IMG/VR virus record: IMGVR_UViG_3300044699_000165
Coordinates: 1 to 36,059 of that record
DNA length: 36,059 nucleotides
Source of the DNA: a virus
Direction: 5' to 3' (one strand)
The translations under genes and the position numbers were made by a program. Position 1 is the stretch's first letter; each line of letters starts with the position of its first letter. Below the pieces are notes generated by a model. That model saw nothing but the letters and a program-made list of their open reading frames with translations, was not told the origin of the DNA and made no database searches. This document shows, piece by piece, positions 1 to 36,059 of the stretch.

Positions 1-935
1 CTCAACCCGCCCGCGGTCCCTGCGAGTGGCCGGGCCACCGAGAGCGCCCCGGTGGTCGTGCTCGATCCGGCGGTGAGGCCAGAAAGGCCCCCAGCCGCGG
101 TGGCCAACAAGTTCGCCGTCGTGGTGGAGACTCCATCCGCGCTCCCCACCAGTGCTCGGGCGACGGTGAGCGAGGTACCTCCCGCCGTGCTGATGCCACT
201 GGCGCTGCCCACCAACGTCCGAGCAACGGGTGAGCACCCCCGTCGTCGTGCTCAGGCCGGCCGCTGAACCAGCCACAGGGACGGCGCGGGCCACCGCCCC
301 CGTGACCGTTGACGCTCCCGTCGCAGAGCCAACGAGGGCCCTGGCGACGGCCAGCGTTCCCGTTGCTGTGCTGACCCCGTCAGTGATGCCGCCGGGGAGC
401 CCAGCGGTGATCAAGGAGGACGATGCGGTGCTGGTGCCGCCAGCAGTGCCGGCCAACGGGACCGCACGTGCCAGCGCGCCGGTGGTGGTGCTCAGACCGC
501 CCGCAGTGCCCGTCAGCGTCCGCTGAACGACGAGTGCACGGTCGCGGTGCTCAGACCATCGGACTGCCCGGCCAGGCCCCCTGGCGACGCTCAGGGCACC
601 GGTGGTGGTCGACAGGCCGGCGGCTGAGCCATCCAAAGTCTTGGCCGACGAGCCCGCCAGGTCACCGGTCGTCGTGCTCAGCCCGGTGGCCGTCCCCGCC
701 AACGCACGTGCGACGATCATTACCCCGCTATCAGTGGAGACACCGGTTGCGGTGCCCGCGAGTGCACGAGCCACAGCCAACGCCCCGGTGGTGGTACTCG
801 TCCCGTTGGCGTTGGTGCTGGCGAGCGCCCTGGCAACCGCGATCGCACCGGTCGTGGTGCTGGCCAGTCCCGAGATGGTGCCGGTCAGCCCACGAGCCAC
901 GCTGAGGGCGCCGGTGGTGGTCGACCCCCAGCAGC
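1..935 (-). repeat. Tandem 60-63 bp repeats coding a 20-21 residue unit
   Basis: About fourteen degenerate copies, with clear phase points near 913, 850, 787, 664, 600 and 476. On the minus strand they translate as units like TTTGALAVARALAGTATGVS. The array follows the glycosidase domain directly (SIAVTSTAAG, then STTTGALSVARGL) and so belongs to the fibre gene. Such Thr/Gly/Ala units are usual in phage fibre stalks, and a trimeric beta-structured stalk is an inference. The array reaches the window edge, so copy number is a minimum and could be mis-assembled. Confidence 0.75.
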
Positions 936-3605
936 GGTGCTCGTGACCGCGATCGACAGGTTGGTCGGGCGCTCGGGGTAGGTGGCGTAGATCGTGCCCG
1001 CCGCAGTGAGGGCGCCCGACGCCACGAGCCCGGTGTTCGGCCATCCAGCGTTGGTGTCGTTGAGGACGAACCAGGCGATGCGCTCGACCCACGGGCGTGC
1101 GTTGCAGATGTCCATGACGTCATCGACCATCGCTGCGTTGGCGCTGGCGCCACCGCCCAGGGTGCCGATCTCGGTGAGCCAGACCGGACGGGCGTAGGTC
1201 GTGTGGATGTAGTCGAGGAAGGCGGCGAGGCTGCTGTAGCCGGAGTCGTACTCGGGGTACCAGTGCACGCACATGAAGTCGACTCGCGGTGCCGCACCAC
1301 CGTTTGCCCGACATGAAGCTGGAGAGCCACCCCAGCGGGTTGTTGGCGAGGCCACCGCCTGGCGCTGGTGACCCCAACCGGGCACCGGTGGCCTCCAACT
1401 GCGGCCACAACGCCAACGCCCCGAGCAACGGTCATGTCGGCCTGGGCGGGCACGTCGGGCTCGTTGAAGCCGAGCAGGATGTCGGATGGACCGATCGACT
1501 CCGCCGGGGGTGCCACCGACATCGAACCCTGCGTAGGTCCGATCCCAGTCGCCCCACATCTGCGGCACGTACTCGATGCCCGGGGTAGAGGGAACCGGTC
1601 CAATTCCAGTCACCGACTGGCTAGCCCAGTCGTAGTACCACGACACGTTCACCAGGGTCAGGTCCGACGCCATCGCGGCCTCACGGATGGCGCCAACGCC
1701 CTTCCACAACGTCGAGGGTGTCGTTGGCGTCAACGCCGTGAGCGAGAGGTTGTCGTACTGGACCCCGACCAGGCCGGTCCCGGCGCCGCTGTAGAGGCCG
1801 AAGGCGAACGTGGCCTCGGTGAAGGTGCTGTCGTTGGCGCTGATCTGCCACGTGCCGGGCTCGGTGCCGCTCCACCACTTCACCTTGTGGTTGTTGCCGA
1901 CGACAAGGATGCGGACGTTCAGGTCGGACGTGACGTTGATCCCGGCCGAGCTAACACTGGCGAAGGAGACGCCTGACCCCCCGGCATCGATGGTCTGCAA
2001 GTTGACCGTGTTTGTCGGCGATGTCGAAGTCGACGCCGTAGCAGTTCGCCGGGAACCCGCCCGAGAGGCGCGCCCGAGCGGTAGTACGTCTCGATGTAGT
2101 GCTCGCTTGTAGCCAGGGCGTTGTAGAGGAAGGTCACATCGAGATCGGGACTGTGCGTGCTTCCGGCGAGTTGCGCCAAGGCCATGGTGTAGCCACACCC
2201 GCAGCCGCTGTCAGTTGCCTCGGTTGCCCTGGATGGTGTTGGTGATAGGTGCCGCCGGTCGGCTTGGTGATCGTCCACGGTGGAGCAGGCCAGGGAGCGT
2301 TGTCTGCGCCGGTCCACGTCTCGGTGATGACGTTGGAAGCGGCGCCACCCGACTCCAGGACACGAGGCAGACGCGTCCTCCTCGTTGCGTGCCGCTGCGG
2401 ATTCGAGGTAGCGCGTCATGGCGTGTACGGGAGCGGCCCGCACCGGAAGTTGTCGAAGATCGGACCCTCGGTGCAGTTTCATCCCGGCGTAGTTGCCAGT
2501 GGATGATCGAGCTATCGGTGGCCGAGGCGACGAGCACGTCGTTGGCGTACAGGCGGATCGCTGTGCCCTGCGTTTCCAGCGCTGCTTCACGCTGGAGACA
2601 CCGGCAGCCGACGTGCCGGAGACGACGTCGGCGTAGCTGCCGCCGACACTCTTGCCGATCTTGTAGAACCCGGCCGGATCCCAGAAGCCGAGGTAGCCGG
2701 TGCCGTTGTCGTTGCCCTGGGGGCGACGACAGTTGATCACGCCGAAGGAACCGGCCGGAGCGACCCTGGACCTCGACCCACATGTCAGGCGTGCCGACGT
2801 TGGCCGGGCGGAACGTGACGTAGTCCACCACCGCCGCTGCGGCGAGCGGCGTTGGACGAGATGTAGTACCCGCCATCGGGGCCCCACTTCGGCCCGAGCC
2901 CGGCGCCACCTCCTCCGACGCCGGTGGAGTCAGCACGGTTGAAGTCGTCGCTGAAGATGCTGGACGCGCCACGTACGGGAAGACGCCGCACCGGAAGTCA
3001 TCGATGTACTGGGGCCAGTTGTCAGCCGAGATGCCGGTGTAGTGGCCCGTCGTGATGGTGCTGTCGGTGGTCGACAGCACGAGCGCATCGGCGGCGTACA
3101 GACGCAGCGCGGTGCCCTGGACCTCCAGTCGCACCCGCCCCGTGAAGTTGGGGTGGGTGTTGTTGGCCTCGGTAACGATCTCCGTGGTGGGCGCCGTTGG
3201 ACGCCATGCGCCCGATCACGAACCGTCCATCGAAACCCCGGTATGCCCCGAAGTAGTGGATGTTGGCGTGCCGGTGAGCACCGTGCGCCGGGCCAGCAGA
3301 GCGAGGAACCCGTAGCACTGCAAGAAGTTCCCCTCGACCCAGTGGTCGTCGGCGCCGAGGTCGGTCAGGAAGATGGAGAAGTCGTTGGGCATCCCTGTCG
3401 GGTGGTAGGCGGCGAAGCGGTCGATGTTCCAGTTCGCCTCCGACGACCACCCAGCACCCAGCGCCCCCACACCGGTGGCGTTAGCCCGATCGAAAGTGTC
3501 GCTGTAGGTGGTGCCGCCGCCAGCGGCGACACCCTCCACCGCTCGATAGCCACCGCTCTCCAGGAGATAGCCACCTATGCCCTCCAGCATGCGTGCGTCG
3601 CTCAT
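1..3605 (-). CDS. Large tail fibre/depolymerase with GH128-like domain (partial)
   Basis: Probable receptor-binding or surface-polysaccharide-degrading tail protein. It starts at the ATG at 3605 (MSDARMLEG), overlapping the upstream stop as ATGA, and runs off the left edge. Order of parts: two concanavalin/LamG-like modules opening FDRANATGVG and FNRADSTGVG, each with a QGTA(L/I)RLYA strand; a third sandwich-like module with KVKWWSGTEPGTWQ and GVQYDNLSLTAL; a glycosidase domain (about 1700-970) with LLGFNEPDVP, VDFMCVHWYPEYDSGY and PVWLTEIGTLG; then short tandem repeats. GFNEP and WLTE fit the acid/base and nucleophile glutamates of the Glyco_hydro_cc/GH128 fold, whose characterised members cut beta-1,3-glucan. 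The substrate here is unknown. The gene is split over at least eight frame changes, so I merged frames by continuity of domains; sequence error is the likely cause. Confidence 0.75.
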
Positions 3606-5308
3606 GTCAGCGTCTTCCAGGCCGAGCCGGTCCAGACCTTGATGGGCTTCTCCACCCAGGCACTCCCCGTCCACACCTTGAGCGGCTTCGCAGTGAACGC
3701 TCCTGAGAGGTAGACCTTGGGTCGGCCACCGGCAGCGACGTCGATGCGGTTGAGGCTGTTGACATACGTGTACTGCGGATCATCGGCAACACCCGATGAC
3801 TGGATTGCCACCAGCCGGATGTTGACCCCTCGGAGCTTCGGCACCAGCGTCGAGGGCAGCGTCATGCTGGCCGCGATGTCGGTCCAGTTGGTCCCATCAG
3901 CGGAGTAGTCGACCCCAGGGTCGTTCCGGTGAGACGGAACCGCATGTAGGGCATCGTCGTCCGGTCGTACGTGACGAGGGAGCCTTGGTTCGTCCCGCCG
4001 TTCTCCTGCCTGACCGTCCGCAGCGTCATGCCCGTCGTGTCGAAGAAGATGCGGAATCGCACGGCGTTGGAGTTGTCGACCCCACGCTGCAACTTCGAAG
4101 TACCGGGTGTTGTTCGACGGCGGCAGCGCCGCCATCGCACCGAAGTGGACGATGAGAGACGACTCGGTGAAGTCATACGCGGCGATCGAGTGGGTGATCT
4201 CGCCGTTGACGATGGTGTTCGAGTTGAAGCTGCCCCGAGACGATGCCTGGTGTCCCCTGCACGGTCGACCAGGCGGTAAGGACGTCGAACGTCTCAGATG
4301 CCGTGGAGATCTTGGGGTACGTCGTCGTAGTGACTGGGCTGGTCACCGCCGACGTGGTGGATCCCGAAGCGTTGGTGCCGGTGACCCGGAAGTAGTAGGC
4401 GGTGCCCGGATGAGCCCCGTGGCGTTGTAGCCGGTCTGGCCGGTCTGGGCAGAGGCGACCGTCGTCCACCCGGTCGAGCCGTCCGGTGAGGACTCGATGA
4501 GATACGTCGGGGCGGGGTAGGCCCCGGTGTCGGCAGCCCAGGTGAGGTTGATTGCGGTCTGGGCCGGGCTACCGGCGGCAGCCGTAACGGTACGAGCAGA
4601 CGGTGCAATCGGAGTCGGTGGTTGCAGCGCGAAGACGATCGCCACCGAGTCGCCAGCGCCGCTGGGTGGGTTGAACGTCTGCGCTCCGCCCGCCGTGACG
4701 ACCTTGTACTGGATCGTCTGGCTGACGTTGGTGAGTGCCGAGCCGCCCGTGGTGTAGTCGATGGTGCCCCCGCACCCACGCGCCGTTGAGGGTGTCGATG
4801 TCGTCACCGAACAGCGCGTTGTTCTCGCAACCGGCGACGCCGATGACGATGTCACCGGCCACCGGGGCGGTACCGCACCGTGACCGCAGACGGAGCGCCA
4901 CCCGTGGACACTCCCGATACCACGGTGCCTCGCAGAGTGTCAGACACCTCGGTCAGGGCGATCGCCATCACCGACTTCGCCACCGTCGCCGCACTGAAGG
5001 TGACCGTGATCGCCGTACCGCTGGCGAACCCGGTCGCCGTGAACAGCGTGTAGCAGTAGACGAAGATGCCCGCCCCAGCCGTGGCCGTCGCACCCGACTG
5101 CGAGGCAGACCCGGCGCGGTTCGTCCACGTCCCCCCCACCGACCGCCGTGATGCTGCTGATCGTCGGAGCAGCGGCGGTGGCGTTGTCACAGGTGATCGC
5201 CATGATCACCTCGCTGTTCGCCGGGGCGGCAGCGGTCGTGGTGACGACGATGGTGGTGGCCGAGGTCTTGTTGTCGGCAAACCCCAAGGTGGTGGAGGTG
5301 ACCGCCAT
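3602..5308 (-). CDS. FN3-containing minor tail/fibre protein
   Basis: Starts with ATG at 5308 (MAVTSTTLGFADNK), three bases after the stop of the upstream gene, and ends VWTGSAWKTLT with an ATGA overlap into the next gene. Reconstructed length is about 568 residues. The N-terminal part is a Thr/Ala/Val-rich beta domain. A fibronectin type III domain lies in the middle (about 4600-4320), with NLTWAADTGAYPAPTYLIE and YYFRVTGTNASGSTTSAV. A further beta domain follows, then two copies of a KVWTGSAW(V/K) motif at the C-terminus, a motif common at fibre tips in actinophages. Four or more frame changes break the reading. It probably sits in the tail tip or fibre assembly, and FN3 suggests carbohydrate or surface adhesion. 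No enzyme motif is visible. Confidence 0.65.
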
Positions 5309-5311
5309 CGG

Positions 5312-6177
5312 CTACGTCGTGTCGATCCAGATGTCGTTGGTCACTGGCGACGACGGTGCGCTGGTGCCGACAGTGATCGGCGGCGAGGTGTACCCGGCGG
5401 TGATCGACGCCCCGTTGGCCCACAGCGATCCAGCGCCTGAGCGGTGCACGACGGCGAGGGTGGCGTAGGTGGTGTTGTCGGTCGGCGCAGCAGTCAGTTC
5501 GTAGAGCCGCCAGTTGGCCGAGTTGGCTCGGTCCTGGATGTAAAGACGATCACCGACCGTCCCGGCGAGGAGGCGGGTCTTGAGGTCGACGCCCGAGCGA
5601 CTGGTGTAGTTGACGTAGATTGGCGGTGGCCGAGGCGGGGGTGGCGTTGTTGATCCCGCAGCCCGTTGGTGGAGGTGCCCGCCGCCGTGGCGGTGTCGAA
5701 CAGGAAGCCGAACAGCGGTCCGCTGTTGGCAAGCGGGATGACACCCGCCGGTGCACGGCCCGCGTGTTGTCGGTGCCGGTCAGCGTCTCGGCGGCGGTCG
5801 CCAGTTCCACTCGTCCTGACACCGTCTCGCTAGCTGCGGCGATCGCCGTGTTGAGGTACGTGACGAACTCGGCAACCGTGATCTTCTTGTTGGTGCCCGT
5901 CGCGGCCATCGTCGTGTCGGAGACGTCCAGGATCTCCAGCAGATCGGTGCTGGCGAGCGCAGCAGCGAGGATCGCCGTGAGCGCCGACAGCTTGGTGCCG
6001 GTGACGGGTGCCGCCACCTTGGGCGGCGACGAACGTCGCCATGTCGGACAGCGACATCTTCTTGTTGGTGCCCGTCGCCGCCATCGTGGTGTCGGAGACG
6101 TCTCGGACCTCGATCGCGTCGGTCGTCGCCGCAGCGGCTGCCGTCAGTGCCGTCAGATCGCTGATCTTGCCGGGCAC
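5312..6177 (-). CDS. Tail fibre protein with duplicated N-terminal module
   Basis: GTG start at 6177, one base beyond the stop of the upstream gene (TGACGTG), ending NDIWIDTT at 5312. The N-terminus contains the same roughly 48-residue module twice: KISDLTAL...DVSDTTMAATGTNKKMSLSD and KLSALTAI...DVSDTTMAATGTNKKITVAE. Modules of this type (DVSDTTMAxTGTNKK) are found at the N-termini of phage tail fibres and probably anchor the protein to the tail. The rest contains NSGPLFGFLFDTATAAGTST and a beta-rich C-terminal region ending in SPPITVGTSAPSSPVTN. Frame changes occur near 6020, 5740 and 5640. The function is inferred from context; receptor specificity cannot be seen. Confidence 0.6.
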
Positions 6178-6178
6178 G

Positions 6179-6583
6179 TCAGTCCTCGGTGAGCGTCAAC
6201 TGCCCCGCTGCGAAGCTGGCCGTGTCACCGTTGTTGACGACCTTCGCCGCCGTGAGGGAACCCCACATCAGCATCGTGCCGCCGGTGACCGCCGACATCA
6301 GGCGAAGCCGGTCGACGGTGCCCCAGTTGGACGAAGCGGTGGGGAAGGTGACCACGGCGTTGGTGGTCACCGAGCCGGCAGCGGCGCGGCCCACTTGTGC
6401 CACGGAGCAGGCGACACGGGCGTAGGAGCCACCGGTGACCTCGGTGCCCGCCGTCGAGTCGGTGGGGTCAGCGGTGTACAACGCCAGGAACGGCGTCATC
6501 GGCGTCGAGGTGAAGAGCGTCGTCGCCTGACCAGTGGTGAGCTTGAGGATCTCAAGCTCATAGGCGTCGGACTTGGAACCCAT
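6179..6583 (-). CDS. Gp80-like tail protein
   Basis: An intact 134-residue frame from ATG 6583, preceded by a strong AAGGAG site that overlaps the upstream TAA. The sequence pattern (LYTADPTDSTAGTEVTGGSYAR, then VTFPTASSNWGTVDRLRLM and GTMLMWGSLT) is that of a widespread small phage tail/fibre family recorded in mycobacteriophages as Gp80-like. The role is structural, probably at the baseplate or fibre base. It is one of the few genes here without a frame change. The family assignment is by motif memory, not by search. Confidence 0.7.
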   Translation of the reverse strand: MGSKSDAYELEILKLTTGQATTLFTSTPMTPFLALYTADPTDSTAGTEVTGGSYARVACSVAQVGRAAAGSVTTNAVVTFPTASSNWGTVDRLRLMSAVTGGTMLMWGSLTAAKVVNNGDTASFAAGQLTLTED

Positions 6584-6592
6584 GGTGTCTCC

Positions 6593-6813
6593 TTACGGGG
6601 CGAGTCTGAGGTAGAGGGGTGTCGGGCTGGGGGTTGACGGGAGGCCAGTCGGCGTAGGCCACAACCACCACCGGCGTGCCACCTTCTGGACCCGGAGGGC
6701 CCGGGAGGGCCCGTGGGCCCTGTCGTGCCCGCCGTGACGTTGACCGGTGTGCGCGGGCCGACCGTGACGATGTTCGGCGCGCCCTTGCTGACGACGACGT
6801 CAACGCTGCTCAT
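6593..6813 (-). CDS. Small collagen-like tail-associated protein
   Basis: Starts ATG 6813 (MSSVDVVVSKGAPN), overlapping the preceding stop as ATGA, and ends PLYLRLAP with TAA at 6593. The middle has a short collagen-like Gly-x-y run (GPTGPPGP, continuing PGPEGG in another frame), and the C-terminus is TPVVVVAYADWPPV. One frame change lies near the GC-rich Gly-Pro run. The length is about 73 residues. Short collagen-like triplets are common in phage fibres and connectors. I infer a trimeric linker or adaptor in the tail tip, with no direct evidence of partner. Confidence 0.55.
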
Positions 6814-7528
6814 GGCACCCTCCCGTTCGGGCCGACGACCCAGCCCTGCGTTGTGATGGCCGGAACCGTGTAGTCGCCATAGAGGGGCGGGATCTGGTCG
6901 ACCGGGAGTTCGTCGGTGGCCGTCACGCGCGGGCACGATGTAGCAACGGCCCCACAGCCACGTACGAAGGGCGTCCGGCGGTGGCCAGTCGGCCACATCG
7001 ACGTCATCCGGCTTGGGGAAGCGGCTCCAGTCTTCGAGGGCGATCGAGTACAACTCCCAGCGGAAGCAGCCGCTGTAGACGTTCTCGGTGCGCGGCAGGA
7101 AGCACTCCACCATCGTGTACTCGTCGGCCTCGGTGGCCCCCGGGTGGTACACGGCCTTGGTGACGAAGTCCCCGATCAACGACGAGCGGTAGTTGTGCCA
7201 ACGACGGATCTGCGCGTACCACACGTAGTTGAGAGCCATGTCGTCGCTGAGCACGGCCGGATCGTTGAAGTAGAAGGGGATGACGATGTCATCGCCCTGC
7301 CAGAAGATCAGGTCGACGGCCGCCGGCGTCTGCCGCCAGATGATGTGGCCGTCCTCTGATAGCTGGGTATCGGAGTTGCTATCGACATCCTCGCCGGAGA
7401 CGAAGGGAATCGAGGTGTGCAGCGTTGCCGCCGGTATCAACTCGGTCGCCTCTTGCAACATCTGCGTGCCCGTGCTGATGCGTGCTGACGCCGTCCCAGC
7501 CGAAGCGGAAGGATCCGAACTCGCTCAT
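6810..7528 (-). CDS. Baseplate-like structural protein
   Basis: Best start is ATG 7528 (MSEFGSFRFGWDG), just after the stop of the tail-collar gene, with a frame change near 7470 leading into STGTQMLQEATELIP. It ends PNGRVP with an ATGA overlap. Reconstructed length is about 239 residues. The stretch WQGDDIVIPFYFNDPAVLS with VWYAQIRRW resembles the N-terminal domain of BppU-like baseplate upper proteins, where a beta-sandwich binds the central tail. A second frame change lies near 6920. Its place between two fibre genes supports a baseplate or fibre-adaptor role. A copy of the dispersed palindrome (ATAGCTGGGTAT, 7359-7370) falls within this coding sequence. Confidence 0.5.
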
Positions 7529-7529
7529 C

Positions 7530-9096
7530 TCAGCCCTTCACGTACGCGTAGATGGCGAGGTACGCCGGGGTGAACGGGACGGCGGCACCGCCGCCCACGG
7601 TGTCCTCGGAGACGCTGTGGGGGTGGGCCGGGATGGGGTCGATCGTCGCCTGGTGGTCGTGGTCGCCCTGGTCGTCCATGCCGTGGCCGTGCTCGGAGCC
7701 GGCCGAACTCACCGTGATGCCGGTGAGGGCCGGCCGAGTCCACTCGGCCATCTCGACCGACCACGTGTGGCTGCGGTCGTTGAAGTAGGCGTCGATCTTG
7801 TTCCGACCGCCGTAGGCGGCGCAGATGAAGCCGCCACCGAGGATGTGGTCGGCCCCGTAGTGGGCGTGCCCGGGGTCATCGAGGTTGTGCCCGTGGGCCC
7901 CGCCGAAGACGTTGTGGCGGTGGATGCCGTTGCGCGAGATGCGGACCTGCGGCTGGGCGCCACCACCTTGCTGCACGACGGTGTTGTGCTTGTGCAGCGG
8001 CATGTTGGGGATGCCGATGGTGAAGCTGTTCGCGCCACCGAGCCGGCCGGCGTCGTCGGGGCTGTAGAGCAGCACCCGGCGGCGGGCGTCAGGCAGCGCC
8101 ATCGTGCGCGGACCCGAGGGCGGCGTGTTGATGTAGATCGACAGCGCTGGGATGTCGAACAGCGACAGGGCCTCGACCTCGGTGACGACCGAGCCATCGA
8201 GTGCGATCCAGCCCAGCGGCGTCATGTAGCTCGGCGCCTGGAGGCTGGTGATCACGGTGCCGGTGGGCACTGACGACCTGAGGGTGGCGATCTCCTCCCA
8301 GTGCCCGCCTTGGTGCACGTACACCTTGCCGCTGCTGGTGTGGGTGAAGAGATCGCCCGTGGCCCCGGAGGCGTCGCTGGGGAGCGCTGAGGCGTTGCGG
8401 AGGTTGGAGCCGGTGACCTTCTCCGTGGCGTAGATGTTCTTCGCCGAGCCGATGGCACCACCGGCGTAGATCGTGTTGGTGACCTGGAGGTCCGGCGTGA
8501 TCTGCAACGCACCGGCGGGGCCGAAGTCGACCCCGCTCGATCGAGACGTCGGCCTCCCACGTGGTCTTGCCTGCACCATCGACCCGGAAGAGATTCCCTG
8601 AACCATTCCGGTTCACCACAAGGTCGGCGTCGGGCGAGAGCTTCGTCTTCAACGAGTCGGCAAGCATGTTGCGCTTGTCGATGACGTTGTCGCTGTAGTC
8701 GGAGCCACCGACCGCGGCGAACACCGAGGCGAGCACGGTGACGTTGAGCGGTGGGTCGGGGAACACCGGATCGAGCGATGGCGACCCGGCGACGGTCACG
8801 AGCTTGCCGGTGCTGTCGACGCCGACGAGGTCGAAGCGCGACTGGGTGCCGCCGGCACCGACGTCGGTGTTCTGGCCCGCCACGACGTCCACAAGGACGC
8901 CGTTGACGAGTGCGGTGCCGGCGGTGTTCGACGCCGTCGTGCCGCTGACCGTCACCAGGCAGCCGCTCAGCACCCCCCAGCGAGCGTTGCCGGAGATGTT
9001 GAAGTCGATCCGATCTGGCTCAGCCAGTTCAGGCTTGGTGACGTCCTGGGCGTTGGGGACGAAGAACCCCTGGTGCAAGACCGTGGGGCGCGCCAT
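7530..9096 (-). CDS. Tail fibre with tail-collar domain and HxH array
   Basis: Starts ATG 9096 (MARPTVLHQGFFVPNAQD) with GAGGAG upstream; about 521 residues. The N-terminal half is a virion-binding fibre region (NVIDKRNMLADSLKTKL). After one frame change near 8540 the C-terminal half contains GWIALDGS, the signature of the phage tail-collar domain, then PDARRRVLLY and NSFTIGIPNMPLH. It then has seven His-x-His motifs: HKH, HRH, HGH, HAH, HGH, HDH and HPH. In T4 short and long tail fibres such motifs bind a metal ion inside the needle, and by analogy this fibre probably binds several ions. It ends AYLAIYAYVKG, the usual collar-fibre terminus. A role in host binding is well supported by family. 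Confidence 0.75.
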
Positions 9097-9111
9097 CGGA
9101 TCTCCTCGTTG

Positions 9112-9417
9112 CTAGTGGTACACGGCTCCGAGCGAGTCGAGGTACATGCCGATCCCGATGGGGACTCGGTAGATCTTCCCCTCCTCCAGGTGGTAGTGCA
9201 CGTGCGGGTTGCCGTACGTGAACTCCTCGATGGTGCGACCCATGCGGATCTGCACCATCCCATCGTTGTCGGGCTGTTGTGGTTGGACCTGGACTCGTTC
9301 GACTTCGATCTCGCGACTGCCGAAGCCAAGGTCAGACGGGCGAGTCACCTCGTCCTGCTCATCTCCGGCTTGGGCCTGCTCTGGTTCCTCGGGCTGTTGA
9401 GTTGTACGTGGGGCCAC
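9112..9417 (-). CDS. Small virion-associated protein, unknown function
   Basis: An intact 101-residue frame with a GTG start at 9417 and an AGGAG site about eight bases upstream. The N-terminal half is acidic and Gln/Pro-rich (low complexity); the C-terminal half is ordered (TIEEFTYGNPHVHYHLEEGK, then YRVPIGIGMYLDSLGAVYH). It lies between the connector-like gene and the collar fibre, so it is probably a structural or adaptor protein. I do not recognise the family. A copy of the dispersed palindrome lies in the gap just upstream. Confidence 0.6.
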   Translation of the reverse strand: MAPRTTQQPEEPEQAQAGDEQDEVTRPSDLGFGSREIEVERVQVQPQQPDNDGMVQIRMGRTIEEFTYGNPHVHYHLEEGKIYRVPIGIGMYLDSLGAVYH

Positions 9418-9433
9418 GATCGGTGCTCCTGGT

Positions 9434-9448
9434 GATAGCTGGCTATGG
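9434..9448. promoter_or_regulatory. Dispersed palindrome copy, GATAGCTGGCTATGG
   Basis: A near-perfect inverted repeat (ATAGC-TG-GCTAT) in the short gap between two minus-strand structural genes. The same core occurs, exact or with one or two changes, at 12667, 17899, 24090, 26537, 30628, 30989, 33192 and 7359. It looks like a DNA-binding protein site, repressor-like. Function is inferred. Confidence 0.5.
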
Positions 9449-9453
9449 CGAGA

Positions 9454-9789
9454 CTACGACTCTCGCATCGACTCCAGGTGGGTGAGCAAGGTGACTCGGC
9501 CTTGCCCGCCTCTCGGCGGCGATGACTTCATCCAGATCCTGGGGGTTGTCTTCGACGTAACCGATGACTTCGGTGACCGTGTGATCACCGGGTCGTAGCC
9601 CTCCTCATCGGCGTACTCGACGTCGGGCTCGGGCTCATCCGCTGCCAATGGATCCACTCCCACCGTCTCGACGGTGACCTCGTGCTTCTCCGTGTCTCCC
9701 TCCGGATATGGGTGGAAGTGCACGGAACCGGGGGTGACGTCAAGCTCTTCGGGCTCTGTCCCGTCGTTGTAGTTGACCCTGACCCTCAT
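9454..9789 (-). CDS. Small head/tail protein with YVxxNP..AAE motif
   Basis: ATG at 9789 (MRVRVNYNDGTEPEELDV) overlaps the upstream stop as ATGA. The reading continues to EEGYDP, then shifts frame to VTEVIGYVEDNPQDLDEVIAAERRAGK, and shifts back to end THLESMRES at 9454. The pattern YV-DNP-LDEVIAAER-GK matches the short helical motif found at the end of small head-completion and Rho-N-like actinophage proteins. Total about 110 residues. It is likely a head-tail connector or accessory protein by position after the capsid genes. Two frame changes look like sequence error, since the recovered motif is intact. Confidence 0.5.
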   Translation of the reverse strand: MRVRVNYNDGTEPEELDVTPGSVHFHPYPEGDTEKHEVTVETVGVDPLAADEPEPDVEYADEEGYDPVITRSPKSSVTSKTTPRIWMKSSPPRGGQGRVTLLTHLESMRES

Positions 9790-10324
9790 CCGATCGCTCC
9801 TGCCTTCGCCTGGATGCCCATCACGTAGGCGCCGGCCGGCGGGTGTCCGGTCGAGGTGACCGTGCCGGTGGCAGCCGCCGAGGTGACGTTGCGTCACCTT
9901 GGCGTACGAGAACGTCGTCGTCGTCGTTGCCGTCACCGTGTAGGTGCCGTTGAAGGTGGCGTCGACACCGGCGAGCGTCACGACGTCGCCCACCTCGATG
10001 CCGTGCGCGGCGGCGGTGGCAAGGTCGCCACGTTGTTCGTGAGCGCCTTGTTGGTGATCGTGGACACCTGGTTGGGGATGGTGAGGGTGACGACCTTGGT
10101 GCCGGCCACCGAGTAGACGACCGAGATCGGACCCTTGCTGTCGGCCTGGCTGGCCGGCGTGGCGTTGGCGCCGAAGGTCCAGTCGTAGTCAGCCGCCGGT
10201 CGGTGGACGGGTCGGTGAGAGGTTCCACGCCAGACCGTTGGCGGGTTGGCGAGGGCGTTGGCCGGACCGGCTTCGCCCACGCTGGAATCATCGTGTGGGG
10301 GCCGTGAACGGCAACCATGCTCAT
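9786..10324 (-). CDS. PKD-domain head or decoration protein
   Basis: ATG 10324 (MSMVAVHGPHTMIPAW) with AAGGAG upstream, about 179 residues, ending at 9786 with the ATGA overlap. Pieces in different frames give a PKD-like beta-sandwich (DYDWTFGANATPASQADSKG, then VVYSVAGTKVVTLTIPN). A second beta segment follows, HGIEVGDVVTLAGVDATFNG then YTVTATTTTTFSYAKVT, typical of phage decoration or tail-tube accessory proteins. It directly follows the major capsid gene, so capsid decoration is the best guess; a short tail protein is the alternative. Three or four frame changes are present. Confidence 0.55.
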
Positions 10325-10402
10325 GCGTGCTCCTTGTGGGCTGGTTGGTCGGTGCGGGTGGGGCCACGGTGTGCACGGTGGCCCGCACCCGCTGCGCGAT
10401 GA

Positions 10403-11761
10403 TCAGTTGGTGACGATCTTCACGACGGAGGACTCGGTGATGACGCCCCAGCCCCAGATCGAGTACCACGCCAGAGCGTGCTCACGACCGAAGTCGAGCA
10501 CGCCGCCGTCGCGGAGTTCGACCGGCAGGCTGATGGCCTGACCGAACGCGTTGTCACCGAGCATGATGGCCTCGTAGGCCGACGTGCTCGGGCCCCACGG
10601 CGCACCCCAACCGGGCACCGCGACGTCGTCAGCGTCGTAGGCGAGGCCAGCGGCCCCACCGTCCGATGCCGAGTTGTACGGCGGCACGTCGGCGTGCCGG
10701 CGACCGGCTGGAGGATGTCGGGGAACGTGGCGTCGCCACCGGCGGCACCGAGCGACGTGCCGCGCCAGTCCGGGTTGTTCGGGTTGGGCGTGGTGACGGC
10801 ACCACCCGGCAACTGGAGGTACGGGTCGGTGGTGTCGGTGCCCACCGGGGTCCCGATCTGCGTCGTCTCGATGAACACGACATCGTCCAGACGCCCGATC
10901 TCACCGAGCATGAAGTTGCCCGGGGCGGCGTACTTGGTGACCTCGATCCACTCCGGGCGTGTCACGCAGCTTGCGGCTCTGGTGCGGGTGCACGAAGCAC
11001 ACGTACGTCTCACCGAGGCGGGGCACGTTCTTGGTGGCGAGCACCTCGACGGCGTCCTTGATGGAGTACGGGTGGAGGATGTACCACGACGCCGGGGTGG
11101 CTGCGGCGCCGGTCACGGCCGACACGTTGGCAGCGACGGTGCCGGGCTCGTAGATGCCGTAGCCGACGTTGATGGCCGAGGGCTTCTGGTAGCCGAACAC
11201 GACGCTCGACGCACGCTGGAGGGTGGCACGTGCCTGCCCGTCCATGTACAGCGCCATGTTGCGCCCGAGGAGCCGCGAGGCCGAGGCCATCACGTCATCG
11301 AACGAGGCGTTGAGGAGCAGTTCCGACACCGCAACGGCGAAGCCCTGCTCGGCAACCGTGATCGCGTACTGGTTGGCTGAGATGGCGTGGGTCTTCATGC
11401 GAACGCCCTCAGCCAGAGGGCCCGCCGGGATCGGCAGGTTGTTGTAGCGCATGAAGTTGACAGTCAGGCCGGGCATCGTTCCCAGTTCGGTCTTCTTGAC
11501 CGCGAACTGCTCGAAGCGGAGAACCGGCATCGACTGGAACAGGATCTCCTTCGACCAGATCGTCTGGATCGCGGGGCCCATCATGGTCGAGCCAGTGGTC
11601 ACCCCCGTTCCGTAGCCGACCGCTGTGTTGTCCATCGTGGCGAACGCGTTGTAGCCACCAGGGACGTCGTACTGGCTGAGGGGGCCACCCGTGGACAGGC
11701 GCGTCGTACCAGTGATCCCGGAGATCACCGGCAGTTCGCCACCCAGGCTCTGACCGGGCAT
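10403..11761 (-). CDS. Major capsid protein, N4-gp56 family
   Basis: Builds the icosahedral shell. ATG 11761 (MPGQSLGGELPVI) follows a strong AAGGAG site. Length is about 452 residues, normal for the family. Recognised by the order of blocks: IWSKEILFQSMPVLRFEQFA, NNLPIPAGPLAEGV, QYAITVAEQGFAVAVSELL, then YVCFVHPHQSRKLR and, in the next frame, WIEVTKYAAPGNFMLGEIGR with DDVVFIET, a hallmark of N4-gp56 capsids. The C-terminus is VLDFGREHALAWYSIWGWGV. Frame changes occur near 10965 and 10690. The total length stays a multiple of three, so the errors balance out. It lies directly downstream of the scaffold gene, the classic order. Confidence 0.9.
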
Positions 11762-11779
11762 GTTGTTAACTCCTTGGGG

Positions 11780-12610
11780 CTACCGACCCCGTCGTTGTTG
11801 TTGGCTAGCTGCCTGTAGGAGTTGTGTCCGGTGACGCTTGTACGTGTCCATGTCCATCGCCTCGATCTGTTCGGGCGACAACTGTTCGTAGCTCGGTAGT
11901 TGTTCCAGTGGGCCTACGGGTGGGGTGCTCGGCATGACGCCGCCCCGGAACGGCTGCTGCTGCTGTTGAGCCGCAGCCGCAAAGTTGGCCGAGATGACCT
12001 CGGACCGTTGCTTGATGATCTCGATCGACTGATCGATCTCCTCGGGCGTGCTTCCCGAGACGAAGTCACGAAGGTCAGGCAGGATCCACTCCTGTTCCTG
12101 CTCCACGCGAGCACGACGGTACTCCATCAACTCTGTGAGCCGGCGTTCTTGGTCGAAGATGGCTCGCTCGGCGGCGGATGCTTGCTCGATCGCATCCAAC
12201 CGCTCCTTCCACTCCTGATCCCGCTTGTCGATGAGGGCACGGAGATCCATCTCCTGCTCCTCCTTCTCCTTGCGGGCAACCTCGGCCTCATCGGCCAAGC
12301 GCTGGCGCTCGGCGCGCTCGGCCTCGCGCTCTTCCAGGACGGACTTCAACTGCGTGCCCATCTCATCGAGCCGGCCGTAGAGCTTGTCCTTCTCCTGCTG
12401 GCGGAACGCCTCGACCTCTTCGGCCGTGAACAGGCGCTCCTGCGGTTGCTGCGGAGGTTGCTGTTGCTGTGGCGGCTGCTGTCCGGTCCAGTCATTGGCC
12501 TGACGCGGCTGTGCCGGATCAACGCCGACCAGGAACCCGTTGCCGGAGTCGACAACGGTGCTGCCGGGCGGTGGCTGCTGCTGCTGGACGGTGTTGTCCT
12601 GGAAAGTCAT
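11780..12610 (-). CDS. Capsid scaffold protein
   Basis: An intact 276-residue frame, ATG 12610. The N-terminus is Gln/Pro-rich, followed by a long, highly charged coiled coil (about residues 60-190: EEVEAFRQQEKDKLYGRLDE, then EEREAERAERQRLADEAEVA). A second short helical part and a basic tail (QAASQQQRRGR) complete it. Composition and position between portal and major capsid genes are typical of a scaffold that directs shell assembly through its C-terminal helix and then leaves the head. There is no protease motif. The 86-base gap upstream holds a palindrome copy and a possible promoter. Confidence 0.8.
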   Translation of the reverse strand: MTFQDNTVQQQQPPPGSTVVDSGNGFLVGVDPAQPRQANDWTGQQPPQQQQPPQQPQERLFTAEEVEAFRQQEKDKLYGRLDEMGTQLKSVLEEREAERAERQRLADEAEVARKEKEEQEMDLRALIDKRDQEWKERLDAIEQASAAERAIFDQERRLTELMEYRRARVEQEQEWILPDLRDFVSGSTPEEIDQSIEIIKQRSEVISANFAAAAQQQQQPFRGGVMPSTPPVGPLEQLPSYEQLSPEQIEAMDMDTYKRHRTQLLQAASQQQRRGR

Positions 12611-12636
12611 CTGTGCGTAGTCCCTCGCTGTGCCCC

Positions 12637-12680
12637 GTGTAACCCCATATTCATAGCACTGCCTCCATAGGTAGCTATCA
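12637..12680 (-). promoter_or_regulatory. Possible promoter and palindrome copy upstream of scaffold
   Basis: In the 86-base gap before the scaffold gene, the minus strand carries GATAGCTACCTATGG (12665-12679), two changes from the dispersed palindrome. An AT-rich TGCTATGAATAT follows, resembling an extended -10 element. A capsid-operon promoter controlled at the palindrome is inferred; there is no clear -35. Confidence 0.35.
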
Positions 12681-12696
12681 ACTGCCTCTTAGAGAC

Positions 12697-14359
12697 TCAT
12701 GCCGTGTCGTCCGACCCGAAGTCGAGGATCTGCGGCGGCATGATGCCGTACGCAAGCTGCTGAACCTCCTGTGCGAGGGCCGGATCGACAGGTGGCTGGG
12801 CAGGAACGGGGTTGCCTTCCTCGTCCTGGCCCATGAGCGGTTGGCCATCGGGCGTCATGCCCGTCGCCATCATGTTGAACGCCGCCATCTGGCTGCGGAT
12901 GAGGTCCAGAGCACCCTGCTCCTTGGTGTCTTCGAGCACTTCTTCGAAGATCTCACGCAGCTTCTGATCGGGGAACTGCTCGCCCAGGTCACGCAGCGCT
13001 CCACGACGCGACTCCAGGTTCATGGCCATCATCGCCTGGATCTCGTTGATCTTGATGAGCTTGTCCATCGGCATCGGGGAGGTCCACTCCACCGACGTCC
13101 GGTAGCTCACCGTCGTTCTTGGGGTCCAGCTGCGGCATCTGGTCGGGCGCGATCTGGAGGCTCGACAGGTACGGGTTGTAGACCGTCAACTCCGGCGCGA
13201 ACAGGAACGCCGTCTTGATGATCAACTCGTTCACCCTTCTGGAAGAACGGGGATGTACTGCGTCTTCTTGCGCTCGTGCTTGAGCATCAGAGGCTGGTAC
13301 TGGAGGGCCAGCGCGACGCCTGACGTGTTGCTGATCGGCTGGAGGGTGCCGAGCGCCGTAGCCGGCACACCGGTCATCTCGTGCATCGCCTGCTTGAGCA
13401 GTTCCATGTAGCCCAACGGACCCGTGAAGTTCGTCTCCAACTCCAGGTTCTGGACCTTGGCCTTGTCACTAGCCGATGGCCCAGATCTTGCGCGGACCCT
13501 TCTCCAGGTTCGACGCCTTCGCACCGGTGATGACGGTGACTGGGGCAACGTGGTAGTTGATGATGTCGGAGATCTCAGTTGCCTTCTCGTTGTACTCCCG
13601 GTTGAGGGGGATGATCTCCTGGATGTCGGAGAGCCCCCACGGCGACGACGAGACGGCGTAGTTCTGGGTGTAGACGATCGGGATCTCGCCAAGCTGGTTG
13701 GGCCGGCGGTCGATGAGTTCGTCGTTGATGTACTCCTCGATGGTGTCCTCGGTGATGAGTTCGACGTACGTCATCACCATGCGGGTGCCATCGACGGCGG
13801 TGCCCCAGAACTTGTACTTGAGCTTGAAGCGGATCATCCGCGTAGCGGTCATGCGGGTGCCACTCGGGGAAGCAGAACGCCGGGTTGAGCGGCAGGATGC
13901 GGATCCGGCCCTCGTGCGGCACCTGCGCGGAGTCCATGTAGGGCGGCTCGTATGCGACCTTGGCGAACACGTCGCCCGAGACGGATCCCTGCTGGCCGAT
14001 CTCGTTGAGCACGGCGTGCTTGTTGTTGTGGACCTCCCACACCTCCTTGAGGAGGTAGGGAACGATCGCACGTGTGGCCTCGGGGCTGGAGAAGTAGATG
14101 CCGTTGCCGAAGGAGAAGTTGACCAGGAAGTCGCTGAACGCTCGGACCCAGTTGAAGACGAGTTGCGGCTCACCGATCTCGCGGCGGTAGGCCCAGTGGT
14201 GCCGAGGAACCACGCCCAGTTGTTGGCATAGCGGTTGAGCCGCGGCCCGTGGACCTCGAACTCCTCGTCGGCTAGCTCGACCAGCCCGAGCGGGCTGATG
14301 GCGACGGTGAGATCGCTCGCGGCGGCACGATAGGAGGGGGGATAGAACGCTATGCCCAT
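12697..14359 (-). CDS. Portal protein
   Basis: The dodecameric DNA gate of the head. ATG 14359 (MGIAFYPPSYRAAA) overlaps the end of the small upstream gene; about 553 residues after merging. Blocks seen: RLNRYANNWAWFLG, LVFNWVRAFSDFLVNFSFGN, GDVFAKVAYEPP, LGEIPIVYTQNYAVSSSPWG with LSDIQEIIPLNREYNEKATE (typical portal core), GYMELLKQAMHEMTGVPATA with NTSGVALALQYQPLM (conserved portal clip/stem region), and a helical acidic C-terminus. The pattern fits SPP1-gp6-like portals of actinophages. At least five frame changes break it (near 14200, 13860, 13475, 13235 and 13110). All conserved blocks survive, so a functional gene with sequence errors is far likelier than a pseudogene. Confidence 0.85.
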
Positions 14360-14556
14360 CGTTCACGACCTACCTGGCGGTTGGGGTGCCCCTCACGTCG
14401 AGGGGCCGGCATCGTCTCGAAGGCGTGGTACGCCTCGAAGCGGCGACTTGCTAGGCGTTCCTCTTCGGTCATCGCAGAGGGGTTCCACTCGCCGGTGTCG
14501 ATGCGGCGCTGGTAGCTCTCCTCGGGGGTGAAGCGCTCGTGCGGCTCGACGGGCAT
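14350..14556 (-). CDS. Small protein upstream of portal
   Basis: ATG 14556 (MPVEPHERFTPEESYQRRI) overlaps the preceding stop as TGATG. It ends GRERWA, with its last codons overlapping the portal start. About 68 residues, charged and helical, with no Cys motif or membrane segment. Tight coupling to the portal suggests a role in head assembly, but the family is not recognised. A longer version from 14571 is possible; the coupled start is preferred. Confidence 0.55.
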   Translation of the reverse strand: MPVEPHERFTPEESYQRRIDTGEWNPSAMTEEERLASRRFEAYHAFETMPAPRREGHPNRQVGRERWA

Positions 14557-14909
14557 CAGGGCTTCTCCCACTCACGGTCGTCGGGCCCGGCCGACTCCGG
14601 CCCGTAGCCCGGCCACAGACCGGCGACGTCACCGGTCGCCTGGAACTCCGCGAACTGGTGCGGATGGAGCACCGTCATCGGAGAGCGGCCCTTGTTCTCG
14701 TGGGTGCCCATCACCCAACGCTTGGCGTTGCTCTCGATCTGGCGCCCGAGCTTGGCGTGCAGCGCTGGGTCGTACGGCGGAGCCGGGGCGCCAGCGGCAC
14801 GCACACGTGCGGCGTCGATGTGCTCCTGAGGCGTGTGCCGCGCACCGCCGCGGGTGTTGAGCTTGCTGAGATCCCCCTTGTAGGGGTTCTTGTCGCCGTA
14901 CGCCCCCAT
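14556..14909 (-). CDS. Unknown virion-module protein
   Basis: ATG 14909 (MGAYGDKNPYKGDLSKL) overlaps the upstream stop as TGATG; 117 residues, one clean frame. It contains RHTPQEHIDAARVRAAGAPA, HAKLGRQIESNAKRWVMGTH and VLHPHQFAEFQATGDVAGLW. No known motif is visible. Its placement between the large unknown gene and portal, with start-stop coupling on both sides, suggests it is made with the head proteins. The family is not recognised. Confidence 0.55.
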   Translation of the reverse strand: MGAYGDKNPYKGDLSKLNTRGGARHTPQEHIDAARVRAAGAPAPPYDPALHAKLGRQIESNAKRWVMGTHENKGRSPMTVLHPHQFAEFQATGDVAGLWPGYGPESAGPDDREWEKP

Positions 14910-16184
14910 CAGAACAGGCTCAACTGCTGCGGGCCCTTGCGCTGGACCTTCTTCTTGGGCTGCTCCTCGATGGCCTTGCCGGCCTGACGGCGGGCCTCGG
15001 TCCAGCCCGCCGGCCTGCACGCCGATCGCCGGCACGATCTCGCCCGAGCGCCGCGACAGCGTGCGGGCAGCGCGCTGCGTGGCCTCGTTCTGCCAGGCGT
15101 GCATGAGCGCCGAGTCACCGGCCCCGGCGATGCCGGGGACGGCGCGGATGTACTTCTGATTGGCCGAGCCACCCTCGCCCACGGAGAACTTGGCCGGCGA
15201 CTGCATGGCAGCGCGACCCTGGCGTCCCGGGATCGGCATGGCCGGCAAGCTCTGGCCGGTGGAGATCGCTTGCTGCCACGTGTCCTCGGCGGTGGGCGCA
15301 TCGGGCGCCAGCGGGCCGTGTGTGGCCCCACGAAGCCCCATCAGGTCCATGCGCTGTTGGCCTGGCAACTCGCCGCCAGTGGCCACGTGCATGCGCTCCA
15401 TGAACTCGGTGTGCTCGGGGCTGCCGTGCTCGCTCATGGCGATGCCGGCGTGGTAGCTCCAGACCTTGGGTGAACGTGCGCGGATCGATCGCGCTGGCGA
15501 CGGGGGTCTTGCCCCGCAGCACGTCGACCGCCTTGACGATGTTGCCCTTGACGCCACCCTTGGCCACGGCGCCGAGGTCGAAGCGGGTCGTGCCCACCTT
15601 GGCCCGCACAGCGGGCTCGGAGAGCGCCGCGATGTGCTCGGGCGACAGGTGCTTGGGGTGCACGGACTCCCCGGCCAAGCCACCAGGACGGGGTGCTCGG
15701 ACATGTCGGTCGGCACCCGTACGCGGGCGTAGGGATCGGTGTGAGCGGTTGCCAGTGCACTCACCGCCTGCAACTCCTGCTCGGGGTTGTTCTGCGGTGA
15801 CATCACGGCGCTGGCGGCGATGACGCGGGACTTGTCCACGCCCGACACGGCGGCGACCTCGGCCAGCCGCTTGTGGTGGTTGAAGTACCAGCCCTGGCCA
15901 CTGTCGGTGCCCTGGGTGCGCGACCGTTCGGCGCCTTGCAGCGTCAGGTTCACGCGACGGCTCGCCGCGCCGGCGTGGGTGATCGGCTTGTCCTGGAGGT
16001 GCGGCGTGAGCGCTGTCAGCGACGTCTGACGCTGCTGGGCCTTGGCCCGAGTGCGCTCGTTGCCGGCGCTGGCCTCGGTGCGCTGGAGGCGGCTCATCTG
16101 CGCCCCCACCCCCGACGCTCCCATGCCGAGCGCACGTACTTGCCCGGAGAGATGCTGCCTCGCCGGTGCAGGCATGTCTGCCAC
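14909..16184 (-). CDS. Virion-module protein with ASAVMSPQN motif, unknown function
   Basis: GTG start at 16184; about 425 residues after merging three frames, ending KGPQQLSLF at 14909. The N-terminal half has GWYFNHHKRLAEVAAVSGVD and RVIAASAVMSPQNNPEQELQ. This pattern recurs in actinophage proteins encoded near terminase and portal, whose function is unknown to me. Later parts are KVGTTRFDLGAVAKGGVKGN, VWSYHAGIAMSEHGSPEHT and QKYIRAVPGIAGAGDSALMH. The C-terminus is basic. Frame changes near 15690, 15465 and 15005. It could be a minor head or ejection protein; this is inferred from position only. Confidence 0.55.
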
Positions 16185-16261
16185 TGCATGGCCTTGTCGG
16201 AAGGTGGGGGCGTCAGTCCACGATTGGAGATTCGTGCCACTATCACACTCTCCCCGTTAGA

Positions 16262-16530
16262 ATGTCCCACATGGAGCGGTCGAAGTGGGACAAGATGGGC
16301 TCGGCCAAGCCGTGCGGTGTGTGCGGCAAGCGAGCCGTCACGGTCACCGACGATGGCTGGCGCTGCGAAGAGCACAAGCTGACCGAGGCAGAGCGAGTCC
16401 GCTTGGTCCAGCTAGCGCAAGGCGCACAGTTCACGGGATCGGCCCGCCGCCTGCTGGGCGAGTTCGCAGCCGAGCGGGGATGGACAGATGAAGTGCTCAA
16501 CACTGTCCTCATCGCTCACGACGAGCCCCG
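16262..16530 (+). CDS. Small plus-strand zinc-finger protein inside the virion operon
   Basis: Start ATG 16262 (MSHMERSKWDKMG) or ATG 16271. It carries a Cys/His cluster CGVCGKR ... WRCEEHKL, probably one zinc site, followed by a helical region (LTEAERVRLVQLAQGAQFTG, RLLGEFAAERGWTDEVLNTV). It is the only gene of this orientation within the head module and converges with the minus gene ending near 16516. The end is provisional: the frame stays open beyond 16530 into the antisense of that gene, so a missed frame change near 16520 is likely. It resembles a moron-type insertion and could be regulatory. Confidence 0.5.
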
Positions 16531-17498
16531 CAGACGATTCTGCCGCCGCTTCGACTCCAGCGACGTGACCCCCGTGTGCTTGGGCAATGTCGGCCCAGGT
16601 GCGAGCGTCCTCGGGGTTGCCTGGCGTGATGTCACCCGTCATCGCCTTGGCGTGATACGGGTTGTCGACGTCGCCCACGTAGCCCTCGTCGGCGCTGCCC
16701 ATCACGCCGAAGGCGATCTCGTTGCCGCGCAACGTGGCGTGACGGGCAGCGACATCGCCGGCCGGGGATGTGGGGTAGGCCCGCGGAGTGTCGAGATGAG
16801 CCTTGCCGCCTTCCTGCCAGCCGCCGAGCATCCGCCACTGCTTGCCGAGTACGTGGGAGCGCTCTGAGGCGTACTGGCCGATCATCTTGCCCGTCGCCGG
16901 CAACGGCTGGGCCCGGCCCTCGTTCGGTGTGCCCACCATGAAGCGGTTGGTGGGCACGTCACCGGTGCGGGGATCCGTGGTGAACCCGCCGATCTCGGGG
17001 TCGTTGACGGCCCCGGCAAGATGCTCGAACTGGCGCTCGGACAACGTCATCGCGACCGGCTCCGTGGCGCCCGGAAGCCCTTGCTGATGGCGATGCCGCG
17101 CCCGTGCTCCAACTCCGGAGAGAGGAACCGCGTCGGGCGCAGGTGGGTGGGCAACTCGTACTTCTCCATGAACTTCTTGTGGACGCTGTCGAGGAGGTCG
17201 GCGTCTCGTTCAGCATCTCGTAGCCCGTGAGCGTGGTGTCGGTGGGCTTGATCAGGTACTTCCGATGTTCGACGGAGGCCGTCCCACAGACGCCGAGTCC
17301 TGTGGGACAGCACGCTCCGTCGGCGTCCTGGTCTGCACAGCGGGGGCCCGTGCTTGCGACATCAGCCCTGGGAGGTTGGGCTGGAAGACGGCCGACTTGC
17401 CCCCGGTGGTCCACCACCAAGTGTGCGACGACCACCAGGGATGCCGATCGTCATGAACGGCTTCTTCTTGGGCTTGGTCTTGGCCTTGTCGGCCATGG
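16516..17498 (-). CDS. Virion-module protein, unknown function
   Basis: ATG 17498 (MADKAKTKPKKKPFMTIG) follows the upstream stop by two bases; about 325 residues after merging. The N-terminus is very basic, then GKSAVFQPNLPGLMSQARAP, VEHRKYLIKPTDTTLTGYEM, LLDSVHKKFMEKYELPTHLR and RGIAISKGF. The frame then continues PGATEPVAMTLSERQFEHLA, RGNEIAFGVMGSADEGYVGD and NPYHAKAMTGDITPGNPEDA. I join the two halves because the codons before the internal ATG at 17050 read through as coherent sequence. The end near 16516 (ESKRRQNRLRGSS) needs one more frame change. Family not recognised; a structural role is inferred from location. Confidence 0.5.
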
Positions 17499-17500
17499 AG

Positions 17501-17866
17501 CTAGTCCTGGACTTGCGCTGGGTTGACGCGGATCAGCCGCGTCTCGGAGCCCAGTTCCATCTCCCACTGCGGGCCCTTGTCACCGATCGACGCGCCGATG
17601 ACGAAGTCGCTGAGCATCGTCGGGGCCTCGATCCACGACGCCGAACCCACGTGTGCGCGCTCACGCATCGTCTCGGCCGGGTCCTTGCGAACGGTGAACG
17701 GACGGCCACGACCATCGCCACCGGGGTCGCCGTAGGCGCCCATGCCGAAGTCGTTGGGGATGTCGGTGTCGGTGGCAACGCCCTCTTCGAAGCGCAGCGG
17801 ACCACGCCGAGCGTTGTTGACAGCGATGGCGTGCTCGTAGCCGCTCGCGGGCTGGTAACCACCCAT
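17501..17866 (-). CDS. Small virion-module protein, unknown
   Basis: ATG 17866 (MGGYQPASGYEHAIAVNN) with a strong AAGGAGG site; 121 residues in one clean frame, ending RLIRVNPAQVQD at 17501. The middle has TDIPNDFGMGAYGDPGGDGR and a C-terminal beta-like region (GASIGDKGPQWEMELGSETR). It sits between terminase and the next virion gene, two bases before the latter's start. No recognised motif. The strong ribosome site suggests high expression, as for a structural protein. Confidence 0.6.
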   Translation of the reverse strand: MGGYQPASGYEHAIAVNNARRGPLRFEEGVATDTDIPNDFGMGAYGDPGGDGRGRPFTVRKDPAETMRERAHVGSASWIEAPTMLSDFVIGASIGDKGPQWEMELGSETRLIRVNPAQVQD

Positions 17867-17898
17867 GCGGGCCTCCTTAGATGGGTATCGAGCCGAGC

Positions 17899-17910
17899 AT
17901 AGACCGCTAT
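17899..17910. promoter_or_regulatory. Degenerate palindrome copy ATAGACCGCTAT
   Basis: It lies in the short gap between the terminase stop and the next gene. It keeps the outer ATAG....CTAT arms of the dispersed palindrome with a different centre. A weak copy, listed because of its intergenic position. Confidence 0.3.
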
Positions 17911-17913
17911 CAC

Positions 17914-19499
17914 TCAGCGCCTGTAGAACGGGCTGTTGATCTGCTCGACGTAGGGCACCGTCTCGATCATCGAGCAGGCACAGGCGAGCGCCGCCGAGTC
18001 GACGTAGTCGTCGTGGGCGTCGCGCTCGTTGGGAGCTTCGATGAGGAGGTACTGGCCCTTCATCACCTTCTCGGCGTCCACCATCTGCTGGCGGAACCGA
18101 CGCCACACCCTGGTCCGGCGGGCCTTGGAGTGTCCTGGGTACACGAACATCTTGCGCTGGATGAGTTGGATCAAGTGCTGCCAGCGCTCGCTCTGGTTCT
18201 TGGAATCTGACGAGAACGCCGTCACCTCACAACGAGAACCCATCAGACGCTTGAAGCGATCGGCCACGGCACTGCCCATTCCCTGTGCATCCACCCCCAC
18301 GAAGGCGACGTTGTAGGGGTCGAGGAAGTCCATGATCTCCCAGTACTGCTCCTCCCACTCGGTGTTCTGGATCTCCTTCCAGTTGAGGATGCGGTGCTCG
18401 CGGTAGCCGGCGGGATCGGGGAAGTCCCAGTCGACCCACATCACCGTCACCACCGTGGAGTCCTTCACCCGAGCGGGGTCAATGCCGACGACGACCGGCG
18501 TGCGAGTCCAGCCGTGCACCAACTGCATCGAGGGGTCAGCGAGGAAGTCAAGGTCGTCCTCGGTGATGAGCATGCCTCGGTCGAGCATCCATCGCAGGGC
18601 GTAGGACATCTGGAACTCTTCCGAGTCCTCACCGATGCGGCGCTTCTCGTTCTGCACGAAGCGGGCGTAGTCAGGGTTGTACTTGCTGACGACCCGGTAG
18701 TCGAACTCGAAGTGGTTCTGGCGGGCCCGGCGCGCCGTCTGCCGGCGCTTGTTGAGGTTGATGGCCTTGTAGAAGTCGCCCTTGTGGTACCCGGGCGTGC
18801 CGATCTTGACGATGCTGCCGGCGTAGAAGCTGAGCATCGGGTGGATGCTCTTGCGGATCACGCCTCGTCGGCGTCCTGGCACTCATCGATCACGATGATG
18901 TGATAGGAACTCCCCTCGATCTTGGCTCGGGGGTTGGCTGTTTGACGACGGGCGAAGGAGCCGCCCCTGAGCCGGATCAGCTTCGACTTGCCGTCGACGC
19001 GCTCATCGATCTCGGGATCGAGCAGCATCTTCTGCGCCTGCTCGCTCGTGAGGCGGGTGACGATGCGTCCGAACACGATGTCGGCCTGGTCCTCGACGGG
19101 GGCGAAGATGCCCACCATCACGCCGCGGCGGAAGCGCTCCAGGATGGGGAACGTGAGCGCCAACTTGGGCAGCAACACCATGCACCCCGACAGCACGGTG
19201 GCGATCGTCTCCGACTTGCCAGACTGCCGAGCTTGGAGGCCGGTGATCTCCTCGGCGTCCTTCAAGATCAACGACTCGATGATCCGGTAGGCCACGGCGC
19301 GCTGGTAGGGGAACAACTCGAACCCAGCCAACTCCTCGCAGAACAGGATGATCCGCTGGATGAGTTGGTCCACGAACCCCGCCATGTCGGGGTCGAGGTC
19401 GATGATCTCCTCGGGCTCCTCGTCTACGAGCAGCGCGGGATCAACGTCCTCTGGTTCTTCGTCGGGCGGCGCGTAGCCAAGATCAGTGATCAGTGCCAC
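17914..19499 (-). CDS. terL: Terminase large subunit
   Basis: Packages phage DNA into the prohead: N-terminal ATPase motor and C-terminal RNase H-like nuclease. GTG start at 19499; about 528 residues, a usual length. Motifs: FELFPYQRAVAYRIIESLIL, Walker A-type QARQSGKSET, and Walker B IIVIDECQDADE. After one frame change near 18870 comes the coupling region SFYAGSIVKIGTPGYHKGDF. The nuclease domain has VVVGIDPARVKDSTVVTVMW (first acidic residue), NVAFVGVDAQGMGSAVADRF and AHDDYVDSAALACACSM (last acidic cluster). No small-terminase gene is recognisable upstream. A long inverted repeat ends 20 bases before the start codon. Confidence 0.92.
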
Positions 19500-19518
19500 G
19501 TAGCCAGCATGTCACCCC

Positions 19519-19603
19519 CAGAACGAGAAGAAGGAGCCGGCTCAGACCAACTTCCGGGTCGCGACCCGGAAGTTGATCTGAACCGACTCCTCTTCCCGAA
19601 CCG
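19519..19603. repeat. Long inverted repeat upstream of terL
   Basis: Two arms of about 42 bases meet at 19561/19562. The inner 26 bases are a perfect palindrome (AACTTCCGGGTCG and its complement), and the outer parts match with several changes (GGAGCCGGCTCAGACC against GGAGTCGGTTCAGATC). It would form a very stable cruciform or RNA hairpin just before the terminase start. No T-run follows in either direction, so a simple intrinsic terminator is doubtful. A packaging (pac/cos-like) signal, a protein site or a processing hairpin are the options. Confidence 0.8.
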
Positions 19604-19642
19604 ATGACCGACCCCTGACAGCCCGTCACCTTGATGAACACT

Positions 19643-19903
19643 CTACCGGCGACTCCGTTTGGCTGCAACGGTTCTGTAGTCCTCGTAGTACGCACTGGAC
19701 TTCTCCGTGCAACCCACCCCAAGACACCCCTTACGCCTGCGGTAGAGGGAAGCGTGGGGACATGTGGTGGAATCGCTCTCTGGATCGACGCCGCAGACGC
19801 CACGCTCAGACACGACGATCGGCAACGCCTTGCGACCCGGCCTCTCGCCCTCCAGCGCAGCGACCCTGCCTTCGAGGGAGGCGACCCTGGACTCCAAGCT
19901 CAC
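19643..19903 (-). CDS. Coiled-coil plus Cys-cluster small protein
   Basis: GTG start at 19903, overlapping the preceding stop as GTGA with GGAGG eight bases upstream; about 86 residues. The N-terminus is a short coiled coil (LESRVASLEGRVAALEGE). Then comes a Cys-rich region with CGVDPESDSTTCPHASLYRR and KGCLGVGCTEKSSAYYEDYR. This Cys pattern with YRRRxGC-G-C and YY-YR is a recurrent small actinophage family, probably zinc-binding, of unknown role. It is the last gene of the accessory operon before terminase. Confidence 0.65.
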   Translation of the reverse strand: MSLESRVASLEGRVAALEGERPGRKALPIVVSERGVCGVDPESDSTTCPHASLYRRRKGCLGVGCTEKSSAYYEDYRTVAAKRSRR

Positions 19904-19995
19904 TCGCGCCACCTCCAGCGCAAGTAGAAGCTGACCCCGGTGAGCACGATCGCCGCTCCGCTGATCACGAGGGAGGCAACCTGGAGCCCGTTCAC
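19900..19995 (-). CDS. Single-helix membrane microprotein
   Basis: GTG start at 19995 overlaps the upstream stop as GTGA, and its own stop overlaps the next start the same way. 31 residues: a short N-terminus, one hydrophobic helix (LVISGAAIVLTGVSFYL) and a basic tail (RWRWRE), so N-out/C-in by the positive-inside rule. Too short for family assignment. Coupling on both sides is the main evidence for it. Confidence 0.5.
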   Translation of the reverse strand: MNGLQVASLVISGAAIVLTGVSFYLRWRWRE

Positions 19996-20279
19996 GATGC
20001 GATGGGCGGCGACACCACGATCCGGTACACCAGACCGTTGGGGCCGAGGCCGTACAGGTTGCCCTCGGCGTTCGGCTCTTCGAACTGCCAGGACACGCCG
20101 TCCCGATGGGCGCACGTGTCGCGCATCCCCTCGATCAGGGCCTCGGCATCGGCCTTGGTCTTCGCCTCGTGCCGGCGAGTGGTGAGTTCGTCGTGCATGG
20201 GGCCCGTTCGAAGCTCGATGGTGTAATGCTCAGCCACGTCGGGCCACTCCAGTGGTAGTTCGGGTTGTACAGAGGTCAT
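19992..20279 (-). CDS. Unknown small protein
   Basis: ATG 20279 (MTSVQPELPLEWPDVAEHYT); 95 residues, one frame, ending YRIVVSPPIAS at 19992. It has an alpha/beta-looking sequence (EHYTIELRTGPMHDELTTRR, KTKADAEALIEGMRDTCAHR, LYGLGPNGLVYRIVV). There is no ribosome-binding site. Instead a -10-like TAGGTT lies six bases upstream with TTGCAA 17 bases further, so it may be expressed from its own leaderless promoter. The family is not recognised. Confidence 0.6.
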   Translation of the reverse strand: MTSVQPELPLEWPDVAEHYTIELRTGPMHDELTTRRHEAKTKADAEALIEGMRDTCAHRDGVSWQFEEPNAEGNLYGLGPNGLVYRIVVSPPIAS

Positions 20280-20285
20280 GTTGCA

Positions 20286-20314
20286 AACCTATCCGTTTCG
20301 TTTATCGTTTGCAA
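20286..20314 (-). promoter_or_regulatory. Candidate leaderless promoter TTGCAA-17-TAGGTT
   Basis: On the minus strand, TTGCAA (20309-20314), a 17-base spacer and TAGGTT (20286-20291), then six bases to the ATG. Transcription would start at or near the A of ATG. The same DNA holds a 9-bp inverted repeat (GTTGCAAAC ... GTTTGCAAC) that could be an operator. It overlaps the end of the upstream gene. Confidence 0.45.
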
Positions 20315-20564
20315 CGCTGCCGATGCGCTTACGGAGTGCTTTCAGGGCCTCCGTTGCCGTGTCCAGCTTGATCTGGAGGACGCCCAACGTCTTCGCCTTG
20401 TCGTCCGGAGTGGGGGACCTGCGGCGGTAGTCCTCCATTGCCACGGTGACCTCCATGAGGTGCGCTTCCAAGGCGCTGTAGATCTCCTCGATCGACCAGC
20501 GGTCGAAACGCGTCTCCTCCGTGGGGAGGGGTGGGATCGGGGTCTTGTCCGTCCTGCGCCTCAT
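20289..20564 (-). CDS. Unknown small helical protein
   Basis: ATG 20564 (MRRRTDKTPIPPLPTEETRF) overlaps the upstream stop as ATGA; 91 residues, one frame. After a basic Pro-rich start it is mostly helical (WSIEEIYSALEAHLMEVTVA, KTLGVLQIKLDTATEALKAL) with a basic tail. No metal or enzyme motif. It is part of the start-stop-coupled operon 21.2-19.6 kb. Family not recognised. Confidence 0.6.
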   Translation of the reverse strand: MRRRTDKTPIPPLPTEETRFDRWSIEEIYSALEAHLMEVTVAMEDYRRRSPTPDDKAKTLGVLQIKLDTATEALKALRKRIGSVANDKRNG

Positions 20565-20814
20565 CGCCACTTCGCCGGCCCCACTTTCCGATCTCGTTGG
20601 GCTTGACCCGGGGCATCGTCTTGTGCGGGGCCTCGGAGCGCTCGCAGAGCCCGAAGTGCAGCCCGCTCTCGCGCACCCGCAGACGCCAGCCGTGCGTCGA
20701 GCGCCGGAACGGCGGGAGGTCTTCGACCAACCATGCACGGGTCCATATCGACCTATCACCAGGATCATGCTCAATGCCCCAGTACACGGGCCCGACTCCG
20801 TGGATCCTGATCAC
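20561..20814 (-). CDS. Unknown small protein
   Basis: GTG start at 20814 (read MIRIHGVGPVYWGIEHD), overlapping the KTSC gene stop as GTGA; about 84 residues. It reads RSIWTRAWLVEDLPPFRRST, HGWRLRVRESGLHFGLCERS and ends NEIGKVGPAKWR after a probable frame change near 20580. Several Trp and Arg residues suggest a compact beta fold. Family unknown; expressed with its neighbours. Confidence 0.5.
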
Positions 20815-21197
20815 AGGCCCAGCTTGGAATGCGCGTCGTTGCTGGGGGCGTCGATCTCGTCGGGCGTCATCTGGCGGTACTCGTAGCTGTTCATGGCGCT
20901 GTTGATGTACTTGCCCTTCGAGGACGCCCGGATGAAGCTGCGGAAGCGCTCGTAGGGCACGTCGAGGTAGATGTACGGCGTGTTGGAGCGGGGCCACCTG
21001 ACGTGAACTGCACGGTTCTGGTAGTCGTAGCGGATGGCCTCGACACGGCTGCTGTTGACCTCGATCCAAGGCCCACAGTCGTGCTGCTCCTCGTCGTACG
21101 CCTCGTCGTGGACGTAGCGGCCGGCGTGGACCTTGCGCTGAGGCTTCTGACCCTTGCCAGTGACCTGCGAGATCTTCTTGGGTGGTGCCTTGGCCAC
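20811..21197 (-). CDS. KTSC-domain protein
   Basis: GTG start at 21197; 128 residues, one frame. The N-terminus is basic (MAKAPPKKISQVTGKGQKPQ). From about residue 45 it matches the KTSC domain pattern: NSSRVEAIRYDYQNRAVHVR, TPYIYLDVPYERFRSFIRAS and GKYINSAMNSYEYRQ. KTSC domains occur alone in phages and at the end of some lysyl-tRNA synthetases; their biochemical role is not settled. An AGGA element lies upstream. Confidence 0.7.
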   Translation of the reverse strand: MAKAPPKKISQVTGKGQKPQRKVHAGRYVHDEAYDEEQHDCGPWIEVNSSRVEAIRYDYQNRAVHVRWPRSNTPYIYLDVPYERFRSFIRASSKGKYINSAMNSYEYRQMTPDEIDAPSNDAHSKLGL

Positions 21198-21206
21198 GAC
21201 CAGATC

Positions 21207-21761
21207 CTAAGCGCAGTCGTCTTCGTGCTCAGCGAGGGCGTCCAGGCTCTCGCAGACCTTGCCGCACCAGATGCACACGCGCTCGCGCTCCTCGGCCTCC
21301 TGGCGCTCCTTCTCGTTGAGCGCCGCCCGCTCGATCTCCTCCCAGGTGCGGATCTTGCGGATCTCGTCCAGCATGTGCGCGGCACTGTTGGCTGGCAGCC
21401 CGTCCTCCGTCTCGACCAGGTACACCTTGCCCTGAGCGTCGAGGATGACCTTGTCGCGCTCCTTGGCCAGACCCGTCTCGACGGCCTCGAAGACCTTGGC
21501 GTGGAACTCAGGGTCGGTGTGGTAGCGCTGGAAGAAGCGCTCTAGCCACGCATCTCCTCGAAGCCCTGGCGGAAGGATGAGTTCGGCGCTGACCTTGGCC
21601 TTGCGGTTTGCTTCCTTGGTCTGCTCGATGTGGAGGAGCCAGCGGGCCTCTTCTGCGACGCGGCGCGCTTGCTCCCCGAGGTGGCGCGCTTCTTGGCGGC
21701 GGGCTTTACGCCGACCTGGGCCATCATTGTCTTGAGGATCAAATAGTTGTCGCTGAGCCAC
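21207..21761 (-). CDS. Charged helical protein with C-terminal zinc finger
   Basis: GTG start at 21761 gives one clean 184-residue frame ending ALAEHEDDCA. The N-terminal third is a charged helix (RRKARRQEARHLGEQARRVA), then WLERFFQRYHTDPEFHAKVF. The C-terminus has CIWCGKVCESLDALAEHED, a probable C2HC/C2H2 zinc site. The first 220 bases overlap the previous gene in another frame, which is unusual for this compact genome. Either the overlap is real or one of the two ends is distorted by an indel. Function unknown. Confidence 0.55.
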   Translation of the reverse strand: MAQRQLFDPQDNDGPGRRKARRQEARHLGEQARRVAEEARWLLHIEQTKEANRKAKVSAELILPPGLRGDAWLERFFQRYHTDPEFHAKVFEAVETGLAKERDKVILDAQGKVYLVETEDGLPANSAAHMLDEIRKIRTWEEIERAALNEKERQEAEERERVCIWCGKVCESLDALAEHEDDCA

Positions 21762-22195
21762 TTGTTCTCCGCTCGCAAGGTCTTGACCACCACCAACTCC
21801 TCGGTGAAGGCGGGGTCAGCCATCAGGGTTGCGACGGTCATGCAGACCGCTCTGGTGACGACGTCACACTGCTCAGGCGGGACCTGAGTCGCGACGTACG
21901 CCGCGATCCTCCTCGCCAGTTCGTCCTGTGGCTCCACCGGTCCAATCGTGGCAGTGCCGCAGTACCCCTCCTGCACGTCGTGGGGGTTCCACGACGTCAG
22001 GCCGCAGCGGGGGCAGGTGATGGACGGACCGAACGTGACGCCATCGGCGTGACGTAGTGCGGCGGCACCACGGGCTGTCCACCAGCGTCGAGAACGTGTA
22101 GGCGCAGTTCGGGCACTGGCGACCCAGCGCTCGTGGTCGACGTTGATGGCGCGACCGCCAGGGCAAGTGAACGGCGGATCGTTAGCCGGGGGCAT
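21542..22195 (-). CDS. Double zinc-ribbon protein with basic tail
   Basis: ATG 22195 (MPPANDPPFTCPGGRAINV), inside the last codons of the upstream zinc-ribbon gene. Merged reading: QCPNCAYTFSTLVD, then after a frame change near 22050 FGPSITCPRCGLTSWNPHDV and QEGYCGTATIGPVEPQDELA. A helical domain follows (EELVVVKTLRAENKWLSDNY) and a Lys/Arg/Ser-rich tail. CPxC-type pairs suggest nucleic-acid or protein-binding zinc ribbons common in actinophages. Overlap with the next gene is discussed there. About 215 residues. Confidence 0.5.
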   Translation of the reverse strand: MPPANDPPFTCPGGRAINVDHERWVASARTAPTRSRRWWTARGAAALRHADGVTFGPSITCPRCGLTSWNPHDVQEGYCGTATIGPVEPQDELARRIAAYVATQVPPEQCDVVTRAVCMTVATLMADPAFTEELVVVKTLRAENKWLSDNYLILKTMMAQVGVKPAAKKRATSGSKRAASQKRPAGSSTSSRPRKQTARPRSAPNSSFRQGFEEMRG

Positions 22196-22316
22196 GGTCG
22201 TCCTCCCATCCGCAGAACACCTCGCGGCAGTACCAGTCGTCGGGCGCCGACGACTCGACCGGTCCACCGCAGCGCGGGCACCGAGGGGAATCGGACGGCG
22301 GTCCATCGGCGCTCAC
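22182..22316 (-). CDS. Zinc-ribbon microprotein
   Basis: GTG at 22316 overlaps the upstream stop as GTGA; stop TAA at 22182. 43 residues with PRCPRCGGPVESSAPDDWYC and CREVFCGW, four or five cysteines forming one zinc ribbon. The next gene starts 14 bases before its end. Coding support comes from the coupled start and the complete Cys pattern. Function unknown. Confidence 0.6.
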   Translation of the reverse strand: MSADGPPSDSPRCPRCGGPVESSAPDDWYCREVFCGWEDDHAPG

Positions 22317-22435
22317 AGCTTCATCCACGCCAGCGCTCCCAGGGTCATCAGGCCGATCATCCCCAGGGCGACGAGGAGGAGGAAGTAGTAGTCGGTCGAC
22401 TGATCGTCGCGATGGGTCGAGGGCCGCTTGCTCAC
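22313..22435 (-). CDS. Single-pass membrane microprotein
   Basis: GTG start at 22435, coupled by GTGA to the upstream stop, and coupled the same way to the next gene. 40 residues: a polar basic N-terminus (SKRPSTHRDDQSTDYY), then one hydrophobic helix (FLLLVALGMIGLMTLGALAW) and MKL. Probably N-in inner-membrane. Family unknown; possibly involved in lysis or superinfection, but nothing specific shows this. Confidence 0.55.
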   Translation of the reverse strand: MSKRPSTHRDDQSTDYYFLLLVALGMIGLMTLGALAWMKL

Positions 22436-22578
22436 AGCAGGCGCTCCATGATCGCCATCACGGTCTTCTTGAGTTCGTCGTGGTCGTCCTGCAACGTGGC
22501 CACCTCGCTCTCCAGTTGCCGGACCTTCTCTTCGAGCGCTTCGATCTGCTCGACCACCCGCCCGTCTGCCATCACCAT
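22432..22578 (-). CDS. Coiled-coil microprotein
   Basis: ATG 22578 overlaps the upstream stop as TGATG; 48 residues ending MAIMERLL. Almost entirely a coiled coil with clear heptads (VEQIEALEEKVRQLESEVAT, LQDDHDELKKTVMAIM). Such single-helix proteins are frequent in actinophage accessory operons, and oligomerisation is the only property that can be inferred. An internal ATG (22572) is a possible alternative start. Confidence 0.6.
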   Translation of the reverse strand: MVMADGRVVEQIEALEEKVRQLESEVATLQDDHDELKKTVMAIMERLL

Positions 22579-23036
22579 CAGTCCTCATCCTCCAGCATGA
22601 CTGTGCACGGCCGCACTTGGCCGATGTGGGTCCAGAACGTCTTGCCGGTGTGCCGGCGAAGCTCGATGTACATGCCAACCGGGCCGCGACGGTCCTTGAT
22701 GTCGGGCGGCTCGAAGGTCGGCGTGGGGTCCACGACGAAGTAGGTCTGGTTCTTGGTGCCGGTCCAGCGGACCTCCTGGTCCTCCTGCAAGCTCTCCCAG
22801 AACGTCCACCACTTGGAGCGCCGCAGGCTCTCCATGATCTCCTGCTGAGGCGTCAGGCGGTGCACAGGAACGTAGGGGTGGATCCGCTTGTGCTCGGCGT
22901 TGCACCACTGGCGCAGCGCGCTCTGCGTCTCGGGGGAGATGATCTCGGACTCCATGGCCGTGCTGAGCGACGAGCGGAACAAGGCGATGACCTGATCGAT
23001 CGTCTCGTCGTCGTCGTCAAGCGTCCAGATGTCCAT
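22578..23036 (-). CDS. Unknown acidic protein
   Basis: ATG 23036 (MDIWTLDDDDETIDQVIALF), overlapping the end of the lipoprotein gene by one base; 152 residues, intact. The N-terminal half is helical (FRSSLSTAMESEIISPETQS, RQWCNAEHKRIHPYVPVHRL). The C-terminal half is beta-rich and aromatic (VRWTGTKNQTYFVVDPTPTF, GMYIELRRHTGKTFWTHIGQ). No motif of a known enzyme. Family not recognised. Confidence 0.65.
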   Translation of the reverse strand: MDIWTLDDDDETIDQVIALFRSSLSTAMESEIISPETQSALRQWCNAEHKRIHPYVPVHRLTPQQEIMESLRRSKWWTFWESLQEDQEVRWTGTKNQTYFVVDPTPTFEPPDIKDRRGPVGMYIELRRHTGKTFWTHIGQVRPCTVMLEDED

Positions 23037-23368
23037 CAGCCGCTGCCTGCGTTCACCACGCTGCGCGGCGTGCCGGTGACGATCTCCATCGGCTGCTCGG
23101 TGTTGGAGCCCTCACAGGCCCAGTCGTTGTAGATCAGGATGAAGATGCGGTCGGTGGTGGTCCACGATCCGATCACCTGCCCGCCGATCGTCACGCACTT
23201 GTGCTGCTGGTTGGGGTAGCCATCGGCGCTGACGACGATGGTCACCGGACCGGTGTCGGTCGCCTGGTCGGCCTGGTTCAGGTCTTGGCGCCCGACGTCA
23301 TCGTCGTCGCCGCACGAGGCGGCGGCGAGGAGGAGTGGGGGGATCAGCAGGAGCAGGGGTCGTTTCAT
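23036..23368 (-). CDS. Secreted lipoprotein, unknown
   Basis: ATG 23368 (MKRPLLLLIPPLLLAAASCG); 110 residues. The first 18 residues are a typical lipoprotein signal: basic start, hydrophobic core and lipobox AAASC, followed by an Asp-rich +2 to +5 stretch (GDDDD). The mature part is a small beta domain with two further cysteines (HKCVTIGGQVIGSWTTTD, IYNDWACEGSNTEQP), probably a disulphide. Phage lipoproteins made in infected or lysogenic cells often block superinfection; here that is an inference. Confidence 0.7.
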   Translation of the reverse strand: MKRPLLLLIPPLLLAAASCGDDDDVGRQDLNQADQATDTGPVTIVVSADGYPNQQHKCVTIGGQVIGSWTTTDRIFILIYNDWACEGSNTEQPMEIVTGTPRSVVNAGSG

Positions 23369-23513
23369 GGTTCATCATCTCCAGGCACTTGGGACAGGTC
23401 ACGTCGAGGGTCCACACCGTCACGTCCTGGGCCACGACGCCCTTCTCACGGCCGCACTTGGTCGTGATGGCCGAGCCCTTGCGCTCCTTGAGCAGGCAGA
23501 CGGCGAAGGGCAT
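23298..23513 (-). CDS. Small Cys-containing protein
   Basis: ATG 23513 (MPFAVCLLKERKGSAITTKC) overlaps the upstream stop as TGATG. It reads CGREKGVVAQDVTVWTLDVT and CPKCLEM. The cysteines (C...CG...CPKC) suggest a zinc site. As printed, the frame overlaps the lipoprotein start by 70 bases with a low-complexity Pro/Arg tail. A one-base shift near 23375 would instead end it DDEP with an ATGA overlap, which fits the operon better. About 45-71 residues. Confidence 0.45.
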   Translation of the reverse strand: MPFAVCLLKERKGSAITTKCGREKGVVAQDVTVWTLDVTCPKCLEMMNHETTPAPADPPTPPRRRLVRRRR

Positions 23514-23666
23514 CAGAAGACCAGGGAGACGCTCTCCCCGTCCTCGGAGATGGCGACGTCCTGGAGTTCCCAGGACCCCGGGCGATCGGTGATCTTGAAG
23601 AGGCCCACGGACGTCGAGGTCAGCGGGCATCAGGTCGAGCTTGGTGATCAGTTCGTTGACGGTCAT
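23513..23666 (-). CDS. Small phage protein, unknown
   Basis: ATG 23666 (MTVNELITKLDLMPADLDV), frame change near 23605, then LFKITDRPGSWELQDVAISE ending DGESVSLVF. About 50 residues. MTVNELI-L--MP-D--V followed by a short beta pair is a recurrent small family in tailed phages, of unknown function. It is the first gene after the tRNA cluster and has a -10-like TATGCT six bases upstream, with no ribosome site. Confidence 0.5.
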
Positions 23667-23672
23667 GTTGTA

Positions 23673-23678
23673 AGCATA
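23673..23678 (-). promoter_or_regulatory. Candidate leaderless -10 element TATGCT
   Basis: TATGCT followed by six bases (TACAAC) and then the ATG of the 23666 gene. A CTGCAAACGG lies upstream, similar to the -35 area of the 20279 gene, but the spacing (14) is short. Confidence 0.35.
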
Positions 23679-23698
23679 CCATTCGGAACCGTTTGCAG

Positions 23699-23769
23699 TG
23701 GGCAGTGAGGGGATCGAACCCCCGACCTCTGGGTGTGATCCAGATGCTCTTCCGCTGAGCTAACCGCCC
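23699..23769 (-). tRNA. tRNA-Val (anticodon CAC)
   Basis: Complete cloverleaf: acceptor GGGCGGT/ACTGCCC, D arm GCTC..GAGC, anticodon stem TCTGG/CCAGA with loop ATCACAC, and T arm GGGGG TTCGATC CCCTC. 71 nt, discriminator A, CCA not encoded. Reads GUG. Confidence 0.9.
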
Positions 23770-23770
23770 G

Positions 23771-23844
23771 TGGGCGAGGGGGGGAATCGAACCCCCGACA
23801 ACCTGCGTGTCATACAGGTGCTCTGCCAACTGAGCTACCCGCCC
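23771..23844 (-). tRNA. tRNA-Val (anticodon GAC)
   Basis: Acceptor GGGCGGG/CTCGCCC, D arm GCTC..GAGC, anticodon stem CCTGT/GCAGG with loop ATGACAC, T loop TTCGATT. 74 nt, discriminator A. Reads GUC/GUU. It lies one base from its neighbours on the same transcript. Confidence 0.9.
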
Positions 23845-23845
23845 T

Positions 23846-23921
23846 TGGAGTGGACGACGGGGGTCGAACCCGCGGCCTCGACCTTGGCAAGGTCGCGCTC
23901 TGCCAACTGAGCTACGTCCAC
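23846..23921 (-). tRNA. tRNA-Gly (anticodon GCC)
   Basis: Acceptor GTGGACG/CGTCCAC, anticodon stem CGACC/GGTCG with loop TTGCCAA, T loop TTCGACC. Discriminator T followed by encoded CCA (23846-23848), the only one of the set with encoded CCA. Reads GGC. Confidence 0.9.
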
Positions 23922-23922
23922 G

Positions 23923-23996
23923 TGGAGACGGCGGGGATCGAACCCGCGCCCTCTGCCATGCCATGGCAGCGCTCTTCCAGACTGAGCTACGTCCCC
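23923..23996 (-). tRNA. tRNA-Ala (anticodon GGC)
   Basis: Acceptor GGGGACG/CGTCTCC with one G-T pair, D arm GCTC..GAGC, anticodon stem CTGCC/GGCAG with loop ATGGCAT, T arm GCGGG TTCGATC CCCGC. 74 nt, discriminator A. First tRNA of the four-gene array, directly after the stop of the preceding gene. Confidence 0.9.
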
Positions 23997-24251
23997 CTAC
24001 CTTCCGGGGTCCTCATTGTAAGATCCCCAGTCTGCCGCCACCTTGGCCAGTTCCACCTGATTGCGGTAGCTGGGGAAGTGGTTCCACAGATACTCAGCTA
24101 TGCGGAAGGTCAGAGGCGAGTATCGGACCGGGGCCGTGTGGACCGCCGCGTTGCTCTCGTCGAGGTGGACGTTCTGACGCAAGCAGTGCCACAGCACCTC
24201 GTGCAGAGCCATCTTCTCCGGGATGTTGGGCAGTTCGTGAACGGTCGTCAT
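23997..24251 (-). CDS. Unknown small protein before the tRNA array
   Basis: ATG 24251 (MTTVHELPNIPEKMALHEVL), coupled to the upstream stop as ATGA; 84 residues, intact. Helical with aromatic and His residues (WHCLRQNVHLDESNAAVHTA, FRIAEYLWNHFPSYRNQVEL). The stop is immediately followed by the tRNA-Ala 5' end, so the messenger is probably cut by RNase P there. A variant of the dispersed palindrome (24090-24101) lies within the coding sequence. Confidence 0.6.
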   Translation of the reverse strand: MTTVHELPNIPEKMALHEVLWHCLRQNVHLDESNAAVHTAPVRYSPLTFRIAEYLWNHFPSYRNQVELAKVAADWGSYNEDPGR

Positions 24252-24388
24252 CGGCCTCTCCCGGTCGTCGGGCAGTGCTTGGCGCAGTAGTAGTACACGT
24301 GGAAGCAGGTGGCGCGGTCCCGGCAGCCGAACTTCTCACACCTCTTCACCTCGGTCGGATCGGTCAGGTGGCCCACACACATGCTCAT
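24248..24388 (-). CDS. Cys-rich microprotein
   Basis: ATG 24388 (MSMCVGHLTDPTEVKRCEKF) with GGGAGGATCAGC upstream; 46 residues, ending TTGRGR with an ATGA overlap. The cysteines form CEKFGCRDRATC...YYYCAKHC, probably one or two zinc sites. Function unknown. Coupling to the next gene and a good ribosome site support coding. Confidence 0.6.
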   Translation of the reverse strand: MSMCVGHLTDPTEVKRCEKFGCRDRATCFHVYYYCAKHCPTTGRGR

Positions 24389-24411
24389 ACATGCTGATCC
24401 TCCCACGTCTC

Positions 24412-24777
24412 TCACCGGCCAGCAAGTGCTCCCGTCGCTGCGACCACACGAAGATGACCTTGATGACCCGCTCGTGGTCGCCCAGGCGCAGGGCCATCCT
24501 CGGCCTCATCGAGCACCTGGTGGCAGCAGGCGCACCGTTGTCGACGCGCTGGGGCCGCCCGCGTATCTCCTCCTTGTGCTGGCGATGCCAGTCCTTGACC
24601 TTGCGGGCCGAGACGTTGGGGAAGTCAGGCGGCTTGGCGCCGCACTGGCAGCCACCGGTGTGGCCCTCGATCTCCTCCCCGGTGAGCCGCGGGAAGTGCA
24701 ACTGCGAGTGGATCGGCAGGATGTGGCCCTCGTGCAGCAGGTGGTGCCCAGGGATCGGGGGGTTGGGCGTCGCTCAC
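24412..24777 (-). CDS. Unknown protein, frame-broken
   Basis: GTG 24777 (read MSDAQPP) overlaps the upstream stop as GTGA. A C6 run (G6 on the plus strand, near 24761) marks a likely indel, after which the frame gives GHHLLHEGHILPIHSQLHFP, LTGEEIEGHTGGCQCGAKPP and SARKVKDWHRQHKEEIRGRP. A second break near 24535 may lead to CCHQVLDEAEDG and a stop at 24412. The CQCGAKP with downstream CxxC and His suggests zinc binding, and RKVKDWHRQHKEEI looks like a DNA-binding helix. Roughly 120 residues. Confidence 0.45.
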
Positions 24778-25097
24778 AGATCGGGCAGCTTCCAGGCTTC
24801 CTCGCCTGAGAGTTCGCCCTTGGCGCTGGAAGTAGTCAGCGATGTCGAGCAGTTCGGCGCGCACCTTGGGGTCGGGGTGGTGCTCGCCCACCATCGCCAC
24901 CATCTGGGCGTAGGTCAGCAGGCAGGGCTGGCGAACTTGTCCTGGCGGCGGATCACTACGGCGTCCTTGATGGCCAGCGCCTCCAGGTCAGCGTGCATCC
25001 GTTCCTGGTACGCCGGCATGCTGGCGATCCACTCCAGGAAGTCCTGGCGGTTGTAGGTCACGTACTTCTCGTCGGTCGGCATGTCGGGGTCACTCAT
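24774..25097 (-). CDS. Unknown small protein
   Basis: ATG 25097 (MSDPDMPTDEKYVTYNRQDF), overlapping the end of the upstream gene. It reads LEWIASMPAYQERMHADLEA, then after a frame change near 24930 MVAMVGEHHPDPKVRAELLD, and ends KGELSGEEAWKLPDL at 24774. About 107 residues, acidic and helical. No known motif. Confidence 0.5.
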
Positions 25098-25586
25098 GGG
25101 GGTGCGACTCTAGCCAACAAGCGAACTGCTGCCCGTCGCTCGGGGCGGGGCAACGTGGGGAGTCGTGGGGGAGCAGCGGTCCGATCAGGGCGCAGAGGAC
25201 GGACGACCCCGGAAGGGATGAGGTCGCGGGGTCGTCCGATCCTGGGATCGGGGAGGAGGGGGCCGGTCGATAGGGGCCGGGATCGCCGTGAGTCCGCCAA
25301 CGACTGTCGTCCCGCAGTACCCGCAGACTTCGTCTGCGTCGGCCGACGCGTCCCGGTAGATCCGCCACGACCGAGGATGATCGCACGGCGCCTGGTCGAA
25401 AACGGTGATGGCCTCTAAGAGATTCTGGGTCGGCGTCAGGGTGCTTGTGGATGTGTTGGGGATAAGCCCGCCACGCCACGCTCTGACGGCGCTGACCAGG
25501 TCCCGGAACTGCCGCGCCCGGTCCAGCGGGATCTCGATCATGGCCACGTGCTCCATCGGGCCCTCGGTCAGGTTGTCACTCACCAT
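25090..25586 (-). CDS. Unknown protein with CxxC zinc site
   Basis: ATG 25586 (MVSDNLTEGPMEHVAMIEIP) overlaps the upstream stop. It reads RARQFRDLVSAVRAWRGGLI, TPTQNLLEAITVFDQAPCDH and DADEVCGYCGTTVVGGL. CDH plus CGYC could make a zinc ribbon. After about 25250 the frame becomes low-complexity Pro/Arg, and another frame gives a better end (GQQFACWLESHPHE). At least one frame change is likely. About 160 residues. Confidence 0.5.
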
Positions 25587-25801
25587 GGAACCCCAGCATC
25601 GCCGCTACCTCGTGCTGGGCCCACTCTCCTGACCAGCGCACCGGCCTCGCCGTCAGCGCCGTGGAGGGACGCCACGAGCCGGGCCTGGACCCCGATGCCG
25701 GCGTAGGCGTGGTCAGAGCAGTACGGGACCCCGTTGATGCAGAACCCCGTCTCCGCACCGCACGTGTCGCAGGGGAACACCTCTCGCATCATGGGCTCCA
25801 T
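25576..25801 (-). CDS. Small zinc-finger protein
   Basis: ATG 25801 (MEPMMREVFPCDTCGAETGF) with a weak GAGG four bases upstream; about 75 residues. CDTCGAETGFCINGVPYCSDH holds two Cys pairs plus His, a typical zinc ribbon. After a frame change near 25630 it ends WAQHEVAAMLGFHGE. It is the first gene of the minus accessory operon, divergent from the lipoprotein gene at 25927, with a shared control region between them. Confidence 0.55.
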
Positions 25802-25830
25802 CCTCGCACTACGGGGGGTGACAGCCCTGC

Positions 25831-25852
25831 GTATGATACTTTCTCTTAGAGA
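25831..25852. promoter_or_regulatory. Divergent control region element
   Basis: Between the divergent genes at 25801 and 25927. It holds GTATGATACTTTCTC (25831-25845), the reverse complement of a 14/15-matching element at 27938-27952, followed by an odd palindrome TCTCTTAGAGA (25842-25852). The minus strand reads TATCAT, a possible -10 for the 25801 gene, 30 bases from its start. Confidence 0.45.
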
Positions 25853-25926
25853 ACTGGGCGTCCCCTGGTATGTGACGGACTCCTTACGGTAGGGTTGCGG
25901 GCTCGTGACCACGACAAGGAGTTGCT

Positions 25927-26433
25927 ATGAACCGACGACTGGTAGCTGCTGCCGCCGGCCTGGCGGCACTAGCCGGCGCCACCGCATGCACGCCCCAGGA
26001 GATACGGCACTGGGTTGCCTGGCACGGCCAGGATCCCGCCGCTGCGGAGGAGTTCGCCGCCCAGCCTGAGGTGCAAGCCTCGCTCGCCAGCGGCGAGCAC
26101 GAGCAGGCCGCTCCCGAGCCCGAGTACTCCGGACGCGGTGGGTGTGACGGCATCTACGACGAGTTCATCCGCCAAGGCGCATCGAGTGGCGTGGCGTCGC
26201 GCTTCGCCTACCGCATCGCCCCGCGTGAGTCTGGCTGCTCGGCGCAGTTCGTCCACGACGGTGACGACTGGTCGTACTCCCGCTTCGGCTTGAACGGCCT
26301 GACCGCCGGCCTGCGAGCGAACTGGATGTCGTGGTGCGGCGCTGATGTGCGCTCTGACACCAAGAACCTCAGCACTGATGTGAACTGCGCTCTGGAGGCG
26401 TATAGCCGCATGGGCTGGGCTCCTTGGAGCTAG
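25927..26433 (+). CDS. Lysozyme-like transglycosylase lipoprotein
   Basis: ATG 25927 with an AAGGAG site; 168 residues, intact. The signal peptide ends in lipobox GATAC, so the protein is exported and lipid-anchored. After an Ala/Glu-rich linker, from about residue 75 comes a compact domain with CDGIYDEFIRQGASSGVASR, AYRIAPRESGCSAQFVHDGD, YSRFGLNGLTAGLRANWMSW and a C-terminal GWAPWS. The RESGC glutamate, the following FGLNGLT (similar to the WQIN-type strand) and GW-PW end are typical of actinobacterial soluble lytic transglycosylases acting on peptidoglycan. Two conserved Cys pairs are probably disulphides. Roles possible: lysis, entry-related remodelling, or wall change against superinfection. 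Confidence 0.75.
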   Translation: MNRRLVAAAAGLAALAGATACTPQEIRHWVAWHGQDPAAAEEFAAQPEVQASLASGEHEQAAPEPEYSGRGGCDGIYDEFIRQGASSGVASRFAYRIAPRESGCSAQFVHDGDDWSYSRFGLNGLTAGLRANWMSWCGADVRSDTKNLSTDVNCALEAYSRMGWAPWS

Positions 26434-26488
26434 TCACTACGGCTTAAGCGCAGGACTACGCTAATCCTGCGTTGAAGCACTCAACAAC

Positions 26489-26532
26489 GCCCCTGGCGGG
26501 GCCCTCGAAAAGGGCCTCTGACCAGGGGCTTT
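26489..26532 (+). terminator. Intrinsic terminator after transglycosylase gene
   Basis: Outer stem GCCCCTGG (26489-26496) / CCAGGGGC (26522-26529), inner stem GGCCCT/AGGGCC around a CGAAA loop, then TTTGT. It lies 55 bases after the stop codon. Good geometry, short T tract. Confidence 0.7.
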
Positions 26533-26536
26533 GTGC

Positions 26537-26550
26537 ATACCTGGCTATGG
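26537..26550. promoter_or_regulatory. Palindrome copy ATACCTGGCTATGG
   Basis: One change from the dispersed ATAGCTGGCTAT core, located just after the terminator and upstream of the Pro-rich lipoprotein gene, inside a 260-base intergenic gap. Probable regulator site. Confidence 0.45.
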
Positions 26551-26680
26551 ATCGGCGTTTCGAGCCTCTCCGGTAAGGCGCCTGTAAGCCGCTTTCTCCT
26601 CCTGTACTCAGCTTCTCCCTTAACTGTCTCCCTGCTGTCCTGCCCTCGTAGGGGATACCCCTACCCCGTATCGTCACTTG

Positions 26681-26686
26681 TATTGT
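26681..26686 (+). promoter_or_regulatory. Candidate leaderless -10 element TATTGT
   Basis: TATTGT followed by seven bases and the ATG at 26694. No ribosome-binding site is present. Matches the spacing seen upstream of seven other genes here. Confidence 0.4.
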
Positions 26687-26693
26687 CCCGCGC

Positions 26694-27347
26694 ATGCGGC
26701 TACTCCCCCTTCTGCTTGTGATGCTCTTAGCGACCTCGGCGTGCAGCGGCGAGCGCGACGCTCCGGTGCTTCCCGACATCGGCGGCTCGCCTCCCACGTG
26801 GGTCGAGAAGGCGTCAGGCACCACGCTGCCCACCACTACGACCGTCGCCACGACGCCTCCGGTCACCCCACCGGCAACTCCGGACTGGCGCATCAGCCCG
26901 CCAACTGTCACTATCTTAGAAGTAGCGCCTCCGTCCGCCGCGGAGACGCCACCGCGGCGCCGCCCTTCTCGGGTGACGACGCCGCCCACGGAGCCGGCGG
27001 TGGAGTCAACGCCACCGCCGGCCTCGTCGGTCGAGCCCGCCCCAACTGAGGCCCCGCCAACTGGTACGCCACCGGCGCCACCGTCGCCTCCGGCCACTCC
27101 CATGAACCCTGAGACGACAGCGACGCCGGCAACGCCCCCCAAGACCTCACTGGAAGCGGCGCGACGGGCGCCGAAGGCTCCCAAGGCTCCGAGCACGACC
27201 GGCCACACCGGCGAGGACGCAAGTAACTTACATGTTCTCTTAGCGATCGGGAAAGTAGTCGCCCTTTGGCGGGCCCAGGTGGTCCTTCACAACGCCCATC
27301 GCCCAGCGGATGGACCTGAGATCAGGATCCTGGCTGAACCGCTCTAG
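26694..27347 (+). CDS. Proline/threonine-rich lipoprotein
   Basis: ATG 26694 (MRLLPLLLVMLLATSACSGE): a lipoprotein signal with lipobox TSAC. The mature protein is almost entirely disordered, Pro/Thr/Ala-rich (TTLPTTTTVATTPPVTPPAT, PAPPSPPATPMNPE), like a wall-spanning stalk. There is no globular domain. The printed frame stays open to 27347 but converges with the minus gene ending at 27240. The last residues (WRAQVVLHNAHRPADG) look like antisense, so the true stop is probably near 27240 after a missed frame change. With the neighbouring lipoprotein it may act at the cell surface. Confidence 0.55.
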   Translation: MRLLPLLLVMLLATSACSGERDAPVLPDIGGSPPTWVEKASGTTLPTTTTVATTPPVTPPATPDWRISPPTVTILEVAPPSAAETPPRRRPSRVTTPPTEPAVESTPPPASSVEPAPTEAPPTGTPPAPPSPPATPMNPETTATPATPPKTSLEAARRAPKAPKAPSTTGHTGEDASNLHVLLAIGKVVALWRAQVVLHNAHRPADGPEIRILAEPL

Positions 27348-27911
27348 CTCCTCGTCGGTCGGGAAGCGCAACTTGCCGGGCAGGCTGTTGTCGTAGACCG
27401 AGATCCCATGGCAGACGATGCACAGGTTGACGTCACCGTCCTTGGGGCGCTGCTGACCGGTCATGCCTCCCATCGCCTCGTGCTGGGCCAAGCACTGCGG
27501 GCAGACGCTGGGGATGTCGAAGTCGGGCCACTCGGCATCAGTCGTCAGCATGACGATGCGGGTGCGGCCCTCGTGGCCATGGATCGCCTCGACGCTCTCC
27601 ATGCCGCGCTCGTAGTGCACGACGCTGGAGGGCCACTCGGTGAGCCAACGCAGACACACGACGCCGTCGCGGAACTCGACCCCCTCGGCCACGACTCCGG
27701 TCCCGGAGATGCCGGTGGCATCCTCGTCGCGGTGGAGTTCGAACCTGCGGGCGTGGGCGGAGTCCATCAGTGCACCATACCCCAGTATGGTGCGAAGCTC
27801 TGCAAGGCCCTGCTCCGTCTCGTCGGGAGGGAGGAGCCCCCATCGCCAGTTCTCGACTGGCCCCAGGACCCGGAGTTGGCCATCCTCGTCAACGATGTAC
27901 TCGTACCTCAT
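27240..27911 (-). CDS. Two-part protein: RFELHRDED family plus Cys-domain
   Basis: One open frame of 223 residues from ATG 27911 (MRYEYIVDEDGQLRVLGPVE). Inside it, ATG 27767 (MDSAHARRFELHRDEDATG) is the usual start of a small actinophage family with GVVAEGVEFRDGVVCLRWL and GHEGRTRIVML. Downstream is a Cys module CPQCLAQHEAM...LCIVCHGISVYD followed by PTDEELERFSQDPDLRSIRW, also a known small-phage-protein type. The first 48 residues may be a separate gene ending WGMVH with a TGATG overlap, if one base is missing. A promoter-like palindrome precedes the inner ATG. Functions unknown; the Cys module probably binds zinc. Confidence 0.6.
   Translation of the reverse strand: MRYEYIVDEDGQLRVLGPVENWRWGLLPPDETEQGLAELRTILGYGALMDSAHARRFELHRDEDATGISGTGVVAEGVEFRDGVVCLRWLTEWPSSVVHYERGMESVEAIHGHEGRTRIVMLTTDAEWPDFDIPSVCPQCLAQHEAMGGMTGQQRPKDGDVNLCIVCHGISVYDNSLPGKLRFPTDEELERFSQDPDLRSIRWAMGVVKDHLGPPKGDYFPDR
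27772..27793 (-). promoter_or_regulatory. Palindrome with -10 element before inner ATG
   Basis: GCACCATAC-CCCA-GTATGGTGC, perfect 9-bp arms. On the minus strand TATGGT within it lies six bases from ATG 27767, the leaderless spacing. A shorter related palindrome is at 30672-30692. It may be an operator over a leaderless promoter. Confidence 0.4.
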
Positions 27912-27937
27912 GGTGCAAGATGTCCTGTCCCGCCCGT

Positions 27938-27954
27938 GAGAAAGTATGATACTT
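27938..27954 (+). promoter_or_regulatory. Palindromic leaderless promoter/operator
   Basis: AAGTAT-G-ATACTT (27942-27954) covers TATGAT (27945-27950), which is seven bases from ATG 27958. It sits in the 46-base gap between divergent genes. GAGAAAGTATGATAC is repeated in inverted orientation at 25831-25845 with one change. Confidence 0.5.
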
Positions 27955-27957
27955 GAG

Positions 27958-28230
27958 ATGCCGAAGCCGAAGGGGATCGAGTGCCCGATGTGTCGGGGCT
28001 TCGTTGCGCCAGCGCTCCGCGGTCAGACCCTGACCGAGGCGCTCTCTCGTCACATCGAGTTGACGCACTCCATCCACCGCCCTACACCCGCGGCGGCGGT
28101 GGATACTCCGGTGGCAGATCCTGCTCCGCCCACCGCAGCACTACCGACCCCCACTCGTCGTCGTCGGAAGATCGTGAGTACCCCGCTGCCGACACCTCAG
28201 CGCCGGCTGGTGCGAAAGCGCTCCTCGTGA
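27958..28230 (+). CDS. C2H2-like zinc-finger protein
   Basis: ATG 27958 (MPKPKGIECPMCRGFVAPAL); 90 residues. CPMC with HIELTH about 25 residues later makes a C2H2-type finger. After it comes a Pro/Thr/Ala linker and a strongly basic end (TRRRRKIVST...RRLVRKRSS), good for nucleic-acid binding. Start preference over the frame's earlier codon: a palindromic -10 (TATGAT) seven bases upstream, and no ribosome-binding site, so leaderless. The 3' part faces the end of the minus gene at 28467. Confidence 0.6.
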   Translation: MPKPKGIECPMCRGFVAPALRGQTLTEALSRHIELTHSIHRPTPAAAVDTPVADPAPPTAALPTPTRRRRKIVSTPLPTPQRRLVRKRSS

Positions 28231-28467
28231 TTAGCGAGTCCCCGAGCAACTCGTAGAGCCGCATCACCAGCAGGGCGCTGAAGTGCCGGCTGAACCCGGC
28301 GTCAGGGTCATGTCGCTGCACGCACCAGTACTCGTGGGCCACGTGGTGCCCGATGCCGCCGAGCACTCGCGCAAGGCGCATTCGCGATGGTTGGTCCGCA
28401 GCCCCTCCAGGGTGTGCACCGGCACCCCGTCACCTTCCACCGGCTCGTCGCAGAACAGGCAGTCCAT
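28082..28467 (-). CDS. Small actinophage protein (LGGIGH family)
   Basis: ATG 28467 (MDCLFCDEPVEGDGVPVHTL), a frame change near 28370, then VLGGIGHHVAHEYWCVQRHD and PDAGFSRHFSALLVMRLYEL. The CLFC N-terminus with TNHRECALR, then LGGIGHH--HEYWC---DPDAG, is a very common small family in mycobacteriophages and relatives, function unknown, probably zinc-binding. The end at 28082 overlaps the plus gene by 150 bases and is doubtful. A missed frame change near 28240 giving an end near 28200 is more natural. Confidence 0.6.
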
Positions 28468-28474
28468 CAGTCGC

Positions 28475-28484
28475 AGCGTACCCT
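28475..28484. promoter_or_regulatory. Overlapping divergent -10 elements
   Basis: The 23-base gap between divergent starts 28467 (minus) and 28491 (plus). The minus strand has TACGCT seven bases before its ATG; the plus strand has TACCCT six bases before its GTG. Both would give leaderless transcripts from one site, so simultaneous use is unlikely. Confidence 0.4.
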
Positions 28485-28490
28485 TCGGTC

Positions 28491-28718
28491 GTGGGACGTC
28501 TGGAGGATCTGGAGGCCCGGGTCGAGACGCTGGAACGCTGCCTGGCCGAGATCGAGAAGATCTTCGGACTGCGGCGACGGGGGCGCAAGAAGTTCCCGTG
28601 GAGCAAGGCACCGCCGCCCCCACTTCCCCCACCCACGGGCAAACCGCAACGCAGCGGCAAGCCAACCGGTCCGGTCGAACGGGGCAGTAGCTCAACGGTT
28701 AGAGCAACGGACTCATAA
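28491..28718 (+). CDS. Coiled-coil/basic Pro-rich small protein
   Basis: GTG 28491 (read MGRLEDLEARVETLERCLAE), a clear coiled coil of about 25 residues, then RRRGRKKFPWSKAPPPPLPP and a Pro/Lys tail. The frame ends inside the following tRNA gene (28681-28753), so either the tail is short in reality or the tRNA is cut from the messenger. About 75 residues. Function unknown. Confidence 0.45.
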   Translation: MGRLEDLEARVETLERCLAEIEKIFGLRRRGRKKFPWSKAPPPPLPPPTGKPQRSGKPTGPVERGSSSTVRATDS

Positions 28719-28753
28719 TCCGTCGGTCGCGGGTTCAACTCCTGCCTGCCTCA
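28681..28753 (+). tRNA. tRNA with CAT anticodon (Met, or Ile2)
   Basis: Acceptor GGGGCAG/CTGCCTC, D arm GCTC..GAGC, anticodon stem ACGGA/TCCGT with loop CTCATAA, T arm GCGGG TTCAACT CCTGC. 73 nt, discriminator A. CAT could be elongator Met or, after lysidine modification, Ile for AUA; I cannot decide from sequence alone. Only plus-strand tRNA in the window. Confidence 0.85.
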
Positions 28754-28998
28754 CTCCTCGTCCCGCCGCTCCAACCGCTTGCGGCGCCGCTCGGCGGCAG
28801 CATCGAGACGGTCCTGCCGGCGCCGGGGATTGAACCGCCGCTCGGCCAACCGCCGCTTGTTGACCTTGGCCTCGTGAGCCTTGCGTTTGTCGGGGTGCGA
28901 GCGTTGTAGTCACGTGCCGCCACCGTGTGGGCGGCGGTGCACAGGTCGCAACGGCAACCCCGGGCGTACCCAGTGGTCGATCCGTGCTCCCAAGGCAC
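28751..28998 (-). CDS. HGSxxGYxRGCRCxxC-type small protein
   Basis: GTG 28998 (read MPWEHGSTTGYARGCRCDLC), then TAAHTVAARDYN. A frame change near 28895 leads to HPDKRKAHEAKVNKRRLAER and ends KRLERRDEE. About 81 residues. The HG--GY-RGCRC--C-AA motif is shared by many small actinophage proteins and likely binds zinc, with a very basic helical C-terminus suited to RNA/DNA binding. The stop codon overlaps the 3' end of the opposite-strand tRNA. Confidence 0.6.
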
Positions 28999-29009
28999 GG
29001 GAGCCCACG

Positions 29010-29129
29010 TTAGGTCTTGGCCTTCCCGCCCTGGCGGACCTGGGCCAACGTCTTGCCCTTCGGCGGCTTCGTCTTGGTCAACCGCTTCGGCGTCCGCGTC
29101 TGATGCACCTTCAACCCCTGGCGGGCCAT
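29010..29129 (-). CDS. Basic microprotein
   Basis: ATG 29129 (MARQGLKVHQTRTPKRLTKT), ending GGKAKT with TAA at 29010; 39 residues, about one third Lys/Arg, no ordered motif. It fits exactly between neighbours with short gaps on the same strand. Possibly a nucleic-acid-binding peptide; composition alone supports this. Confidence 0.45.
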   Translation of the reverse strand: MARQGLKVHQTRTPKRLTKTKPPKGKTLAQVRQGGKAKT

Positions 29130-29138
29130 CGGGCCAAC

Positions 29139-29377
29139 CTAGTCGTCAACGCTCCAACCGGCCGGCGGCGGCGGAACCACCACCACCAACTCGTGAGCGG
29201 CGTGCCCCTCCACGGCCGGCAACAGGATCGCCAACCGGTCGAGGTAGTTCCGTCCTCGTCGGTAAGCACGCGCACGTCGAGGCCGTTCATCGCGGCGTGC
29301 ATCGCCACCCACCCGACGTAGAGGGCATGCCGATCGCCCTGGAAGTAGCCCCCGGTGTACCCACCTGATTGCGTCAT
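29139..29377 (-). CDS. Unknown small protein
   Basis: ATG 29377 (MTQSGGYTGGYFQGDRHALY), with a GGGAG element ten bases upstream. It reads VGWVAMHAAMNGLDVRVLTD, then a frame change near 29255, NYLDRLAILLPAVEGHAAHE, ending PAGWSVDD. About 79 residues, alpha/beta, with no Cys cluster. Family unknown. Confidence 0.5.
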
Positions 29378-29384
29378 GACGGAA

Positions 29385-29459
29385 TCACTCCCGCTCCCAG
29401 CGCCCACCGGTCCAGACCCAGCCGGTGTCCTTGGTCAGCCAACGCCACAGCCACTTCAT
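29385..29459 (-). CDS. Possible Trp-rich microprotein
   Basis: ATG 29459: 24 residues with six tryptophans (MKWLWRWLTKDTGWVWTGGR), stop at 29385, eight bases before the next gene's start. GGGGG lies just upstream. It could be an amphipathic membrane peptide or a leader peptide. Very short, so tentative. Confidence 0.3.
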   Translation of the reverse strand: MKWLWRWLTKDTGWVWTGGRWERE

Positions 29460-29479
29460 CCCCCAACCCTACCGAGTTG

Positions 29480-29574
29480 CTAGTTCCGCTTCCCAACCCG
29501 GGCAGCCCACCCTGATGGGGATGGGTGGCGTTGCTCACCGGCGTCCGCGGCTTCCGCTTCCTGATGTAGCTCAC
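29480..29574 (-). CDS. Possible basic microprotein
   Basis: GTG 29574 (read MSYIRKRKPRTPVSNATHPH), coupled by GTGA to the previous stop. As printed, the frame runs to 29374, overlapping the Trp-rich peptide. A single frame change would stop it at 29480 (TAG). Weak evidence beyond coupling. Confidence 0.3.
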
Positions 29575-29660
29575 CGGCAACGGTTCCGGTGAAGGCTGGC
29601 GTCCAACCACTTCAACAGACGCTTCACGGTGGCGGGGTCGCTCCTGATCTTCTCGCCCAT
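29571..29660 (-). CDS. Possible microprotein with leaderless start
   Basis: ATG 29660 (MGEKIRSDPATVKRLLKWLD), ending SLHRNRCR at 29571; 29 residues, helical and basic. TAAGAT (29667-29672) lies six bases upstream, a good actinobacterial -10 at leaderless spacing. Too short to assign. Confidence 0.4.
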   Translation of the reverse strand: MGEKIRSDPATVKRLLKWLDASLHRNRCR

Positions 29661-29666
29661 CGGCCG

Positions 29667-29672
29667 ATCTTA
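29667..29672 (-). promoter_or_regulatory. Candidate leaderless -10 element TAAGAT
   Basis: Closest to consensus TATAAT of the set. Six bases from ATG 29660. The upstream -35 area (CAAAAA at spacing 17) is not convincing. Confidence 0.4.
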
Positions 29673-30199
29673 CAATGTCGCTGGTACCGTTTTTGAAGTC
29701 CAGGACGAACATCCGACCACCGGCGCCGTCACATACCGTGAGCATGATCCTGAATGTGCCGGCCACCTTCTGCCGGTTGCTGACTGCGAAGCGGAGGATG
29801 CGGTCCTGGTAAGCGGTAGTTCCAACACTTGCGTAGTCCCACAACCCGCTGGGCCATCGGGCCGGCGAAAGAACGCCCGCCGCGGCCCCACAGAAAACTG
29901 CCCCCCGTCGGGACATCCCGCAATCGGCCTCTGCTCTCCGACCTCTGGGCCCCGACCCTGGGCCCGAACCGCCAACTACGCTTCGACACCACTGCTGTGC
30001 GAACGGCCGGCTTCTCCACAACCGGTTCGAAACGCACTTCCTGCCCGATCAGCACATCCCGGTGCCTGGCGAGCAACAGCCTGCTGTTGCGGAACGCCGT
30101 CAGCTGGGCTCCAACATTCGGACCTGCATCTCTAACGGCTGCTGCCGCATCCCGGTACTTTCTTGAAACATCCTCCACGTTAGCAGCCTCTCCCCACAC
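29670..30199 (-). CDS. Unknown protein, frame-broken
   Basis: GTG 30199 (read MWGEAANVEDVSRKYRDAAA) or the internal GTG at VEDVSRK. It reads NVGAQLTAFRNSRLLLARHR, DVLIGQEVRFEPVVEKPAVR and TAVVSKRSWRFGP. After one or more frame changes near 29960-29870 it continues VGTTAYQDRILRFAVSNRQK and VAGTFRIMLTVCDGAGGRMF. About 170 residues. The pieces look alpha then beta, with no motif I know. It is the rightmost gene before the non-coding block. Confidence 0.4.
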
Positions 30200-30533
30200 T
30201 CGAGAAAACCCCCAACCTCGTGCATTGAATGGCCTGGGAACACGCGACCTGGATCACAGCAACACACGGACAACTCGCCCGCAAGACGGTCTCCGCTGGC
30301 AACCCCCACTGCGTCCATCGACGGCCCTATGAGCGGGCACCAGCGGTCCTGTTTCGAGCCTGTGCAGATCGTCCGCGCTCTCCCGTCCGAGGCTGCAGAA
30401 GCCATCATTCCCCAAAAACAGGCTACGGAGTTGATAGTGGACTAACAACACGGACCACTACGCACTACTTCACGGAACCATCCCACCCCCACATCACCCC
30501 CGTGGGTAGCGCCGCCGAGCGGTGCCTTCGATG

Positions 30534-30720
30534 TAAAGGCTTACGCCTTTAACGCAACCGAGTTGCAAAAGGGAAGGACGCCGTAGGCCGGTCCCTTAGT
30601 TGATAACGAGCTACAACTCGCTCGCCATAGCTGGCTATGGCGTGGTGAGTTGCGGTCCGTTGTGTTGCTAAGCACCATACTCCGCATGGTGCATTCGAGT
30701 TGCTAGTGGCCATGGGCCAC
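30534..30720. repeat. Cluster of palindromes in non-coding DNA
   Basis: Within 187 bases: TAAAGGC-TTAC-GCCTTTA (30534-30551), GCAAC-CGA-GTTGC (30554-30566), GGACGCC-GTA-GGC(CG)GTCC (30576-30594), CCATAGC-TG-GCTATGG (30626-30641), GCACCAT-7-ATGGTGC (30672-30692) and GTGGCC-ATG-GGCCAC (30706-30720). All are read directly from sequence. Confidence 0.75.
30626..30641. promoter_or_regulatory. Best palindrome copy CCATAGCTGGCTATGG
   Basis: Perfect inverted repeat of 7-bp arms (CCATAGC/GCTATGG) around TG. This is the most symmetric copy of the dispersed motif and may define its consensus. Confidence 0.5.
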
Positions 30721-30987
30721 GACCCATGGTGCGATATTGAGCAGCCCGATTGGCGTTGGCCACATGCGCGTGGGTAGGAGTGGGTGCGTGGGTGTCGAGT
30801 AGCAACAAGTGAGACGTGAGCGGCACGTGGCCCTTGAAAATTGTGTATGTGCATGCCATGCATGTGTGCTCCGTAACGTACTAGTGCTGGGGGACTTGGC
30901 CTAGCTCAGGGCCGGCCTTGTGGTGGCCCTGGGCTCAGGGGTGCTCGGCACGTGCCTCAGGGGGAAGGCTGGCCACGTTGGGGGAGC

Positions 30988-31001
30988 GATAGCTGGGTAT
31001 G
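30988..31001. promoter_or_regulatory. Palindrome copy GATAGCTGGGTATG
   Basis: Core ATAGCTGGGTAT, one change from the symmetric form and identical to the copy at 7359. Lies in the non-coding block upstream of the helicase terminator. Confidence 0.45.
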
Positions 31002-31163
31002 CCCAGCCACCAGGGGCGATTCGCAGTGAATCCCGTTGTATGGCCGTAGGAGCCGCGTGAGTGCTCTGTGGGCGTGATTGCCCGCCGAGTTTGCTATCGT
31101 CGATCCTGGGGCACTGTGGGGGGTGTGGGGGCATTCTGGAGGGCATGGGCCGGGACGACGAAA

Positions 31164-31187
31164 GAGCCCCTGCTCACGCAGGGGCTC
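31164..31187 (-). terminator. Strong intrinsic terminator after helicase gene
   Basis: Perfect 10-bp stem GAGCCCCTGC / GCAGGGGCTC with a 4-base loop; on the minus strand TTTCGTCG follows. Located about 90 bases after the helicase stop. Confidence 0.85.
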
Positions 31188-31274
31188 TTCGAAGCAAGCG
31201 AGTCGGGGCCTGCCCCGATGGGGCTCACCGCCGTGCGAACCCTCGAACCACTCACAGCGATCGGCGGCCAGCAC

Positions 31275-33100
31275 TCAACGCTGCCCCTCGTCCATGGGTG
31301 GACCCGGCTGCCTGCGTTGACGGCGTGTCCGCAGACCCATGGCCTTCCGTTCGAGGACCGACCACATGTGCCTTTGTCCGAACGTGGTCGTCGCCGTTTG
31401 TCCGTAGGCGGCCTGGAGGACATTGCCAGCGCACGCCCTCGCCACGGGCGTGGCGTGTCCCTAGGCTGATCCTGGTCGACCCGCTAGGATGCGGCAGCGG
31501 CCCTGGCCAGGTCACCAGCGCTCCACGGCACCTGGAACGAACACGGGCGTCGGCCGCAGCGGTTGTTGAGGGTGTCGCCCGTGCCCGCGGCCTTCAAAAC
31601 TAGCGGCCAGCAGGATGTCCACGTGGCCGAGCCTGGAAGTCCTCCGAACCAACTCGGTGCGGGCGATCGCCGGTGGTAACCTTGCCGTTGGGAGGATCCC
31701 ACAGCGTGGCCGGGGAACCTTGCGCCGTCTTGCCATCGGCGGGGCCGACTCGTGTCCAGCATTGACCATTGCTCAGAGCCCTTGAACCAGGCCAGCCAGC
31801 GCACGCCTCGTGCCAAGTTAGGTAAGAACACGAATCACCGGCTTCGCCGCGCCTCCACGCCGACCTGTGTCCACGTAGTACTCGAACCGAGCAAGGCCGA
31901 GCCCTTCGGCACCGCGCCGGCCTCGGCCCACAGGGCCTGCATGCGGGTCAGCGCCATCGGGCGCGCGACAAGCAGAGAGTAAAGCCTTGGCGCCCACATG
32001 GCCTACGGGGCCCTCCTCCTCCAGGATGAGGCCGAGGAACTCCTGATATCTCCAGGCGCTGTGTTACCGGGTCAATGGCGGTCCGTTGAGTGCGATGGTG
32101 GCTGGCAGACCGTCCAGCCAACCGTGGGGGAGGTTGGTGTGTGCCAAGCGGCGTCCACGCAGGTCGGTGCGCTCACGGCGCACGTAGGACCGTCCTCCCC
32201 GCATGGTGCATGTGTCATCTCGCGCATTGCGCTCCCACGTTGCAGCCGCTGTAGTCGTAGCCGAAAGCCGTTGTGGCTTGGGTTGGCGTCGTAGCGGAAA
32301 GGCGAACTGACCGAGCGTGCTGACGCCCGGGAAGCTGGTGACCAGTGGCTTGCCGCCGATGATGGTGAGCGTGCAGCAGGGCCTCGATCGGGCGGTTGCT
32401 GAGCAGGGTGCGGACGCCGCCACGATGGGCGTGCCCTGACGGCGCTAGGACGTCACGGCGTGACCATCAGCTTGGCGCGGGTGGTGGGGCTGCCCGGCTT
32501 GCCAGGGCCGCCCTTGTCGCGATGGATCTCATCGCGAACGACCACGCCAGCGTCGGTGACCAGGTTGGTCATGTGAACGTCTTGGTGCGCTCTCGATGCC
32601 GTTGGTCATTCACGCCCGCACTGGTCAGCGGGTCGTCGCTCAGGAAGAGCACGTCAGCGTCGGGGAGGACCACGTTGCCGGCGGTCGTCACGATGGCCGT
32701 GCGTGCCCTTGATCTGGAGCGATGCGGAGCCCGGGGAAGGCGGCGCGCAGGTCGCTCGACCAGCCACCGAGGTGACGGGGGGAGCGATTGACCAGCGCGT
32801 GGTGGCCGGTGCCGATGCGCTCGGCCAGCGTGGCCAGCATGACCTGGCGTCTTGCCGAGGCCCATGTCATCGCCCAGGAAGGCGCAGCCCCAGCGGTCGA
32901 TGGCGCCCCGCACGTACAGGTAGCTCACCGCCTGGTGGTGGCAGGAAGGGCGGACCATGCCGGGCAGGTCCACCGTGATGTCGGTCGTGAGCGATGCGCT
33001 CAGGGCGGCGATCTCGCCCATGTTGATGATCGGGCTGGCGGGCGGCGCCAGCGTCGGCACGTGCGTTCAGCAGTGCGAACAGTTCGTCGGGGGTGCTCAT
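31275..33100 (-). CDS. SNF2-like (SF2, DExH) helicase
   Basis: ATG 33100 (MSTPDELFALLNA) with GAGGAAG upstream; about 608 residues when frames are merged. Motifs in order: DRWGCAFLGDDMGLGKT (motif I, Walker A), LATLAERIGTGHHALVN (Ia region), VVVRDEIHRDKGG (motif II, DEIH), GRSYVRRERTDLRGR (the YxRR-type strand before the second lobe), then HVDILLASFEGRGTGDTLNN (motif V area). The order and spacing are those of SNF2-family ATPases, which move on duplex DNA. Phage versions are usually linked to replication or recombination. At least eight frame changes break it, the most of any gene here. It is either badly sequenced or decayed; conserved motifs remain, which favours the former. Confidence 0.7.
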
Positions 33101-33165
33101 GTCAAGGGGTACTTCCTCTTATCGGATTGTGGGTGTCAGGGGTGGAAAGGCAGATGCTACCAGGT

Positions 33166-33205
33166 GGGGGCAGGTGATAGCACCTGCCCCCATACCCCAG
33201 CTATG
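33166..33205. promoter_or_regulatory. Hairpin plus palindrome copy upstream of helicase
   Basis: A perfect 11-bp hairpin GGGGGCAGGTG-ATAG-CACCTGCCCCC (33166-33191) runs straight into ATACCCCAGCTATGG. That is the dispersed palindrome in reverse with one extra base. No T tract, so attenuator, operator or processing site are more likely than a plain terminator. 60-90 bases before the helicase start. Confidence 0.55.
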
Positions 33206-33249
33206 GGTCAGCCCAGGGCAGCCCGTTGGTTGTGGCGCACGTGGGGCCG

Positions 33250-33975
33250 TTAGTAAGCCCCGGCAGACCGAGCGCTCTCCTCGCAGGGGGAGCCCGCAGA
33301 ACGTTGCACTTTGCCAGTTGAGGTGGCCGTTAGGCCGCGGCCAGCGTGCGCCGATGGTCGCCTGGCGATGATGGCGAAGCTCGGCCTCGATCTGGGCCGC
33401 GGTAACGTTGGCGCCTGGCTTCTGGTCTGGCTCGTAGCGCTTGCCCTCGCCGTAGGCGGCGCCCGTACCTTCTTCCGAAGATCCACCCAGCCCACTTGCC
33501 CTTGGCCACGTTTGTCGATCTTGACCTTGAGGCGGGTGTCGCCACCTGGGGACGGCGTACGTGTGCCGCTGGGGGACGCTGGACAGGGCCAGGCCGTTGG
33601 TCGCCCTCTCGCCGCAGCCTCGCGGCCGGCCTCGGAGCGCAGGGTCATCAGCGCCCGCTTGGCAGCCAGGAAGGTGAGCGGGCCCTCGCTGGCCATGGAC
33701 GCACGCACGCGTCGCTGGCCGAGGTGGGGATGCTCACACCAATCTCCAGCAGGCGTTGCGAACAGGCCCCGGATCTGGACCGCATGTCAGCGGCGCATGC
33801 GGGGCAGTAGCTGTGCCACTGCTTCTCAGTGTTGACAGCGGCCAGGGCCGTGCCCATGAACCAGGATGGTGTTGCAGGTGAACGCAGTGCATCGGGCTGC
33901 CGTCACGCTTGGTGACGAACCTCGCCGTGATGACCGCTGGTACTCGGCGTCAAGTGCGGTGGTGGGTGCTCATGT
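33250..33975 (-). CDS. Unknown protein with Cys cluster, frame-broken
   Basis: ATG 33975 (MSTHHRT) with AGGAGG upstream; ends ARSAGAY at 33250. Coherent pieces in changing frames: AVITARFVTKRDGSPMHCVH, NTEKQWHSYCPACAADMRS, EGPLTFLAAKRALMTLRSEA, KIDKRGQGQVGWVD and YEPDQKPGANVTAAQIEAEL. CVH plus CPACA suggests a zinc site near the N-terminus. About 240 residues, and at least five frame changes. It shares the TGACATGAGCACC start context with the helicase gene, and is probably in the same transcript. Function unknown. Confidence 0.45.
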
Positions 33976-33986
33976 CAGGGTGCCTC

Positions 33987-34169
33987 CTATCGGCTCGCCG
34001 GTCCTCGTGACCGGCCAAGGGCCGTTCTACCACCAGATTGCCCCACTTCCACCCATCGTGGACAAAGTGCCTGGTAGTGGGGCACTTGCAGGAAACCCTT
34101 CTCGTAGGTGATTTGGTGACGAATGTGGCCATCTACCAGGGGTGATGAGGTGATTGTTGTGAACGGCAA
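33987..34169 (-). CDS. Unknown small protein
   Basis: TTG start at 34169 (read MPFTTITSSPLVDGHIRHQI); 60 residues in one frame, ending SRGPASR twelve bases before the next start, with the next gene's AGGAGG in the gap. It contains TYEKGFLQVPHYQALCPRWV. No motif. A frame change in its last third is possible because another frame reads NLVVERPLAGHEDRRADR. Confidence 0.4.
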   Translation of the reverse strand: MPFTTITSSPLVDGHIRHQITYEKGFLQVPHYQALCPRWVEVGQSGGRTALGRSRGPASR

Positions 34170-34219
34170 TTCACGCAGGATCGTCGCAGGGGCGATGTGG
34201 GGGACGTTGGGGCCGATTG

Positions 34220-34558
34220 GGGGGTGCGTGGCTTAGAACGCCACACAGGGCCTCTCAGGCATCGTGGGGATCGACGCCTCGATCGTCTGGCGTGGACGAC
34301 GTACCAGGACCGAGCACGGGGCCTGTTGCGACGCTGGGCATCGGACAGGCGGTGGTTGCTGTCACCGCGAAGACAGGCCGCGGTCGAGGACCCAGCGGGC
34401 CATGCGAGCGCGGCCTCGCCGCCGGTGGCGTACACCCGAGGTCGTAGTCGCGGTCAGCGATGGTGACCGTGATGTGGTAGCGGTCGTTGTCAACGACAAC
34501 GGCCATGAGGTGGTGAGTGGTAGTGGTTGCACACCTCTTCGAAGGAGCGCCCCCACAT
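34220..34558 (-). CDS. Unknown small protein, frame-broken
   Basis: ATG 34558 (MWGRSFEEVCNHYH), a frame change near 34515, then MAVVVDNDRYHITVTIADRD (also a possible start at 34506), GVYATGGEAALA and MARWVLDRGLSS. About 100 residues, alpha/beta. It begins about 50 bases after an intrinsic terminator, so it should have its own promoter; I could not place one. Function unknown. Confidence 0.4.
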
Positions 34559-34606
34559 GAAATCCCGAAGGGTAAGTGTGACGTCCGACAACGCAGACGC
34601 GAAACG

Positions 34607-34630
34607 CCCCTCGGGGGGAAGCCCGAGGGG
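34607..34630 (-). terminator. Intrinsic terminator
   Basis: Stem CCCCTCGGG / CCCGAGGGG (9 bp) with a 6-base loop; the minus strand continues CGTTTCG. Ends the unit containing the 34672-34957 gene. Confidence 0.75.
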
Positions 34631-34671
34631 TCGTTCGCCGGTGGTGATGTCACCTGGATGAAGCCGAGGGC

Positions 34672-34957
34672 TACTTGCGGCGGCTGGGGGGGCCGTGCTG
34701 GCTTGACGTATGCGCCTCGACCACAGCGGCGCCCCGGGACGACGACGCGTTGCGTGTCGGAAGGATGTTTGGTGCGCCGCAGCTCGCCCATGCGATTGAG
34801 GTAGCGCTCCTTGTACGGCGCATGGCGGAAGCCCTTTACGGCGGCCGCCTGACAGCAGCTTGAACGCTGCTGGGCGATGCGCCTGGTGGGCTGGCGCGTT
34901 GCCGGTGGCTGCGCCGTGGCGGCCGTGCCCCAACCAGTGCGGGCCACGAGGTGTCAC
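34672..34957 (-). CDS. Unknown basic protein
   Basis: Possible GTG 34957. The coherent part is RQPTRRIAQQRSSCCQAAAV, KGFRHAPYKERYLNRMGELR and HPSDTQRVVVPGRRCGRGAY. A C7 run near 34688 probably hides an indel, after which it ends SRRK at 34672. About 95 residues, strongly basic, three cysteines. It precedes a terminator, which supports a real gene. Function unknown. Confidence 0.4.
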
Positions 34958-34962
34958 GGCGT

Positions 34963-35147
34963 TCGAGGTTGTACTCGTACCCGAGGTGCTGAGCCGGACC
35001 GGGTGGAACTGAGGATGACCGCCAGCCTCTCGTAAAAACGCCCCCAGGACTCCGTATAGTGGAGTCCCGGCAAGATGATCACCAGGACCACCGCCATGGC
35101 GGCGAGCCTCCAGGATGGCGATGCGCCTTGAGGGGACGTGATCATGA
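34963..35147 (-). CDS. Possible single-pass membrane protein
   Basis: ATG 35147 (MITSPQGASPSWRLAAMAVV), coupled to the upstream stop. It has one hydrophobic helix (LAAMAVVLVIILPGL), then YTESWGRFYERLAVILSST, and a low-complexity end. 61 residues. A hairpin with a distant T5 run (35047-35067) falls inside it, which weakens the call. Confidence 0.35.
35047..35067 (-). terminator. Possible hairpin terminator
   Basis: Stem GGACTCC / GGAGTCC (7 bp) with a 7-base loop. On the minus strand CTGGGGGCG separates the stem from TTTTT, which is too far for a classic terminator. Conflicts with the membrane-protein frame. Confidence 0.25.
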
Positions 35148-35150
35148 TCA

Positions 35151-35714
35151 GTCCGTCCCCCATCCAACGAGGTTTTTCCCGGTTTCGTAGGCGAAGCGTT
35201 TGTGCCGCAGTCGACGCCAGCTGCGGTCGGTGCTTCCCAGTACTTGGCGCCGCAGGCGCACCGGGGTGACCGCCCTCCTCGGCTGATGTAGTTTGCCCGT
35301 GGCTGTCCACGGGGGTGCCAGCCAGCGGGCGACCTATGTCCCGCGCACGAAACGCTGGTACGAGCCGGTAGCTGTTGACCCGGCCCGTGGCGACGAGCGC
35401 GCTGGGCGTACTGGCTGCACTCCTCGACAGCTGTCGAGGCCGTCCGGTCTCAGCCCTTGAGGCATCAGGGCGACGAAACGGGGGGAAGTTCGGGACCGCC
35501 GGGGTGGCGGCGGGGGTCGATGCCGTGGGGGTGCTCATCGACTGGCACGTCCCTCGTGCCTGGACCCCAGCGCTCGACCGTGCGGCCGGACTTCTGGCGG
35601 AAACCTCACGAGGTACCGGGTGGGGGTGACCGCGGACGATGGAGCACTCGTACAGCGAGCTCGTACTTGCGGACCGTCGCCAGTGCGCCGTGTTGGCCAG
35701 GGGTGGTGGGTCAT
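35151..35714 (-). CDS. Unknown protein with C-terminal zinc ribbon, frame-broken
   Basis: Start uncertain: ATG 35714 (MTHHPWPTRR) or the ATG at 35731. Coherent pieces: LATVRKYELAVRVLHRPRSP, SGRTVERWGPGTRDVPVDEH, TASTAVEECSQYAQRARRHG and, most convincing, PRANYISRGGRSPRCACGAK then YWEAPTAAGVDCGT, a CxC...C zinc ribbon near the end. It ends GWGTD at 35151, coupled to the next start. About 185 residues. At least four frame changes. It lies after a terminator, so it is probably the first gene of its unit. Confidence 0.4.
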
Positions 35715-35764
35715 GGGGACGAGGCCTAGCATGGTTGCGTGCACCAGTCCCCCACAACGACGAA

Positions 35765-35791
35765 GGGCCCGCACCGTGAGGTGCGGTGCCC
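35765..35791 (-). terminator. Intrinsic terminator
   Basis: Stem GGGCCCGCACC / GGTGCGG-T-GCCC (11 bp with one bulged base) and a 4-base loop; the minus strand continues TTCGTCGTTG. Located about 50 bases after the stop of the gene at 35840-35966. Confidence 0.8.
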
Positions 35792-35839
35792 TGGGTGAGT
35801 GCGAGGTCAGAAGCAGACCGGGCGGAGCGTGGTTGCCCC

Positions 35840-35966
35840 TTACGGCGGAGCCGTGAAGCTGGAGGCCCCGGACTCGAAGACGGTACCACCCGTCCTCGAT
35901 CCTCACGAGGGTCCAGGTGGTCCGGAGGCGGGCGCCGCCGTGGTAGGCCACCACGAGGTGGCCCAC
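35840..35966 (-). CDS. Unknown small beta-type protein
   Basis: GTG 35966 (read MGHLVVAYHGGARLRTTWTL), then VRIEDGW. A frame change at about 35885 gives TVFESGASSFTAPP and stop at 35840. About 42 residues. A strong terminator follows on the same strand, supporting a real transcript. Function unknown. The 93 bases to the right edge show nothing. Confidence 0.45.
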
Positions 35967-36059
35967 CAGGCGGTCGATAGCTCACAGCGCCCATGGACGG
36001 CTCGCCGTCTGTAGTCGCAGGACCTCCAGCGGGCAGGGGGGCCGCCCGGGTAGCCGTGG

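Follow-up and report, generated by a model that had tools for sequence, protein, structure and literature searches.

The window analyzed here is the whole IMG/VR virus record IMGVR_UViG_3300044699_000165, a stretch of 36,059 bases with a GC content of 66%. Close to its left end, between the capsid and the tail genes, the minus strand carries a fiber gene with a GH128 (PF11790, Glyco_hydro_cc) domain. The features of the locus and of related viral contigs are listed in Table 1. The ATG of the fiber gene shares 4 bases with the TGA of the upstream fiber gene, and the same 4-base overlap is present in two relatives of the window, L004 and G020. The anchor motif MTRYLESAAARNEED that follows the start has counterparts in G020 (MTRYLESGAARNEEDG) and in a third relative, G038 (MTRYLESAANRNEEDG), and takes the altered form MSSRNLESASGRYFES in L004. 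Between anchor and GH128 domain, a jelly-roll-like module was recognized by eye in the window and in G020; in L004 and G038 the anchor joins the GH128 domain directly, without this module. The intact jelly-roll-like region of G020 matched no Pfam family and no PDB sequence.

The original prediction had flanked the GH128 domain with lectin-like modules and a repeat stalk. One such module indeed lies in the same gene, and the rest are part of the upstream gene starting at 3605. A gene model with several lectin modules inside the GH128 gene was also considered and dropped, as the starts at 3605 and 2419 place most of them upstream. The repeat stalk was borne out: it comes after the domain and extends past the left end of the contig. 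In L004 and G020 the stalk repeats likewise have a period of 20 residues and terminate in a conserved C terminus, WNGQxxDAMQYG.

Table 1 Features of the GH128 fiber locus in the window and stand-alone GH128 genes on other viral contigs.
Feature	Position	Strand, frame	Basis or remark
GH128 (PF11790, Glyco_hydro_cc) catalytic domain	about 966..1724	(-), three frames	Profile search and tblastn with relatives
GFNEPDVP, acid/base glutamate (= AmGH128_I E102 position)	1448..1471	(-), frame 1	Alignment
PVWLTEIGTLG, nucleophile glutamate (= AmGH128_I E199 position)	1155..1187	(-), frame 0	Alignment
VDFMCVHWYPEYD, conserved active-site HxY	1245..1283	(-), frame 0	Motif comparison
Fiber gene start and N-terminal anchor motif MTRYLESAAARNEED	2375..2419	(-)	ATG at 2419
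Jelly-roll/concanavalin-like module, no known family	1737..2350	(-), frame-broken	About residues 55-265 of the G020 fiber, by eye
Stalk of ~20-residue repeats (STTTGALxVARALAGxxxG)	1..930	(-)	tblastn with the L004 fiber; frame break near 228
Upstream fiber gene (MSDARMLEGIGGYLLESGGYRAVEG...)	2418..3605	(-)	Two lectin-like modules by eye; ORFs
Collar-type tail fiber gene, bounding the variable slot on the left	7536..9096	(-)	PHROG tail fiber/collar; tblastn
Major capsid protein gene	10406..11764	(-)	63% identity to L004; frame interrupted by one stop, due to indels
Stand-alone GH128 without fiber parts	L163:1850-2620
Stand-alone GH128 without fiber parts	L166:11811-12590
Stand-alone GH128 without fiber parts	L167:1788-2588
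Stand-alone GH128 without fiber parts	L171:4154-4795
Stand-alone GH128 without fiber parts	L169:1122-1808
Stand-alone GH128 without fiber parts	L170:763-1449

Searching the unmended window DNA with the PF11790 profile gave three matches (1649-1548, 1489-1421 and 1292-987; best E 1.1e-17), a single piece scoring 58.6 bits at a curated cut-off of 21 bits. Stitched end to end, the frame pieces reached 129.8 bits (E 1.6e-37) and covered 219 of the 237 profile columns (19-237). The intact relatives L004 and G020 score 147.9 and 142.2 bits, respectively. The match in the window is beyond chance, and membership of the fiber domain in GH128/PF11790, as originally proposed, is nearly certain. Likewise, the three motifs named in that proposal, GFNEPDVP, VDFMCVHWYPEYD and PVWLTEIGTLG, all occur on the minus strand, distributed over two frames. 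In the alignment, NEPD and WLTE of the window correspond to NEPN and W(I/L)TE in L004 and G020. A domain does lie at the proposed location of 960-1720; its extent is closer to 1724-966, and the catalytic gene starts at 2419. The stitched window domain had no match in PHROGs, and the intact L004 and G020 fibers matched neither a PHROG nor an NCBIfam model.

The GH128 domain of the window runs from frame 0 to frame 1, to frame 2 and back to frame 0. The portal and collar genes on the same contig change frame as well, and the capsid frame contains a stop. In L004 (735 aa) and G020 (1063 aa) the domain is encoded in an open frame; the G038 copy is open too and comprises the first half only, ended by the contig end. 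Since capsid, portal and collar are also broken and the domain is intact in relatives, the frame breaks in the fiber gene are most likely sequencing or assembly indels. Several frame changes inside one gene could also reflect a decayed pseudogene, which we regard as highly improbable because the same kind of breakage affects portal, capsid and collar and because the window sequence between the breaks still resembles the intact relatives. Across window positions 1-36059, the uncorrected indels in several genes (capsid, portal, collar) render gene counts from this assembly unreliable.

By sequence, the nearest solved structures are GH128 enzymes, with AmGH128_I in first place (E 9.6e-29). The residues exchanged in the AmGH128_I mutants E102A and E199A, both of which were matched PDB entries, align to the glutamates of the NEP and WLTE motifs, in agreement with the two catalytic glutamates originally predicted. 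For structure prediction, the GH128 domain of the relative L004 was modeled instead of the broken window copy. Folding from a single sequence gave a poor model, whereas AlphaFold2 supplied with a 29-row alignment including bacterial GH128 rows returned a pTM of 0.83 and a mean pLDDT of 77. In a VIA-align comparison of this model with the PDB, the top 21 entries were all GH128 structures (Z 20.7-24.7), followed by other barrels at 18.4; AmGH128_I (6uaq) was matched with Z 24.7 and 36% identity over 223 residues. The L004 domain is thus predicted to form a (beta/alpha) barrel like the solved GH128 structures, and this confident model, made on an intact copy, adds to the support for the originally proposed GH128 membership. 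In the model, one catalytic glutamate follows strand 86-91 and the other lies within or after strand 185-191, positions compatible with a pair that faces across the cleft.

In the GH128 enzyme CBM6E, glucose is contacted by an N-E pair, a Q six residues past the first Glu, an HxY motif and the second Glu, and the active site also has an aromatic residue (Phe) at -1 (PMC10956234). As judged by motif mapping rather than superposition, these active-site residues have counterparts in the viral copies, with L004 carrying Tyr in place of the -1 Phe. Both glutamates and the neighboring active-site residues are retained in each of the three viral copies long enough to include them. An extra loop follows the WGDW sequence in L004 and G038. 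Subgroup I was closest in the PDB searches, and in trees the viral clade is separate with weakly supported neighbors.

A search with the major capsid protein of the window recovered 259 viral relatives; 80 of them were retained, and the contigs reach 118 kb. The nearest deposited phages are the Streptomyces phages GiJojo, BRock, pSt2308, LuckySocke and Alone3. Their capsid proteins are 64-67% identical to that of the window across about 70% of the length, and the identity of the terminases is 43-45%. GiJojo encodes sheath, tube and baseplate, which indicates a contractile tail. The window phage thus appears to be related to contractile Streptomyces phages, with capsid and terminase similarity as the basis of the Streptomyces link.

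In L004 and G020, the GH128 fiber gene sits between a collar-type fiber gene and tail genes, the region that holds the tailspike in GiJojo; this genome position agrees with the tail-fiber setting claimed at the outset. The GH128 gene is outside the GiJojo tailspike family and has only the region in common with it. In two relatives, G004 and L009, the slot is empty and 27 bases separate the flanking motifs; in the others with both flanks found, it spans about 4.5-9.8 kb. As the flanks adjoin in the relatives with an empty slot, the whole cassette, several kb long, seems to come and go in one piece. The empty slot is seen at L107:3070-3097 and L009:11981-12008, two close relatives in which the flanking genes are a few bases apart. 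According to Pfam, slot fibers of relatives carry LamG, collagen-like, fn3, apiosidase-like, esterase (BD-FAE) and endosialidase-chaperone domains, and the slot of GiJojo holds a pectate-lyase-like tailspike with a K1-lyase C-terminal domain. Apiosidase-like and BD-FAE esterase domains and collagen-like stretches are found among the slot proteins of L106-L124, L076 and L081. PF11790 was present in 4 of the 81 lineage records searched (the window, G001/L004, G020 and G038), a lower bound, as many of these records are fragments.

The four viral fiber domains form one clade with a support of 100/100 in two trees, on a long stem of about 1.1-1.3 changes per site. A single, fully supported clade on such a stem means that the domain was not copied recently from a host gene. 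Searching at the DNA level for the NEP motif retrieved 14 more viral contigs, 10 of them with PF11790 scores over 144 bits. On several of these contigs, GH128 is encoded as a short stand-alone protein; such proteins form a separate clade (96/91) and are found near tail, amidase-like or terminase-like genes (neighbors read by eye, not by profile search). By eye, the copy in L171 adjoins an amidase-like gene and that in L166 comes after tail genes. The stand-alone proteins are possibly lysis or tail enzymes. With the fiber clade apart from the stand-alone clade, GH128 seems to have been acquired by phages at least twice. A further GH128 gene, at L165:11789-12544 on a viral contig of 57% GC, has a signal-peptide-like N terminus (MRRAIAALVLWVSAALPAFG) and lies upstream of a capsid-like gene.

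Among deposited phages, the window had no DNA match, and a tblastn search of 50,697 phage records gave no hit to the window domain, to AmGH128_I or to two stand-alone GH128 proteins of phages. When viral sequences were scanned with the window domain alone, no relative was recovered, and an alignment including two solved GH128 sequences recovered L004; the 29-row GH128 alignment was too diverse to serve as a query. A scan of genome contigs returned only distant cellular GH128 proteins (Bacillota and others) and hence no prophage or host link. The literature search found no paper linking GH128 and phage tails. The GH128 family, the concept of a phage-borne glucanase and the occurrence of PF11790 among putative endolysins of uncultured phages (Fernandez-Ruiz 2018, PMC5968864) were already known; a GH128 tail fiber was not met in the deposited phages, PHROGs or literature searched. 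The view that GH128 is known mainly from fungi and bacteria is qualified by those uncultured phages and by the other phage contigs described above. It is also qualified by the best viral structural match, a glycosyl hydrolase of the giant algal virus Tetraselmis virus 1 (BFVD A0A2P0VP73; TM 0.72, 22% identity).

These observations make it fairly probable that the protein is a tail fiber that both depolymerizes a beta-1,3-glucan-like polymer and binds it as receptor. Enzyme activity, substrate, location in the virion, roles of the flanking modules and host are what we infer in the following scheme. The protein would be a fiber (or spike) on a contractile-tailed phage, tied to the tail by the short N-terminal anchor. 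The jelly-roll-like module may bind sugar, and the GH128 barrel would bind and cut beta-1,3-glucan or a close polymer by a retaining mechanism, with the NEP glutamate as acid/base and the WLTE glutamate as nucleophile. The long C-terminal stalk of 20-residue repeats could act as a spacer. By binding and cutting the host polymer, the phage would come nearer to the cell envelope. This suggests a glucan-like coat on the host that is recognized and trimmed by the phage, and a glucan-like surface polymer is a reasonable candidate for the target.

How closely the substrate resembles plain beta-1,3-glucan is where the most serious alternative arises. The domain may be an active GH128 depolymerase for a polymer of other linkage, such as a host-specific exopolysaccharide or a teichoic-acid glycan, a reading that we consider possible, if less probable than a beta-1,3-glucan-like target. 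The long stem of the viral clade, the loop inserted after WGDW in L004 and G038 and a lineage-specific slot that houses several different enzymes all speak for it, and with distant viral copies, two of which have the extra loop, specificity may well differ from that of characterized GH128 enzymes. However, the residues that contact glucose in CBM6E have viral counterparts by motif (PMC10956234). A barrel that merely binds beta-glucan as an adhesin has a precedent within the family, as GH128 subgroup VII (6ubd, 6ubc) is described as comprising oligosaccharide-binding proteins. We nevertheless judge this improbable, given that the three viral copies reaching that far keep both glutamates and their active-site neighbors and that the nearest structures are active subgroup I endoglucanases.

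The target may also lie outside the host. Beta-1,3-glucan, the known substrate of GH128, is common in fungal walls, and a fiber acting on environmental glucan (fungal hyphae or plant callose) might keep the phage near its bacterial hosts or help it to reach them. This seems unlikely to us, since host recognition fits better with the other fibers in the slot of the relatives and with the capsule-lyase-like tailspike of GiJojo. A role in lysis or wall entry, with cleavage of peptidoglycan or a wall glycan, would be in line with the putative endolysins of uncultured phages carrying PF11790, as catalogued in PMC5968864. It would also be in line with the amidase-like neighbor, read by eye, of the stand-alone gene in L171. 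Against this, the domain is part of a fiber of 735-1063 aa with a repeat stalk, encoded in a fiber cassette and not in a lysis cassette, and to our knowledge no GH128 enzyme cuts peptidoglycan. We therefore regard this role as very unlikely.

Phage depolymerases reveal which sugars bacteria display. From a GH128 fiber in relatives of Streptomyces phages, one would predict that the surface of the host bears a beta-1,3-glucan-like polymer, and the enzyme could serve to detect it. More tentatively, an actinophage lineage may possess an old GH128 receptor-binding depolymerase clade of its own, and its actinobacterial hosts, possibly Streptomyces-like, may bear an undescribed receptor of the beta-1,3-glucan type. 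A glucan of this type has a precedent among actinobacteria, as Cellulomonas flavigena makes curdlan (PMC10819609). Moreover, the slot illustrates the exchange of whole fiber cassettes, with different enzyme folds, within one phage lineage.

Among known systems, AmGH128_I from Amycolatopsis mediterranei, a subgroup I endo-beta-1,3-glucanase (6uaq), shares family, fold, both glutamates, the HxY motif and the Q with the viral domain. However, it is a cellular enzyme that lacks both the phage anchor and the stalk, whereas the viral clade stands on its own long branch and L004 and G038 carry the extra loop. The PF11790 proteins of PMC5968864 also come from phages, but they are catalogued there as endolysins and not as a tail-fiber domain. 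The tailspike gp76 of GiJojo occupies the same slot in a related contractile phage and is a presumed polysaccharide depolymerase; it is built from a pectate-lyase-like beta helix and a K1-lyase C-terminal domain, without GH128. The principle has a precedent in Erwinia amylovora phage S6: cellulose was experimentally shown to be the first receptor, and its glucanase gp095 (GH5) is encoded in a polymorphic region (PMC9544554). As far as can be inferred, the window fiber is like gp095 in being a phage beta-glucanase matched to a glucan exopolysaccharide. It differs in that gp095 is a GH5 enzyme for beta-1,4-glucan in a member of the Schitoviridae with a Gram-negative host, and in that activity and receptor are demonstrated for S6 and predicted for the window fiber.
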